Below the pieces are notes generated by a model. It was not told where the DNA came from. It did no database searches and saw only the letters and a program-made list of their open reading frames with translations. From NCBI GenBank assembly GCA_022749815.1, contig JAKIWV010000001.1, positions 310,001 through 374,000 of the forward strand: a stretch of 64,000 nt of DNA, in the 5' to 3' direction. This stretch comes from Thermoplasmata archaeon. Lineage in GTDB: Archaea > Thermoplasmatota > Thermoplasmata > Lutacidiplasmatales > UBA184. The translations under genes were made by a program, and so were the position numbers. Below, piece by piece: positions 1 through 64,000 of the stretch; position 1 is the stretch's first letter; each line of letters begins with the position of its first letter.

Positions 1-1782
1 CCGAACCCGCTGGATCGCCACCTCGTGGTCGTTCCCCGTCGCCTCGGCGGCCGACAGCGCCTCCTGCTGGTGGACCAGCGCTTCGCCGTACTCGGCCCGG
101 TAGAACAGGATCTCGCCGCGCAGCCGGAGACCGTAGACCTTGAGCATAGGGTCCGTGGCGGCGTCGATGTTCGGCCGGGAATCCTGGACGGTCTGGTCGG
201 CCTCCTCCCAGCGCCCCTGGTCCGCGAGGATGCGGCCGAGGAGCAGCCCGAACAGCGCCCGCTGATCGGGCGTCGCGGACGTGAGCACGGCGGGTCTCGT
301 CAGCGTCTCGCGCAGGAGCTGTTCGGCTCGCTTGAGCTCGCCGACCCGGTCCCGTTCGAGGGCGATCTGGAGCACCAGGTCGAGCTCCCCCGGCAGGTCC
401 TCGGGAAAGGCGCGCCGATGCGCCTCCAGCGCCTGCTCGTAGTGGACCATCGCCACGTTCGAGGTGTGGGCGCGTCGGGCGAACTCGGCGGCCCGTCGGT
501 TGAAATCGACGGCCTTCGCGTCGGCGCGCCCGAGATAGTAGTGCCGGGCGAGCGAGAAGATCGTCGCGAGGTCGGCGGCTCCGATCGCTTCCGTGGCCTC
601 GCCCACTCGCCGGTGGAGGAGCCGGAGTCTCGGGCCGGTCAGCCGCGAATAAAGCTCGAAGCGGACATCCTGTCGCAGGAACTCGAACACCTCGCCGGGC
701 TTCTCTCGGAGGAGACCGAGCTCCACGAGCCGTTCGACCGCCTCGGCGAGGCTCTCTTCGTCCTGCCCGGTCGCTTTCATCAGCAGGGGGAAGGAAAAGT
801 CGCGACCCGCCACGGCCGCGAGCGTCAGCAGCTTGAGCTCCGGCTCCGTCACCTCCTGGAGCACCGCCTGCGGCTCGAGCGACCATCGCCGCTCGTCCTC
901 GGCCCGGCCCGGGCCCCGGTAAGCGGCCTCGCGGCCCCGGATCAGCTGCTCGAGCAGCACGGGGACCCCACCGGTCGCTTCGAACCAACGGCTCACCTCC
1001 GGCGAATGGACCTCGCGCTTGGCATCGACCCATCGGACGAACTCCGGAACCTCGCGCTCGGTGAACGGACGGAGGCTGAGGCGTTCGGCCTGTCCCGAGG
1101 CGACCCACGCCTCGACCGACGCGAGCAACTCGGGGGAAAGCCGGTCGGACGGAGGCACCGTCGCGAACAGCCACAACGGCCGGTCCGCGAGCCGGGGGAC
1201 CAGGTAGTCGAGGAACTCCATCGTCGCCGGGTCGACGAACTGCAGGTCATCGAGGGCGAGAAGGACGGGCCCGGAACGGGCGGCAAGGAACAGCGGCTCG
1301 GCGAATCCTTCGAACAGCCGCTGCCGGCTCGAGCGGACATCTCCGGCCCCTTCGCTCGAAGAGAGCAGATGGGCGGCCAACGGAGGGAGGTCGGTCCGAC
1401 CGCTCTCCGCTTCGGGGAGCAGCCCCAACGACCCGCCGACGGCGGTGGCGGCGGCCGCGTACTGGGCCAGAGGGGAGGGAGCCTCCTTCCCGTTTCGAAT
1501 CGCCGGCTCCTCGTCAGCGCCAGGACGAAGTATCGCTTCCTGCAGCACCAGGAATGGCGGGGGGTTTTCCAGCGAGGGGGCCCGGCTGTGGAAGACGCGG
1601 AACCCGCCCCGTTCGCTTTCCTCCACGAGGGCGGCGAAGAACGAGGACTTCCCGACGCCGTTGGTGCCCTCGAGCAGCGTGATACCGCCGGCGCCACCCC
1701 GCACGCGTTCCCGGCGGCGGAGAATGGCGTTCCAGACCTCCACCCGGCCGATCGGGGGGACCGCAGACGGACGGGACGGCAT
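1..1782 (-). CDS. AAA/NTPase with TPR-like C-terminal region (partial, runs off the window)
   Basis: Reverse-strand frame from ATG at 1782 reads MPSRPSAVPPIGRVEVWNAILRRRERVRGGAGGITLLEGTNGVGKSSFFAALVEE (Walker A GTNGVGKSS). Resembles the adjacent gene 1864..4278. Absent from the ORF track because it has no stop in the window. Confidence 0.75.
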   Translation of the reverse strand, partial: MPSRPSAVPPIGRVEVWNAILRRRERVRGGAGGITLLEGTNGVGKSSFFAALVEESERGGFRVFHSRAPSLENPPPFLVLQEAILRPGADEEPAIRNGKEAPSPLAQYAAAATAVGGSLGLLPEAESGRTDLPPLAAHLLSSSEGAGDVRSSRQRLFEGFAEPLFLAARSGPVLLALDDLQFVDPATMEFLDYLVPRLADRPLWLFATVPPSDRLSPELLASVEAWVASGQAERLSLRPFTEREVPEFVRWVDAKREVHSPEVSRWFEATGGVPVLLEQLIRGREAAYRGPGRAEDERRWSLEPQAVLQEVTEPELKLLTLAAVAGRDFSFPLLMKATGQDEESLAEAVERLVELGLLREKPGEVFEFLRQDVRFELYSRLTGPRLRLLHRRVGEATEAIGAADLATIFSLARHYYLGRADAKAVDFNRRAAEFARRAHTSNVAMVHYEQALEAHRRAFPEDLPGELDLVLQIALERDRVGELKRAEQLLRETLTRPAVLTSATPDQRALFGLLLGRILADQGRWEEADQTVQDSRPNIDAATDPMLKVYGLRLRGEILFYRAEYGEALVHQQEALSAAEATGNDHEVAIQRVR

Positions 1783-1863
1783 CCTGCCCACTATCGGCGG
1801 AGCCGGTCTATATGAGCGTAGCCTCGTTGGAAATCGGTCGGGACGTTTGCCGGGGTCGTTGGC

Positions 1864-4278
1864 CTACGCCGGGGGAAGGCCCTGGAGGTGCTCGAGGTCG
1901 TGCACCAGGTCGGGCCGGAGCTCGCGGATCCGGCGGCGGTCGAGGTCGGCGAGCTGCTCCCGGACGAGCGGCCAGTTCTCTCGGGTGGCGGCGACCTCGG
2001 CGAGGCGGAGGAGCGCTTCGACGATGTCGGCCGCCATGTTCTGCTCCTCGAAGACCGCCAGCGCCTTCCGGAGGGCCCGCTCCGCACCGTCCGGGTCGTT
2101 GCGCGAGCGGCGAATCTTGCCCTCGTAGACGTACGTCTGCGCGAGACCGAACCGGTCGCCGACACGTTCGAGTTGATCCCGGGCCTGCCGGTTGTAGGTG
2201 TCCGCTTCGTCCAGCCGATGCAAGTCGTGGAGCGTGTCGGCGATATCGAAGAGGGCCCATCCCATCCGGCGAGGGTCGTTGGCCTCCGTCGCGAGGCGAA
2301 GGGCCTGCACGAAGGCCTTCAAGGTCTCCTCCGTCCGCTGGGTCATGCCGAGGGCGACGCCGACGTAGAGGTGCGCTTCGGAGGCCTCCGCTTTCTCCCC
2401 CATGCGCTCGAGCGACGCGGCGGCGGTGCGAAGCCGCTCGATCGAGGCCTCCAGTTCCCCGGGTCGCATCGACAGCGACCGAGCGTATCGGACCTCCTCG
2501 AGCAGCGCCTCCCGGACGTCGCCCATCTGCCGGGTCGTTGCGAGCCCCTGCTCATGGTAGCGGAGCGCCGCGGGGTAGTCCCCCCGGAAGTAGGCCAGCT
2601 CTCCGGCCAGGCGCACCGCGACCAACCGGACCGGCGGGTCCCACTCCCGGTCCGCCCGGGCCCCGATGAGCCCGCTCACGAGCTGGTCGGCTTCCTCCCA
2701 CCGGCCCTGGTCCGAGCGGACGAGGGCGAGGTGCAACGGCAACAGGTCGCGTTGCTGGGGGGTCGCGGCGGCCATCAGTTCCGACCGGTCGGTGATCTGC
2801 CGCAGGGTCCGGTCGGCCCGGTCGAGCTCCCCGACGCGACGCAGCTGTCGGACCATCTCGAGCAGGAGGTCGATCTCCTCCGCCACGTGCTCGGCCCGGC
2901 ACCGGCGGTGGGCCTCGAGGGCGCGCTCGAGGTGTACGAGCGACATGCCGGGCAAGTAGGCGTCGGCCGCCAGGCGCGCGGCCGTGCGATTGTACTCGAG
3001 CGACTTCGGGTCGACCCGGCCGAGGTGGTAATGGCGGGCCAAGGCGAAGACCGATTCGACCTCCTTCGGTCCCGCCGCTTCGACCGCTTCCCCGACCCGG
3101 CGGTGAAGAATCCGGCGACGCGTCTCGGTCAGGCCGGCATACAGTTCCTCCCGGAGCGCCTCGCGGGCGAATTCGAAGACCTCGTTCTCGGTCTCGCGAA
3201 GGAGCCCCCGATGGACCAGCCGCTCGACGGTCTCCGCGAGCGACTCCTCGTTCTCGTCGGTGGTCCGGGCCAGAATGGCGAACCGGCTCTTCGGCCCGAG
3301 GACCGCGGCGATCGTTAGGACCCGCCGCTCGTTCTCCGAGAGGGCCCGGATCTGGTGGCGAAGGAACTCGGCGGCGTCCCCCGCGGGGATCGCCTCGGTC
3401 GCCGCCCGCGCGGGCGACGCGCTGACCAGCTGTTCGAGGAACAGCGGATTCCCGGCCGTCTGGGCGAACCATCGATGCACCTGCTCGGGGGGCGTGGTGC
3501 GGCCGGGGCTGGCCCACCGCACGAAATCGACCACCTCGCGTTCGTTCAAGGGACGCACCGCCATCCGGTCCGCGCCGGCGGCCGTCAGGCGTTCGAACCC
3601 GGAGCGGACCCGGAGCTCGAGACGGTCGAACGGCGGCGTCGTTCCGATCCACCAGACCCGACGGGACTCGAGACGAGGCGCGATGTATTCCAGAAAGTCG
3701 AGCGACCCTTCGTCGGTCCATTGGAGGTCCTCGACCGCGACGAGCAGGGGGACCTGGTCGGCGAGGGAGAAGATCGGCCCGGTCAACTCTTCCATCAGCT
3801 GGAGCCGCTCCGCCTGGAAGGAGTCGCCGAAGGCGACCGATCGGAACAGGGAGGTGACCTCGCCGGAGCTCGCCGGCCGCCGGTCGTCCCCGGGCCCCCC
3901 GCTCACCCCGAAGGCGAGACTCGTGGTGACGAGCGGCGGCGCCACGTACGGAAAAGCGAGGGGAGCCGCGGCGGTGGCAGTGGCCGAGGCCGTGGCGCCG
4001 AGGGCCGCCGCCTCTCGGTCGACGGCGCGGACGACGGCTCGGATGAGCTGGAAGGGGGCCGGCGCTTGGGGTTCGGACCGGGCCGAGACGACGCGGAACT
4101 CGTGGAGAGCGCTCTCCTGCGTGAGGGCGGCCAGGAGCGTGGACTTTCCGACGCCGGTGTCGCCTTCGAGGAACGTGACTCCGCCCCGGCCGTTGGTCAC
4201 TTCCTCGCGCCGGCGGACCAGGGCCTGATACAGATCGAGGCGCCCAATCAGCGGCCGGTCCGACCGCCTCGGTTCCAT
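1864..4278 (-). CDS. AAA/NTPase with TPR repeats (COG3899-like predicted ATPase)
   Basis: 804 aa; Walker A EGDTGVGKSTLLAAL, Walker B-like LLVAVEDLQWTD, helical-repeat C-terminus. Confidence 0.8.
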   Translation of the reverse strand: MEPRRSDRPLIGRLDLYQALVRRREEVTNGRGGVTFLEGDTGVGKSTLLAALTQESALHEFRVVSARSEPQAPAPFQLIRAVVRAVDREAAALGATASATATAAAPLAFPYVAPPLVTTSLAFGVSGGPGDDRRPASSGEVTSLFRSVAFGDSFQAERLQLMEELTGPIFSLADQVPLLVAVEDLQWTDEGSLDFLEYIAPRLESRRVWWIGTTPPFDRLELRVRSGFERLTAAGADRMAVRPLNEREVVDFVRWASPGRTTPPEQVHRWFAQTAGNPLFLEQLVSASPARAATEAIPAGDAAEFLRHQIRALSENERRVLTIAAVLGPKSRFAILARTTDENEESLAETVERLVHRGLLRETENEVFEFAREALREELYAGLTETRRRILHRRVGEAVEAAGPKEVESVFALARHYHLGRVDPKSLEYNRTAARLAADAYLPGMSLVHLERALEAHRRCRAEHVAEEIDLLLEMVRQLRRVGELDRADRTLRQITDRSELMAAATPQQRDLLPLHLALVRSDQGRWEEADQLVSGLIGARADREWDPPVRLVAVRLAGELAYFRGDYPAALRYHEQGLATTRQMGDVREALLEEVRYARSLSMRPGELEASIERLRTAAASLERMGEKAEASEAHLYVGVALGMTQRTEETLKAFVQALRLATEANDPRRMGWALFDIADTLHDLHRLDEADTYNRQARDQLERVGDRFGLAQTYVYEGKIRRSRNDPDGAERALRKALAVFEEQNMAADIVEALLRLAEVAATRENWPLVREQLADLDRRRIRELRPDLVHDLEHLQGLPPA

Positions 4279-4306
4279 CGACGTAAGATGGGCGCCCCGT
4301 ACTATT

Positions 4307-5512
4307 TCAGTTCGGTCGCCCCGAGGGGACGAACGGCAACGGAACGACGAGCGCCGCCGCGCGGCGGCCCCGGATATCGACCGTCAAGGCCGTGCCCGCC
4401 GACGACAACGGCACCGCGACGTACGCGAGGGCGATGCCGTGTTGGAGCGTGGGGGAGAAGCCTCCGCTCGTCACGGTCCCCGCGGGTTGGTCCCCGGCCA
4501 GGACGGCTTGGCCGTGTCGGGGGATCGCCGTCGGGTCGGTGAGGGCGAGGCCGACCAGGTGCGCCGGAACCCCGACCGCCTTCTGCTTCTCGAGCGCCTC
4601 GCGACCGACGAAGTTGTGGTCGAACTCGACGAACCGATCCTGTCCCGCCTCGAGCGGCGTCCGGTCCTCGTGGAAGTCCTGGCCCGACAGGAGATAGCCC
4701 TTCTCGAGCCGGAGGGTGTCGCGCGCGCCGAGGCCGCACGGCCTCGCCCCGCCCGCGACGAGCCGCTCGGCGATGGCGTCGGCCGTCGCACTCTCCATGA
4801 AGAGCTCGTATCCGAGCTCGCCGGTGTACCCGGTCCTCGAGACGAGAGCGTGCTTCGCGAGGGGACCCGGGAACGGATCGTCGAGCAACCGGCCGACGGT
4901 CTCCCCCGCCGTCGGCGGCCACGCGAAGTAGCCCGCGTGGAACGGCGACAGGCCTCGGAGGGACCATCCGAACGATCGTTCGAGCAGCGCCCGGGATTCC
5001 GGGCCTTGCACGGCGAGGATCGCCACCGCGTCGTTGTGCCATCCGACCGTTGTGTCCGGCCTCCGGTGCTCCTGGAGGAGATTCCGAACCTTCGCGGCCC
5101 GGGCGGCATTCGGCACGACGACGAACGCCGGAGGGGCTTCCCCGCCGCCCTCGTCGACCCGGGTGAGGATCAGGTCATCGATGATCTCCCCGAACGCGTC
5201 CAGGAGGAACGCATAGCGGCATTGTCCCGCGACGATCTGGGAGGCGTTCGCCGTCAGCCGACGGGAGAGGAGCGCCGGCGCGGTCGCGCCCCGGACCGAG
5301 AGGATGCCCATGTGGGACACATCGAAGAACCCCACCGACGTTCGTACCGCGCGATGCTCGTCCACGATGCTCCCATAGTGGAGGGGCATCTCCCATCCGG
5401 CGAACGGGACCATCTGGCCGTGGTGACGACGATGAAAGGCATCCAACGGAGTCTGCCGGAGCCGTACCGGAGCCGCTCCCGGGGTTTCGAGGACCCCCGG
5501 CGCCTCGGTCAT
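4307..5512 (-). CDS. gcvT: Aminomethyltransferase (glycine cleavage T protein family)
   Basis: 401 aa; LDAFHRRHHGQMVPFAGWEMPLHYGSIVDEHRAVRTSVGFFDVSHMG is characteristic of GcvT. Confidence 0.9.
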   Translation of the reverse strand: MTEAPGVLETPGAAPVRLRQTPLDAFHRRHHGQMVPFAGWEMPLHYGSIVDEHRAVRTSVGFFDVSHMGILSVRGATAPALLSRRLTANASQIVAGQCRYAFLLDAFGEIIDDLILTRVDEGGGEAPPAFVVVPNAARAAKVRNLLQEHRRPDTTVGWHNDAVAILAVQGPESRALLERSFGWSLRGLSPFHAGYFAWPPTAGETVGRLLDDPFPGPLAKHALVSRTGYTGELGYELFMESATADAIAERLVAGGARPCGLGARDTLRLEKGYLLSGQDFHEDRTPLEAGQDRFVEFDHNFVGREALEKQKAVGVPAHLVGLALTDPTAIPRHGQAVLAGDQPAGTVTSGGFSPTLQHGIALAYVAVPLSSAGTALTVDIRGRRAAALVVPLPFVPSGRPN

Positions 5513-6666
5513 GTGACGACCTCCGGCAGCCGGTCCTCGGCGAGCGCCCGACGGATCTCGATCGCGATGCGACGGCCGGAGCTCATGGGAGTACGCCAGA
5601 GGGCGTTCCCGTAGGGATGTCCGAGCGCCAGATGGATGTTGGTCCCCCCGCCGATCCGGGCCGCCACGTCGAAGACGAACGGATGTCCGTCCCGGTCGAT
5701 GCAGGTCTGGAGCGTGAAGGGACCGATGATCCCGGGGAGCGATCGGGAGCGCGTGGCGTCCACGAAACGCTCCCCGAAGGCGAAGATCTCCTCGAGCAGC
5801 GACTCCCGGACCGTCAGCGTGCCGTGCCCCACGACGGTGTAGTGGGGGATCGCGTGCGCGCCCCGGATCTCGAGTTGCTGCGCGGCCGGGAGTCGAACGA
5901 GGCCGTCCAGAGAGCTCTCCCGGCGCTCGTCTACTCCGAGAAGCTCGAGTCCGTCCCCCCGAGGGGCCAGGGGAGAGAAGAAGAAATTGAAGTTGAAGAC
6001 CGGCCCGAGGATGTACTGCTCGATCCGGGCCGTGGCGAGGTCGGCGGTCGTGATCGTCCCGTTCGCGAGGAGCGCCGCGCTCTTCCGCTGGAATTCCTCG
6101 AAGCTCGCCGCCGTGAAGAACCCGCGCTCGAGACGTCGCGTCGCGTGCGGTAGCTTCACGATGGCGAGCCCCTCGATCTCTTGGGGAGAGGGGACCCGGG
6201 CCGGCGCCGGGATGCCCGCCGCGGCGAGGAGGGAGTAGTAGTTCTCGCGCTCGGTCCGCTCCTCGATGCGGAGGAGCTGGCGGGAGCCGACCAACGGGAC
6301 CCGGAACTCCGACTCGAGGGTATCGAGAGGCACGTACGAGCTCAACGCTCGATTCGGAACGAGGAGCACCCCCTTTTCTCGGAGCCGGGTCTGGGCGTCG
6401 GGGGCCGCCGAGTCGACGAACTTCAGGTAGGTCCAGACCTCGTCCACGCAGCCGCGGGTAACGCGTCCCTCCGCGTCGCGGTGGGCCCGATAGTACCGGG
6501 CGTACGTCTGCTCCCGTCCCTTCTGCGCCAGCACGAGGGTGCGGAATCCTTCCTCCACCGCTCCGTCCGCTATGTCCAGAGCGGAGTGAGAACCGAGGGC
6601 CCCGATGACCGGCGGCCGCGGATACGCGGGCAGGAGCGCCTGGATTTCGGCGCGGGAAAGGACCAT
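5509..6666 (-). CDS. purP: Formate-dependent AICAR ligase (FAICAR synthetase)
   Basis: 385 aa ATP-grasp-like; IGALGSHSALDIADGAVEEGFRTLVLAQKGREQTY matches archaeal PurP. Confidence 0.9.
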   Translation of the reverse strand: MVLSRAEIQALLPAYPRPPVIGALGSHSALDIADGAVEEGFRTLVLAQKGREQTYARYYRAHRDAEGRVTRGCVDEVWTYLKFVDSAAPDAQTRLREKGVLLVPNRALSSYVPLDTLESEFRVPLVGSRQLLRIEERTERENYYSLLAAAGIPAPARVPSPQEIEGLAIVKLPHATRRLERGFFTAASFEEFQRKSAALLANGTITTADLATARIEQYILGPVFNFNFFFSPLAPRGDGLELLGVDERRESSLDGLVRLPAAQQLEIRGAHAIPHYTVVGHGTLTVRESLLEEIFAFGERFVDATRSRSLPGIIGPFTLQTCIDRDGHPFVFDVAARIGGGTNIHLALGHPYGNALWRTPMSSGRRIAIEIRRALAEDRLPEVVT

Positions 6667-6680
6667 CGTCGAGCCGGACC

Positions 6681-8876
6681 CTACAGAAGCTTAAGCGCTC
6701 GCGCCACGCGTTCGGGCGTCAACGGCATCTCGAAGACCCGAGTCCCGGTCGCGTCGGCCACCGCATTCGCCACCGCGGCGGGAACGGGGATGATGGGCGG
6801 TTCTCCGACCCCTTTGGCGCCGAACGGTCCCGCCCCGGCGAACCCCTCGATCAGCTCCACGTGGATCGGGGGCACGTCACGGAGCCGGGGCAATCGATAG
6901 TCCAGCAGGCCGGGGTTCGCGAGGCGCGCTTCCGGCGTCCAGAGCATCTCCTCCGACAACGCGGCCCCCAAACCCATGACGACCCCTCCCTCAACCTGCC
7001 CCTGGACGGCCGATGGGTCGACGGCGGTGCCGACGTCCTGGAACGCTGCGTAGCGGACGACCCGGAGGTGCCCGGTCTCCCGGTCGACCTCCACCTCGGC
7101 GAGATGGACCGCGCCCGTGAAATCCTGGTAGGGGTAGACCGAGCCGGCGAGCACGCGGGACGCGTCGACCTCTCGCTCCGGGCCATAGAATTTCCCCTCC
7201 ACCACGAGTCCTCCTTCGGCGCGCTCCGTCGGGGTCAGCAGGTCGACCAGCTTGTGCCGCCGTCGCCCCGCGACGACGAGCACTTGACCGCTCTTGATCT
7301 CGAGATGAATCTCCGAGGCGCCGACGCGCTTGGCGAGGATGGTCACGAGCGACCGGGCCCCGCGCTCGACGGCCTGGCCGAGGGCCCCGAGGGTGCGGCT
7401 ACCGAACACGCCCGAATCGAACGGGGCGGTCGCCGTGTCGCCGTAGTCTACCCGGATCGCGGCGAGGGACAGGCCGAGGACCCGCTCCGCGACCACCGCG
7501 AGCCCGTGCACCACGCTCCCGTTCCCGATTTCCCGTTCGCCCTGCAGGATCACGAGACCGTCGGGCCGCAGCGACAGGCGGGCCTCTCCTCCGGCGCCGA
7601 CCGACGTCGACCAGAACCCACAGGCCACTCCGATGCCGTGCCCGGCCGGAAGTCGCGTCCGCCACGCCCCCGCCGTTCGGGCCGCCGCTTTGAGACCGGC
7701 CTCGAGGCCGAACGGACCGACCGGTTGATCGTAGGCCGTCCGGTCTCCCTCGCGCCAGACCTGCCGCAGTCGGAACTCGATCGGGTCCACCCCCAGACGC
7801 CGGGCGAGGCCATCGATGTGAGACTCGAGGGCGAAGACCGACTGGGGAGCGAACGGCGCTCGATGAGGCCCGAAGGGGGGCTTGTTCGTTTGGACGGCGA
7901 AGCCCTCGATCTCGTAGGTCTCGGTCCGGTACGGGCCGAGCAGGAATCCGATGGAGTAGCCCACCGCGAAGTCCCGTCCGGGGAGCGACGCGCCGGTGTC
8001 GAGCAGGAGCCGGACCCGGCGACCGACGATCTTCCCGCCCCGAACGGCGGTGTCGAGACGGATGATCGACGGAAGGGTCGTGCGTCCCAGCTCGAATTCC
8101 TCGGCGTAGGTGACCGATAATTTGACCGGACGGCGGCTCGCCACCGCGAGCAGCAGGGCATAGGGTTCGAGGAACGCCGCCCCCTTGCCTCCGAACCCGC
8201 CGCCGACCCACGTCCCCTCCACCACGAGGCTCGACTCGAAGATGCCCAGAATGGAGGCCAGGTCTTCGCGCAGGCCGAACGGCGTCTGCGTCGAGGTGCG
8301 TACCCGGAACTTTCCGCCCCGGGCCTCGCCGAGACACGCATGCGGTTCGAGGGCCACCTGGTGGACCCCCGACGTGTGGTAGGTCTCCGAGTGAACGAGG
8401 TCCGCGCTTCGGAACCTCGCCTCGACGTCTCCATGACGGGCGTGCACGTGGCCGACGACGCGTGGGTCCTTCGCGGCGGCCGCCGACGGCCATTCGGGAA
8501 AGACGTCCTCGATCCGGGCGTCGGTGCGGAGCGACTCGACGACCGGTACCACGGCCGCCGCCGCGTGGCGGGCCTGTTCGAGCGTCTCGGCTGCGACGGC
8601 GGCGATCGGTTCGCCCCGGTACCGGATCTCGTCCAAGGGGAAGACGGGGCGTTCGGCCTCGAGCGCCCCCTTCGGGAGGAGCGTGCGGATCTCGTCGGGC
8701 CCAACGACCGCCACCACCCCCGGCATCCGGCGGGCGGGACCGAGCTCCATCCGGACGATCCGGCCATGGGGGACGGGGGCACGGACGAGCGCCGCCCAGA
8801 GCATTCCCGGGGCCTCCAGGTCCATCCCGTACCCGACACCGCCTCGGGCCTTCGGCGCGGCGTCGCTGCGCGTCAC
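6681..8876 (-). CDS. Molybdopterin-binding large subunit of a xanthine oxidase/CO dehydrogenase-family hydroxylase
   Basis: GTG start at 8876 overlaps the upstream stop; GMDLEAPGMLWAALVRAPVPHGRI..., GGGFGGKGA..., typical large-subunit motifs. Confidence 0.85.
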   Translation of the reverse strand: MTRSDAAPKARGGVGYGMDLEAPGMLWAALVRAPVPHGRIVRMELGPARRMPGVVAVVGPDEIRTLLPKGALEAERPVFPLDEIRYRGEPIAAVAAETLEQARHAAAAVVPVVESLRTDARIEDVFPEWPSAAAAKDPRVVGHVHARHGDVEARFRSADLVHSETYHTSGVHQVALEPHACLGEARGGKFRVRTSTQTPFGLREDLASILGIFESSLVVEGTWVGGGFGGKGAAFLEPYALLLAVASRRPVKLSVTYAEEFELGRTTLPSIIRLDTAVRGGKIVGRRVRLLLDTGASLPGRDFAVGYSIGFLLGPYRTETYEIEGFAVQTNKPPFGPHRAPFAPQSVFALESHIDGLARRLGVDPIEFRLRQVWREGDRTAYDQPVGPFGLEAGLKAAARTAGAWRTRLPAGHGIGVACGFWSTSVGAGGEARLSLRPDGLVILQGEREIGNGSVVHGLAVVAERVLGLSLAAIRVDYGDTATAPFDSGVFGSRTLGALGQAVERGARSLVTILAKRVGASEIHLEIKSGQVLVVAGRRRHKLVDLLTPTERAEGGLVVEGKFYGPEREVDASRVLAGSVYPYQDFTGAVHLAEVEVDRETGHLRVVRYAAFQDVGTAVDPSAVQGQVEGGVVMGLGAALSEEMLWTPEARLANPGLLDYRLPRLRDVPPIHVELIEGFAGAGPFGAKGVGEPPIIPVPAAVANAVADATGTRVFEMPLTPERVARALKLL

Positions 8877-9349
8877 TAGATCGCCTCCCGAGCGGCCGCC
8901 ACGGCCTTCTGGATGGCGAGATACCCCGTGCATCGGCACAGGTTCCCTTCGAGGCCGTCGAGCAGGGTCTCCAACGGGGGAGGAGGCCCTCGCCCTCCAA
9001 GCTGGGCCGCCAGTGCCACGACGAATCCGGGGGTGCAATACCCGCATTGCACCGCCCCGGCTTCCTCGAAGGCCGCGATCACCAGGCGGCCGACCTTTTC
9101 GGTGGACAGCCCCTCGATCGTCGTGATCTTCTCCTCCGCCACCTCTCGGGACAGCACCAGGCACGAGAGCGTCGGCTCGCCGTTGACGAGTACCATGCAC
9201 GCGCCACAGTCTCCGGTACGGCACCCTTCCTTGGTTCCCTTGAGCCCGGCGCGCCAGCGAATCGTGTCCAGGAGCCGTTCGGCATCGGGCACCTTCTCGA
9301 AGTGTCGAGGCTTCCCATTCAGCGAGAGCCCCAACGAATTCTCGCTCAC
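8876..9349 (-). CDS. 2Fe-2S subunit of molybdo-hydroxylase
   Basis: 157 aa from GTG 9349; CRTGDCGACMVLVNG and CGYCTPGFV...CRCTGY, two [2Fe-2S] motifs. Confidence 0.9.
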   Translation of the reverse strand: MSENSLGLSLNGKPRHFEKVPDAERLLDTIRWRAGLKGTKEGCRTGDCGACMVLVNGEPTLSCLVLSREVAEEKITTIEGLSTEKVGRLVIAAFEEAGAVQCGYCTPGFVVALAAQLGGRGPPPPLETLLDGLEGNLCRCTGYLAIQKAVAAAREAI

Positions 9350-10215
9350 CGCTTCGCCTTCCGAGAGGGCGTGGCTTTCGACATCCGCTCCAGCGTGGTC
9401 TGAATCGCCCGGCGGACCAGCACGGCGACGAGGCGACGACGGTACGATTCCGTGGCTCGTTTGTCGGAGACGAACTCCGCCCGCCGCGCCGCTTCCTGCG
9501 CCGCGAGTTCCACCTCGAAGTGGCTCGGACGGGCCGAGGGAAGCACCCCTTCGGCCTCGCTCATTCTCCGCGCCCGTGGCTGCACGCCGCCCAAGGCGAT
9601 CCGCCAGTGGGGCCCTTGCGGCACGAAGGCGGTCGCCACGCCCACCTGAGAAATGTCGTTCACCGGCTGGACCCGTTGCCAGAGGTACGTCGAAGGCGCC
9701 GACGCGGGCAGGGTCACCGACTCGATCAACTCGGCGGGGCCGAGAGTGGTCCGGCGCGACCCCTGGAGCAACAGGTCGACGGGAAGCTCCCGTACGCCGC
9801 CGGGGCCTACGACGCGGACACGGGCATCGAGGGCTAGGAGAATCGGAATGAGGTCCGACGCCGGAGAACCGCGCCCCAGGTTCCCGCCCAACGTCGCCCG
9901 GCTGCGCAGGGCGGGGCTCCCCACGTCGCGGATCGCTTCCCACAGGCCGGGCAGCCGGCGCCGCACCTCCCCGTCGTTCTCGACGGCGCGGAGCGGGGTC
10001 GTGCTCCCGATGACGAGCGAGTCCGCGGACCATCGCAGGTACCGCCAGGGCAGCTTCCGGAGGGAGAGCACCCGCTTCGGCGCGAGGCGGGCGTTGTCGA
10101 GGTCGAGGAGGAGGTCCGTCCCGCCGCTGAGCACGGCGATGTCGCCGGTCGCGGACCCCGAAAGGAGACGCACCGCCTCGGCCGGAGTCGAGGGGTGGAC
10201 CAGCTGGAAGCTCAC
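9346..10215 (-). CDS. FAD-binding medium subunit of molybdo-hydroxylase
   Basis: 289 aa; VLSGGTDLLLDLDN, RATLGGNLGRGSPASDLIP. Confidence 0.88.
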   Translation of the reverse strand: MSFQLVHPSTPAEAVRLLSGSATGDIAVLSGGTDLLLDLDNARLAPKRVLSLRKLPWRYLRWSADSLVIGSTTPLRAVENDGEVRRRLPGLWEAIRDVGSPALRSRATLGGNLGRGSPASDLIPILLALDARVRVVGPGGVRELPVDLLLQGSRRTTLGPAELIESVTLPASAPSTYLWQRVQPVNDISQVGVATAFVPQGPHWRIALGGVQPRARRMSEAEGVLPSARPSHFEVELAAQEAARRAEFVSDKRATESYRRRLVAVLVRRAIQTTLERMSKATPSRKAKR

Positions 10216-10311
10216 GAGAGGTACGACGAGCCGTCGATTGATAGCCTTTCGGTGGCCGCGGCCGGGGAGCGTCTAGTTTTATGCCTACGACCGGCTTCGC
10301 TCTCGTTCGTC

Positions 10312-10821
10312 ATGCCGTTCGAGCTGACTCTTCGATACAGTACTCCGCTCACTCCGCTCCCCGACGTGGACGAGGTACTGCAGGAATTCCTCCGGATGAT
10401 CGGATACCTGCCGGAAAGTTACGACACCCGCGGGGGCACCGGTCCGGTCGAGAGCCGGGTCGCCTATCGGCTGGTCCGGGACTGCCTCATCCGGGCCCCC
10501 TCGCGACCGTGGTACATCGACGAGATCGTCGCGGTACTCAAGACATCGAAGCCTACGGTCTATCGGCACATCAACAAACTCAAGTCGCTCGACCTGCTCG
10601 AAGAGGTCGGCGGGTCGACCGATGGCAAGGGGCGCAAAGGGTACCGGCTCCGGTACGGGAACCTGGCCCGCGCGTGGGACTTTACCGAAGCGAACGCCCA
10701 GAACGCCCTCAAACGATACCGGGAGACAGTGAATCACCTCCAAGGTCTGCTGGAACACGCGGAAGCCCCGGCCGCCCTGCCTGCCCGGGCGACTGCGCGG
10801 GCGAAGGGAATCCTTCAATAA
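10312..10821 (+). CDS. Winged-helix transcriptional regulator
   Basis: 169 aa from ATG 10312; IDEIVAVLKTSKPTVYRHINKLKSLDLLEEVGGS wHTH; divergent from the molybdo-hydroxylase operon. Confidence 0.75.
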   Translation: MPFELTLRYSTPLTPLPDVDEVLQEFLRMIGYLPESYDTRGGTGPVESRVAYRLVRDCLIRAPSRPWYIDEIVAVLKTSKPTVYRHINKLKSLDLLEEVGGSTDGKGRKGYRLRYGNLARAWDFTEANAQNALKRYRETVNHLQGLLEHAEAPAALPARATARAKGILQ

Positions 10822-10851
10822 TCCCGACGACCGACGGTAGTCAAGACCACC

Positions 10852-11160
10852 ATGGGCGCGACCTCGTCGACCGGCGGCGCGAAGAAGAACCCGATCGCGT
10901 TGACCGTCGGCTCGAAGGTCCGGGTCCGGTCGGCGAGCAGCGAGAACGAGTCGCTCGTCTCCAACGGAACATTCCGCGGCCTCGTCTCGATCGGAGGGGA
11001 CAGCTCCCTCGCGCTCGAGCTGGATGGGACCGTCGCCGAGGAGAAGGGCCGGATCCGCCTCGTCCCGCTCAACGCCCTGCTCGCCCTCGACGTGCTCGAG
11101 GCGGCGAAGGCCGAAGAGGAGAAGCGCGCCGACCCGGCGAGCCCGGGCTACTTCGGCTGA
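10852..11160 (+). CDS. Conserved hypothetical, small beta-rich (possibly Sm-like) protein
   Basis: 102 aa ORF with low-GC codon bias independent of flanking genes; VGSKVRVRSASSENESLVSNGTFRGLVSIGGDSSLALELDG. Confidence 0.5.
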   Translation: MGATSSTGGAKKNPIALTVGSKVRVRSASSENESLVSNGTFRGLVSIGGDSSLALELDGTVAEEKGRIRLVPLNALLALDVLEAAKAEEEKRADPASPGYFG

Positions 11161-11194
11161 CCGCACGGCGCGCGCGCCCGGCGGCCGCGGCGAA

Positions 11195-11300
11195 CGGGCT
11201 TGCTGGGAGTTTCGCCGCCCGGCTCCACCGGCGGGCGGATTCGAACCCAGGTCTTCGGCTTCGAAGGCCGAAAGGATAGTCCAGACTACCCCACAAGCCC
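11195..11300 (-). tRNA. tRNA-Arg(TCG) with a 31-nt intron in the T-loop (intron about 11209-11239, position 59/60)
   Basis: Exons give acceptor GGGCTTG/CAAGCCC (7/7), anticodon stem TCGGC/GCCGA with loop CTTCGAA, T-stem CTGGG/CCCAG (5/5) and loop TTCGAAT only after removal of 31 nt. Intron junctions form a bulge-helix-bulge. Confidence 0.9.
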
Positions 11301-11363
11301 GCCACCGGCCCGACGCGCGGCCGCCTATATGTTCGTTCCCGGCGGCGCAGCGGCCCGCCCCCT

Positions 11364-14300
11364 TCAGGGATCGTCCGGCGGTTCCTCGCCGGCGGGCACC
11401 GCCTGGAACGACTCCAAGGTCGTTTGCGCGAGACTGCCCGGGAAGAGCGTCGCGAGGGAGGTCTCGAGCAGCTGGATCCGCTGCCGAAGATACGGGGGCA
11501 CCCCCGTCGTCCCCGCGAGCCGCTGCGAGAGTCCGAGGTACTTCCGGACCGATGCTTCGAAGACCGTCGGCTGGAGGGCCCCGTCGCAGGGCTTCCCGCC
11601 GCGGACGCGCGCCGTGCATCGGGCCGAGAGGGGCGGCCGGCGGTAGGAGGTGCCGCAGACCTTGCACCGGAACTTCTGCGTCGCGTAGCTCTTGAGGTTC
11701 CCCATCAGGTCCGGGAGAAAGTGGGCGTTGAGCACGAGCGACACCGCTTCGCCCACGTCGACGGCCCGGATCTGGGACGCGACGACGAGGGACTGCTCCA
11801 CGATCCGGTCCATCGAGGGCGCCTCGCGGTAGGCCGACCGGACCGGACCCCCGGCGATGTCGGTCGTGTCGTGCGTGAACCCGTAGCCGGAGAGCGCGCG
11901 GTCGGTCCCGACCCGCCGCCCGACGGTCTCGATGAGGGCCTCCGCCTCCTTGGCGGTTCCCCCCCGCGCCGCGGCGCGGTAGAATTCGACCGGGTAGTGG
12001 AGTGCGATGTCCAGGTTGTGGGCTTCGGTGTCCACCTCGTCGGCGTTGAGCCGGGTCGTCAATACGAGCGGCTTGTCCATGAGCCCGCCCCGGCTGCTGG
12101 GGAGGTACGACCGGGAAAAATTGATCAGCGCGTCGAGGAGCAGGGTGACCGAGTCCTCGTCTCCATCGCAGTTCCGTCGTTTGGCGGCGTGGAATACCGG
12201 GTGCGCGAAACATCCCTCGGCGGCCGTGTATCCGATGAGACGTCCCGCCACGGCGCCCGAGGTGTGCGGCGCGAGGGCCGTGACGAGATGTCCGAGCAGG
12301 TCCTCGGGGCGGTTCGCCCGATAGAACGGGTCCAGCCCATACAGCCGGACCAGCTCGTCGTCCACGAACTGGGCCAGCTGGGTCAGGTACGTGCCGCAGG
12401 AACGGGACACGATGAGGTCCTGGGGCTGGAGCTCGACGAGCTGTTCTACGTCGGCCAGTGGAGCGCCGACCCAATCCTGGACGTACCCGAGACCGTGGGC
12501 GGCCTCGACGGTCAGTCCAATCTCGCGCAGTCGAAAGTGGGTGAGGGGCAGGTCGGTGAGGTCGAAGCGGGCCGTTCCGTCCTGGTAGACCGAGACCCCG
12601 TGGGAGGCTCGAAGGATCCCCTTCTCGACCGGTTCCGGGACCTTTCCCCCCGAGAGGAGCCCCTTGACTCCCTTCACCGTCGCCGGAGCTTTCCGCAAGT
12701 GGAGGCGTTCGACCGCCTGGGCCCATATCGGAGCGACCAGCAGGTCCTGCGTCGTCACTTGGCCCGTGGCGAGGGTGTGCACGCCGCAACTGCACCGGGG
12801 CCAGACCGATGTCCGATGACAGGCCGGACACTCTCTCACGCCGAGCTGCGTCGGGAGACCGTGGCCCTGGCTGCGGCGAGCCGCCTCAGGGATCGACCGT
12901 TGAGCTCCCCCCGCCTCGCCGACCGGAAACAGAACATGGACGTTCGGGCTCATCTTCCGCTGCCGCGCCTTCTCGGGCCGGCCGACGCGGGCGCCGACCC
13001 GGGAAGGTCCGCGCGCCACGACCCGTACCCCCGAGAGACGCCCCACATAGGCGAGCGGCTCGATGTCAACAGGCTCGAGCGGGGCTACCCGCCCCAGGCC
13101 GTGCTCGCCGGGGACCAAACCGAGCCCCGCCACGAACGCTTGGGAGAGCTCCTCCTCTCCCCGGAGCGTCGCGTCGCCGCGGGGCGCGTGGAGGAATCCC
13201 AGCCGGACGAGCACCTCGCGCACCTCGGGATCCCGCGGGAGCTCGAGCGCGTTCGATACCCAGCGCCCCTCGCGCTCGACGTACTCCGAGAGCGCACGGA
13301 TCTCTCCAGAGGTTAGGTCGTGCCAGAACAGGAGGAACCGGGGGTGCAACGGCACGTTCGCCGCCCGCGCGGTCTCCACGGCCTCGGCGAAGGTGGGGTG
13401 GAACGCCCGGTCGTCGAGGGGGACGCCCGCCGCGCGGAGCTCCTCCACGTGCCACTCGATCGTGTAGGCGCCCGGAACGAGCGGCCGATTGTTCTCCAGA
13501 AACTCCCCGAACGGCACCAGCAGGCAACCAAGGTCGATGATGCGCCGGATGCGGGGGAGCAGCTGCTCCGCCCGGTCCACTTCGTGGACCGCGGTGAGGG
13601 TCCCGTCATCCAGGTCGACGATCGGTCCCTCGACGGTGTCGCAGAGCGTCATGGCGGTCGCCTTTCCGGGATACTCGAGCTTGACCTGGGTGCCGACGGC
13701 CACGAAGCTCCGGAGCACGACCATCGTCGCGGGATTGATGGCACACGCGGCCAGGCCGGTGGTCCGGGCGCGCCCGTAGGTCAATCGGAATCCACCGGGC
13801 CGGTGCGGATACGCGAGCACCGGCCGGCCCCCCACGGCCTCGGCCAAGTACTTGGGTCCGTGGGCCCCTCCGTCCTCGTCCGTGGAGGCATGCCGTCCGA
13901 GCTGGTCGAGGAACTGCCATCCGTCGAGTCCCAGTCGCTGCACGATCTTGCGCAGCTTCGGCGCCTTCTGACACAGTCCTTCGGCGATGACGAGACACGC
14001 CCCGCCGCGGAGCCCATTCGTCGGAACGCGCGGCAGGTTCCGGAACGCGCTGACCTCCAGGTCGCCTTCGGTGGATTCACCGGAGATGCACACGGGCACG
14101 TTCCGCACGACGGTGGCCACCTCGTCCGCCGACGGGACGTACTGGAGGTGCTGGGAATGCTTGTAGAGCGGGATCTCCTCCACGTAACGCTCGACCTCGC
14201 CGGGGAGCGGCCGATACGCGTCGAGCCCGAGCTCGCGACGTGCGATGTCGGCCAGCAGGACCGACATGGCTTGCGCGGTGCCGCCTGCGGCTCGGATCGG

Positions 14301-14714
14301 ACCGGCGTAGAGCAGCTCCACGTAGGAGGAACCTCCGAAAGTCCGCACGTGCACCTCGGCCAATCCTTCCAACGGAGCCACGAGGATGCCCTCGGTGAGG
14401 ATCGCCAGACCGACTCGCAGGGCCGCGTCGAGGCGATGTTCCATGGAGTCGCCGCGGCGAGGGTCGTGCACGATCCTTCGGACCATCTCCACGGCCACCT
14501 CGTCGCGGGGGAGCTCGCGGGTCAGGGCCCGGATCTCTGCGGAGATCCCTTCTAACGGCAGGTGCCCGAGGAGCTTCTCGACCCGGGCGGCCATGTCCTG
14601 GGCGGGCGGGATCTCCGGACGGTCCTCCGGGTCGATCCCAATGGCCCGAGCGGCCCGGGCCACGGTGTAGGCCCGGTCGACCGCTTGATCGATCCTCTCG
14701 AAATAGGTCGGCAC
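11364..14714 (-). CDS. polC: DNA polymerase II (PolD) large subunit DP2
   Basis: 1116 aa; GGTAQAMSVLLADIARRELGLDAYRP, ENNRPLVPGAYTIEWHVEELRAAGVPL, NCDGDEDS, SSRGGLMDKPLVLTTRLNADEVDTEAHNLD. Confidence 0.95.
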   Translation of the reverse strand: MPTYFERIDQAVDRAYTVARAARAIGIDPEDRPEIPPAQDMAARVEKLLGHLPLEGISAEIRALTRELPRDEVAVEMVRRIVHDPRRGDSMEHRLDAALRVGLAILTEGILVAPLEGLAEVHVRTFGGSSYVELLYAGPIRAAGGTAQAMSVLLADIARRELGLDAYRPLPGEVERYVEEIPLYKHSQHLQYVPSADEVATVVRNVPVCISGESTEGDLEVSAFRNLPRVPTNGLRGGACLVIAEGLCQKAPKLRKIVQRLGLDGWQFLDQLGRHASTDEDGGAHGPKYLAEAVGGRPVLAYPHRPGGFRLTYGRARTTGLAACAINPATMVVLRSFVAVGTQVKLEYPGKATAMTLCDTVEGPIVDLDDGTLTAVHEVDRAEQLLPRIRRIIDLGCLLVPFGEFLENNRPLVPGAYTIEWHVEELRAAGVPLDDRAFHPTFAEAVETARAANVPLHPRFLLFWHDLTSGEIRALSEYVEREGRWVSNALELPRDPEVREVLVRLGFLHAPRGDATLRGEEELSQAFVAGLGLVPGEHGLGRVAPLEPVDIEPLAYVGRLSGVRVVARGPSRVGARVGRPEKARQRKMSPNVHVLFPVGEAGGAQRSIPEAARRSQGHGLPTQLGVRECPACHRTSVWPRCSCGVHTLATGQVTTQDLLVAPIWAQAVERLHLRKAPATVKGVKGLLSGGKVPEPVEKGILRASHGVSVYQDGTARFDLTDLPLTHFRLREIGLTVEAAHGLGYVQDWVGAPLADVEQLVELQPQDLIVSRSCGTYLTQLAQFVDDELVRLYGLDPFYRANRPEDLLGHLVTALAPHTSGAVAGRLIGYTAAEGCFAHPVFHAAKRRNCDGDEDSVTLLLDALINFSRSYLPSSRGGLMDKPLVLTTRLNADEVDTEAHNLDIALHYPVEFYRAAARGGTAKEAEALIETVGRRVGTDRALSGYGFTHDTTDIAGGPVRSAYREAPSMDRIVEQSLVVASQIRAVDVGEAVSLVLNAHFLPDLMGNLKSYATQKFRCKVCGTSYRRPPLSARCTARVRGGKPCDGALQPTVFEASVRKYLGLSQRLAGTTGVPPYLRQRIQLLETSLATLFPGSLAQTTLESFQAVPAGEEPPDDP

Positions 14715-14797
14715 GCGACGCGCCGAGCTACGTGCGGGACTTTAAGCCCTCGCCGAACCGAGGTCTCAGAACCCGAGTCTTCAGCCGTCGGGCGCGC

Positions 14798-15541
14798 TCA
14801 GTTCGGCGTGGCGAGCTGCGAGACCGGAATGTCGACGACGGTGGCCTGGGGCGGGCCGAGGTAGGCCAGCCGGATGGTGCAGTTGTTCGGCGGGTTCAGC
14901 GTGCCGGGCGCGGCGAAGCACCACGCTGGCATTCCATGGTAGTCGTCGGTGTCCGGACGACTCGAGCCGACATCGTGGGGCAAGGTCGTCGAATGGACGT
15001 ACATCACGATGCTGTCTCCATCCTGCAAATAGGTAGCGTTCGGCGAGAGTTGCCAGAAGAATCCCAGCCGGCTGAACGGAATCTTGTACCCGAACACTTT
15101 GGACGGGTCGTATTTCCCACAGGTGCCGAGGCAGTTCGAGGAGGGTCCCACGCAGTTGAAGTTGGCCCCATGGTTGGTCGTCGGGATGTAGAGCATGTTG
15201 GGGAGGGTTGCCTGGAAATAGATGGTGCCGTTGCACAGGAAGTAGAACACGATGTTCTTCACGGGCATGATCCCCGGCGACTGCGTCGTAAAGACGATAT
15301 CGACCGCCGGCTGCTGGGAGCAGGACGACGGGTCATTGATGTTGGAGCAGTCCGTGAGATCTCCCCAGGTCGGAGCGGTCGTTCCGGTCTGCACCGTGTA
15401 GTACACGGAGCTGGTTTGCTGAGGCACCGGGGGCTTGAAGGCATAGAGGACTCCGGTGGCGATGACGGTCATCGCCACGAGCAACATGACGGCCAAGATG
15501 TTGCTGACCGCCCGACGTTCTCGCGCGCGTCTCGTCCGCAT
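14798..15541 (-). CDS. Archaeal type IV pilin-like secreted protein
   Basis: 247 aa; RRAVSNILAVMLLVAMTVIATGVLYAF N-terminal pilin-type helix, then a Cys-containing extracellular region. Confidence 0.7.
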   Translation of the reverse strand: MRTRRARERRAVSNILAVMLLVAMTVIATGVLYAFKPPVPQQTSSVYYTVQTGTTAPTWGDLTDCSNINDPSSCSQQPAVDIVFTTQSPGIMPVKNIVFYFLCNGTIYFQATLPNMLYIPTTNHGANFNCVGPSSNCLGTCGKYDPSKVFGYKIPFSRLGFFWQLSPNATYLQDGDSIVMYVHSTTLPHDVGSSRPDTDDYHGMPAWCFAAPGTLNPPNNCTIRLAYLGPPQATVVDIPVSQLATPN

Positions 15542-15673
15542 GGACACGTATCCTCTTCCCCATACAGCGTGGCACCCCCCCTTTAGACTTGCGCCGCTCC
15601 GGAGGCGCCCTCGGGGTCGTGCCGAGGGGCGGGGATTCCCTGGAGTGACCGCGAGCCGGCCCGAATCGTTCTT

Positions 15674-16366
15674 GTGGGGGGCCGTCGGATAGGCAGTGCC
15701 GTGAAGGTCGTTCTGTTCGGCGCCTCGGGGATGGTCGGACAGGGGGTTCTGAGGGAATGCCTGAGGGAACCGAGCGTAGAGGCGATCCTTTCCGTGGGTC
15801 GGACTCCCACCCGACAGCACGCCGAGAAGCTCCGCGAGGTCCTCCTCACGGACCTGACGGATCTGCGCAATGTCGAAGACCGCCTTCGCGGGTACGATGC
15901 CGGGTTCTTCTGTCTGGGAATCTCTTCGGCGGGCATGTCGGAGGAGGCGTATCGGCGCGTGACCTATGACGTCACGGTCGCGGTGGCGCAGACCTTGGCC
16001 CGCCTGAACCCGGGAATGACGTTCGTCTACGTCTCCGGCGCCGGCACCGACAGCACGGAGAGGGGAGGGAGCATGTGGGCGCGCGTGAAGGGTCAGACCG
16101 AGAACGCGCTCCTCCGCCTGCCGTTCAAGGCGGCGTACATGTTCCGGCCGGGCATCATACAACCGTTGCACGGTATTCGTTCGAAGACGAGGGCGTACCG
16201 CGCCGCGTACGCGGTGATGTGGCCCCTGATCCCGCTCCTGAAATGGGTCTTCCCGAATTCCCTGACGACCACCGAGCGAGTCGGGCGCGCGATGATCCGA
16301 GTCGCAACGGTCGGCGCTCCCCAGCGCCTTCTGGGCACGCGCGAGATCAACGAGCTGGGAAAGTAG
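15674..16366 (+). CDS. NAD(P)-binding Rossmann-fold (epimerase-like) protein
   Basis: VVLFGASGMVGQGVLRECL; FVYVSGAGTDSTERG. Confidence 0.75.
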   Translation: MGGRRIGSAVKVVLFGASGMVGQGVLRECLREPSVEAILSVGRTPTRQHAEKLREVLLTDLTDLRNVEDRLRGYDAGFFCLGISSAGMSEEAYRRVTYDVTVAVAQTLARLNPGMTFVYVSGAGTDSTERGGSMWARVKGQTENALLRLPFKAAYMFRPGIIQPLHGIRSKTRAYRAAYAVMWPLIPLLKWVFPNSLTTTERVGRAMIRVATVGAPQRLLGTREINELGK

Positions 16367-16370
16367 AGCG

Positions 16371-18680
16371 GTGGGGAATAGAACCGACTGCGTGGCCTCT
16401 CGCCACCCTAGTGCCGCCTCGAGGACGTGGGCGCGCATCCTTGGTCCGTCGTTCTGGACGGTCCTCTGGCCCCCTCGATGGGGCCCGAAGGTCTCGAGAC
16501 CTCGAGAGAGCCTCGGTCAGTCGATCGGGAGCCTGCTCCATACCCTCGGAGGTTGGGGGCATGAGCTGTTCCGGCTGCTCGCCACCGTTCCGTTCCCGCT
16601 GGGGGTGGTGGTGGCCAGCGTCGCGGTCGGCTACGGTATCTATCGATTCGCCCGACGGCAACGGCGACTCCTTGCTTCCGGCTCCCAACCCCGGCCATTG
16701 GCCGACCAGCCGAGTCCGTTGCCACCGCCGGCGATTTCGGTCTTCGCGACCCCCGCGGGGGCCGGGGATGCGGAACCCATCGCATCGTCCGTGGCGAATG
16801 GGGGGAGCTCCGAACCGGGAAGGGAGGCGACGGGGCCCGGCCAAGAGAGTCTGAGCGAGCCGAAGGACCCCTCGTCATCTCCGCGGCCCCCGTCGGGCCC
16901 TCCGTCCGGTGCCGGGGCCTCGACCCAGGCATTCGGCCTCCGACTAACGCTGTTCTTCGTCCTGATCGTCGCTCCGTTCCTCTGGTTCTCGGGGCGGTTC
17001 TTTCCCTTCTACGACCAGGCCGTTGCCTGGACGGGTTACGGGCTCTTCTGGCCCCGACCTTGGCCGGGGGCCGTTCTGTGGCCGGGCGGAAACGAGCCGC
17101 CGGATTTCATTTTTCTCATGTATTTCTCGGGTATGCTGGCCTACCTCGCCACCGTCGCGGCGTCCCGCCGGAACCCGTACCCTCGCTCGACCTGGCGGGC
17201 CGTCGCCGCGGTCTTCGTTGTGTATGTAGGCCTGGCCCTGGTCGTCGCGGCTCTACTGGACGCCGTTCACTTTCCCCCGTACGACGCCTCCGCCGGCCTC
17301 CTGCTGCGCGCCTTGCTCGGAGCCTTCTTCCTCACGATGCTGATCTTCTCGACCCTGGTCGTCCCGCCCCCGATGCGGGTTCCCCACACCATGCCACGCG
17401 ACCTCCGGGCCTCCCGGCTCTTCGCGCTCACGGCGGGCGTGGCGCTCACCAGCGCAGCGGCCCTGCTGTTCGTGCTCTGGCAGTTCGCCGGCCTGGGTCG
17501 GTCCACGCTGCCGTTCGCAGTCCTCTTGCTCCTGCCGACCTACGCGTTCACGTTCTGGGGGATCGGGGGCCGACTGCTCTACGGGGGTCAGCTCGCCCGC
17601 CGGCCCCTCCCCTCCGTCGCCGATTACCATCCCCCGGTGTCTATCGTCATTCCGGCGTACAACGAGGCACGGAACATCGGCAGCGCGATCCGGAACGCCG
17701 ACCTCGCGGCAGCGGTCTACCCCGGCGCGACCGAGATCTTGATTGGAAACGACGGCTCCACGGACCGCACCTCGGAGCGGGCCCGGAAAGCGCTCCTCCA
17801 CCTCCGTTTCGCCCGGGGCAAGCTCCTCGACCTCTCCCACGGAGGCAAGGCGAACGCCCTCAACGAAACGCTCCGCGTGGCCGAAGGAGAGATCCTCGTG
17901 CGGGCGGATGCCGACGCGCGAATCTCGGCGACGACCGGGTTCTCCGCGATGGTCCCTCACTTCGCCGACCCCGAGGTTGGAGGGGTCCAGGGCACTCTCC
18001 TCCCCTTGCAGACGGACGGATGGACGCGGAAGCTCCGGTTCATGGAGGTGGCCTGGAACCATCTGTTCCTGCGACGCGCGATGTACGCGATGCGCGCCGG
18101 ACAGGTCGTGGACGGGGCGTTCTGTGCCTTCCGACGGAAGGACCTCCTCGACGTCGGCGGCTGGGTCGCCTGGAACGGAGAGGATACGGAGATCACCTTG
18201 CGGCTCCAGCGCACCGGATATCGCATGCGCTTCGAGCCCGACGCGGTCGCCTTCGAGGACGTTCCCGCGACCTACCGGGACCTGAAGAAACAGCGGATCC
18301 GCTGGGCCCGCGGGGGGCTGTTCGCCCATCTTCGGCACTACGGCGCCTTGCTGTCCGGCGCGCCCGAGTTCGGCGGACTCGCCATCGTGGTCTGGTTGAC
18401 GATGTTCGCCCGGGGAGGGATGCGGCAGATGATCTATTTCTACGCCCTCCTGGCGACGTTCCTGCTCCACCTGCCCACGGTCTACGACCTGGGGCTCATC
18501 GTCGCGCTCCTGTTCGTGCCCCGCGCGATCGTGATCCTCGCCTACACCGTCCAGCGTCGGCGGTGGTCGGCGCTGAGCTGGATCCCGATCTGGCCCGTGA
18601 CGAGTGGGATCAAGCAGTTCTTCACGACGGAGGCGTTCGGGACGATGCTCCCCGGACTCGTCCCCGAATTCTCGGAATAA
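16371..18680 (+). CDS. Membrane glycosyltransferase family 2
   Basis: 769 aa; multiple TM, VSIVIPAYNEARNIGSAI, NDGSTDRTSE, RADADARI, QRIRWARGG (Q-x-x-R-W). Confidence 0.85.
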   Translation: MGNRTDCVASRHPSAASRTWARILGPSFWTVLWPPRWGPKVSRPRESLGQSIGSLLHTLGGWGHELFRLLATVPFPLGVVVASVAVGYGIYRFARRQRRLLASGSQPRPLADQPSPLPPPAISVFATPAGAGDAEPIASSVANGGSSEPGREATGPGQESLSEPKDPSSSPRPPSGPPSGAGASTQAFGLRLTLFFVLIVAPFLWFSGRFFPFYDQAVAWTGYGLFWPRPWPGAVLWPGGNEPPDFIFLMYFSGMLAYLATVAASRRNPYPRSTWRAVAAVFVVYVGLALVVAALLDAVHFPPYDASAGLLLRALLGAFFLTMLIFSTLVVPPPMRVPHTMPRDLRASRLFALTAGVALTSAAALLFVLWQFAGLGRSTLPFAVLLLLPTYAFTFWGIGGRLLYGGQLARRPLPSVADYHPPVSIVIPAYNEARNIGSAIRNADLAAAVYPGATEILIGNDGSTDRTSERARKALLHLRFARGKLLDLSHGGKANALNETLRVAEGEILVRADADARISATTGFSAMVPHFADPEVGGVQGTLLPLQTDGWTRKLRFMEVAWNHLFLRRAMYAMRAGQVVDGAFCAFRRKDLLDVGGWVAWNGEDTEITLRLQRTGYRMRFEPDAVAFEDVPATYRDLKKQRIRWARGGLFAHLRHYGALLSGAPEFGGLAIVVWLTMFARGGMRQMIYFYALLATFLLHLPTVYDLGLIVALLFVPRAIVILAYTVQRRRWSALSWIPIWPVTSGIKQFFTTEAFGTMLPGLVPEFSE

Positions 18681-20245
18681 GCGGCGGGGCCGGAGGCGAG
18701 GGCGAAATGCGCCCCCCCTTCCGCCCGCCAGACGACGACCCCTCCGGGCGGGATCGTCCAGATGGGCACCGTTCCGGCCCCCCACTGCCCCTGCACAGGC
18801 GCGGAGCTGCTCGTGTTCCAGCTCTGAGATTCGTACGGCACCGTCGCGGGGAACCCGGCGCCGAAGAGATTGACCCGGAACTCGATGCCGGCATTCAGGT
18901 TCGCCAGGAGCAGCGACGCATTCGCTCCCGTACCCGGCGTGGCGAGAGCGAGGGCGTAGAGACCCGCCGCCGAGGCAGTGACCTGGCTCGGCAGAACGCC
19001 GGTCGGAAGTCCGGCCAATATCGTCGAGTACAACTGGTAGACCGGCCGGGGGGTACCGTTCGGGTCGAACCAGGCGCCGGGGTAGGGGGACTGCAGCGCG
19101 TAGTACGCCATCGTAGGAACGCCGAGGGCCGCGCCCTGGGCGAGTTCGGCGGCTGCGTACGGGACCATCGGGAAGCCTGAAAGATAGGCCGACAGGTTCT
19201 CGCCGCTCGCGGCGCCGAACTCGTCCACGACCAGACTCACTCCGCAGCGAGGGCACCCCGCCGCAATGGCCGCCCGGTCCGCCGGAACCCGGGCCGCGAG
19301 CCCAGCGGACCCGGCCAGCGAATCGTAGAAGGTAGTGAGGGATTCGCTCGGCGTGCCGGACCCTGCCGGATAGACGTGGATCGCGACGGCCGAAAGGTTC
19401 GGTCCGTTCAGGCGGACGACCGACGAGATCCAGCTCTCCTCATTGACTTCGCCGGTCCCTACTCCGCCCAGCCCGATGATCGGCGTGGTCGCGTCGACGG
19501 CGCGCACGGCGGCGACGAAGCGCTGGACCTCGGTCGCGAAGGCCGCGGGCGTTGCGGTCGAGGTTTGTGAGGCGCTCCACGCCGACCATGGGATACCGAA
19601 GTGGGTCCACCGGGCCGGCTCGTTTCCGATCTCCCAGTCGGCCGGGTGGAAACTGAGATTCCGCTCGTAATAGGCGACGATCGCCGCGGCCTCGGTCGGA
19701 TTGTCGATCTCGGCAGGCAGGGCCACGCTCGCCGAGCATCCGACGGTGCGACACCACAGGACGAAGTCGCCGGCGGAGGCCGGGGCCAGGTAGGAGCCGC
19801 CGGAATCTTTGAAGATCGTTCCGGTCGACGGGTGGGTCAGCGGGTCGTACCGCTCCGCCAAGTTGCCCCCCGGCCAATGAACCAGCCGTACCCCGGTCAT
19901 GTTCACCGCGGGGCCGGCGACGGGAGCCAAGGGGAGCGCCGCCAGGACGTTCACTCCGTAGAAGGAGGGGGAGAGCGGCACGGGCCTCGACGTAGCGTTC
20001 ACGTGGATGATCGGCACCACCACCCCGATCGGAGCAGGGAGCGGGTGGGGGCGAGTCTCCAAGTACACCGCGAGGAGACCGACCGTGACGACAAGGAGCG
20101 CCACGGCGACCGCGCCGGTGGTCCGGGAACTCACGGCGGTTCGCGAGCGTACTGTCCCTCGGCGGACCCGCGCCGGCATGGGTCCGGAGTCAGTGGGTCG
20201 CCGACCGCCGGCCCCGATGGTGGGCGTTGCCGGCTCGACGGGCAT
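18542..20245 (-). CDS. Membrane-anchored secreted glycoside-hydrolase-like protein
   Basis: N-terminal TM (AVAVALLVVTVGLLAVYL); WEIGNEPARW and VVDEFGAASG resemble clan GH-A catalytic regions. Start uncertain; 3' end overlaps the convergent GT2 gene. Confidence 0.6.
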   Translation of the reverse strand: MPVEPATPTIGAGGRRPTDSGPMPARVRRGTVRSRTAVSSRTTGAVAVALLVVTVGLLAVYLETRPHPLPAPIGVVVPIIHVNATSRPVPLSPSFYGVNVLAALPLAPVAGPAVNMTGVRLVHWPGGNLAERYDPLTHPSTGTIFKDSGGSYLAPASAGDFVLWCRTVGCSASVALPAEIDNPTEAAAIVAYYERNLSFHPADWEIGNEPARWTHFGIPWSAWSASQTSTATPAAFATEVQRFVAAVRAVDATTPIIGLGGVGTGEVNEESWISSVVRLNGPNLSAVAIHVYPAGSGTPSESLTTFYDSLAGSAGLAARVPADRAAIAAGCPRCGVSLVVDEFGAASGENLSAYLSGFPMVPYAAAELAQGAALGVPTMAYYALQSPYPGAWFDPNGTPRPVYQLYSTILAGLPTGVLPSQVTASAAGLYALALATPGTGANASLLLANLNAGIEFRVNLFGAGFPATVPYESQSWNTSSSAPVQGQWGAGTVPIWTIPPGGVVVWRAEGGAHFALASGPAAYSENSGTSPGSIVPNASVVKNCLIPLVTGQIGIQLSADHRRRWTV

Positions 20246-21095
20246 CGCGGTGAGTGAGCCGGAGCGCCGAGAGATACCCATCGGGGGAGCCGACGGAGCG
20301 CCAGTCACTGGGGCGGTCGAGGACGACGGCCGCGACTCGTCCCCCCTCGGAGAGGATTCTATCGATGCCGGCCGTAACCTCGAGTTCGGAGGGGCGGTCA
20401 CCGGCCAGGGTCCTCAATGCGTCGAACAGGCGAGGGGAGAAAGCGTAGATCGCCGTCGCGGCCCAATTCGATTTCGGACGCGCGGGCTTCTCCTCCATTC
20501 CGAGGACGTTCAGCCTCCGGAGCCCGCGGAAACGGCCGGCGGGCGCTCCTTCGACCACCCCGTATCGGGTCGGATGTCTCACCCGCCGGACGAGAAGAAC
20601 GGCGTCGAGATCATCTTGCTCTCGAAGCTCGGCCATCGCCCGGGGAATCCGACCCCGGTGCTCTTCGTTGAGCACCGCATCGCTGGCGTGGAGCAGAAAG
20701 GCGTGCGCCCCGACGAACGGCTCCGCCTGGCGGACCGCGTCGCCGAAGCCTGCCGGCTTGGCTTGGACGGCGAATCGAAGTCGGAGGCGAGCGAGGGTGC
20801 GGTAGAACTCCCGGGTCTCCTCGAGTCGGTCGGAGTGGTCCGCGTGGCGAGCGAGGAACTCTCGGTCGATGGTGAAGTAGTTCTGTACGACAGCCAGGTC
20901 GCGAGGCTGGACGACGAGGACGACGTCCGTAACCCCGGCGCCGACGAGGGTCTCCAGGACCCGGTGGGCGATGGGCTTTAGGACCGGAGCCCCGTTCTGG
21001 CCTTGGTCGTAGAGCGGCAGAAACTCTTTCCTGAGCCCTCGGGACCATGGGAGCATCCGCGTCCCCTCCCCGGCGAGGGTCAGGACTGCCTTCAT
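20190..21095 (-). CDS. Sugar-phosphate nucleotidyltransferase
   Basis: MKAVLTLAGEGTRMLPWSRGLRKEFLPLYDQ...VLKPIAHRVLE. Confidence 0.85.
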   Translation of the reverse strand: MKAVLTLAGEGTRMLPWSRGLRKEFLPLYDQGQNGAPVLKPIAHRVLETLVGAGVTDVVLVVQPRDLAVVQNYFTIDREFLARHADHSDRLEETREFYRTLARLRLRFAVQAKPAGFGDAVRQAEPFVGAHAFLLHASDAVLNEEHRGRIPRAMAELREQDDLDAVLLVRRVRHPTRYGVVEGAPAGRFRGLRRLNVLGMEEKPARPKSNWAATAIYAFSPRLFDALRTLAGDRPSELEVTAGIDRILSEGGRVAAVVLDRPSDWRSVGSPDGYLSALRLTHRDARRAGNAHHRGRRSATH

Positions 21096-21099
21096 GCGC

Positions 21100-22407
21100 T
21101 TATTCTGCCCCGCACCACTCCAGGTGCTGCCGCGGTGGAAGGTCCGGGCCCGTGGACTCCCCGACGGGTCCCGCCGATAGGGCACCACCCGGCCGCGGCT
21201 CGGGGGGAGACGGGGCGGCGCGAGACGGGGAGAGCTGGGGAAGGTTGTTGGCTTCCCGCCAATTCACGCGGGGGAGCACGGCGTGGCGCTTCGCCTCGAG
21301 CCGGCGGCGGAACCGCTGGAGATCGTGGAAGAGCTCCCTCAGGACCTCCTTGAGCTCTCGGCTTCGCCGGTACCCGCGCTTCCGGAGCTCGTCGTGGATG
21401 GGCGCGTAGTAGTGCTCCTCCTCTTCCACGCGCGGGTCCGGTGGATGCTCGATGACGGGGTGAAGGCTGAATTCCCCGGCGACCTCCTGGGTCAGCTCCG
21501 CGAGCTGGTTCACCGAGTAGGCGGCGTCAAACTGGTTGAAGACCCGATATTCCCCTGGGGAGGGCGGGTCCTCGAGAGCGATCCGAAGCGACTGCATGGA
21601 GTCCTCGAGGGCGATGTAGCCCCGGGTTTGTCCGCCCCGGCCATAGGGGGTGATCGGGAGGCCGAGGATCGCTTCGACGACGAACCGGTTGAGGGCGGTT
21701 CCCCAGACGTCGTCGAAGTCGAACCGGGTAAGGAGCCGGTCGTCGGTCAGCTCCGGGGTTCGGATGCCGTAGATGACCCCTTGCATCACATCCGTCGCGC
21801 GAAGGTTCCAGGTACGGGTGGCGAACATCACGTTCCCCGAGTCGTGCACCTTGCTCAGGTGGTACCAGCTACCGGCCTGCCGCGGGAACGGGAGCTTCGA
21901 ATCGGTCCGGCCGCGGTAGGTGCACTCGAAGAATCCCTCGGGGATGTCGACGTTGGGGGTGCCGTACTCGCCCATCGTCCCCATCTTGACGAGGTGGCAC
22001 TCCGGGACTACCTCCCGAATAGCGTAGAGGAGGTTGATCGTCCCGGCGATGTTCTCGACCTGGGTACGGACCGCGTGGTGGACGTCGATCATCGAATACG
22101 GGGCGGAGCGCTGCTCGGCGAGATGGACGATCGCGTCCGGGCGCTCCTTCTCGAGCACTGAACGGAGGAAGTCGAAACGGCTCACGTCGCCGCGATAGAA
22201 CTCAATTTCTTTCCCGAGGAGTGCCCGGACGCTCGCTTGGCGCTTCGAGAACGTGGGGATCGGCGTCGCCGACCAGGAGCCTACCTCGCGGACCCTTCGG
22301 CGGGTGACGAAGTTGTCGACACCCGCCACCTCGTGTCCGCGATGGAGCAGGTGGAGCGCGAGGGGCCACCCTGAGTAACCATCGATTCCCGTGACCAAGA
22401 CCTTCAA
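21100..22407 (-). CDS. NAD-dependent epimerase, UDP-sulfoquinovose synthase-like (Agl3/SQD1)
   Basis: 435 aa; MKVLVTGIDGYSGWPLALHLLHRGHEVAGVDNF...TMGEYGTPNVDIPEGFF...SWYHLSKVHDS. Confidence 0.75.
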   Translation of the reverse strand: MKVLVTGIDGYSGWPLALHLLHRGHEVAGVDNFVTRRRVREVGSWSATPIPTFSKRQASVRALLGKEIEFYRGDVSRFDFLRSVLEKERPDAIVHLAEQRSAPYSMIDVHHAVRTQVENIAGTINLLYAIREVVPECHLVKMGTMGEYGTPNVDIPEGFFECTYRGRTDSKLPFPRQAGSWYHLSKVHDSGNVMFATRTWNLRATDVMQGVIYGIRTPELTDDRLLTRFDFDDVWGTALNRFVVEAILGLPITPYGRGGQTRGYIALEDSMQSLRIALEDPPSPGEYRVFNQFDAAYSVNQLAELTQEVAGEFSLHPVIEHPPDPRVEEEEHYYAPIHDELRKRGYRRSRELKEVLRELFHDLQRFRRRLEAKRHAVLPRVNWREANNLPQLSPSRAAPSPPEPRPGGALSAGPVGESTGPDLPPRQHLEWCGAE

Positions 22408-22574
22408 TTCGCGTTCCCCGGTTATACAACAACGGACGTTGCCAGCTAATTATCTTGTTTGCGGGCCCCCCCGTCGTCCGGGACCAAGCCCGAACCGAAG
22501 TTCAGGGAACGCGGCCGCGTCTCGCGGGGTGGAGTTGGGGGACCCGCCGGAATGGGCGGGCGTCGGGGTGTCGA

Positions 22575-23609
22575 CTAGCGATTCAGGAGCAGATGACTGT
22601 CACCAAACTCGTGCCAAAGATAGCGAGCGGCGGCCGCCTCTGCGTAGGCCCGTCGGATCCGGTCCACCCCGGAGACGGCGTAGAGCATCGCGAGATGGCT
22701 GGTCCGGGCGTCGTGGAAACCGGTGAGCATTCCGTCGACACTTCCGACGGGCTGGTCCGGTGTCACGTACCTTCGCGTGAACCCTCGCATCGCCTGAACG
22801 GATCGCCCATCCCAGGCCGACTCGAGGGCACGAACGACGGTCGTTCCCACTGCGATGACCCGGTTCCTCCGGCGACGTGCCTCTGCGATCGCCGTCGCGG
22901 TCTGAGGGGAGACCTCGAACGGCTCCGGATACATCGGCTGCCACTCCACCTCAGCCGCCTCGATTTCTTGACTCGACACTCCGGCGTGTAGGACGATGGG
23001 AACCCACCCGATGCCGGCTCGAGCGAGCTCAACCAGCAGGCGCGAACTGAACGGCCGACCGGCCGAGGGCATTTCAGCGCTCCCGGCGACTCGTCCGAAG
23101 ACGGTCTGATACTGGTCGAGCGGGAATTCGTGATCTAGATATCCGTACCGGATCGGCCGACCCTGCTGGGCCATCGCCGGACCGAGGTCCCGGTCCGCGC
23201 GGACGAACCAGAGGCGAGGAAGCCCGGGGTATCGCGCAATGAAGCGGGTAGGAATCCCCGCCACATGGACACGTTCGCCCTCGTCAAAGGGCATCGGTCC
23301 GGGTTGGTCGACGGCCGGCCGCGGTTCCGCGACATAGATACCGCGCCCGAAGTCCGTCGAGAGGTTCAACCGAAACGCCCCGCGACGGCCGGTCGCCGGC
23401 AGGCTCGCCGCTAACGTGAGACTCTCATTCACCACGAGGATGTCCCCGGCCGAGAGAAGGCGGGGCAGGTCCCGGAACTGGCCGTGCTCGGTGGACGCCG
23501 GAGTGGAGACGAGAAGGCGCACCTCGTCTCGCGCTAGTCCGCGGGCCTCCGGAGGGGCTCGTGCCTCGCAATCCGCGGGCCGGGCGAACACGAGCTCCGT
23601 CGTCTTCAC
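22575..23609 (-). CDS. S-adenosylmethionine:tRNA ribosyltransferase-isomerase (QueA) family protein
   Basis: GTG start at 23609 overlaps the SDR stop; RPPEARGLARDEVRLL..., FRDLPRLLSAGDILVVNESLTLAASL, AVGTTVVRALES, TGFHDARTSHLAMLYAV. Confidence 0.8.
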   Translation of the reverse strand: MKTTELVFARPADCEARAPPEARGLARDEVRLLVSTPASTEHGQFRDLPRLLSAGDILVVNESLTLAASLPATGRRGAFRLNLSTDFGRGIYVAEPRPAVDQPGPMPFDEGERVHVAGIPTRFIARYPGLPRLWFVRADRDLGPAMAQQGRPIRYGYLDHEFPLDQYQTVFGRVAGSAEMPSAGRPFSSRLLVELARAGIGWVPIVLHAGVSSQEIEAAEVEWQPMYPEPFEVSPQTATAIAEARRRRNRVIAVGTTVVRALESAWDGRSVQAMRGFTRRYVTPDQPVGSVDGMLTGFHDARTSHLAMLYAVSGVDRIRRAYAEAAAARYLWHEFGDSHLLLNR

Positions 23610-24349
23610 GCCGGCACCTGCCACTGGTCCGATTGGGCTCGGTACCTGCCGCCGGTCGCGGCGAGCGGGTCTTGGCCAAGCAACCAGGCCCAAAACGGGA
23701 GGGTCACGTCCGGAGTGGGCCGGTCACTGATGTCTTCGCCGGGAAACGCCTCCTGGTGAAGACGGGTTCGCAAGTCCCCGGGATCCACACTGACCACCGC
23801 CACATGGACCTCGCGCAGTTCGTGCGCCAAGGTCAACGAGACGAGGTCGAGGGCGGCCTTGCTCGCGCCGTAGCCGCCCCAACCGGGATACCCGGCGACG
23901 GCCGCGTCGCTCGAGATGTTCACCACCAGTCCACGATTGGCGCGGAGGAGCGGCAGGGTCGCTTGGACCAACCCGAGGGGGGCGACCAAGTTGGTCTCCA
24001 GCACCTCGAGCAGACTCCCGAGCGGGTACTTCGAGAGCGGCGGGAGCGGGGACGGGCCCAGACTCGATGCGTTATTCACGAGGAGGTCGAGGCGACCGAG
24101 TTGCTGAGCCGCCTCCGCCAGCCGCTCGCGTTGCGCCGGGTCGGCGACGTCCCCGGGGATTCCCACGACGGTGACGCCGGGCAGGGCGAACCGTTTCGCC
24201 GCCGTGGCGAGTGTTGCGCCGTCACGTGCGGTGACGATCAGGTCGAATCCCTGACCGGCGAGGAACCGAGAGAGCACCTCCCCCAGCCCTCGGCTGGCGC
24301 CGGTGACGAGGGCGACCGGGCGAGGCGTGAGGGATGGACGGGATCCCAT
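23606..24349 (-). CDS. Short-chain dehydrogenase/reductase
   Basis: VALVTGASRGLGEVLSRFLAGQG, NNASSLG, YGASKAAL. Confidence 0.88.
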   Translation of the reverse strand: MGSRPSLTPRPVALVTGASRGLGEVLSRFLAGQGFDLIVTARDGATLATAAKRFALPGVTVVGIPGDVADPAQRERLAEAAQQLGRLDLLVNNASSLGPSPLPPLSKYPLGSLLEVLETNLVAPLGLVQATLPLLRANRGLVVNISSDAAVAGYPGWGGYGASKAALDLVSLTLAHELREVHVAVVSVDPGDLRTRLHQEAFPGEDISDRPTPDVTLPFWAWLLGQDPLAATGGRYRAQSDQWQVPA

Positions 24350-25008
24350 CAGCCGCCGTCCGACGGGCGCGCCTTGATCATGAAGCGGCAGACCGGACTC
24401 CCGGCGACCACACGGTGGGTGGTCTCGACGTCGGCGCGCAGGAGGGACTCGAACAATTTCCGCTCGATCTCGCAGGCTTCTCCAAACCGCCCCGCGAGGG
24501 TTCGGATGGGACAATTGTGTTCGAGCAGTTCGTAACCGGATTTCCGGTGCGCCCCGCGTTCGGCCATGTAACCGCCTCGGTCGCGGATCTCGGCGAGCGT
24601 GGAGATCCGGTCGGGCAGCGACTTCCCGTCCATGTGCGGGCGGTGTTGATGGTAGAGGTCGCGACTTCGCTCCCGCAGGAGGTCGACGACCGCCGAGCGG
24701 CCGAGTCGCTGCTCGATGAAATTGAGGGCGTACATCGAGGTCTGTTCGTAGGCCGTTGGGAAGAGTTGGGAGGAGTCCGGTGTGAGCCGAAAGAACACCT
24801 GTGGGCGGCCCACCCCGTGGGGGCGAAACTCGCGAGCCACCAATCCCTGGGCCTCGAGCGCGGTGAGGTGGCGGAGAGCCGCCACCTTGCTGACGCCGAG
24901 CGACCGCGCGAGCTCGGCGAGGGAGGTCTCCGGACTCCGCTTGAGGAGGAACAGTACTTCCTTTTTGGCGGGCGAAACGCCGGGCCGAGTGCTTTCCGTG
25001 GTCTCCAT
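24349..25008 (-). CDS. HTH transcriptional regulator (SufR/ArsR-like) with C-terminal cysteines
   Basis: SLAELARSLGVSKVAALRHLTALEAQGLV; ELLEHNCPIRTLAGRFGEACEIE...CRF. Confidence 0.8.
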   Translation of the reverse strand: METTESTRPGVSPAKKEVLFLLKRSPETSLAELARSLGVSKVAALRHLTALEAQGLVAREFRPHGVGRPQVFFRLTPDSSQLFPTAYEQTSMYALNFIEQRLGRSAVVDLLRERSRDLYHQHRPHMDGKSLPDRISTLAEIRDRGGYMAERGAHRKSGYELLEHNCPIRTLAGRFGEACEIERKLFESLLRADVETTHRVVAGSPVCRFMIKARPSDGG

Positions 25009-25517
25009 CGTCGCGCTCCGAAAGCTCTCATCGCCCTGGAATTAATAAACTGAATCATTTACAAATTTTACAAATCCCACTCCCACCCCGGACCCCTGGA
25101 CCCCGGATCGCCCTCGGGCGAAACGCGACGTCTCTTCACAGGGTCAGAATCCGGCGAAAGAGCGGGTCCGTCGCGAGCGGAGCCCCGGTAGCCTGGCCAG
25201 TCGAACCAGTTCTTCTCCACGTCAGAGATTCTTCTATAACTGCGTTTGAAAACGGTTCTGTTGTAATTCGCGGTGTCCGGTAGCGGGCCGGCCACTTGTT
25301 TCAAATCGCGGGGCGGGTACGAACGGGGGGCGGTTACTCGATTCTGTACTCCGACCCGAGCATCGCTACGATTTATTCAGAATACTCCGTTCTTGCCGTA
25401 TATTCGCCGGGTCGTCTCCGAGCGGTTCTGTTTCTTTCCGGGGCTTTCGAGATAGCGGATCGGGCCTGTTACAAATCGGGTCTGCCCTCTACTCCGGACG
25501 CGACAGTACCGGGCGCT

Positions 25518-25946
25518 CTACCCTGTTCCGGATGGCTCTGAGGATTCACGTTTCCGTTGAGAGAAGCCCCAGACAATCAGCCCGATCCCAATGAGAATCG
25601 TGGCCAGGCCTGCCACCTGCAGGGCGCCGTAGATCTCCGGAGGAACCTCACGGGGAGCCAGCAAGAATGCTCCCCCTACAATCACGGCGACTCCCACACA
25701 TTCCGCTAGGTCGGGCCGGTTTTCGGCAGCGAGCAGGCTAGGATTCTTCGAACGGTCCATCACCCAACGCTGTAGAACGACGGTCCTGGCCATCGCGTAA
25801 GGGGCCGCCCCAAGGAGAATCAAGAGGGCCAAAACGGACCAACCGTCGCCTATACCGAGTCCGAAGGAAAAAAACGCGACAATCAGCAGGCACCAGAGGA
25901 TGACCGTCGCCCCTGTCCAGAACCTAAACCATTCGAACCGGTCCAA
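25518..25946 (-). CDS. Small multi-TM membrane protein
   Basis: 142 aa with about four hydrophobic segments. Confidence 0.6.
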   Translation of the reverse strand: MDRFEWFRFWTGATVILWCLLIVAFFSFGLGIGDGWSVLALLILLGAAPYAMARTVVLQRWVMDRSKNPSLLAAENRPDLAECVGVAVIVGGAFLLAPREVPPEIYGALQVAGLATILIGIGLIVWGFSQRKRESSEPSGTG

Positions 25947-25991
25947 GGTTAGCCTCGTGAGTCGGATGGATGGTCTCGAATCGGCCCAAAA

Positions 25992-26450
25992 TCACTCACC
26001 GAGAGGAGGTGCTTCGCAAATCAGGTTGAGGCCGATGTCCTTCATCCACTCGAAATCTCGCCTGTTGTTCGTCACGAGTGGAATTCGGTACAGTAATGCT
26101 GTCGCGCCAATCCACGCATCGCCGGCCTTGCAATCCCTCCCGCGCGTTTGCCCCTCAGAGGTTACCTCAGCCCATTTTGCGGAGAGTGGTCCGCTCCAAG
26201 GTACGACCAAGCAATTGCCTATGAACTCGTTGAGCTTCTTCTTGCGATCAGCTCCCCATTTCTTGACAATGGCCCATCGGAGCAGCTCCCCCGTCGTTTG
26301 GAATGATATCACGGGCAGTTTCTTACTCAGATGAGGAAAATACAGCTCGGCACGGGAGTCCCGTTTGAGGATGAACGACACCACGTCGGTGTCGATCAGT
26401 ACGTAGTTCTCGCTCAAAGCAAAGAATCGGAGCTCCCTTCCCTGCGCCAC
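25992..26450 (-). CDS. PIN-domain ribonuclease (VapC-like toxin)
   Basis: VLIDTDVVSFILKRDSRAELY...DAWIGATALLYRIPLVTNNRRDFEWM; real start probably internal. Confidence 0.85.
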   Translation of the reverse strand: MAQGRELRFFALSENYVLIDTDVVSFILKRDSRAELYFPHLSKKLPVISFQTTGELLRWAIVKKWGADRKKKLNEFIGNCLVVPWSGPLSAKWAEVTSEGQTRGRDCKAGDAWIGATALLYRIPLVTNNRRDFEWMKDIGLNLICEAPPLGE

Positions 26451-27415
26451 TTTCGGACGGAGCGGATGAACTCGTCAACGTCATCCTCTTCCGGCCAGAC
26501 GCCTTCTGCCAGGGCAGTGAGTTCCGTGATCGTGCGCGCGCCACGCTCTTCGGCTAGTGAGTCCAAGGAGGGAATCCGATCCCCGAATCTAGCCACCTCA
26601 AGTCCGAGCGGACCGCTAAGGCCTTCCACATCGAGGAGCTCCACATCCTGTATCCGCAGGCTCTGAATCTCCCCCCCAACTTCGGTCGCCTCACCAACCA
26701 GTCGGACGATGTGGGTTAAGGCGGTCAGGACGGCCTCCCGTTTCGACTCGTCGAATTCGCACAATATGGGCGGGCCGAGAAGAGGGTGGATTCGGCACTT
26801 AAGGCCGGATTCGCGGAAATCTGCCATTAGAAGACGGCCCTCGATCACCTTCTGGTTCTCGACAGGCGACTGAATGCGCCGCACGATCTGTGAAACGGTT
26901 TCGCGGGTGAGCACTCGCACGATTCGCCCACGCTCGCGGCCGAGTGTGAGCGACACCCGATCCAGGCCTCGGTCGAATGTCTTCCCAGCTTCGCGTAGGG
27001 CCAGCAGGACCCCGTCATCGTACCCTTGGGGAAGTCTAGCATCAGCGTCCGTAATCGATTCGATCCCTGAGACGAGAGTGCGAAGGGCCTCCTCCCCCAC
27101 ATCCTCGTAAGTCGACAGGACCTTCTGCTTCAGCACGGGCAGATCGAGGGTAAGCGTGGCGCTCCCCCCACCCCGAAACGACACGACATCGAGCGAGCAG
27201 GCTAGGTCGAGGTCTCCCGGACGCCGACCCGGCTGGACGCTCCCTGCCTCGCCTTGGAGGACACGTGCCACCCGGTCGAGCGCCGCTTGGATCTTTGAAC
27301 CGAAGAGGAGGAAGTCCCGAAGCTGTAGCCGGTTGCGTGCTACCCCGGGACCTTCGAAGTAAATTGTCAGGGGCATCCGCAGGCTAGCGTCGGAGTCCGA
27401 CGAATCGCGCGTCAT
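26414..27415 (-). CDS. Partner/antitoxin-like protein upstream of the PIN gene
   Basis: 333 aa; overlaps the PIN ORF; C-terminal LAEERGARTITELTALAEGVWPEEDDVDEFIRSVRKWRRE resembles a PIN-neutralising tail. Confidence 0.55.
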   Translation of the reverse strand: MTRDSSDSDASLRMPLTIYFEGPGVARNRLQLRDFLLFGSKIQAALDRVARVLQGEAGSVQPGRRPGDLDLACSLDVVSFRGGGSATLTLDLPVLKQKVLSTYEDVGEEALRTLVSGIESITDADARLPQGYDDGVLLALREAGKTFDRGLDRVSLTLGRERGRIVRVLTRETVSQIVRRIQSPVENQKVIEGRLLMADFRESGLKCRIHPLLGPPILCEFDESKREAVLTALTHIVRLVGEATEVGGEIQSLRIQDVELLDVEGLSGPLGLEVARFGDRIPSLDSLAEERGARTITELTALAEGVWPEEDDVDEFIRSVRKWRREGSSDSLL

Positions 27416-27558
27416 GGCTTTATCAACTCCCTTCCCTCGACAATAACTCTCGGGCGCAAAGGCCTTTGAACCCCTGAACCGGTAAGGAACACGGAGTTTT
27501 GAGCATTCAGGAGAGGTCGAGGAACACCCGGCTTAGTCCATTCCAACATCACCGGTTT

Positions 27559-27786
27559 TCAATCCCGCATGGAGGATTTCCGGGGGCCCGAGCCCGCCGA
27601 CCCGGGGGGCTCGGCCGCGACCGTCACTCGGCCGGCCTTGAGATCCAGCGTCCAGACCAAGTTCCCACCGGGCGCTGCCTCCAGCGCCTTGGCAACGCCC
27701 TCGGGAATCGTTGTCCGTACCGAATCTGATCCTTCCTGTGTCTTCTGGATGGCGGATCGGAAGGTTCCCGGCATTGACTCCCCCAT
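27559..27786 (-). CDS. AbrB/MazE-like swapped-hairpin DNA-binding protein
   Basis: TFRSAIQKTQEGSDSVRTTIPEGVAKALEAAPGGNLVWTLDLKAGRVTVAAEP; alignable with 33230..33424. Confidence 0.7.
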   Translation of the reverse strand: MGESMPGTFRSAIQKTQEGSDSVRTTIPEGVAKALEAAPGGNLVWTLDLKAGRVTVAAEPPGSAGSGPRKSSMRD

Positions 27787-27907
27787 CAGCCTGATTGGCG
27801 GCCGACTACATAATTATAGTCTAAGTGTAGGTCTTCCAGTAGCCAACAGACTTAAGTGCCTACGAGACAATAGGCTATCAGTAGCCAATAAGGCGAGGAG
27901 GAGGAAG

Positions 27908-29116
27908 GTGGCGACGTCTCTGGCACAAGCGAGCGACAGCGAACGGTGGAGGCGGCTCGCGTGGACGGACCAGAGGACTCCGGCCCTCGCCATCGTGGGG
28001 CGCGGCGATCAGATTCGGGCACTCGGTCCTACAACTTTCTCGGTGTGCTCGCAGAGCGACCGGGGATTGTTCCATCACGTTTGGAAGGATGGGGCACGGT
28101 GGAATTGTGACTGCCCATTCTTTTCCGCCACGCAGAAAACGTGCGTACACATTCTTGCGGTTCGGTTCCGCGAAGGGTTGCAGGAGTCGGCCCCGACCCA
28201 CGAGGACGCGGTGCTATGCGACCGTTGCCAGTCGGTCGCGGTGATTCGGTTCGGACTCCGACACAACAAGAGCGGGGATGTGCCGACGTACCTGTGCCGG
28301 ACGTGCGGCAAAAGGTTCGCTGGGCACGAGGGGTTCCACAAGCGCCGAGCGGACCCGGAGAAGATCGCGCTCGCGCTCGACCTCTACTTCCGGGGCATGA
28401 GCGTTCGGAAGGTCGCGGACCACTTTGCACAGGTCCACCGCCTCAAGGTCAACGCCTCGACCGTCTACCGGTGGGTCCGCTACTACTCGAAGCTCGCCGC
28501 CGAGTGGATGGATGCGCAGGGGGCGCGGACATCGGACCGCTGGCACATCGACGAGACGGTGGTCGGGGTGAACGGGGTCAACAAGTACCTCTGGAACGTC
28601 CTCGACCACGACACCCGATTCCTGCTCGCCACCCACATCAGCAAGGACCGCAGCCTGGCCGACACCCGGGCGCCGCTTGCCAAAGCGAAGGCCGTTACGG
28701 AGGACCGCCCGGCGGACGTTCTATCGGACGGCATGATGGCCTACCCGGAGGCGGTCAAGCAGGAGTTGGGCCACCGGGCCACTCCACTGGACGATCCGAA
28801 GCACGTTCACGCCGGTTGGTTCAACCCGCACAAGCGAGTTCCGAGCATCCGAGCGAAGGAGAGCAACAACCGGATCGAGCGATTCCAGGGCACGGAAAAG
28901 GAGAGGACCAAGGTCATGCGCTCCTTCGACAACGACGGAGGCGCCGCCGGGCTGATGGAGGGCTTTCGGGTCCACTACAACCTCGTCAAGACGCACCAGA
29001 AACTCGGCACGACTCCGGGCGAGGCCGCCGGGATTCCGACGGCCGACGGGTTCCGGTGGCGCCAAATTCTCCACGAGGCCACCACGCGAAAAGAAACACG
29101 CGAGGGGGGAAATTAG
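27908..29116 (+). CDS. IS6-like DDE transposase with N-terminal SWIM-type zinc motif
   Basis: WNCDCPFFSATQKTCVHILAVRF (CxC..CxH); zinc ribbon CDRCQS...CRTCGKRF; WHIDETVVGVNGVNKYLWNVLDHDTRFLLA...NNRIERFQGTEKERTKVMRSF. Confidence 0.85.
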   Translation: MATSLAQASDSERWRRLAWTDQRTPALAIVGRGDQIRALGPTTFSVCSQSDRGLFHHVWKDGARWNCDCPFFSATQKTCVHILAVRFREGLQESAPTHEDAVLCDRCQSVAVIRFGLRHNKSGDVPTYLCRTCGKRFAGHEGFHKRRADPEKIALALDLYFRGMSVRKVADHFAQVHRLKVNASTVYRWVRYYSKLAAEWMDAQGARTSDRWHIDETVVGVNGVNKYLWNVLDHDTRFLLATHISKDRSLADTRAPLAKAKAVTEDRPADVLSDGMMAYPEAVKQELGHRATPLDDPKHVHAGWFNPHKRVPSIRAKESNNRIERFQGTEKERTKVMRSFDNDGGAAGLMEGFRVHYNLVKTHQKLGTTPGEAAGIPTADGFRWRQILHEATTRKETREGGN

Positions 29117-29230
29117 TCACAACGCGATTACGCAACAGTACCTTTGAAAACCAATGCTTAAGTAGCAAATCCCGGGATTCTTCGCCGAGCGTATGACGCT
29201 CGTCCGACAAACGCAACGGAGAATCAAACC

Positions 29231-30364
29231 ATGAAATCGATCATTCAGGAAGCGATTGCGAAGCACCAGGAAAGCCAGCTGCTGGCGGACCAGAAACCCG
29301 CCGCGACCCCCTCGTACGCGAACGCGGACGACGCGGAGCTCGCGAAGTTGGCCGAGACACTGAAAGTCAACATCCGGATCATCGGATGCGGGGGCGGTGG
29401 GTCGAACACGATCAACCGCTGCGTCGAGGAAGGCATCCAGGGCGCGGAGATGTGCGCTATCAACACCGACGCAAAGCATCTCTTGACGATCCACTCGCCC
29501 CGCAAGATCCTCATCGGCCGGCGGGCCACCAAGGGTCTCGGCGCCGGAGCTCGGCCCGAGATCGGGGAAGAAGCGGCACGTGAGAATGAGGAGGAGATCC
29601 GCAACTTCCTACAGGGCGCGCACATCGTGTTCGTCACCGCCGGGATGGGCGGGGGGACCGGCACCGGCTCGGCGCACCTCGTCGCGCGGATCGCCAAGGA
29701 AGCGGGCGCGCTCACCATGGGCGTTGTGACCATTCCTTTCGCGGCGGAAGGCGCCATTCGTCTCGAAGCCGCGAAGGACGGACTCGAGCGACTTCGTCGA
29801 GTCTGCGACACGACCATCGTCATCCAGAACGACAAACTTCTCGAGCTGGTCCCGCGGATGCCGCTCGATGCGGCGTTCAAGCTGGCCGACGCGGTCCTGA
29901 TGACCGCGATCAAGGGCATCACGGAGATCGTGACGAAGCCCGGATTGGTCAACCTCGACTATGCCGACATCATGACCGTCATGAAGGACGGCGGGGTTGC
30001 CCTGATCGGACTCGGCGAGAGCGAAAGCGCGACGGATCGCGTCACGGAATCGGTCACGCAGGCCCTGACCTCCCCGCTGCTCGGCAGCGTCGAGATGAAG
30101 GACGCGACCGGGGCGCTCGTCCGCGTCGTCGGCGGCCCGACGATGACGGTCTCCGAAGCCGAGAAGGCCGCGGCGCTCGTCGGCGCGAAGGTCTCGAAGC
30201 GGGCCCGGATCATCTGGGGCTGCTCCGTCGAGAACTCGCCGGAGATGGAGAACACCATCAAGGTGCTCCTCATCATCACTGGAGTAAAGGCCACGAACCT
30301 CCTGGGCTCTCGCGGAGGCTACGCCGCTGGCGAGTCCGAAGAGGTCATCGACTTCGTCCGGTAA
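29231..30364 (+). CDS. ftsZ: Cell division GTPase FtsZ
   Basis: 377 aa; IRIIGCGGGGSNTINR, VFVTAGMGGGTGTGSA, VNLDYADI. Confidence 0.95.
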   Translation: MKSIIQEAIAKHQESQLLADQKPAATPSYANADDAELAKLAETLKVNIRIIGCGGGGSNTINRCVEEGIQGAEMCAINTDAKHLLTIHSPRKILIGRRATKGLGAGARPEIGEEAARENEEEIRNFLQGAHIVFVTAGMGGGTGTGSAHLVARIAKEAGALTMGVVTIPFAAEGAIRLEAAKDGLERLRRVCDTTIVIQNDKLLELVPRMPLDAAFKLADAVLMTAIKGITEIVTKPGLVNLDYADIMTVMKDGGVALIGLGESESATDRVTESVTQALTSPLLGSVEMKDATGALVRVVGGPTMTVSEAEKAAALVGAKVSKRARIIWGCSVENSPEMENTIKVLLIITGVKATNLLGSRGGYAAGESEEVIDFVR

Positions 30365-30398
30365 CTCTCTCCCCCGCCCCCGCTACCTCGGACTCGAG

Positions 30399-30707
30399 GT
30401 GGCGGGGGACCCCTCTTTTTCTCCCCGACTTCTCGAGCGATGGCTGTCCGCACGGTTGGCGTCGAAGGGGACTCCTCCACCGCTTCGTGTGGTCCGGTTG
30501 GAAGGGCACCGGGCCCTGGTCAACGTCCCACATACCTGGGCACTGCGGGCCCGTACCGAGTGGAACGGCCGTTGGACCACGCCGGACGGTACCGACCTCG
30601 AGGTCCGGACGTACCGGACCTGGGGGACGCTCGTCGGCGGGAAACGCTGGCTCCGGCGCCGCGATGCGCCGCATCAGGTCGGCTTTGTGTCGAAACCCCC
30701 TGAGTGA
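30399..30707 (+). CDS. Small conserved protein downstream of ftsZ (weak resemblance to RNase P Pop5); native 3' end replaced at attL
   Basis: 102 aa; PPPLRVVRLEGHRALVNVPHTWALRARTEWNG...VRTYRTWGTLVGGKRWLRRRDAPHQVG|FVSKPPE, where the last 7 residues come from the integrated element. Confidence 0.55.
   Translation: MAGDPSFSPRLLERWLSARLASKGTPPPLRVVRLEGHRALVNVPHTWALRARTEWNGRWTTPDGTDLEVRTYRTWGTLVGGKRWLRRRDAPHQVGFVSKPPE
30668..30682 (+). repeat. attL core, direct repeat GCCGCATCAGGTCGG
   Basis: Identical to 43463-43477; see finding on the 12-8-12 attP reconstruction. Confidence 0.85.
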
Positions 30708-30713
30708 GTACGA

Positions 30714-30743
30714 TTCTGAAACACCCAGGTTGCCTTCTGAAAC
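30714..30743 (+). repeat. Left-arm paired direct repeat TTCTGAAAC x2 (21-bp period)
   Basis: 30714-30722 and 30735-30743. Confidence 0.6.
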
Positions 30744-30877
30744 GCCGTGCCCAGGAAGCTGATCGGGCGTCCTTCAAGACTATAAGACGGGAAGCGCTCT
30801 GTAGTCCGGGAAATCCGCTCTCGATTGGGAGGGGAGGGGCCGATGCGTCGGCCCCCTGAATCCCGACTACTGTGGCC

Positions 30878-31132
30878 ATGAGCGATCGGGACGATACCAA
30901 GTTCTGGATTGGTCTGGCGATTGTCTTGTTTGGCCCGGGCTATGCCGCCCAGCTCGAAAGCCAGGCATCCCAACAATCGGATCCCAAGTGGAGAGAGTTC
31001 TACCTCGGGGCGGCGGAGGTCGTTCGCGGGGCAGCGAAGAACCCTGAAGGAGCGACTGACGCGTTGGAAGAACTCTGGGATGCAATCTTCGGCCGAAAAG
31101 TTCGACGCCGGAAGCGAAAGTCAATCCGATAG
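30878..31132 (+). CDS. Small hypothetical protein, N-terminal hydrophobic and C-terminal basic
   Basis: MSDRDDTKFWIGLAIVLFGPGYAAQLESQ...GRKVRRRKRKSIR. Confidence 0.45.
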   Translation: MSDRDDTKFWIGLAIVLFGPGYAAQLESQASQQSDPKWREFYLGAAEVVRGAAKNPEGATDALEELWDAIFGRKVRRRKRKSIR

Positions 31133-31202
31133 CATTCCTGCAAACGGTTACACTTTCGACCTAGCTTTATCATACGCCGCTAGATGATCGAGGCGGGCTG
31201 AG

Positions 31203-31313
31203 ATGGCTCGAAAGCGGCGGGTGTCCTTCTGGGTGAGCAAGGGCCGTTCGAGGAAGGTCCGGGTCTCGTTCTTTGCCCGGAAGAAGCCGGGTCGTTCGAG
31301 ACGTAGAAAGTAG
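31203..31313 (+). CDS. 36-aa highly basic micro-protein
   Basis: ATG 31203: MARKRRVSFWVSKGRSRKVRVSFFARKKPGRSRRRK*, internal near-repeat (R)KVRVSF/RRVSF; below the ORF-track cutoff. Confidence 0.4.
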   Translation: MARKRRVSFWVSKGRSRKVRVSFFARKKPGRSRRRK

Positions 31314-31331
31314 GCCCCAACGTGAGGTCGA

Positions 31332-31802
31332 ATGCCGACCGCTTACCATCGTCGAGTCCAAGCGGCAATCATCCGGATTGGCCGTGAAAGCAAGAAAATC
31401 CGGAAGGTCTGGAACGACCGTCGTCCCCTTCATATCGTTCACCCGTACAAGAAGACGGCACTCCTCTACTACCCTGATGTTCGGTTCGAAACCCGGTCCG
31501 GAAAGCTCTGGCTCTTCGAGGTAATGGATTCCGAAACGGGGGCACAAGCACAACTGATTGCTCACGTCGTAGAACCCCTCCTAGTTGAAGGAGTGATTGC
31601 CGTTGTCCACATCGTAAAGTCAGATGCCGGGCAGGTGATTTTGGAAGATCTCAGCGACGTGATCGTGTCTCGAATGACAGATCTTGCCGGGCGAAAGGTC
31701 GATCAGCGACTGCGCTACTTCCGGGTCGTGATCACCCCGGAGGATTCACGTCGTATTGACAAAGTCCGGAAAATCTTCGCCCAAGGAGGAATCCGATTCT
31801 AG
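31332..31802 (+). CDS. Hypothetical protein, possible PD-(D/E)xK-like nuclease fold
   Basis: YYPDVRFETRSGKLWLFEVMDSET resembles a PD..(D/E)x core, but no ExK lysine is evident. Confidence 0.45.
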   Translation: MPTAYHRRVQAAIIRIGRESKKIRKVWNDRRPLHIVHPYKKTALLYYPDVRFETRSGKLWLFEVMDSETGAQAQLIAHVVEPLLVEGVIAVVHIVKSDAGQVILEDLSDVIVSRMTDLAGRKVDQRLRYFRVVITPEDSRRIDKVRKIFAQGGIRF

Positions 31803-31818
31803 CCCGGCGTACGTGAGG

Positions 31819-33105
31819 TCACACCCCTGATACGAGCGTGATGGGATTGCGGAGGAAGTCCGGCACGATCCCATGCTCGTAAAACTCGTGGATCAGCACC
31901 GTCAGGTTGTAAGCCACGACCTTCGCTAGGATTTCGTTCTCCTGGGCTACCCGCGTCTTCGACCTGAGACACTCTCCGAGCTTGCGCTTGAGGGCTGAAA
32001 AGACCGACTCAACGTTGCTCCTCTGGTGATACCGCTCGCCGAACTCCTCCGGGTGGTCCTGCGCGTAGTGGAACATCTTCGTCCACAGACGGGAGGAGAC
32101 ACGGCGTCCAAGGCGGTCCGGTTTGGCGCCTGTCGGGTTCGGCTTGTCGGTCCGCTTGACCGGGGACAAGAAATCAAAGTTTAGCTCCTCGGCAATCGCG
32201 TAGTTCGAACGCCCGTGGTAGGCCTTGTCGGCATAGACCTCCTTGAGACCGAATCCGTTCTGACGGGCGTTACGTATGAGATACTCGAACTGGGAGTAAT
32301 CCGACCCGTCCTTGTCAGTGATGACTACCGACACAATCGCGTGGGTCTTGATCCCAACCAGGGCGTGAAGCTTGAGCCAGTCGCGAATCCGATGTTCTCC
32401 GTGCTTGTCCTCCCGCCAGGCTCCAAAAAGCGTACTTTGCATCCCCGTAGAATCCGGCGCGAACCCCTCGTCTATACCGGCCAGCGGTAACGCGGACAAT
32501 GTAACCAGCCGTTCAAGGAGCTGCGTCGACTCCGGACGGTTCAGGAATCGACTTGAGACAACGTAGCCTGGGGCCTTTCCGAGGTTCCCCTCCCTCACCG
32601 CGTGTCTCAGATTCCCCTTCGCGGGGCGGCAGCCTTTCCCTTCGTACACCTTGCGAATTGAGCAGAATGCCTGGTCGCGGAGAGGTATGGAAGGACGTCC
32701 GAGCTGTCGTGAAGTGATACCAGGAGTTTCAAGCACATCGACCACGCCGCGGAGTAGGACATCGAAGAGCCTCGTCTCCTCCTGCTGCGCAAGATCGTAG
32801 GCAGCCCAATTCTGGGTGTAGACCTTCCGTTCGGAGGGTTTCTCCCCTGGAGTAGGGACCGGCTTGCTATTCGGAAACCAATGGAGGTAGACCCTGTAGA
32901 TGTGTTTACACGCCTCCCGTTCCCTCTTGAAATCTTCACAGTTGCAGCTCCAGTCGTTGCGACGCGTATCGAACGTAACCTTGTACCAACCCCGGCCGCT
33001 CTCAGATCGAACGAGCCACTGGTTGTCCAGCAAGCGCTCGACTCCACCGGGGTCCGACGCTCGCAACGCTTCTGCGCGCTGCCACCGGATCATGGAGCCG
33101 CCCAT
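31819..33105 (-). CDS. IS4/IS5-type DDE transposase with N-terminal SWIM-type zinc motif
   Basis: WSCNCEDFKREREACKHIYRVYLHW; DDE-like GIDEGFAPDSTGM..., VYADKAYHGR, RSNVESVFSALKRKLG. Confidence 0.85.
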   Translation of the reverse strand: MGGSMIRWQRAEALRASDPGGVERLLDNQWLVRSESGRGWYKVTFDTRRNDWSCNCEDFKREREACKHIYRVYLHWFPNSKPVPTPGEKPSERKVYTQNWAAYDLAQQEETRLFDVLLRGVVDVLETPGITSRQLGRPSIPLRDQAFCSIRKVYEGKGCRPAKGNLRHAVREGNLGKAPGYVVSSRFLNRPESTQLLERLVTLSALPLAGIDEGFAPDSTGMQSTLFGAWREDKHGEHRIRDWLKLHALVGIKTHAIVSVVITDKDGSDYSQFEYLIRNARQNGFGLKEVYADKAYHGRSNYAIAEELNFDFLSPVKRTDKPNPTGAKPDRLGRRVSSRLWTKMFHYAQDHPEEFGERYHQRSNVESVFSALKRKLGECLRSKTRVAQENEILAKVVAYNLTVLIHEFYEHGIVPDFLRNPITLVSGV

Positions 33106-33137
33106 AGTGCGCCTTCGTCCTCCCAATGGGACAATGT

Positions 33138-33165
33138 ATTGCCAATACTTAGAGTCTTTGGCAAT
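33138..33165. promoter_or_regulatory. Inverted repeat ATTGCCAA-N12-TTGGCAAT in the divergent transposase/AbrB promoter region
   Basis: 8-bp arms 33138-33145 and 33158-33165. Confidence 0.5.
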
Positions 33166-33229
33166 TCGAAGTCTTATTGTAGGGTCAATTATATGACCTC
33201 GACTGCCATAATCGAATCTGGTCTGGACT

Positions 33230-33424
33230 ATGGGGCGAGTGTTCGAGTCGAAGGTGGTCCGATCCGTCAAGAAGTCGCCATCGCTTCGGACAACTGTTCC
33301 AGAAGCGATCTCGACTGTGCTCGGTCTTGAGGCCGGTGACACGCTGCTCTGGGAGTTCGACCTGGGTGCCGCATCCGTCAAAGTCTCCCGCAAGAGCGGG
33401 AAGAAGGCACCAAGCCGAAGCTGA
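33230..33424 (+). CDS. AbrB/MazE-like swapped-hairpin DNA-binding protein
   Basis: VFESKVVRSVKKSPSLRTTVPEAISTVLGLEAGDTLLWEFDLGAASVKVSRKS. Confidence 0.75.
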   Translation: MGRVFESKVVRSVKKSPSLRTTVPEAISTVLGLEAGDTLLWEFDLGAASVKVSRKSGKKAPSRS

Positions 33425-33625
33425 CGGGTCCGTACCGACGTTCGGAGATCGCACGGAGGGGGATCGACCCAACCCCCTTCCGAAGAGCCGGCTAGGCCAC
33501 GGCTATTCGTAGATCGGCGTCGCAAGCATCCCACCTCCACCCGTGGTGACCCGCTCGCGACACATGATTCTACGAAACGAGGTTTAGCTCTTAAAGCCAA
33601 TTTACTGGAGGCAATAATCTTAAGT

Positions 33626-33647
33626 CTTAGACCTAATACCTTAGACC
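33626..33647 (+). promoter_or_regulatory. Tandem CTTAGACC repeats (14-bp period) immediately upstream of the wHTH gene
   Basis: CTTAGACC at 33626-33633 and 33640-33647; ATG at 33649. Confidence 0.45.
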
Positions 33648-33648
33648 C

Positions 33649-33978
33649 ATGCGTTCGACCTTAAGCCCGAAGGTTGCTGCCCCCGAACCGATGCCCCACG
33701 GCCGCGAGCCCGAACTAACAGTCGACCGTGTGATCCCCAAGAAACATCGGGCCGAGGTCTTGAGGGCTCTCGCTCGGGCGCCCGCCGGACTTCCCCATCA
33801 CACAATCCAGTACGATGTCGTGCGGGGATCCTCGGCGAGCACGATTCTCAACGAGTTCGTCAAGCTCGGGCTTGCTGAGTGGCACGACGACCTCTACTTC
33901 GCAACTGCCAAGGGAAAGGACACGATTACAGCCTACGACAAGTTCCGCGCAGTCGCGGTAGGTTCCAATGGAAACTGA
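33649..33978 (+). CDS. Small winged-helix protein, possible R-M controller
   Basis: KKHRAEVLRALARAPAGLPHHTIQYDVVRGSSASTILNEFVKLGLAEWHDDLYFATAKG; directly upstream of the methyltransferase. Confidence 0.6.
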   Translation: MRSTLSPKVAAPEPMPHGREPELTVDRVIPKKHRAEVLRALARAPAGLPHHTIQYDVVRGSSASTILNEFVKLGLAEWHDDLYFATAKGKDTITAYDKFRAVAVGSNGN

Positions 33979-33981
33979 GGG

Positions 33982-35514
33982 GTGGGGGTCTGGCGACGGG
34001 CACCTTCTGTTTCATCCCCTTACGCGCACCCCGAAGACCCCCGTTGCTGCTCGTCCGCTGATGAATGTAGGGAGAGGCTAGTGTCTGCAATAGCCCAGGT
34101 CAAGGCCCCTGTTGGGCAGGCACCCGGTGGCCGTGAAACGACCTCCCCTGTCCAGGCATTGGGCGAGACGGTCGCCCAGAGACTGTTCCCCGGCCATCTC
34201 GAACTTGTCCCCGGATTAAATGAGGTCTACGAACTCGAACTCGCCCTCTGTGAGAGCCGGATTCTTACGGATTCGGAGATTGTGCGCCACGGAGCATATT
34301 TCGCCAGCGTCGGCGAAACGCCGACGAACCATTATCTGATGTGCCGAGGAGAGCCCCTCCGTGTCGCCGACCATTCCTCGTCTCGACTTCGCTCGTTCTT
34401 CCAGGAAAACCAGTTCAAGACCGGCTACGGCACTCACGGCTTGTTTCCGTACCGGGGCAAGTTCCACCCTCAAATGACCAAGGCCTTGCTCAACATCATG
34501 GGTCTCAAGCCGGGAGAGACAGTCCTCGATCCGATGATGGGGTCGGGGACGGTTCTGATTGAGGCTCGGCTGATGGGGATACACTCGACCGGCGTGGACG
34601 CAAGTCCGTTCTGCGTCTTCATGGCTAAGGTAAAGTCCGAGGCCATCACACTCTCGCTCGCACCCCTCCGGGCCGCTCTTGAGGCCAGTGAACAGGTATT
34701 CCAGTTCTTCAGCTCACGATCCCCAGACGATGGAGGATCGAAGTCTCCGGCCACCGCCACAGGTAACGTGTCCGATCTCCGCAAGTGGTCAGATGAACCG
34801 GGGGGTAGGCCTCGGAAAGAGCATTGGACCGTGGTCGACTTGCCGGATGGATTGGAGGCCGGCCCGGTGCGTGATTTCTTGCTGCTCGCTTATCTCGACA
34901 GCGCCGGCTACGCCGAGCGGAGCCAACGAAAATCGCACTTGGTTCAGTTCAAGTCGATCCTAGAAAGGTACGTATTCTCCGTCGAGAAGATCCAAAGGGT
35001 CCTCTCGGGTGTTGAAGGCGACCTGGGCACAACTACTCCCACTCTCGGCGACGCCCGCAAGCTGCGGATGCATGATGAGTGCGTGGACGGAATCCTCTTC
35101 TCCCCGCCCTACAGCTTCGCGCTCGATTACGTCTCGAACGACGCCCTCCATCTGAGGTATCTCGGTATCGACGTAGACGAATTGAGATCCAACATGGTCG
35201 GCCTGATCGGGCAGACACCGCGCGAGAGGGTCGAGAACTACAGACGAGACATGGAATCCGTGTTGGGGGAGTGCAACCGTGTTCTGCGGGCCGGAAGACT
35301 CTGCACCATCGTCGTCGGGACCAACAACAACCAAATCGGTAAGGCCCTGGATCTCCCTCCCGAGAAGGTCCAAGGGACTGACGAATTCCTAACGGAGGCC
35401 GGTCAGCGGCAGGGGCTGAAGCTCGTCCGTACCTTCACTCGTCAGATTACCGGCATGGCGAACACTATGCGAACCGAGTCTATCCTAGTGTTTCAGAAGA
35501 TCCCGGACGCCTAA
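33982..35514 (+). CDS. Amino-DNA methyltransferase (TRM11-like class I MTase)
   Basis: TVLDPMMGSGTVLIEARLMGIHSTGVDASPFC and FSPPYSFALDYV (SPPY). Confidence 0.82.
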   Translation: MGVWRRAPSVSSPYAHPEDPRCCSSADECRERLVSAIAQVKAPVGQAPGGRETTSPVQALGETVAQRLFPGHLELVPGLNEVYELELALCESRILTDSEIVRHGAYFASVGETPTNHYLMCRGEPLRVADHSSSRLRSFFQENQFKTGYGTHGLFPYRGKFHPQMTKALLNIMGLKPGETVLDPMMGSGTVLIEARLMGIHSTGVDASPFCVFMAKVKSEAITLSLAPLRAALEASEQVFQFFSSRSPDDGGSKSPATATGNVSDLRKWSDEPGGRPRKEHWTVVDLPDGLEAGPVRDFLLLAYLDSAGYAERSQRKSHLVQFKSILERYVFSVEKIQRVLSGVEGDLGTTTPTLGDARKLRMHDECVDGILFSPPYSFALDYVSNDALHLRYLGIDVDELRSNMVGLIGQTPRERVENYRRDMESVLGECNRVLRAGRLCTIVVGTNNNQIGKALDLPPEKVQGTDEFLTEAGQRQGLKLVRTFTRQITGMANTMRTESILVFQKIPDA

Positions 35515-36122
35515 CGCAGCGCCCTTCCATCGGTCCCCTTGGCGATGTGTGGGACCGCCTCGCTCAGGCTATCGTGCTCGACTACGAACATCGCGAGGAG
35601 ACCTGATTCAATTCCCTCCGCGCGTCGCCACAGCGGTAGATACGGTTTCAGTTCGTCGAAATTGCCAATTCTGTCGGTCAGATGTTGATACATCTTACGA
35701 CTTGGGAGTACTAGGATTCCAGCAGCCATTAGCCGATAAATCAACGCGAGCACCATCTTGTTCATCGATCGATGGCTCGAAGAGACGTTACCTGTCTCCC
35801 ACTCCACACAGAACACCTTTCCATTGATTCTGTGGGTGGCATCGAAGTCTCCGGGCGAGATCTCTAGGTAGGGGTCGAAAGGAATTTCGCGTCCCCAGTC
35901 TAAGTCAGCGAGTCGCTCCAGAAACATCTCTTTGATCGGGACTACGCCATTCTCGTGCCTGGAGTTCGGGCCATTTCCTGCGAAGAGGCTGAAGCTACCG
36001 GACCCGACCGGCCAGTCCACCTGCCGAATGGCCAACTCGATTTCCTGCTCCGCTTGCTTCCATTCTACCGAATCCGAAATCCCCCCCAGATCGATCAGGA
36101 TCTCCTTGCCGACGAGCTTCAT
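35511..36122 (-). CDS. BamHI-like type II restriction endonuclease
   Basis: NGVVPIKEMF...FDATHRINGKVFCVEWETGNVSSSHRSMNKMVLAL...YQHLTDRIGNFDELKPYLPL...IAKGTDG mirrors BamHI (NGVVPIKEL, EFETGNISSAHRSMNKLLLGL, YYLTDRVTNFEELEPYFEL, IPKGSDG). Confidence 0.85.
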   Translation of the reverse strand: MKLVGKEILIDLGGISDSVEWKQAEQEIELAIRQVDWPVGSGSFSLFAGNGPNSRHENGVVPIKEMFLERLADLDWGREIPFDPYLEISPGDFDATHRINGKVFCVEWETGNVSSSHRSMNKMVLALIYRLMAAGILVLPSRKMYQHLTDRIGNFDELKPYLPLWRRAEGIESGLLAMFVVEHDSLSEAVPHIAKGTDGRALR

Positions 36123-36293
36123 CTTCTCGCAGCTCTCGGCGTAGCTCTCTGCCCCCAGGGACTGGGAGTTGGGTCCGAGGATGTATACCTCCCGTTGATC
36201 CGCGTCCTCCTACGTGTCGCCCGCTGCCTCTCGGCCAGAGAGGTCGCCCGTTACTGCCCGATCTGAACGGGCCAGGTCCTCGACAAGCGGAGC

Positions 36294-37631
36294 TTAGGTC
36301 CCCCGGGAATCGAGATCATTGAGGCTCTGCACCGCCTCGCTACTACCGCTGTCGGCTAGACGGGTGAGCAGGAGCCGATGGGCTTCAGTAGCCCCCCGCT
36401 CGCCGCCGAATGCCTTGATTGGGGACTTGTCCCGAGTCCAATCGAATCCAGCGAGCGGTCCCACGAGCTCCTTCACTCGCTCTTTCGTGGGTGTCTTCCC
36501 CTGTGGCAGAGCCCACTTGAACACGTCCGCCGCGAGACCGTTGAGGGCATACACCGCGAGAGTCCGAAGCAGCAGGTGACGAGCTGTGTCTTGGAAAGCA
36601 TCGGGAAACAGGTAACGGAGAACGGTCCAGTATTCTCGGAGATACTTCAGCTCCTTCTCGTGCTGGGACTCACGGAACTTTTCGTCTCGCTGCTCCGTCT
36701 CTTTGTCGAAGAACTCTGGGATATCGAAGAGGTCCCTCAGCGACGTTACGAATGAACTGAGGCGCACACGCCGCGCCATCCCAGGGGACGCAGCCGCCTC
36801 GGCGATCAGGCCCTTCAGCGGGGACTCGTGACGGTTTAGATCTTCCACCAACCGAGTTGCATACGGGCGCCATTCCTCTTCTTCTATCGCCGGGATTCCA
36901 CGTATGCCGGAGAACCAAATGCGGTAAGCTAGCTGATCCCTCAGTGAGGGATTCAACCCCTTCTGGGTCTTGTTCAGAATGAAGAAAATAACTCGCTCGG
37001 CTTCATCCTGAGTCAACGATTGATTCTTGAAGTGGGCAGCCCTCTTTCCCTCGGCGGCCTTGATCGCGCCGGAGATGTCGACTGCCGTGATTGGGATCGG
37101 AGAATCGAGGATGTGTCGCATGAACTCTCGTCGTTCACGGGCCGGTTCCTCGACAACCGGATCCAAGCGCGCGCGGGATTCGAGAACGCTCAGCTCATCT
37201 GCAATAAGCTGGAAGCCTGCAACTCGGTGCTGACCGTCAATCACGCGAATCGATTTCTGGACCCGGGGAACCGAAAGTGTACCGAAGTCCTGCCCGTCGG
37301 TGTGCGCAAAGATAGACTCGGCCCCTACCCCAACGAGCAACGCCGGAATTACAGAAATGGGGCACCGCTCCAGGTACGCCTGCACATCTCTGGCCTTCTT
37401 CTCGAATAACTTCCGCTGGTACCAATCGAGTTCCTCGGCGCTGAACTGCTTAACATCGTAGACCGCCAGCAGGTCGGATGGTTTGATCTTCCCTGAGTAG
37501 ACGGGGATGCCCTTGACATCGGAAAGCACAGCGGGAACACGAATTTTCCTTCCGCCCACGCGGTGAGTTCTCCTTGCATGGCCCGCTGCCGGCTCGTCTT
37601 CGGAAACCGTATCCACTACCCCTGCGGTCAT
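36294..37631 (-). CDS. DGQHR-domain protein (DndB/DpdB-like superfamily)
   Basis: 445 aa; SIRVIDGQHRVAGFQL motif; FFILNKTQKGLNPSLRDQL. Confidence 0.8.
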   Translation of the reverse strand: MTAGVVDTVSEDEPAAGHARRTHRVGGRKIRVPAVLSDVKGIPVYSGKIKPSDLLAVYDVKQFSAEELDWYQRKLFEKKARDVQAYLERCPISVIPALLVGVGAESIFAHTDGQDFGTLSVPRVQKSIRVIDGQHRVAGFQLIADELSVLESRARLDPVVEEPARERREFMRHILDSPIPITAVDISGAIKAAEGKRAAHFKNQSLTQDEAERVIFFILNKTQKGLNPSLRDQLAYRIWFSGIRGIPAIEEEEWRPYATRLVEDLNRHESPLKGLIAEAAASPGMARRVRLSSFVTSLRDLFDIPEFFDKETEQRDEKFRESQHEKELKYLREYWTVLRYLFPDAFQDTARHLLLRTLAVYALNGLAADVFKWALPQGKTPTKERVKELVGPLAGFDWTRDKSPIKAFGGERGATEAHRLLLTRLADSGSSEAVQSLNDLDSRGT

Positions 37632-37733
37632 CGGTTCTCCTCTCCCCCATTACGCGACGGGTTATTAAGTCGCATCCTGCTGCGAGGCGTAACTTAGAGC
37701 ATCTTTATGAGGGAGTGGGGATCTCGAAAGAAT

Positions 37734-37816
37734 GGGGCCGTAGGGAATTGGAAAAACCCACCCGTCTTCCAAACGGGTCCAGCAGTGGTTTGGGCGTTAG
37801 ATTCGCCCCGGCCCCA
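37734..37816 (+). tRNA. tRNA-like gene, anticodon TCC, class-II-like variable arm, non-consensus T-loop
   Basis: Acceptor GGGGCCG/CGGCCCC 7/7; D-arm GGG..GG..CCC; anticodon stem CCCGT/ACGGG, loop CTTCCAA; 14-nt variable arm TCCAGCAGTGGTTT; T-stem GGGCG/CGCCC, loop TTAGATT; A73; TATA-like TCTTTATGA about 29 nt upstream. Confidence 0.65.
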
Positions 37817-37868
37817 TCCTCATCCGACGCACAGCTTCGGAAACGATAAGGGTTTCGGGACCCGCTGA

Positions 37869-37905
37869 GGTAGAAGTAGAAGAAGAAGTAGAAGTAGTAG
37901 TCAGT
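37869..37905 (+). repeat. Purine-rich GTAGAA-type simple repeat
   Basis: gaggtagaagtagaagaagaagtagaagtagtag. Confidence 0.6.
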
Positions 37906-37937
37906 CCCTCGACCGGTTTGTGCCGAGAGCCGGATCA

Positions 37938-38075
37938 GTGCCTAAGCCCGGCCCCAAGGTTACGTGTCCGAAATGTCAGCACAGTTGGAGGCGTCGACCA
38001 GGCGCGCTGGCTCGGGTAAAGTGCCCAAATTGTGGAAAAAACTTCCAGCTCCCTCTTAGGGAGACGCCCTCGTGA
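37938..38075 (+). CDS. 45-aa zinc-ribbon protein
   Basis: GTG 37938: VPKPGPKVTCPKCQHSWRRRPGALARVKCPNCGKNFQLPLRETPS*; two CPxC knuckles; shorter than the ORF-track cutoff. Confidence 0.6.
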   Translation: MPKPGPKVTCPKCQHSWRRRPGALARVKCPNCGKNFQLPLRETPS

Positions 38076-38130
38076 GCGCCGAGATCTCTATTAGGCGGCG
38101 TCTCGTGCGCTGAGACGAGGAGGATGTGAA

Positions 38131-39297
38131 GTGCGCGTCCTCCTGGTCGAGCCGGACTACTACACGCGCTATCCTCCCCTCGGCCTCCTCAAGCTGGCCT
38201 CCTATCACCGTGCGAAGAACGACACAGTCGAATTGATCCGCGCACCTGCTGAACCAACGCAGCCACCCGATCGCATCTACGTAACATCGCTGTTCACGTA
38301 CGCCTGGCGGCCGGTGCATGAGGCAGTACGCTCCTACAAGGACCGATTTCCCCGGGCTGATGTCCGGCTAGGGGGGATCTACGCCTCTCTTCTACCAGAG
38401 CACGCTCGCCTGTCAGGAGCCGATCATGTCCAAGTTGGCCTCGTGCCAGAGGCGGAATCCCACATGCCCGCCTACGACCTCGTTCCGGAGTGGACGTCGA
38501 CGATCCTCTTCGCCTCCCGGGGGTGCATCCGCCGATGTGGGTTTTGTTCCGTCCCCAAACTCGAAGGCCGCCCGAGCGAACTTCGGTACGAGCTCGAACG
38601 GTTCATCTATCCGGGGCACAAGAAGGTCATACTCTGGGACAACAATATCCTCGGAAACCCGAACTGGAAACCGTTGTTTGACGACATAATCCGGCTCGGC
38701 ATCGAGGTGGACTTCAATCAGGGGCTCGACGCCCGCCTGTTGACCGACGAGGTTGCGGAGAGGATCTCGCACATGCGGATGTCGTCGATACGGCTCGCGT
38801 ACGATTACATTGGGATCCGGCCTGCTGTCCAAGCGGCGGTCTCCCGATTAAGAGAGCACGGAGCATCGACACGGAAGGTGATCGTTTACACGCTCTTCGA
38901 CTACGTCGACGACCCGGAGAATTTCTTCCACCGGGTCCGGGACCTCCTTAATTGGGGGGCGGTGTCCTACCCGATGCGCTTCGAGCCCCTCACGAGCTTG
39001 GCCAAGAATCAGTTCGTCAGCCCGCACTGGACCGCCGAGGCTCTAACCCGGGTGGCGAAGGCCCGCCGCGTGTTGGGGTTCGCGGGCGCGTTTCCTCCCT
39101 ACAAGGGGCTCGTGGAGAAGCTGAACGCCTCCGGGACGTTTGATGAAGCGTTCTCGCTCCGACCCGTGCAGAAGGAGCGGCAAGGAGTTCCACAAAACAC
39201 GCTATCGGAGATCTCTGAGGAAACTCTAGTCCCGATCACGTACCACGGATCGGGACGGCTGAGGAAGGTGAAGGATTGGCGGAAAATGCTCGCGTAA
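38131..39297 (+). CDS. B12-binding-domain radical SAM protein
   Basis: MRVLLVEPDYYTRYPPLGLLKLASY; SRGCIRRCGFCSVPK (CxxxCxxC). Confidence 0.88.
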   Translation: MRVLLVEPDYYTRYPPLGLLKLASYHRAKNDTVELIRAPAEPTQPPDRIYVTSLFTYAWRPVHEAVRSYKDRFPRADVRLGGIYASLLPEHARLSGADHVQVGLVPEAESHMPAYDLVPEWTSTILFASRGCIRRCGFCSVPKLEGRPSELRYELERFIYPGHKKVILWDNNILGNPNWKPLFDDIIRLGIEVDFNQGLDARLLTDEVAERISHMRMSSIRLAYDYIGIRPAVQAAVSRLREHGASTRKVIVYTLFDYVDDPENFFHRVRDLLNWGAVSYPMRFEPLTSLAKNQFVSPHWTAEALTRVAKARRVLGFAGAFPPYKGLVEKLNASGTFDEAFSLRPVQKERQGVPQNTLSEISEETLVPITYHGSGRLRKVKDWRKMLA

Positions 39298-39533
39298 ACG
39301 ATCTGTTCCTCTGGCAGATCGGTTCCCAAGGCCCTCCGGCGACCTGCCTGTGCTGCGGTCGACGCTTCGATCAAGAGAACCGCCGTATCCGCGGTCCCTA
39401 TCTCACGAGCCCTTACATCTATGTCTGCCAGGAATGCTGGGCCCTGCCGTTCGTCTTCTACCCGGACAAGATCGAGATGATGCGGGCCGATGGGTACCTC
39501 CTGCCGGAACGGTCGAGTACCAAGCGGCGCTGA
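39276..39533 (+). CDS. Small zinc-finger protein
   Basis: CLCCGRRFDQENRR...YVCQECWALPF; overlaps the radical SAM 3' end (TTG start). Confidence 0.6.
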   Translation: MAENARVNDLFLWQIGSQGPPATCLCCGRRFDQENRRIRGPYLTSPYIYVCQECWALPFVFYPDKIEMMRADGYLLPERSSTKRR

Positions 39534-39557
39534 GCGCGCCGCAGGTGCGTCGATAGT

Positions 39558-40241
39558 CTACCGCTCGGTCGCTCGTTCGAACAACTCACGAGCCCCATGG
39601 AAGTCCTCAACGCCGTGAGAGTCCGCGTGTGACGAAGGTCCGCCGGGCCGAGTAATCTGTATCCTCAATGAGAGGTCCGTGAACGCGACCACGTCGCTTG
39701 CGGTATCTCCGATTCCGCACGAGAATGATGCCCCCTCGGAAAGGGCGGTTGAAACGTACCCTTTCTTTGTTTCTGCATCCATAGGAGGGCCGCATGTCCC
39801 GGTGAACCTCCCATCGCGTGTGTGGAGGGTCAACGCAGCCACGGAGTCGAAGGCGTAGCGCTCAAGGATCGGGGCCAGGGCAACATCGGGAGAGGCGGTG
39901 ATCAGGACCAACCTGGCACCAGTCCGTCTGCAGTGCTCGTAGAATCCGTCGAAGCCTTTACTGTAGTCAATTTTCTCAGATAGCGATAGGGCCACCTCGC
40001 GGACGACCGACTCCTCCAGCCCGCGCACGCAGCGTGCGTATTGCGCGCTCTGTCGACGAATAGCCTCGTCGTACGGGACCCCCGAATCACGCTTGAACAG
40101 CTTCTGGTTGGCACAATATGGCTCCCATTCCCCCATCAACTCCCTGGCGTGGAGCTCGTCCGCGAGCATGAGGCCCATGGACCCTCGAATCACCGTTCCG
40201 TCGAGGTCGAGCACAACCAGGGCGCTAGTGGGTCCAAGCAT
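39558..40241 (-). CDS. HAD-superfamily hydrolase (SerB-like phosphatase)
   Basis: LVVLDLDGTVIRGSMG; LVLITASPD; GIGDTASDVVAF. Confidence 0.82.
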   Translation of the reverse strand: MLGPTSALVVLDLDGTVIRGSMGLMLADELHARELMGEWEPYCANQKLFKRDSGVPYDEAIRRQSAQYARCVRGLEESVVREVALSLSEKIDYSKGFDGFYEHCRRTGARLVLITASPDVALAPILERYAFDSVAALTLHTRDGRFTGTCGPPMDAETKKGYVSTALSEGASFSCGIGDTASDVVAFTDLSLRIQITRPGGPSSHADSHGVEDFHGARELFERATER

Positions 40242-40962
40242 GGTTGAATTCGCATTCGAAATTCTGTGGAGGGGGTAGGTGCTTGGCGAAATTCTGGGGG
40301 AACCCATCCTCGGCTTTGTCCGCCAGAATACTGTAGAGCCCAACGTGACCTGCCGTGAAAATGCCGACTAGGACAACCAACAACGCGATTACCGGGATCG
40401 ATGTGGAGATAGCTAACGCAAGGAACGCCCCACCGACCCCCAAGGCGCTGTTGATCCCACCTACTAAGACGATCTGCCAGAAGTACGGGCTCCGTGAACC
40501 CTCGTACATGGGTGGCTCCCATGCCGAAATCGGTAGAACGATGAACTTCCGGATGTTAGGGTTCCGCGAGTAGAAGTACCGACGGACTCCGTTGATCGTG
40601 CGTGCGTACAAAAGCATCTCACACCGGAGCCCAATCAACGAGATACATGCAGAAACGCCTAGCAGGCCTAGGACGAGAAATAGGCCCCCGAGTAGTCGCA
40701 AGTCATCGAATGCCGCGGGCGCGACATACAGCTTTGGAAGGATTTGGAGTATCAACGTCGACGCTGCGACCCCGGCGGCCATTAATGCGAGGTACGTTCG
40801 AAGGATCTCGTTCAGCTGGGTGTAGAGTGAGAAGAAGGACTGGGCGATCGTCGAGTATTCTTGCAGCATGAAGGCAGAGCCCTCATCGGTGACGGCGCCA
40901 GCCGCGGTGGCGCCTCCGGTCCCAGATCCGGGCGGACTACTGACCGAGGAGCCCACCATCAC
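40225..40962 (-). CDS. Multi-TM membrane protein, translationally coupled to the HAD gene
   Basis: 245 aa with four hydrophobic segments; 17-nt overlap with the HAD start. Confidence 0.65.
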   Translation of the reverse strand: MMVGSSVSSPPGSGTGGATAAGAVTDEGSAFMLQEYSTIAQSFFSLYTQLNEILRTYLALMAAGVAASTLILQILPKLYVAPAAFDDLRLLGGLFLVLGLLGVSACISLIGLRCEMLLYARTINGVRRYFYSRNPNIRKFIVLPISAWEPPMYEGSRSPYFWQIVLVGGINSALGVGGAFLALAISTSIPVIALLVVLVGIFTAGHVGLYSILADKAEDGFPQNFAKHLPPPQNFECEFNHAWTH

Positions 40963-41159
40963 AGTAGGCCCAATGGGGAAGCTGGTATGAATGCGTCGAC
41001 TCCCTGTGCGGGACGACCGGGGCCCTATCGACCGTCAACTCGAACCCGAACACTCCAAGAGCCATTAGCCCTTGGACGATTTGTGATGGACGCCGAGCAA
41101 CTCACGGACAGGTCTTTCTGCCGCTGATACAGGACATCATCATAGGCCTGGGCAGCGCC

Positions 41160-41393
41160 GTGTTCGGGGCGCTTCTCCTACCGACGCTGCTCAATGGCCA
41201 AGCCAAGGTCCCCCTCGCAACCTCATTGACGACCGGGATACTCCTTGCGGTTGAGGCGGCTGTATTCCTCAGCCTTGGGCTAGTCTTCACAACGGTGACG
41301 ACGGCCTTCACGGCCCTCGTGTGGTTACTTGTGGCGAAGTTCCGGCGGCCGAGACACGCAGTCCGCGATCAATCCGTCCACGAGGGGGTTTGA
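41160..41393 (+). CDS. Small two-TM membrane protein (start may lie upstream)
   Basis: FGALLLPTLLNGQAKVPLATSLTTGILLAVEAAVFLSLGLVFTTVTTAFTALVWLLV. Confidence 0.5.
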   Translation: MFGALLLPTLLNGQAKVPLATSLTTGILLAVEAAVFLSLGLVFTTVTTAFTALVWLLVAKFRRPRHAVRDQSVHEGV

Positions 41394-41410
41394 AGGCCGC
41401 AACGGACCGC

Positions 41411-41824
41411 CTAGCTTGGTGGCTCAACAGCCCTTGGGAGCATCCGGACCCTTCGAGGGCTTGTGCCCGAGGGGATGCCGGCGGAGATCTGAGCTGCGAG
41501 TCTTGACGGTTCGGCTGGTAGGCCCTTCCCCTCTTGGGCCGACATCCAGTCCAGGAGCGCCATCGCGCCTATTCCGGCAATGGCCCCGAGGGCCAGCGAC
41601 CCGTCCCAGCCCAGATGAATCCCTTCCTGAGCATGGCCGCACCCAGCGCATTCCCAACGCTGAGAGGAGAGACGGGCCCCCTCCACGACCGCAGTGCACT
41701 TAGGGCAACGGACCGGGAGGGAGTCGACCTGCTTGAGACCACTTTGGAGGAGGCGACTCTGCGCTTCCTTCAGAAGCTGAAGTTCGACATCAGTCAGCTT
41801 GAGACTCGTGGGCACGAATACCAC
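41411..41824 (-). CDS. Zinc-ribbon protein with one TM segment
   Basis: VRCPKCTAVV...WECAGCGHAQ...LALGAIAGIGAMALLDWM. Confidence 0.6.
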   Translation of the reverse strand: MVFVPTSLKLTDVELQLLKEAQSRLLQSGLKQVDSLPVRCPKCTAVVEGARLSSQRWECAGCGHAQEGIHLGWDGSLALGAIAGIGAMALLDWMSAQEGKGLPAEPSRLAAQISAGIPSGTSPRRVRMLPRAVEPPS

Positions 41825-41956
41825 GGAATACCGAGGTGGTTATAAGACTACTCGCGTATTCTTCGGTGGTAGCCTCACCACCATGGAACTGGTATGACCA
41901 CTTTACGTAGGACTAAGTAAAATGACTCCTTCCGCCCGTTAGTAGGAACTCGCGGA

Positions 41957-42559
41957 ATGGCTTTAGAAATGCAAGTCCGACCTGAGTCGGTGGACAGCCT
42001 GCGAATGAGGCTCCGAAACCTGATCAGCGGGAAGGCTTTCCTCGTTCGAGACGCTTCTGAGGAGCCCTTCGAATTGGCGTCGGGAGACAAGAGCTGGACG
42101 TACTTCGATTGTAAGACCGTCACTCAGGATCCTGAGGCTCTGAACCTCATTGCCGAGTTGATTTTCGATCGGATAAGAAACTATAATGTGAATGCCATCG
42201 GTGGATTGGAATCTGGCGCCATTCCAATATCCACTGCAGTCTCGATGCTAAGCTTCCAACGAGGCAAACCCATACCCTCATTCTGGGTTAGGCACGAGCG
42301 GAAGACTCGTGGGACCAAGAACAGGGTAGAGGGAACCCTACGACAGAATTCTCAAGTCGTGGTAATCGACGATGTAACGACGAAGGGTGCTTCGGCCGGG
42401 CTCGCCGTAGATGTCGTTCGGGAGGAGTTCCATTGCAATGTGATAGAGATCATTACAATGGTCGATCGGGAGGAAGGAGCGCGTCAGCGGTTCAAGGACA
42501 TGGGAATACAGTTCACTCCTCTCTTTGTGAGGTCCGATTTTAGGGCGTCCTCCCCGTGA
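41957..42559 (+). CDS. Orotate phosphoribosyltransferase-like PRTase
   Basis: IGGLESGAIPISTAVS; VVVIDDVTTKGASAGLAVDVV PRPP loop. Confidence 0.82.
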   Translation: MALEMQVRPESVDSLRMRLRNLISGKAFLVRDASEEPFELASGDKSWTYFDCKTVTQDPEALNLIAELIFDRIRNYNVNAIGGLESGAIPISTAVSMLSFQRGKPIPSFWVRHERKTRGTKNRVEGTLRQNSQVVVIDDVTTKGASAGLAVDVVREEFHCNVIEIITMVDREEGARQRFKDMGIQFTPLFVRSDFRASSP

Positions 42560-43214
42560 CTTCCATTCGGACTTGGGGATGGAAGGTCTCCGACCCGTCG
42601 AAGACGTTCGCGACAAGGTCGACCTGACCAATCTGAAGCTTACGCCTCATGTGTTTGACGAACTCCTCCATTGATGAGGTCTGTCTGAGAGCGAGGGAGT
42701 CGGCTGGATCGCTTTCAGAGGCAATCATTCCGAGCTGATTCGGCGCGCCCAATTTCTTGGCGCGACTCGCAAACCACTTCATGAATTCGAGGTCCTTCGC
42801 ACTGAGTTCGGGCTCATCGACATGATAGTGGAGTAAGCCGAGCAGGCCGTTCGCATTCGACGATGGCCCCGCAATACTCCGAAGGAATTTCCGAGGAGGA
42901 TACTCCTCTTCATCCTCTTGCTCGGATGGCGTCTCGTTCGTTAGGAGGATGCAACTCCATCTCTCGTCAAGAATGTAAGGTAACAGCCATTGCTCCAGGA
43001 ATTCAGACCTCTCTCTGTCAATGAATTTGGCTGCGTGTTTTCCCCGGTTCCCTCTACAAACGAGAAGATCCAATCTCCTGAGGGTCCGAACTGAGCCGCG
43101 TATTCCGAATAGCGCGCAAATTGGCTCTACTACCACAGATCTATGAAATTCTGTAGAGTAACCAATGTTCTTGTAAAGTTGAATCCAGAACGGATCGAGC
43201 GTATCAAGAGCCAT
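42540..43214 (-). CDS. Hypothetical protein at the right end of the element
   Basis: From MALDTLDPFWIQLYKNIGYSTEFHR...; overlaps the convergent PRTase 3' end. Confidence 0.5.
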   Translation of the reverse strand: MALDTLDPFWIQLYKNIGYSTEFHRSVVVEPICALFGIRGSVRTLRRLDLLVCRGNRGKHAAKFIDRERSEFLEQWLLPYILDERWSCILLTNETPSEQEDEEEYPPRKFLRSIAGPSSNANGLLGLLHYHVDEPELSAKDLEFMKWFASRAKKLGAPNQLGMIASESDPADSLALRQTSSMEEFVKHMRRKLQIGQVDLVANVFDGSETFHPQVRMEVTGRTP

Positions 43215-43407
43215 CGCCACGCTTCGCGAGGAATCGGTCGTTGGGCTCTCGGGGTCCCTCAACGGTGGTTCGTGACTCTTACTCGGTAGTGGTAGATTAG
43301 GGCGTCCACAGGCGTGAACCGTTACCGGTCCTCTATGCTGCAGATTTGCCACCGCGGGTTGGGCGTGGCGCATATACTCGATTGGGTACCCCCGATCAGT
43401 GCCGTGC

Positions 43408-43441
43408 GGACTTTTGAAACAGCCGGGGGACTTTTGAAACA
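43408..43441 (+). repeat. Right-arm paired direct repeat GGACTTTTGAAACA x2 (20-bp period)
   Basis: 43408-43421 and 43428-43441. Confidence 0.75.
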
Positions 43442-43462
43442 CTCTTATCGTTCTGACACAAA

Positions 43463-43477
43463 GCCGCATCAGGTCGG
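43463..43477 (+). repeat. attR core, direct repeat GCCGCATCAGGTCGG
   Basis: Identical to 30668-30682. Confidence 0.85.
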
Positions 43478-43529
43478 GGCCATTAAATAAGGGACCCCGC
43501 CGTATTTCACCGGGCCACCTGGTCCACTC

Positions 43530-45068
43530 ATGCGTCGCGGTTGGAGGTTACTCCGTCAGCACGGGCGCCGCGGTCGCTCGGGCCAAGTGAGCGCCGTCGC
43601 CACCGTCCTGGCGTTGATGCTCTTCGTGTCGTTCCTGGCGACCTTCGTCCTGGGCCAGTTGAACTCCCAGATGGCGCAAAAGGAGTTCCAACACCAGCTC
43701 TTGGTGGAGAACCAGATGTCGCGCCTGCAGACGGCGATCCTCCAGTCCGTCGCCGCCTTCGAGGGCAACGGGAGCACCTTCCTCTCCTCCCCGGTCACCC
43801 TCAGTTCGGGCGGGGCGCCCCCCTTTGGAGTCCCGTCCGGAGGCTCGCTTCAACCCGAACCCGCCACCATCGCCACCGCCGCCCGCTTCTCTATTTCCAG
43901 CCTCTCGAACGCTCCGGTGGAGTGGAACGACGGCACGGCCTGCTTCGCCGCCGGTAGCGGTACCTGTACCGCGGGGAGCGGTCTCGAGGTCTACAATTTC
44001 TCCGGGAACCACAGTGCCGCCACCCCGACCGTGAACGGGTGCGCGGGCGGTGGATGCACCGTGGTCTACAACGTGTCGGGGAGCTTTAACACGCTGAGCC
44101 TCACTCTTTCCGGAGCGACGCTGGGCAACGTGCTGTACCAGGTCTCGGGAAATTGGGACAACCTGACTCTGAACTACGGAGTGACCTGCAGCAATCACCA
44201 GAGCGTGACGATCATCTTCTCCGGAAACAACGACACCTACAAGCTGGCCGCGACCGGATGCACCAGTGCGCCCGGGGCCTCCATCAACACGACCTTCGTC
44301 GGATCCAGCGGGAACCAGTGCCCGTACGGTTCCGCGTCGCGCTCCGACAAGTTCCTCGGCGCGACGTGGGCTTCCTCCACCGGGGTCTATCAGAACCTGA
44401 CCTGGCGGAACGCCCTCGGGACCGTCTCGGCCCCCCACACGGTCCCCGCGAACGGTGGGAACGACCACCTGACGTTCGCGAACACGAGCGGGTACTTCCA
44501 GTGCCTCTTCACGACCTCGACCACCACCGGGCCCTACACGCTCGATTTCCTGTCCGGCGTGCAAGCGAAGCTGAACAACCGATACATCACGCCGTCGGCC
44601 GTGGCGTACGACCAGGGGGCAGTGATCCTCGGCGTCCAGAACGGCGGCTCGGTCATGCTGAGCCCGCCCGAAGTGTCGTTCGTCCAGAATCCCTCGGGCG
44701 TGGCGTTCAGCATCATGCTGGTCAGCGTCACCGGCGCTACGGGAATCGCTACGGGCTTCGGCACCGCGGCGGTGATCTCGAGCATTCTCTCGGTCCAGAA
44801 CTACCAGATCACCGACGGGAAGCCGGGGACCCAATTCCTGCCGTTCTTCTACCTCAACATCACGACCGCCTATCCGCAAGCGTGGGCCACGTTCTGGGCC
44901 TCGCAAGGACCCGTGGACCCGACCGGCACCACCTGTGTTCCGGGCACGGGCGTCACAGCGGCCAACTGTCTCTCCCCTCCGTACGGACGAACTTCGACGA
45001 TCGTGGTGCCGATCAACGCGAACCAGTTCGACCTCACGACCATCATCGCGCAGGTCAGTATCTACTGA
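43530..45068 (+). CDS. Archaeal pilin-like/secreted surface protein
   Basis: 512 aa; SGQVSAVATVLALMLFVSFLATFVLG N-terminal helix, Ser/Thr/Asn-rich ectodomain. Confidence 0.7.
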   Translation: MRRGWRLLRQHGRRGRSGQVSAVATVLALMLFVSFLATFVLGQLNSQMAQKEFQHQLLVENQMSRLQTAILQSVAAFEGNGSTFLSSPVTLSSGGAPPFGVPSGGSLQPEPATIATAARFSISSLSNAPVEWNDGTACFAAGSGTCTAGSGLEVYNFSGNHSAATPTVNGCAGGGCTVVYNVSGSFNTLSLTLSGATLGNVLYQVSGNWDNLTLNYGVTCSNHQSVTIIFSGNNDTYKLAATGCTSAPGASINTTFVGSSGNQCPYGSASRSDKFLGATWASSTGVYQNLTWRNALGTVSAPHTVPANGGNDHLTFANTSGYFQCLFTTSTTTGPYTLDFLSGVQAKLNNRYITPSAVAYDQGAVILGVQNGGSVMLSPPEVSFVQNPSGVAFSIMLVSVTGATGIATGFGTAAVISSILSVQNYQITDGKPGTQFLPFFYLNITTAYPQAWATFWASQGPVDPTGTTCVPGTGVTAANCLSPPYGRTSTIVVPINANQFDLTTIIAQVSIY

Positions 45069-45094
45069 CGCTCCCGTCCCCGCGCGACACGCTT

Positions 45095-46702
45095 ATGGTA
45101 CCCGATTCCTCCCCGAAGGGGAGCGCATCGGTGCCGACGGAGCCCGAAGGTCTCGTCCGTATCCGGCGGGCTCTGTTCAGTGTCTCGGATCCCCGCGGGC
45201 TCGCGCCGTTCGCCCGAGGGCTGGGCGCCCTCGGGATCGAACTCGTCGCGACGGAAGGGACGCGCCGACGCTTGACGGCGGAGCGGATCGCCACCCGATC
45301 GGCCGAGGAGCTCACCGGGATCGGCGCCTGGTTCGGCGGCCGGCTCAAGACCCTCCATCCCGGGATCCTCGGGGGGATCCTGGCCGCCCGCACCCCGGAG
45401 GGGGACCGGGAACTCGCCGAACGGAATCTCCTACCCATCGACCTCGTCGCGGTGAATTTTTACCCGTTTGAGACGCACGTCGGGACCAACCCGGCAGCAC
45501 CGGACCTCGCCGAGCACATCGACATCGGGGGGGTGACGCTCGCGAGGGCGGCGGCGAAAAACTTCGATGCCGTGGTCGTCGCGAGCGACCCCGAAGATTA
45601 CCCCTCGCTCCGGGACGAGCTCGAACGACGTGGGGGGTCGGTCACCCGGGCCACGCGGCGAAAGCTGGCCGCCCGCGCCTTTGCCCGAACGGAGAGATAC
45701 GACCGGATCATCGGGACGGCCCTTGCCGCCCCCCCGCCCCGCGACGCCACGACGTTCCCGCCCACGCTGGAGTGGGTCCGGTCCGACCTGACCCTGCGCT
45801 ACGGGGAGAACCCGCACCAGCGGGCCGCCGCCTACGTGCCGCTCTCCACGACAACGGGTCCCCTCGCTCCGGAGCCCCTCGAACTGCTCCAGGGGAGCGG
45901 ACTTTCCTACACCAACCTGCTGGACCTCGATACCGCGCTCGCAGCGGTCGCAGAATTCGCAGAACCGGCCGCGGCGGTAGTGAAGCACGCGACCCCTTCG
46001 GGCGTCGCCTATGCTGCGACGCTCCGCGAGGCGATCACGCACGCCGTCGCCACCGATGTCGTGGCACGCTACGGATGCGCGCTCGCCGTGAACCGGCCGC
46101 TCGACGCAGCGGATTTCGAGCCTCTCCACGGCATTTTCGTCGACCTGCTGTCGGCGCCCGAGGTCACCGACGCCGCTCGGACGGCCGCCGGGCGCCGCAC
46201 CAAGCTCAAACTCGTACGTACGCCCGTGCCGAATCTGGACCGGCCGGCCTGGGAGGTCAAGAGCGCCGTCGGGAGGCTCCTCCTTCAGGAAAGCGACCGG
46301 CGTCGCCTAGTGCCCGAAGAACTGCGGTGCGTGACCTCCCACACCGCCACTCCTCAGGAGTTGGACTCGCTCTCGTTCGCTTGGCGCGTCGTGCGTCACG
46401 CGAAGTCGAACGCGATTGTGCTGGCGCACGGACGACAGACCGTCGGCATCGGCAGCGGCCAGCCGACGCGCGTGAAAGCGGTGGAGCTCGCCGTCGAGGT
46501 GGCCGGCCCCCGGGCCACTGGCTCGGTCCTCGCGTCCGACGCGTTCTTTCCGTTCGCCGATGGGGTCGACGTCGCCGGACGCGCCGGCGTCCGGGCGATC
46601 CTCCAGCCCGGGGGAAGCCTGCGCGATCCCGAGGTGATCGCGGCGGCGGAACGGGCCGGCATGGCGATGTACTTTACCGGATGGAGAGTCTTCCGACACT
46701 AG
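45095..46702 (+). CDS. purH: Bifunctional AICAR transformylase/IMP cyclohydrolase
   Basis: 535 aa; RALFSVSDPRGLAPFARGL, LKTLHPGILGGIL, YGENPHQRAA, KHATPSGVA, SNAIVLAHGRQTVGIGSGQ, ASDAFFPFADGVD. Confidence 0.93.
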   Translation: MVPDSSPKGSASVPTEPEGLVRIRRALFSVSDPRGLAPFARGLGALGIELVATEGTRRRLTAERIATRSAEELTGIGAWFGGRLKTLHPGILGGILAARTPEGDRELAERNLLPIDLVAVNFYPFETHVGTNPAAPDLAEHIDIGGVTLARAAAKNFDAVVVASDPEDYPSLRDELERRGGSVTRATRRKLAARAFARTERYDRIIGTALAAPPPRDATTFPPTLEWVRSDLTLRYGENPHQRAAAYVPLSTTTGPLAPEPLELLQGSGLSYTNLLDLDTALAAVAEFAEPAAAVVKHATPSGVAYAATLREAITHAVATDVVARYGCALAVNRPLDAADFEPLHGIFVDLLSAPEVTDAARTAAGRRTKLKLVRTPVPNLDRPAWEVKSAVGRLLLQESDRRRLVPEELRCVTSHTATPQELDSLSFAWRVVRHAKSNAIVLAHGRQTVGIGSGQPTRVKAVELAVEVAGPRATGSVLASDAFFPFADGVDVAGRAGVRAILQPGGSLRDPEVIAAAERAGMAMYFTGWRVFRH

Positions 46703-47577
46703 GCCGATGGGCCGGCCGTCGGGGGTGGGAGCCGCCACCGTCGTTGGAGGATCGGGTCGAGCGCGTTGAGTGCCCCCCGGCTCGCGGCCCAGGTCCACGG
46801 CACGTGGACCACCGGGCGGGGATGGTACAGCAGCCGAACGACGGCGCATGCGACGACCTCGGGTTCCAACGCCGACCGCGGATGTTCCCGCGCCCTCCGC
46901 TCGAGCGGCGCCTCGACATCGGTCGGCCGGCGGCCCAGCTCGGTCCGAACGTACACCGGCTCGACGACCGACACGCGGACGCCTCGGCGGACGAGTTCCA
47001 GGTCCAGGGCCCGTCCAAACCCTCGGAGCGCGGCCTTCGTCGCCGAGTAGACCGCGAGCCGAGGGAGCGGTCGGTCCGCCGTGGCGCTTCCCGTGAAGAT
47101 CACATGACCCCGGCCCGCCCGGAGAAGCGTGGGGAGGAACGCGTAGGTGAGCCGCAGGGGGGCGACGAGGTTGGTGACCAGCTCCTGTTCCCACTCGCCC
47201 GGGGGCCGCCGGTCGAATCGTTGGGCCGTGGCGATGCCCGCGTTGTTGACCAGAAGGTAGGGGGCCTCGAGGCGTTCCCGCGCTACCTGAACCACGCGCT
47301 CGGCGGCTTCCGGGGCCGTCAGATCCTGGGCGAGCGCCGCGGCGGTTCCCCCGGCCGAAGCGATCTCGGACTGCACCGTCGAGAGTCGGTCGGCATTCCG
47401 TGCGACGAGCAGGAGATGGACGCCCTCCCGGGCCAGCGCCCGCGCGATCGCGGCGCCGATGCCTCGCGACGCGCCGGTCACGATGGCACCGGCGCCGGCG
47501 AAGGGGCGGCCCGGACCCGGCCCGGGCAGCGAGCTCACCGCGTCACTCGAAAGAAAAGTGCTTCTGCAGGATCGCAC
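46699..47577 (-). CDS. Short-chain dehydrogenase/reductase
   Basis: AIVTGASRGIGAAIARALAREG; NNAGIATA; YSATKAALRGF. Confidence 0.88.
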   Translation of the reverse strand: MRSCRSTFLSSDAVSSLPGPGPGRPFAGAGAIVTGASRGIGAAIARALAREGVHLLLVARNADRLSTVQSEIASAGGTAAALAQDLTAPEAAERVVQVARERLEAPYLLVNNAGIATAQRFDRRPPGEWEQELVTNLVAPLRLTYAFLPTLLRAGRGHVIFTGSATADRPLPRLAVYSATKAALRGFGRALDLELVRRGVRVSVVEPVYVRTELGRRPTDVEAPLERRAREHPRSALEPEVVACAVVRLLYHPRPVVHVPWTWAASRGALNALDPILQRRWRLPPPTAGPSA

Positions 47578-47875
47578 GAAGCTCGCGCGGTCCCACGATT
47601 CCGACCTCGCGTCCTTTCTCGCGTCCCTCGTCGAGGAACAGGTAGGTCGGGATCGTGTGGATCCCGAAGGAGTTCGCCACGGTGGCGGAGTCGTTCACGT
47701 TGACCTTCGTGAACTTGACACGGCCGGTCAGCGACTCGGAGAGACTCTCGAGGGAGAGCTCGGCGGCCCGGGACGGGACGCTCCAGTCGGCGAAGAAGTC
47801 GACGACGACCGGCAACGGCGACCGGATGACCTCGTCCTCGAAGGTCTCGTCGGTCACGAGCACGAGTTCGGTCAT
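47543..47875 (-). CDS. Thioredoxin-fold protein lacking CxxC
   Basis: 110 aa; VVVDFFADWSVPSRAAEL at the WCGPC position; HTIPTYLFLDEGRE cis-Pro region. Confidence 0.85.
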   Translation of the reverse strand: MTELVLVTDETFEDEVIRSPLPVVVDFFADWSVPSRAAELSLESLSESLTGRVKFTKVNVNDSATVANSFGIHTIPTYLFLDEGREKGREVGIVGPRELRAILQKHFSFE

Positions 47876-47947
47876 CGAGACGGATCCGTGGAGGAACGGC
47901 TAGGGATTCGATTTCTACCCCGATTATAGCCTTGTGGTTCTTGCGGC

Positions 47948-49114
47948 ATGACGGTGAAATTCCGTCCGCGTCCCGCCCGCCCGACCGCGACGGCGCGTCC
48001 CGACCCGCGCGTGAAGGCTCTCATGACCTGGTTTTCCCGTCACCGCCGGCCGTTGCCGTGGCGACGCCACCCGACGCCGTACCGGATCTGGGTCGCAGAG
48101 GTTCTCCTGCAGCAAACGCGGGTGGCGCAAGCCGCGCCGTACTTTGAGCGGTTCGTCCGGCGCTTTCCCAATGTATCGGCCCTGGCCCGTGCGTCGGAGG
48201 AACAGGTCCTAAAGGCGTGGGAAGGTGCGGGATACTACGCCCGCGCCCGGCACCTGCACCAGGCGGCCCGACAGATTCAGCGGGAACGAGCCGGGGAACT
48301 CCCTCACCAATCCGGGGAGCTCCGTCAGCTTCCGGGAGTCGGCCCGTACATCGCAGCGGCCGTGGCGAGTCTTGCCTTTCACGAGCCCATCGTCGCGCTG
48401 GACGCCAACGGTTTCCGTGTGCTGGCTCGATGGACCCTCGAACGACGGGACCTACATCGCGCCGCGGCGCAAAATCGGCTGCGTCGTTGGGCGATGGACC
48501 GGCTGCCCGCCCGACGATCCGCCGAGTTCAATGAAGGGCTCATGGAACTGGGCGAGACGATCTGTCTCCCGCTCCGCCCCGAGTGCACGCGGTGCCCCGT
48601 CGCAGGCCAGTGTCGTGCCCGCCAGGAACTGCCGGACCCGGGCGCCCTCCCGACTCGGAGACCCCCGCGCGCCAAGCCCCAGGTCGTGGCGGCGGTCGTA
48701 GCGGTGAACCGAGGGGGGCGCTGGCTCGTCCTTCGGCGGCCCTCGACGGGACTACTGGGCGGGCTGTGGGAATTCCCCGGCGGCAAGGTCGCGCCGCGCG
48801 AGCGGCCGGTCGCCGCGGCGGCGCGGGAGCTTCGGGAGGAGACCGGGCTCACGACAGGTATGCTCGAGGAGCTCGGGGTCGTCCGTCACGAGTACAGTCA
48901 CTTTCGCGTGGCCCTGCACCTGTTCCGGACCCGGTCGGCCCGGGGGAGAGTTCGCGTCCGAGGCAGACGACATCGCTGGGTCGGGTTCGCCGAGCTCCGG
49001 CGGTTGCCACTCCCTCGAGCCACGCTCAAGATGCTGCCCCCCCTGGAACGAGCGGGGAAGCGGGATAGAGCTTCCCGGGATTCAGGATCCCGTCGGGGTC
49101 GCACCGGCGCTTGA
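47948..49114 (+). CDS. mutY: A/G-specific adenine DNA glycosylase with C-terminal NUDIX-like domain
   Basis: LPWRRHPTPYRIWVAEVLLQQTRV, LPGVGPYIAAAVASLAF, CLPLRPECTRCPVAGQC, LWEFPGGKV...ELREETGL. Confidence 0.92.
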   Translation: MTVKFRPRPARPTATARPDPRVKALMTWFSRHRRPLPWRRHPTPYRIWVAEVLLQQTRVAQAAPYFERFVRRFPNVSALARASEEQVLKAWEGAGYYARARHLHQAARQIQRERAGELPHQSGELRQLPGVGPYIAAAVASLAFHEPIVALDANGFRVLARWTLERRDLHRAAAQNRLRRWAMDRLPARRSAEFNEGLMELGETICLPLRPECTRCPVAGQCRARQELPDPGALPTRRPPRAKPQVVAAVVAVNRGGRWLVLRRPSTGLLGGLWEFPGGKVAPRERPVAAAARELREETGLTTGMLEELGVVRHEYSHFRVALHLFRTRSARGRVRVRGRRHRWVGFAELRRLPLPRATLKMLPPLERAGKRDRASRDSGSRRGRTGA

Positions 49115-50414
49115 TCGCCTCGAGGACCGAGACCCCCACTTCGCCGTGCTCGAGGGCGAGATACGGAGCCTTCAGGAGCCCCACTCCATGCTCCGCGCTC
49201 AACGTTCCCCCCAGCCGCTTCGCCAGCAGCACGAGGTCCCGACGGACGATGCGCGCCCGGTCCGACATCGGGTCCACGACGAAGGCCGGATGCAGGTTGC
49301 CGTCCCCGAGATGCCCGAACAAGCGCACCAGTACGTCGTGCCGTTTGGCGAGGGCCCGGGTCCCCTCGAACAGCTCATCCAACCGGGACCAAGGGACCGC
49401 CACATCCTCGTGGATGCGGACCCCTTCCTGTTCCAGCGCCTCTCCGCTCTGCCCACGCAGCGTCCAGAGCTGATCGGCGTCGGCATAGACCACCGGCTCC
49501 CCAGTGAATCCGGTCTCCGAAAACCGTCGCGCCACCCGCTCGAGGTCGGTCTCCTCGTCCGCCGCGGTGCTTTCCAGTTCCGTCAGCAGGAGAGCGCTGT
49601 CCTCCGGCAGGCGTCCCGACGCGAACCGGTTGAGCGCCGCCGCCGTCGCGCGGTCCAGGTACTCCACCGCCGAGAAGGCCGGCGCGGGGGAAGCCAGCAA
49701 CCGCGGCAGCGTGCGGCGGAACGAGAGATCGTCAGGGACCGGGAGGACGAGCCCGACCCGACGTTCCGGCACGGGGGCTAGCGCCAGACAGACTTCGGTG
49801 AACATCCCCAGGGTGCCTTCGCTGCCCACCAGGAACCCGAGCAGGTCCGGCCCCGTCGATGCTTTCCGGGTCCGGTGGCCCACCCGCAGAAGTTCCCCGG
49901 TCCCGAGGACGGCCTCGAGGCCGCGCACCCAGTTCCGGGTCGAGCCGTAGCGGAAGGACCGGGGACCCGCGGCATTCGTGGCGGCGTTGCCCCCGATCGT
50001 CGACATCGTCCAGGATCCGGGATTCGGTGGAAAGAACAGGCCGTGCGACGCCAGGATGCGGTGGAGGTCGCGGTTCACGACGCCGGGGCCAACACGGACG
50101 AGCCGGTCCGCGTCGGAGATCTCCACGATAGCGTTCCAGCCGGCGAAGTCTACCACGACGCCCCCGGGCGGGGGGACCGACTCTCCGTCGAGCGAGCTAC
50201 CTCCGCCCCGGGCGACGAGCGGTATCTTCCACCGGCGCGCCCAGGCCACGAGCCGTTGGAGCGCTTCCCGGTCGCGGGGCGCGACGGCGGCGACCGGCAA
50301 CTGGACCATGTGCGACGCATCGGAGGCGAACCGGGTCAGCGCGTCGGGGTCCTCGGTAACGGTCCCTGCGACCTCGGTCCGAAGGGCCTCGGAAGCGTCC
50401 CGGGGGAGAGGCAC
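49026..50414 (-). CDS. FAD-binding glycolate/D-lactate oxidase-family protein (GlcD-like)
   Basis: VARGGGSSLDGESVPPPGGVVVDFAGWN; FFPPNPGSWTMSTIGGNAATNAAGPRSFRYG; HLGDGNLHP. Confidence 0.9.
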   Translation of the reverse strand: MPLPRDASEALRTEVAGTVTEDPDALTRFASDASHMVQLPVAAVAPRDREALQRLVAWARRWKIPLVARGGGSSLDGESVPPPGGVVVDFAGWNAIVEISDADRLVRVGPGVVNRDLHRILASHGLFFPPNPGSWTMSTIGGNAATNAAGPRSFRYGSTRNWVRGLEAVLGTGELLRVGHRTRKASTGPDLLGFLVGSEGTLGMFTEVCLALAPVPERRVGLVLPVPDDLSFRRTLPRLLASPAPAFSAVEYLDRATAAALNRFASGRLPEDSALLLTELESTAADEETDLERVARRFSETGFTGEPVVYADADQLWTLRGQSGEALEQEGVRIHEDVAVPWSRLDELFEGTRALAKRHDVLVRLFGHLGDGNLHPAFVVDPMSDRARIVRRDLVLLAKRLGGTLSAEHGVGLLKAPYLALEHGEVGVSVLEAIKRRCDPDGILNPGKLYPASPLVPGGAAS

Positions 50415-50472
50415 GGTCGTCGAGAGGGCGTGGGCGACATAGGCCTGACGCCCGTCGAGCGCGGCCGGGAGG

Positions 50473-50892
50473 TCAGCCCTCGCCCGGCGGGTTCTCTGGA
50501 GTCGGTGCGGGAGCCGACTCGGCGGGGGGTGGGGCCGGTTCCGGAGAGCTCACGGCGGTCAGGAGCTCTCGGATCGCGAACGGCCGGCGGACGAGCGCGG
50601 CCACCCCCAGCGCACGTGCCTGGCTGTCGAGGCGGGTGGATCGGCTGGGCGTCAACAGGACGACCCGGAGGGCCGGATTGGCCCGATGAGCCTCGGGAAC
50701 GAATTCGGCCCAGCTTGGCTCGGTCATCTCGGCGTCCACGAGCAGGACCGGGTCGGTCGCTTGGCGGATCATCCCCAGGGTCGTTCGGGCCGAAAGGCTC
50801 GCGGCCGTGATATGGTGCTGGTGCAAGCGAAGCAACCCCCGGAGGATCAGCTGCGCCTCCTCCGTGCCCCCGACGATCACGACGTTGGCCAT
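50473..50892 (-). CDS. Response-regulator receiver-like protein
   Basis: MANVVIVGGTEEAQLILRGLLRLH...VLLVDAEMTEPSW...VALVRRPFAIRELL. Confidence 0.6.
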   Translation of the reverse strand: MANVVIVGGTEEAQLILRGLLRLHQHHITAASLSARTTLGMIRQATDPVLLVDAEMTEPSWAEFVPEAHRANPALRVVLLTPSRSTRLDSQARALGVAALVRRPFAIRELLTAVSSPEPAPPPAESAPAPTPENPPGEG

Positions 50893-51343
50893 CGGCTCAC
50901 CGGCTCGCGTTCGTTGGCATTCTCCGTACGGCATGCGACCCCAGGACCCTCCCGGAGGGTCCGCGCCAGAACCCGGTCCCAGCGGCTGTGGGAATCGGTC
51001 GTCGCCCCGCCCGGCGGGTCGACGTTCCGCAGTCGAATAGAAGCCGGGCTGGGGGTTTGAATGTTTCGTCCGTTCCGCGGGGGCTGGCGCTCACGGGGCT
51101 GTCGGATGCGTTCGACCTCAGAACGGACCTGTCAGGCCCCGGAACCTGTTCTTGGTCATCCTCCGGAGGGCCCGGTAGCTATATAGTCTCTCGTGGCGTA
51201 CGTAGGCCGGCCTCGGGTACCGGCGGGAAGCGGCTCTTGGTGGCACCGTCCAAGAGACCGAGAGCCTTCCCGCCGGCGCCCACTTTTGGCCCGCGGTTTC
51301 TCCTCGAACGATAGTTTTTCTACCCCTGCACGGCCCACCTCGC

Positions 51344-52117
51344 ATGGTGCGGCTTCCCTCCTGGTTCCGGCCGGCGCCGGACGAACGACAGCGTGCGATC
51401 GCGACGCTCAAGTCCCTGGGGACGACGTCGGTTCCCGGCCTCGCCGCGGCGCTCTCGTGGTCCGTCCCCAAGACGGAGAAGGTCCTGTGGGACGTTTCTC
51501 GCCACGGACCTCCGGGACTTCTCTACGACCTGCGCAGCGGGACGATCCGCTGGGGCTCCCCCGTCGCGGCTCCCCCCAAGTCCACTTCCGGTCCGGCGGC
51601 TGCGAGCTCGGCTCCGAGCTGGGCCGTCTCTGCCGCTCGCAGCTCGGCCCGGCCCTCCCCGAACCCGCCGGCCGCCGGCTCCGCCTCCGTTTCGCGCGTC
51701 GGTTCCTACCGGCCGACAGTCGTTCCGCCCGCCCCGTCCCCCCCCGCCCGGATTGCGCCGGGCGACCATCTCCTTCGAGAATGCGCCCGATGTCACACCC
51801 CCCTCGTACCGGCCGGCGGCGCCGACGAGTTCGCGTGCCCGATGTGCGGCCGGCGGGTCACGAGCGCTGGGACGCTGGTCTCTCCCTCCCCTTCCCGAGC
51901 GACTGCTCCGGCCGGACCGGACCCCCGGGTCCAGCAACTGATCGCTGCGTGGGCCACCGGGCAGCCGGCCCCGTGTCCTCAATGCCGTCAACCGCTGCGT
52001 CACACGACTAACGGCGAGTTCCGGTGCGGTTCCTGCGGCGCCCGCATCGCGTACGACCCTCCGGCGGCGAGCCCGGCCCCGGTCTCCGGCGTGCCGGTCG
52101 TCGGGCCGAGCCACTAG
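51344..52117 (+). CDS. wHTH plus double zinc-ribbon protein with Pro/Ala/Ser-rich linker
   Basis: CARCHTPLVP...CPMCGRRV and CPQCRQPL...CGSCGARI. Confidence 0.65.
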   Translation: MVRLPSWFRPAPDERQRAIATLKSLGTTSVPGLAAALSWSVPKTEKVLWDVSRHGPPGLLYDLRSGTIRWGSPVAAPPKSTSGPAAASSAPSWAVSAARSSARPSPNPPAAGSASVSRVGSYRPTVVPPAPSPPARIAPGDHLLRECARCHTPLVPAGGADEFACPMCGRRVTSAGTLVSPSPSRATAPAGPDPRVQQLIAAWATGQPAPCPQCRQPLRHTTNGEFRCGSCGARIAYDPPAASPAPVSGVPVVGPSH

Positions 52118-53640
52118 AACGGCACGGCGGTCCGCACTTGGCGGACCATCGAACCGTCGGCGATGCCGCCGGCCACTCGCTCGATGTCGGCGGCTGGGGA
52201 ACGGTCCTCGGACCACGCGGCCACTCGTTCCCGGAGGACGCGCAGGGCCGCCTCGCTGCCGACCCCGCCGGAGCGGGGACGACGGTACTCGAGCGCCTGC
52301 CCCGCGACGATCCACTCGACGGCGAGGACTCGTTGGACATTGACGATCAATCGACGCAGCTTGGCACCGGCCCAGGCCCCCATGCTGACGTAATCCTCCT
52401 GGTCGGCGGAGGTGGGCAGGCTGCCCGCGCTCGCCGGATGGACGAGGGTCTGATTCTCGTTGACCAGCGCCGCGGCGAGGTACTGGGGGATCATGAAACC
52501 GGAGGAACGCCCGGGGGTAGGAGCGAGGAAGGCTGGCAGACCGCGATTCAGCGCGGGATTCACGAGGCGGGCTACACGCCGCTCCGCGAACGACCCCAGG
52601 TAGTGGAGCGCGAGGGCCAGCGTATCGAGCGCGAGCGCCAGCGTCTGGCCGTGGAAGTTGCCCCCATTGACGAATTCATCGCCGTCGAACACGACGGGAT
52701 TGTCCGACACCGCGTTCAGCTCGGGCGACACGACGCGTTCCGCGTACCCGAGCCCTTGGCTCGTGGCCGCCAGGACCTGGGGAATGCACCGGAGCGTGTA
52801 CGGATCCTGGCCGTGCCACTCGCCCCCGGCGACGGCGAGTTGGCTCCCGCGGAGGAGGCGTCGCACCGCCTTTGCGACGGCCCGTTGCTCGGGCAGGTTC
52901 CGGAGCGCCCCCAATCGGTCGTCCAAGCTAGAGGGATCGCCCCGGAGGGCGTCGAACGATAGCGCCGCCGCCACTTCCGACGCGGCGAGGAGCTCCCGGC
53001 CGTCGGCCACGGAAAGGGCGAGATAGCTCGTCATGAGCGAGGTTCCGTTGATCAGCGCCACGCCTTCCTTCTCGACCAGTTCCAGCGGCGCCAGCCCGAG
53101 ACCCCGGTGCACCTCGGCGGCGGAGGTACGACGGCCGTCGACGGTGACGAATTCTCCTTCGGCGAGGAGCGTGAGGGCGAGATGCGCCAACGGCGCGAGA
53201 TCTCCCGAGGCGCCGACGGAGCCCTGCTCGGGCACGAACGGAACGAGGTTCCGGTTCAGGAACTCCAGGAGGCGCTCCACCAGCTCGGGGCGGACCCCCG
53301 AGTGCCCCCGGGCGAGGGCATTCGCCCGCAGGAGCAACATCCCCCGCACGACGTCCGCCGGCAACGCGGAGCCGGTCCCGCTCGCGTGACTGCGCAGTAG
53401 GGAAAGCTGCAGCGCGCGAGCTTCGGCGGCGGGGATCACCTGGTCGGACAGGCTGCCGAACCCGGTGGTGACGCCATACGTGGGGCGGCCGGCGGCGACG
53501 GCGCGCTCGACGATACGGCGGCTTGCCACCACGGCCGGCCGGGCCGTGGGGGCGAGAGAGACCTGACCGCCGGCCCGGCTCACCGCGAGGAACTGGTCGA
53601 GCGTCAGGGACCGGCCGTCGACGGGCAGGGGCTCGGTCAT
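52114..53640 (-). CDS. hutH: Histidine ammonia-lyase family (MIO enzyme)
   Basis: GSVGASGDLAPLAH (ASG MIO), YGVTTGFGSLSDQVI, SDNPVVF, NGGNFHGQ. Confidence 0.92.
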   Translation of the reverse strand: MTEPLPVDGRSLTLDQFLAVSRAGGQVSLAPTARPAVVASRRIVERAVAAGRPTYGVTTGFGSLSDQVIPAAEARALQLSLLRSHASGTGSALPADVVRGMLLLRANALARGHSGVRPELVERLLEFLNRNLVPFVPEQGSVGASGDLAPLAHLALTLLAEGEFVTVDGRRTSAAEVHRGLGLAPLELVEKEGVALINGTSLMTSYLALSVADGRELLAASEVAAALSFDALRGDPSSLDDRLGALRNLPEQRAVAKAVRRLLRGSQLAVAGGEWHGQDPYTLRCIPQVLAATSQGLGYAERVVSPELNAVSDNPVVFDGDEFVNGGNFHGQTLALALDTLALALHYLGSFAERRVARLVNPALNRGLPAFLAPTPGRSSGFMIPQYLAAALVNENQTLVHPASAGSLPTSADQEDYVSMGAWAGAKLRRLIVNVQRVLAVEWIVAGQALEYRRPRSGGVGSEAALRVLRERVAAWSEDRSPAADIERVAGGIADGSMVRQVRTAVPF

Positions 53641-53727
53641 CGCCGACCCGGGGTGGAGAGTGCCAGCGGAAAAAGGAAACCCCCCGGGGGTCCGCGACTC
53701 CCGGGGGGACGGGTTCGGAAGACCGCC

Positions 53728-54258
53728 TCAGGCGGCCGGGTAGACGATCTCGCCGCCGGATTTCTGCATCGACGGCTGCCGCTTGGTCTGCGCGCCCTTG
53801 GTTTTCCAGAACAGCTCCGCGAACTCCTGTACCGCCTTGACGAGCTCCTGTGCGTCCGCGAGGGCGGTTCCCTGGCGGGTCTTCGAGGCCTGCTTCATGA
53901 TCTTCCAGACCGTCTCGTGGGCTTGCGGGTACTGCTTGGCGTGGTCGGGCGTGAAGTAGTCGCCCCAGATGACCCGTACTTCCTGCTTCACGCGTTCGGA
54001 ATGTTGCTCTTTGACAGCGGTATAGCGCGAGAGCTTGGAGACGTAGGCCGCCCGATCTTCGGGCTTGGCATCCATCGCCGGCGCCGTGAGTTCCGCGATG
54101 AGCTGGTCCATGCGGAGCACCGTGAGGGCGGCGATCTGCGCCTCGTGCGGGTCATAAATACCGCACGGAATGTCGCAATGGGCGTAGACCGGCGTCGGGG
54201 GCGAGAGGCGGTCCCGGACGGCGCTGAGCCATTCCCGAACTCGTCCTGAGGTCGACAT
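53728..54258 (-). CDS. sodN: Nickel-type superoxide dismutase precursor
   Basis: ATG 54258; HCDIPCGIYDPHEAQIAA Ni-hook preceded by a 26-aa leader; WGDYFTPDH. Confidence 0.92.
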   Translation of the reverse strand: MSTSGRVREWLSAVRDRLSPPTPVYAHCDIPCGIYDPHEAQIAALTVLRMDQLIAELTAPAMDAKPEDRAAYVSKLSRYTAVKEQHSERVKQEVRVIWGDYFTPDHAKQYPQAHETVWKIMKQASKTRQGTALADAQELVKAVQEFAELFWKTKGAQTKRQPSMQKSGGEIVYPAA

Positions 54259-54342
54259 GTGCGGCGGAACGTCGGGAGAGCCATAAAGGTGCCGGACCGA
54301 AAACCTTCCTCCGTCCCCGCGCCTCTTCGATGGAAGGGGCGC

Positions 54343-54708
54343 ATGCGGGTCATCGTCCACGACCGGTCGATGGAACCGTTCCTCGCCCCCGGGGACCGCC
54401 TCTACGTGGACCCCCACGCCTTGGAGAGCCAGCCGCCGGCCCGGGGCGACGTGGTAGTATTCCGGGACCCGGAGGGTTCCGGCCGCCTCCTGATCAAGCG
54501 GGTGACCGGACTGCCCGGGGACCGACCACCGGGGACTCGGACCTCCGTTCCGGCGAAGCACCTCTTCGTGCTCGGCGACCGGCTCGCCGACAGCCACGAC
54601 AGTCGGATGTTCGGCCCCGTGCCGTTCTCCTTGGTCGTCGGTCGGGCCCGTTTCCGCTACGCCCCGGCCGGGCGTCGAGGGCCGCTCGACGAGCGCACCT
54701 TTAAGTGA
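54343..54708 (+). CDS. Signal-peptidase-like maturation protease for Ni-SOD (SodX-like)
   Basis: VIVHDRSMEPFLAPGDRLYVDP...GDVVVFRDP...LLIKRVTGLPGD...LFVLGDRLADSHDSRMFGPVP; divergent from sodN. Confidence 0.85.
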   Translation: MRVIVHDRSMEPFLAPGDRLYVDPHALESQPPARGDVVVFRDPEGSGRLLIKRVTGLPGDRPPGTRTSVPAKHLFVLGDRLADSHDSRMFGPVPFSLVVGRARFRYAPAGRRGPLDERTFK

Positions 54709-54727
54709 TGTGTGAATTCCACACATC
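54707..54727. promoter_or_regulatory. Perfect inverted repeat GATGTGTG-AATTC-CACACATC, candidate operator
   Basis: 8-bp arms next to a CTTTAAG TATA-like box, just upstream of the ABC substrate-binding protein gene; the operon ends with a modE-like gene. Confidence 0.65.
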
Positions 54728-54728
54728 G

Positions 54729-55799
54729 ATGCGTTCGATGCGGCGGAACCTCCTGGTCGGGGTCGTCGTCGTCCTCGCCGTGGTCGGCGGGTTCGCGGGC
54801 GGCTGGTATCTCCGCTCGACCGGCTTGACTCCGGGCTCCTCGGCCGCCTCCCTCGCGGTGATCGCCGCCGGTAGCCTGGCCCCCATCCTTCCGTCGTTCA
54901 TCTCGGCCTTCGTCAACGCGACACCCGGCGTGCAGGGTCCGCTGTCGGCGCAGCTCTACGAAGGGAGCACCGCAGCGGCCACCGCGCTCACGACCGCCGC
55001 CCAGCCGTACGACCTCTTCATCTCCGCCGACTTCCGGGTGATCCCCAAGAACCTCGAACCTCCCACGGCGACCGTCGCTCAGTGGGAGGTGGTCTTCGCC
55101 TCCGACCCGGTCGTCCTCGCCTACGAGCCGAGCGGGGCCCTCACGGGCCTCAACGCCACGAATTGGTACCAGAAGGTCTCCCAGGCGGGCGTGGTCTTGG
55201 GCGCGCCCAACGCGAGCGCCGACCCGCTGGGCGCGAACCTGATCTTCACGCTCGAGCTCGAGGACGCCGCCGCCGGCCAGGCGGGCGCGTTCTACGGCCA
55301 CTTCTTTGCCGGCGCCCAGGGTGCCCTGGCCACCCCGACCGCCGCGACCAAGCTCGTGACGGAGAACGCGATGGCCTCGGCGCTCACGACCGGCGTGGTG
55401 GGCGTCACGCTGACGTACCGATCCTACGCGATCGCGGACCGATTGCCCTACCTCAACCTGAGCGCGCAGGTGAACCTCGGCGGACACGACCCGACCAACG
55501 TCGCGCACTATGGGACCGTCTCCACGACCGAGCTGTCCGGCACGGGGACGAAGGGCGTGAAGGGCGCCCCCGTGCTCTTCGCAGTTACGGTGCCCTCGAC
55601 GGCGCCGAACGCGGCTCTCGGGCTCGCCTTCGCGAGCTATCTTCTCTCGAACGCGACGAGCCCGCTCTGGGCGGCCGATGGCTTCACCCCTCTCGCGCCG
55701 GCCTGGGTCGACCATCCGGCCCAGGTTCCGGCGGCCATCGGGGGCTTCGCCCCGAATGGACTGCCTGCGCTTCCCTCCTACCTAGCGGCCTTCACCTGA
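54729..55799 (+). CDS. wtpA: Molybdate/tungstate ABC transporter substrate-binding protein
   Basis: N-terminal TM/signal; LAVIAAGSLAPILPSFISAFVNATPGVQ; followed by permease, ATPase and ModE-like regulator. Confidence 0.78.
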   Translation: MRSMRRNLLVGVVVVLAVVGGFAGGWYLRSTGLTPGSSAASLAVIAAGSLAPILPSFISAFVNATPGVQGPLSAQLYEGSTAAATALTTAAQPYDLFISADFRVIPKNLEPPTATVAQWEVVFASDPVVLAYEPSGALTGLNATNWYQKVSQAGVVLGAPNASADPLGANLIFTLELEDAAAGQAGAFYGHFFAGAQGALATPTAATKLVTENAMASALTTGVVGVTLTYRSYAIADRLPYLNLSAQVNLGGHDPTNVAHYGTVSTTELSGTGTKGVKGAPVLFAVTVPSTAPNAALGLAFASYLLSNATSPLWAADGFTPLAPAWVDHPAQVPAAIGGFAPNGLPALPSYLAAFT

Positions 55800-55838
55800 G
55801 CCGGCTCGACCGGCTCTCTCCGAAGCTTCGGAAACTTC

Positions 55839-56687
55839 GTGGGCGCGCCGGACCTTCTGCGAGCACTCCCCCGGGCGTTCGCCGGCCTCCTGTCGGCATC
55901 GCTCGTCGGGCTGTTCGTGCTCCCCATCGTGGCCCTGGTGGCGTACGCGGGCGCCGCCGGCATCGGGTCGGCGGCGGCGGACGCGGGCTTTCGCACGTCG
56001 CTCGAGTTCACGCTGCTCGCGTCCGGCGTTGCCGTGGGTCTGGGGCTGCTCACCGGGGTTCCGCTCGGCTACGTGCTCGCCCGCTACCAGTTTCCGGGCC
56101 GGTCCGTCGTGGAGTCGTTCGTGCTGATCCCGGTGGTGATCCCTCACCTCGTCGTCGGGATCGCCTTGCTGCTCCTCTTCCGTCCCTCGACGCCGTTCGG
56201 ACAGCTGGCGCACGCCCTCGGATTGCCGGTCTTCGACGCCATCTGGGGCGTGATCCTGGTGATGCTGTACGTCGGGGCATCGTACGTTGTCCTGACGAGT
56301 CAGCTCGCCTTCCGGTCCATCGATGCGGAGGCGCTCGAAGCGGCCCGCTCGCTCGGCGCGTCGCCGACGGAGGCGTTCCTGACCGTTACGTTACCCCAGG
56401 CGGTGCGGGGGGTGCTCACCGGCGCGCTGTTGATGTGGGCTCGGGGCGTGAGCGAGGTGGGCGGCTTCCTGATCCTCGCGTACTTTGTCTCGCCGAGCGT
56501 TCCCTGGACGGGTCCCCCGACCAGCACCGCCTCGGTGTACATTTACCAACTCTACTCAATCAGCGGCCTCCCCGGGGCCACGGCCGCCGCCTCTCTGCTG
56601 GTGTTCATCGCCCTCGGCATCTTCGTGGCGATCCGGCTCGTCGACCGTACCGGGATGGCCTGGGCCCGCGGGGCGTGGTTCTCGTGA
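55839..56687 (+). CDS. wtpB: Molybdate/tungstate ABC transporter permease
   Basis: TM-rich; EALEAARSLGASPTEAFLTVTLPQAVRGVLTG EAA loop. Confidence 0.82.
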   Translation: MGAPDLLRALPRAFAGLLSASLVGLFVLPIVALVAYAGAAGIGSAAADAGFRTSLEFTLLASGVAVGLGLLTGVPLGYVLARYQFPGRSVVESFVLIPVVIPHLVVGIALLLLFRPSTPFGQLAHALGLPVFDAIWGVILVMLYVGASYVVLTSQLAFRSIDAEALEAARSLGASPTEAFLTVTLPQAVRGVLTGALLMWARGVSEVGGFLILAYFVSPSVPWTGPPTSTASVYIYQLYSISGLPGATAAASLLVFIALGIFVAIRLVDRTGMAWARGAWFS

Positions 56688-57715
56688 GCGGTCTCGAGCT
56701 CCGGGAACTGGCCGCGGAGCGGGGCGGGTTCCGTCTGGGGCCCGTCACCCTCGAGGTCGCGGCCGGCACCGCGACGGTCCTCTTGGGGCCCTCCGGCGCC
56801 GGCAAGACGACCCTCCTGCGGGCCGTCGCCGGTTTTCTGCCGCTCGCCGGAGGGACGGTCTGGTTCGATGGGGAGGAGGTGGGTTCCCAGGCGCCGGAAC
56901 GTCGACGGTTCGGCTTCGTGCCACCGAACCTCGGCTTGCTTCCGCACCGGCGCGTGGAACAGAACGTGCGCTATCCGCTCGACCTCCGGGGAGACCCCGA
57001 GGCTTCCCAGAAAGCCCGCGGTTGGATGGAACGGTTCGAACTGGTCGAGCTCGGACGGCGGTTTCCTTTCGAGTTAAGCTCGGGCCAGCGCCAGCGCGTG
57101 GCGATGGCCCGCGCCCTGGCCGCCGAGCCCCGGCTCCTCCTCTGGGACGAGCCGCTCGCCGCCCTGGACGTGGAGAGCCGGGACGGGTTGATCCGGCTCC
57201 TGCGCGGTCTCATCGAGTCGGAGCAGCTTCCGCTCCTGCTCGTCACGCACGACCCCTCGACGGCCGGGGCCTTGGCCTCTCGATGGGTGGTCCTCGAGCA
57301 CGGACGCGTACGGTTCGACGCCCCACCGGAGGCGCTGTCCCGGGGCCCGCTCGACCGGTTCACGGCCCGATTCCTGGGATACGAGAACCTGTACTCCCCG
57401 ACCGAGCTGGCTCACGCGGGGAACGGCTCGCTCGCTCCCCTCCTCCGGGCGGCCGCGGGACCCGGCGGGATCGTCGTGCCGTCGAACTCGCTCCGTTGGC
57501 GCGCGGGCGCGGGCGGCCCCCACGCGGCTCGGGTCGAGGCGACGCGCCGCATCTCCTCGGGGTGGGTGCTCGCCCTCCGGCAGGGCGGGTTGACCTTCCA
57601 CGCGGCGCCGTACCGCGTCGTGCCGTCGGTCCGCGTGGGCGATACCGTGTCGATCGACCTCGACCTCGACGCCCTCAAGCCGCTCGAAGCCTCCCCCGTA
57701 TCCGAGGCCGGATGA
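56684..57715 (+). CDS. wtpC: Molybdate/tungstate ABC transporter ATPase
   Basis: GPSGAGKTTLLRAVAG, LSSGQRQRVAMARALAAEPRLLLWDEPLAALD; GTG start overlaps wtpB stop. Confidence 0.88.
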   Translation: MSGLELRELAAERGGFRLGPVTLEVAAGTATVLLGPSGAGKTTLLRAVAGFLPLAGGTVWFDGEEVGSQAPERRRFGFVPPNLGLLPHRRVEQNVRYPLDLRGDPEASQKARGWMERFELVELGRRFPFELSSGQRQRVAMARALAAEPRLLLWDEPLAALDVESRDGLIRLLRGLIESEQLPLLLVTHDPSTAGALASRWVVLEHGRVRFDAPPEALSRGPLDRFTARFLGYENLYSPTELAHAGNGSLAPLLRAAAGPGGIVVPSNSLRWRAGAGGPHAARVEATRRISSGWVLALRQGGLTFHAAPYRVVPSVRVGDTVSIDLDLDALKPLEASPVSEAG

Positions 57716-58347
57716 CCGCCGAACGATGGGTGACGCCGCTCGACCGCCGTCTCCTCGACCGGCTCTCGACCGAGCCCAACCTCGTGCGGGCCGCCCGCGA
57801 GCTCGGGATCGGCCGGGACCGGGCCGTCTACCGGCTCGTCCGCCTCCGGCGGCTGTACGGAGGTCCGGTCGCCCGGAGCCGCAAGGGGGGAACGACGGCC
57901 GGTCGCACCGAACTCACCCCCCTCGGTCGGCAACTCCTCTATCGGAGCTTCGGGTCCCCTGCGCGGACGAACCGGTGGCGGGGGACCTACCAGCGCCTCC
58001 CCGGACCCCGGGTGGTCTTCACCGAGGGGACCGAGCTCGAAGTGGCGTTCCGGCATCGGGACGGTCAGGCCGTGACCGTCGAGGTCGACCCCGAAGCGAT
58101 CGTCGTCGGCCGCCGTCGGGCCGAGTTGAGCACCCGGAACGTTCTCCCGGCGACGGTCATCGCCGTGCGCGGGAGCCGGGGGGGCACGGCCGAACTGACG
58201 GCGCACTGGGGAGACCGGCCGGTCCGGGTCGCGCTCACGGCCGGTTCCGTCGATCGGCTCGGACTCCGGCCGGGCCGCCGCGCCTACCTGTTCCTGAAGG
58301 CCGTTGCGGTCCGCCGGTCGCCTACTCCCGGATCCCCTCGGAGGTGA
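57712..58347 (+). CDS. modE: ModE-like HTH regulator with MOP/TOBE-like C-terminal region
   Basis: [112 protein letters not shown]. Confidence 0.85.
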
Positions 58348-59323
58348 GGGAGATGACGGCCTCCCCTTCGGGGAGGTTCGGCGAGTCGATCAGGCGAGCG
58401 ATCCGCTTCGGCGGCTTCGATTTGCGGAGATAGATCCGGTAGGTCGCCGCGTGGGCGACGATGTTGCCGCCGATCGGCCGCGTCGGATCCCCGAACAGGA
58501 TGTCCGGCCGGGACGAGACCTGGTTCGTCACCACGATCGCCGCGTTGAACGTCGTGCCGAACCGGAGCAGCTCGTGGAGGTGCCGATTGAGGAACTGCTG
58601 GCGCGGCGCGAGCTCCCCTCGACCCATGTACTCGCTGCGGAAGTGCGCCGTGAGGGAGTCGACGACGATGAGCCGGATCGGCCGCTCCCGGGCCAGCTCC
58701 TGCGCCTTGCCGACGAGGAGCATCTGGTGATTGGAGTTGAAGGCGCGCGCGATGTGGATCTTGCCGAGCGCCTCGGTCGGGTCGAGGCCGACCGCCTTCG
58801 CCATGTCGACGATCCGTTCGGGACGGAACGTCGCCTCGGTGTCGATGTAGACGGTCTCCGAGGAGAGCCCACCGTGCTCAGGGGGCTGCTGGATGTTGAC
58901 CGCGATCTGGTGGGCGAGCTGGGTCTTTCCCGTGCCGAACTCGCCGGAGAACTCCGTGATCGCCTGGGTTTCGACGCCGCCGCCGAGGAGGTCGTCGAGC
59001 GACTTGGCCCCGGTCGAGACGCGACCCAGTTTCTGCCGGCGTTCGAGGAGGATGACGCCGCTCTCGAACCCTCCGACATCCGCCTGGCGTCGGGCTTCCG
59101 AGATGATCTTCTGGGCCGTGGCGGTGCCGATCTCGGCCGCTTCGGCCACGTCGCTCGGGGACGCGACGGCGAGTTCCATGAGGTCGGTGTAACCGGCCTC
59201 GCGGAGCTTATCGGCGATCGCCCCACCCACGCCGGGAAGGTCCTCGAGGGCGACGGCGGGCCGTGGCACGACGGCCTCCGGCTCGTCGGTCCCGGAGTTC
59301 CGGGCGCGTGGTTTGGCTGACAT
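58322..59323 (-). CDS. radA: DNA repair and recombination protein RadA
   Basis: [70 protein letters not shown]. Confidence 0.95.
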
Positions 59324-59393
59324 GGCCTCCGCAGCGGCGGCGGTCGGATAACGCCTGTGGAGAGGTCGTGAAACGGGTGGAAGATGCCCCGAA

Positions 59394-60377
59394 CTAGGGG
59401 AGGTTCGGCCCGGCGGGAACGGGGGCGAAGGGGACCCCGGTGAGGCGCTGGAACACCGTCGTGTAGAGTCGGCTCACCTCGTCCACGAGGAGCGGGGGCA
59501 GGGGCGGGATCGGCGGCTCCTCGCGGTGGGCGGTCCGGGCCGCCATGAGCTGGTCGTAGTAGCCGGTCGTCCGGTAGTGCTGGCGCACGAATTCCTTCGA
59601 GAAATCGACGATCCGGCCCCGCTCGTAGGCGCCCTTGTCCCAGAACCGGTCCTCGTCGGCGGTGCCGAACGTGTCGACGACCATGAGCCGGCCCTCCGCG
59701 TCGATGGCGAACTCCTTCTTTCCGTCGACGTGGATCAGGCCCCGGGGTGCGATCTCCTGTTCGATGCCCCGGTCGATCTTGAGGCAGATCTCCTGGATCT
59801 CATCCAACTGGCGTTGGTCGATCGCCGCGAGCTCCATCGCCTCCGCGAGGGGGAGGAGCCGGTCGACGGGCTCGAGCTTCGTCGTGAGCTCGAAGTGGGG
59901 GTGCGGAAGCTTCGCACCGTACTCGACGGGCTTCGCTTCGGGGAAGCCGAGCGCCTCGGGGAGCACGGCGCCGGCCTTGATCCGGTCCCAGATCGACCCG
60001 GCGACGTAGTACCGGACGATGACCTCGAGCGGGACGAAGTAGTTCTTCGGGCGCGGGCCGAGCGTTCTCGGTTTCGGCACCACCTGGACGCGGCGGACGC
60101 GCATCGAGGTCGACGAGGAGAGGCGGAGGAAATGATGCGGCACGCCGAGACGCGTGCACATGTCGAACCAGAAGGCGGCCGTGCGCGCGAGGGTCTCGCC
60201 CTTGAACGGGATCTCGCTCGGGATGTGCTTGTCGAAGACCGAGATATCGTCGGTGAACCGGAACTCGAGCTCGGTCGGAGAGACCTCGTAGATCTCCTTC
60301 ACCTTCCCCCGGCGAAGGTAGCGGGGTTCCGCCACGTCGGGCGACGGGACAGAGTCGGTGCGGGCGGCACGCGGCAT
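59394..60377 (-). CDS. purC: SAICAR synthase
   Basis: [66 protein letters not shown]. Confidence 0.9.
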
Positions 60378-60422
60378 GACGTCGCGTTCGACCCGGTCCG
60401 CCTACAATAGGCTTCGCGAAGC

Positions 60423-61817
60423 TTACGGAGCGAGGGGGGGGCCCGGGTCGGGGGCGGGAGGGGGCACCGGGCTCCTCCGCAGAGCGAACGGCCGGTCGTC
60501 GGGTGGGGGCTCCTCGCTCTCCGGATTGAGCAGGAGCGCGCGCGCCGGCAGACCCCCGGGCATGCGCGTTGCGAGGTCAGCCCGGCTCGCGGGCGTGCTG
60601 CGCCAGGCCCACAGCGCTCCCAGGGGAGCGATGATCGTCGTGACCAAGCCCACGAGCGCGATCGTGGTGAACAATCCGACGCTGAAGACTCCGTCGGCGA
60701 GGAGCAGCACCGCCATGGCAAGCTCGACCGCGCCCCGGCTGCTGAGCAGGAATCCCGCGGCGACGGAATCGGGGGCCGACAGTCCGAGGGCGCGCGCCAG
60801 GCCGGCGCCCGTACCGACTTTCGTGGCGATCGCCATCGCGAGCAGGACGCCCCACGCGCCGAGGGCGAGGAGCCCGCCCAACTGGCTCAGGTCCATCTCG
60901 ACCCCGACCAGCGCGAAGAAGAGCGGGACGAAAAACATCCAGTTCATCGTGCTGAAGATCGACAGGAACGCCTGATGCCGCTTGGAATCCCCCGTCGCCT
61001 GCGTGACGAGAAGGCCGGCATAGAACGCTCCGACGAGGAAGGTGAGCCCCAGCAGCTGGGAATAGAGCGCCGCGCCGAGCGCCATCGCCATCAGGACCGC
61101 GAAGCCGGCCTCCCGGGAGCGCAGGACCGAGGACATGCGATCCGGCCGCCGGCGCCACCAGCCGCTCTCCCGGACGAGCTTGAGCACGCGGCTGATCAGC
61201 AGCACGCCGGCGAGGAACAGACCGACCGAGACGACCGCCAGCGCGGCCGCGTAGAACGACGACCCGCCTCCCAGGGCCAGCTGGAGCAGGATCGCGAAGA
61301 CGGTCACGGCCGTGAGCTCGTTCACGAGGGCCGCCCCCATCACCAGGTTCCCGAGTCGCTGTCCCCCGATGCCGAACTCGGCGACCATGATGCCCATCAC
61401 GGGGAGGGCCGTGATCGACAACGTGAGCGCGGCGAACATGTCCGTGGTGACCGGCAGCCCGGGTTCCACCAGGGCGACGGCCACGGCGCCGAAGGCGAAC
61501 GGAAGCGCGAAGATCGCGACGCCCACGAGAGCGGTCCCGGCCTTCATCCGGGCGATCTCGTCGGGGTCGACGTGCAGCCCGGCCATGAACATGATGAAGA
61601 ATGTGGCGAGGATCTGGAGCCCCGTCAGCTCGGGGGTGAGCGACGTGAGGCCAATGTACGGGCCGAGGAGCGTGGGCCCCAGGAGGACGCCGACGATCAG
61701 CTGGCCGACGAGCGGGATGAGGCCGAGCCGGCCCGCGATCTCGCCGGCCACGATCGCGGCCGAGAGCAGGATGAAGAGCTGAACCAGGAACTCAGCTGAG
61801 GGCGGGAACAGGGGCAT
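60423..61817 (-). CDS. CPA2-family Na+/H+ or K+/H+ antiporter
   Basis: 464 aa polytopic; GRLGLIPLVGQLIVGVLLGPTLLG; FFIMFMAGLHVDPDEI. Confidence 0.87.
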   Translation of the reverse strand: MPLFPPSAEFLVQLFILLSAAIVAGEIAGRLGLIPLVGQLIVGVLLGPTLLGPYIGLTSLTPELTGLQILATFFIMFMAGLHVDPDEIARMKAGTALVGVAIFALPFAFGAVAVALVEPGLPVTTDMFAALTLSITALPVMGIMVAEFGIGGQRLGNLVMGAALVNELTAVTVFAILLQLALGGGSSFYAAALAVVSVGLFLAGVLLISRVLKLVRESGWWRRRPDRMSSVLRSREAGFAVLMAMALGAALYSQLLGLTFLVGAFYAGLLVTQATGDSKRHQAFLSIFSTMNWMFFVPLFFALVGVEMDLSQLGGLLALGAWGVLLAMAIATKVGTGAGLARALGLSAPDSVAAGFLLSSRGAVELAMAVLLLADGVFSVGLFTTIALVGLVTTIIAPLGALWAWRSTPASRADLATRMPGGLPARALLLNPESEEPPPDDRPFALRRSPVPPPAPDPGPPLAP

Positions 61818-61896
61818 TCAAGCGATGAATTACGTCGGACGGCCTGTTTAAGTGTGTGGGAACGACGGCAGAGGCCCCCGGAGGGCCGGGGCTCCC

Positions 61897-62433
61897 TTAC
61901 AGGATCCGTGCGTGATGCGCCGTGATCGGTCGGAAGCCGAGCTTGGCGTAGAAGCGGCCGGCGATCTCGTTCTGCGCCGGAAACTCGACGGTGACGATCC
62001 CGGCGCCCCGCTCCTTCAGGTGGGCGATCGTGTGCTCGACCAGGTACTGGCCGGCGCCGTGCCGCCGATAGAGCGGCAGCAGGTAGATGTCGAGGATGAC
62101 CCCCTCCGCCTCGGGCATGTAGAACGGCCGCTCGCGGATCGCCGCGCGGACGACCCCGATGACCTTGTCCTTGTCGGGGCCGGTGCCCTCCGCTGCGATG
62201 ACGAGACACTTCGGGTTCTTGATCTCGGCTCGGAGGACCGCCTCGGCCTGCGCCTCTACGTCGGGCCGGACCTTCAGCATCGGGTCGAACTCCTCGTTCA
62301 ATCGCTTGAGGCGGACGATCAGGGGGATCAGCGCCGGCAGGTCGCTCTCGAGGGCCGGCCGCGCGTGGATCGGCGCGCCCGGTGCTCGGCTGTCGGGTCG
62401 GCTCTCGGATGCGGGGGGGGTGCTTCGCTTCAT
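61897..62433 (-). CDS. GNAT-family acetyltransferase
   Basis: GVILDIYLLPLYRRHGAGQYLVEHTIAHLKERGAGIVTVEFPAQNEIAGRFYAKLGF. Confidence 0.87.
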   Translation of the reverse strand: MKRSTPPASESRPDSRAPGAPIHARPALESDLPALIPLIVRLKRLNEEFDPMLKVRPDVEAQAEAVLRAEIKNPKCLVIAAEGTGPDKDKVIGVVRAAIRERPFYMPEAEGVILDIYLLPLYRRHGAGQYLVEHTIAHLKERGAGIVTVEFPAQNEIAGRFYAKLGFRPITAHHARIL

Positions 62434-63860
62434 CGGGGGTTCCTGCGAGGAACGGGTTCGTCCGGCATCGGGTCGACGAGGCCGGAGCGCTGCAAGGCTT
62501 CGGTCAGAGCGGCGGGACGGGCCATCAAGGTTCGGGCCCGCTCATAGAACTCCTCCCGCGTCGCCCGGACCCGCGCGATGCCCAATCGGACGGCGCTTTC
62601 GGCGACGGCCGCCGCGACGTGCGGGAAGACCTCGCGCTCGTCCATCGTCGGCAGCAGGTGCTGGTCGGTGATCCCCCGCGTCGCCGTGCAGCGCGCCAGC
62701 TCCTGCGCTGCGGCGATCACGATCTCGTCGGGGATTGACCGGGCGCGAGCGTCGAGGACGCCCCGAAACACGCACGGAAAGATCAGCGAGTTGTTGACCT
62801 GGTTCGGGAAATCACCTCGTCCCGTCGCGACCACCGCGGCACCGGCGGCGCGGGCATCGGCGGGCCAGATCTCTGGCAGCGGATTCGCCAGCGCGAAGAC
62901 GATCGGATGAGGGGCCATCGACCGTACCCATTCCGGCCGGATCGTTCCGGGCACCGGCGTCGAGGCCGCGAGGATCACATCGGCGTCGGCCATCGCGTCC
63001 GACAGGTTTCCCTTCCGGCCCCCGCCGTTGGTCTCGAGCGCGATCCGGTACTTCCACCGGTTGCGCAGCTGCATCTCATCGAGGTCCTCCCGCTCGGCGT
63101 GAAGGACCCCGTGATGGTCCACGACGGTGAGCTGATGGGGTTCGTGTCCCAGCCGGATCAGGAGCCGGGCCGTGACGAGGTTCGCCGCACCGGCGCCGAG
63201 CAGGACGGTACGGGTCGATGACAGGGTTCGTCCGGTGAGCTCGAGGGCGTTGACCAGTCCGGCGAGCGTCGCGGCGGCGGTGCCGAGCTGGTCGTCGTGC
63301 CACACCGGGATCGGCAGCTTCCGCTGGAGCTCCTCCAGGACCTGGAAGCACTTCGGCGAGGCAATGTCTTCGAGATTGATCCCGCCGAAGGCCGGGGCGA
63401 TCCGCAGCGCGGTCTCGATGAGCGCCTCCGGAGTCGACACGTCCACCGGGAGGGGCACCGCGTCGACCCCGCCGAGGTACTTGAACAGCAAGGCCTTCCC
63501 TTCCATGACGGGGAGGGCGGCCTGGGGACCAACGTTGCCCAGCCCCAGTACCCGGCTCCCATCGGTGAGCACGGCGATCGTGTTCCACCGGCCGGTCAGG
63601 TCGAAGGCCCGTGCGGGGTCCCGCCGGATCTCCTGCGACACCGCGGCGATCCCGGGGGTGTACCAGAGGGAGAAATCGCGAAGGCTTCGTACCGGCACCT
63701 TCGCCACGGTTTCGACCTTCCCGCGGTAATACTCGGCGAGGCGCACCGCGCGCGCGCTCAGCGCCGCCGTCTGGTCCGCTTCAGACTCGGCCGTTTCCTC
63801 CGGCGGGGGAGAGGGAAGCGGAACCGACTTCCGGGAGCGCGGAGGCCTCGCCTCAACCAT
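62430..63860 (-). CDS. Malic enzyme (malate dehydrogenase, decarboxylating)
   Basis: LWYTPGIAAVSQEI, VLTDGSRVLGLGNVGPQAALPVMEGKALLFKYLGGVDAVPLPVD, GGINLEDIASPKCFQV, HDDQLGTAA. Alternative start at 63926. Confidence 0.92.
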   Translation of the reverse strand: MVEARPPRSRKSVPLPSPPPEETAESEADQTAALSARAVRLAEYYRGKVETVAKVPVRSLRDFSLWYTPGIAAVSQEIRRDPARAFDLTGRWNTIAVLTDGSRVLGLGNVGPQAALPVMEGKALLFKYLGGVDAVPLPVDVSTPEALIETALRIAPAFGGINLEDIASPKCFQVLEELQRKLPIPVWHDDQLGTAAATLAGLVNALELTGRTLSSTRTVLLGAGAANLVTARLLIRLGHEPHQLTVVDHHGVLHAEREDLDEMQLRNRWKYRIALETNGGGRKGNLSDAMADADVILAASTPVPGTIRPEWVRSMAPHPIVFALANPLPEIWPADARAAGAAVVATGRGDFPNQVNNSLIFPCVFRGVLDARARSIPDEIVIAAAQELARCTATRGITDQHLLPTMDEREVFPHVAAAVAESAVRLGIARVRATREEFYERARTLMARPAALTEALQRSGLVDPMPDEPVPRRNPR

Positions 63861-64000
63861 GGGTGGGTCTAGCACCACGGGGCCCATTTTAACCGTTTGG
63901 TCAAAAGCGAACCTCCCCATCGACAAATGCCGACTCCCGGGGTCGGGGACGGGCGCCGGAGGCTACGCGCCGTCGACCGGGAGCTCGGAAGAACCTCGAG

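Follow-up and report, generated by a model that had tools for sequence, protein, structure and literature searches.

The 12.8-kb element in the window (the whole 64,000-nucleotide stretch analysed) is very probably a mobile, cargo-bearing unit transposon of the cut-and-paste type, from the IS5/IS1182-like DDE superfamily, inserted upstream of a BRE/TATA core promoter. This reading builds on directly established features, namely the ends, the target-site duplications (TSDs), the empty sites, a transposase with its catalytic triad, the family architecture, the cargo enrichment and the target consensus. It belongs to a coherent family of transposons that carry defence genes and target promoters, and few of them are larger. 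This transposon family is little described: NCBIfam does not name it, and a literature search, with promoter targeting outside its scope, found no description of it.

Ends, empty sites and a second element

An integrated, accessory element of about 12.8 kb with defined ends had been proposed by the first-pass annotation, and the empty sites that it suggested looking for in related genomes support it. In four of five congeneric genomes (G002–G005; L003–L006), the left flank aligns straight into the right flank with a single copy of the target and the element absent, and the reading frame of a short ORF at the insertion site runs on through that single copy. The reported 15-bp repeat is also exact, as a direct read of the window gives GCCGCATCAGGTCGG at 30668–30682 and at 43463–43477. 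The 12-mer CGGCTTTGTGTC lies at 30680–30691 on the forward strand and at 43455–43466 on the reverse strand; allowing up to one mismatch, it has two matches in the window, both at element ends (chance expectation 0.18; no shuffle gave two). The true end unit is better read as an 11-bp terminal inverted repeat (TIR), GGCTTTGTGTC, with a 10-bp TSD, GCATCAGGTC; an alternative division is an 8-bp TSD with a 12-bp TIR, and 10 bp is preferred from comparison across the family. The end features are as follows.

30671–30680, no strand: left copy of the TSD, GCATCAGGTC, 10 bp (direct read); exact copy at 43466–43475, single copy at the congeners' empty sites
30681–30691, forward: left TIR, GGCTTTGTGTC, at the end 3′ of the transposase gene (direct read, family comparison)
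30712–30745, reverse: two subterminal repeats, TTCTGAAACACC and TTCTGAAACGCC, inverted relative to the TIR, at about +32 and +53 from the left end; putative transposase-binding sites
43410–43442, reverse: two subterminal repeats, ACTTTTGAAACA, in the sense of the right TIR read inwards, at +24 and +44; the family rule is +23 and +43, direct
43455–43465, reverse: right TIR, GGCTTTGTGTC (direct read, family comparison)
43466–43475, no strand: right copy of the TSD, GCATCAGGTC (direct read, family comparison)
43476–43489, forward: target promoter element, GGGGCCATTAAATA, with its TATA at 43483–43489, belonging to the pilin-like gene downstream, whose start is at 43530

Joining the ends gives GACACAAAGCCG-CATCAGGT-CGGCTTTGTGTC, exactly the 12-8-12 palindrome that had been taken as a sign of a tyrosine-recombinase core. 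The special meaning given to this palindrome does not survive: it is automatic because a TIR, one TSD copy and a TIR are joined, as in any TIR transposon, and it is therefore no pointer to a tyrosine recombinase.

Exact copies of CGGCTTTGTGTC in the host genome number five, two at the 12.8-kb element and one each at C2:25666, C2:31925 and C3:24203. The pair on C2 bounds a second element (G000:C2:25666–31925), whose ends lie 6.26 kb apart and have the same 12-bp arms, and for which three congeners have empty sites. Its duplicated 8-bp spacer is CCCTTCCA, that of the 12.8-kb element being CATCAGGT. The transposase of this second element is a decayed, distant relative (27% identity, two stops); as no intact copy is present, mobilization in trans must be assumed. 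For the lone TIR at C3:24203, no partner end was found in about 26 kb, or across the whole genome by the pattern of TSD plus TIR. The right-end sequence GACACAAAGCCGCATCAGGTCGG, with up to three mismatches, matched the host genome once, at the 12.8-kb element, and the search for further copies of the joined-end junction, the 32-bp core of the earlier annotation, found none in that genome. DNA matches to the left part of the element were confined to the transposase region, plus two hits of about 30 bases.

Transposase, family and cargo

Between its ends the element carries a transposase gene and about ten passenger genes, including a BamHI-type restriction–modification pair.

31332–31802, forward: 156-amino-acid protein, no family found (ORF list, domain scan)
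31819–33600, reverse: transposase of 593 amino acids, SWIM zinc finger and DDE_Tnp_1 (domain scan); D383, D458, E531
33649–33978, forward: winged-helix-like regulator (HVO_A0261_N, under the curated cut-off; domain scan)
33982–35514, forward: DNA methyltransferase (N6_N4_Mtase, SPPY motif; type II methyltransferase in PADLOC; domain scan)
35511–36122, reverse: BamHI-family restriction endonuclease (Pfam BamHI, 8.5e-48)
36294–37631, reverse: DGQHR/DndB-like protein (domain scans)
38131–39297, forward: possible B12-binding/radical SAM protein, weak match (domain scan)
39558–40343, reverse: HAD-family hydrolase (domain scan)
40225–40962, reverse: protein with hydrophobic stretches, no family (ORF list, domain scan)
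41411–41824, reverse: zinc-ribbon protein, weak match (domain scan)
41957–42559, forward: phosphoribosyltransferase-like protein, just under the cut-off (domain scan)
42540–43469, reverse: 309-amino-acid ORF, no family; the longest form begins within the right TIR/TSD, and a shorter start gives 42540–43442

Residues D383, D458 and E531 of the transposase are invariant in an alignment of 15 homologues. Its best NCBIfam model is transpos_IS5_2, at 107 bits, and ten related transposases score 104–138 bits against the same model, so that all 11 tested fall below the curated cut-off of 140 bits; on these scores the transposase group is near the named IS5 model but falls just outside it. A PDB sequence search with the transposase gave no match.

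To survey the family, loci around homologous transposases were scanned for GGCTTTG-like ends with exact TSDs. A search for the TIR-like motif GGCTTTGTGTCTAAAC near the relatives' transposases gave almost no matches, because the sequence after GGCTTTG differs among subfamilies, and the generic TIR/TSD search succeeded instead. It recovered dozens of elements with GGCTTTG TIRs and exact 9–10-bp TSDs of varied sequence, mostly enclosing homologous transposases, compared with 8 matches, summed over TSD lengths 8–10, in the reversed-sequence control. The 45 elements kept for analysis, the 12.8-kb element included, measure 2.5–14.5 kb (median 4.8 kb), and the largest (L183, 14.5 kb) has nested ends. 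Their hosts are Thermoplasmata, Micrarchaeota, Methanothrix, Methanocorpusculum, Aenigmatarchaeota and a few bacteria, with further copies on some IMG/VR contigs; the genomes compared are nearly all MAGs, and the order Lutacidiplasmatales has been described previously (PMC9287336). TIRs, TSDs of fixed length and variable sequence, a single-copy empty site and a D-D-E triad, the features that define a DDE unit transposon, were all found.

Family members also share subterminal arrays. At the transposase-5′ end, direct copies of the inner TIR motif stand at +23 and +43 (26 elements each), and at the transposase-3′ end inverted copies stand at +32 (27 elements) and +52 (23 elements); a subterminal copy reached p ≤ 0.05 against shuffles in 65 of 90 ends. 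The arrays of the 12.8-kb element fit the family in orientation and spacing, with a weak similarity to the TIR (8/13) that is not significant alone. Most simply, such arrays would provide three putative transposase sites per end, and the SWIM-domain transposase may bind the TIR together with the two subterminal sites. A staggered cut of 9–10 bp would then insert the element, here duplicating the 10-bp GCATCAGGTC.

In a Pfam tally of 94 cargo proteins across the family, DNA-methyltransferase and restriction families come out on top, in agreement with PADLOC, and individual cargo scans add BrxC/D-like, KwaB-like, AIPR, Mrr-like and type I specificity domains. Flank proteins of the same loci, used as a control, belong to housekeeping families, methyltransferase and restriction families not being among the top ones. 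The amino-methyltransferase motif occurs in 14 of 96 cargo proteins, compared with 1 of 317 from the flanks (Fisher p = 8e-9, for closest relatives only and with no phylogenetic correction). By these domain assignments the family cargo is enriched in restriction–modification and other predicted defence genes, and the 12.8-kb element, with its BamHI and methyltransferase genes, shares in an enrichment seen across the family; the cargo would probably serve in defence.

Two other accounts of how the element moves have to be weighed. It might be a tyrosine-recombinase integrative element, moved in trans by a chromosomal Xer-like protein, its 32-bp junction being an attP with an 8-bp overlap, as suggested by the perfect 12-8-12 junction, the 15-bp direct repeats and the one Xer-like protein encoded in the host genome. 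A tyrosine recombinase normally needs a matching overlap, yet the overlap is not constant across insertions, for the second element combines identical arms with a different duplicated spacer (CCCTTCCA versus CATCAGGT), and this alone largely refutes the integrase account, which would also expect one constant overlap where TSDs of family members differ in sequence. The insertion target, moreover, has few bases in common with the TIR arms, no integrase was found inside the 12.8-kb element, which carries its own DDE transposase, and the search for a tyrosine recombinase elsewhere in the host genome, which the annotation had advised and which was made with PF00589, had as its sole match the Xer-like protein at C1:633669, some 280 kb away. 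We rejected an attP/attB element on the unlike spacers, the lack of a linked integrase, the element's own DDE transposase and the variable TSDs, and consider it extremely improbable; the claimed recombinase core is contradicted as well by the end repeats at fixed offsets. Alternatively, the DDE transposase gene could be part of an unrelated IS lying within an island, with the island's ends being those of another, unknown transposase. Its distance of 1.1 kb from the nearest element end, which it does not abut, fits such nesting, as does the second element, which shares the TIR yet has no intact transposase copy. Against this, the transposase ORF is closely flanked by other genes and shows no convincing IS ends around it, and homologous transposases sit within GGCTTTG-ended elements with matching end arrays, often 20–70 bp from the TIR. 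We regard nesting as very unlikely, and propose that the 12.8-kb element would be moved by its own DDE transposase.

Insertion next to archaeal promoters

The archaeal insertions sit immediately upstream of a BRE/TATA core promoter. Past the TSD, the consensus reads GRAARSTTTATATA (G-R-A-A-R-S-T-T-T-A-T-A-T-A), that is, a BRE and then a TATA box, the latter at a fixed distance of 6–8 bp from the TSD. A TATA regular expression applied outside the TSD gave 34 matches at offsets 5–9 against 0.9 expected, and nearly none at other offsets. At least seven of the eight positions at offsets 6–13 are A/T in 33 of 43 archaeal elements, compared with 3–7 of 43 at other offsets, the score being taken on whichever flank is richer in A/T and the control offsets handled identically. 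The distance from core promoter to insertion is thus fixed, as promoter targeting predicts. Both insertions in the host genome adjoin GGGGCCATTAAATA, which is absent elsewhere in that genome even with one mismatch, and the congeners carry a close match to it at their empty sites. Start codons cluster about 36–46 bp from the insertion, and ORF starts are found at 17 of 24 TATA flanks versus 37 of 62, no wide margin. Once the hypothesis had been set, five more archaeal elements came to light; all five conform by A/T profile, a measure chosen later, and one of them matches the strict TATA expression that was fixed beforehand. No TATA preference is seen among copies on IMG/VR viral contigs, so targeting does not extend to the clade as a whole.

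This pattern points to promoter-directed transposition, perhaps via TBP/TFB. Archaeal family members insert just upstream of the host BRE/TATA core promoter and leave it intact, probably because promoter-bound TBP/TFB recruits them or because they recognize the promoter DNA itself. We give roughly even chances to the more specific proposal that contact with promoter-bound TBP/TFB directs integration upstream of the BRE, the target gene keeping its promoter, in a prokaryotic counterpart of Ty3–TFIIIB. Insertions could instead lie near promoters only because those between genes survive, or because A/T-rich DNA at a set distance is favoured, with no recognition of a promoter complex; insertions within genes are selected against, flexible DNA is often preferred by transposases, and it is in keeping with this account that the phage-contig copies show no promoter preference. 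We find it rather unlikely, however, given a TATA at a fixed 6–8 bp from the TSD that is almost absent at other offsets, a BRE-like GRAA that is conserved too, and start codons that often follow at promoter spacing; the offset is precise to the base pair, so selection against gene damage alone is insufficient. Promoter-directed insertion of this precision offers a simple prokaryotic system for asking how transposases find promoters, and the insertion sites could map core promoters in uncultured archaea.

Relation to known systems

The family resembles the IS903 group of the IS5 family in its DDE_Tnp_1 transposase, with transpos_IS5_2 as best NCBIfam model. The IS903 TIR starts with GGCTTTGTTG, which resembles the family's GGCTTTG. 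A 9-bp TSD is reported for IS903B (PMC9769513), and family TSDs are 9–10 bp. Unlike IS5/IS903, the family has a SWIM N-terminus, multi-gene cargo, asymmetric end arrays and archaeal promoter targeting. Transporter IS (tIS) are IS derivatives with passenger genes within one TIR pair (PMC9330008), whereas in this family passenger genes are the rule, more numerous and defence-biased.

Tn7-like elements have end arrays of transposase sites, defence-rich cargo in which restriction–modification is commonest, and targeted insertion (PMC8649781), all of which the family parallels, its own transposase sites being putative. It differs from them in its single IS5-like transposase, with no Tns set, and in TSD length; a Pfam scan of the main ORFs found no TnsB/TnsC-type proteins in the 12.8-kb element, and Tn7-like transposases are reported absent from archaea (PMC8649781). 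Archaeal mobile elements can carry restriction–modification genes, and archaeal IS-like transposons are described as having 1–2 genes (PMC6563490). Like those transposons and casposons, the family consists of archaeal transposons with TIRs and TSDs; the same Pfam scan found no Cas1 in the 12.8-kb element, which separates it from casposons. What is known of transposons carrying defence genes comes mostly from bacteria, through Tn7-like elements, and the family would be an archaeal vehicle for restriction–modification, BREX-, Kiwa- and AIPR-like genes whose ends can be delimited from sequence alone.

The yeast retrotransposons Ty3 and Ty1 integrate precisely at promoters through basal transcription factors and spare the gene. 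The present family consists of archaeal DDE DNA transposons at RNA polymerase II-like promoters, with a putative role for TBP/TFB, and shares with Ty3 and Ty1 a promoter-precise insertion that spares the gene.

Viral-contig copies and promoter targeting

Related transposons in IMG/VR viral contigs (L235-L257) carry the same terminal inverted repeat (TIR) and 9-10-bp target-site duplication (TSD) as the archaeal family, yet show no TATA preference, and promoter targeting may therefore be host-dependent.

Other transposon traces in the host genome

The host genome (G000) holds a second member of the family:

G000:C2:25666-31925 (L052:10667-16926), second family element, 6.26 kb

Both of its ends look like the transposase-3' type, and its transposase is decayed, with two stops. 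It carries a 1062-aa pro-kumamolisin-type protease, the C-terminus of which looks like a Hint domain.

A single TIR (CGGCTTTGTGTCTAAACCC) lies at G000:C3:24203 (L054:10204), with a transposase fragment 3.8 kb outside it; no partner end was found in ~26 kb of sequence or with a TSD+TIR pattern across the whole genome.

In the window, directly upstream of ftsZ, a 515-aa IS6/IS240-like transposase (27569-29116) has an N-terminal SWIM zinc finger, which occurs, curiously, on two unrelated transposase types in one genome, the other being that of the DDE element.

Relatives with repeated units or ends, or with shared cargo

At L160:110-5042, a 2.46-kb member forms two head-to-tail units with the same 9-bp sequence in common between them, either a tandem insertion or an assembly artefact. 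L183:55-15940 is a nested or composite element: a single 9-bp duplication, GTCTACTCC, recurs at several of its GGCTTTGCC ends.

Two elements from distant archaea (L105:6277-8308 and L152:3515-5676) have a ParB_N-domain protein in common, and a proteasome-like protein lies close to it; this is possibly a cargo system not yet described.
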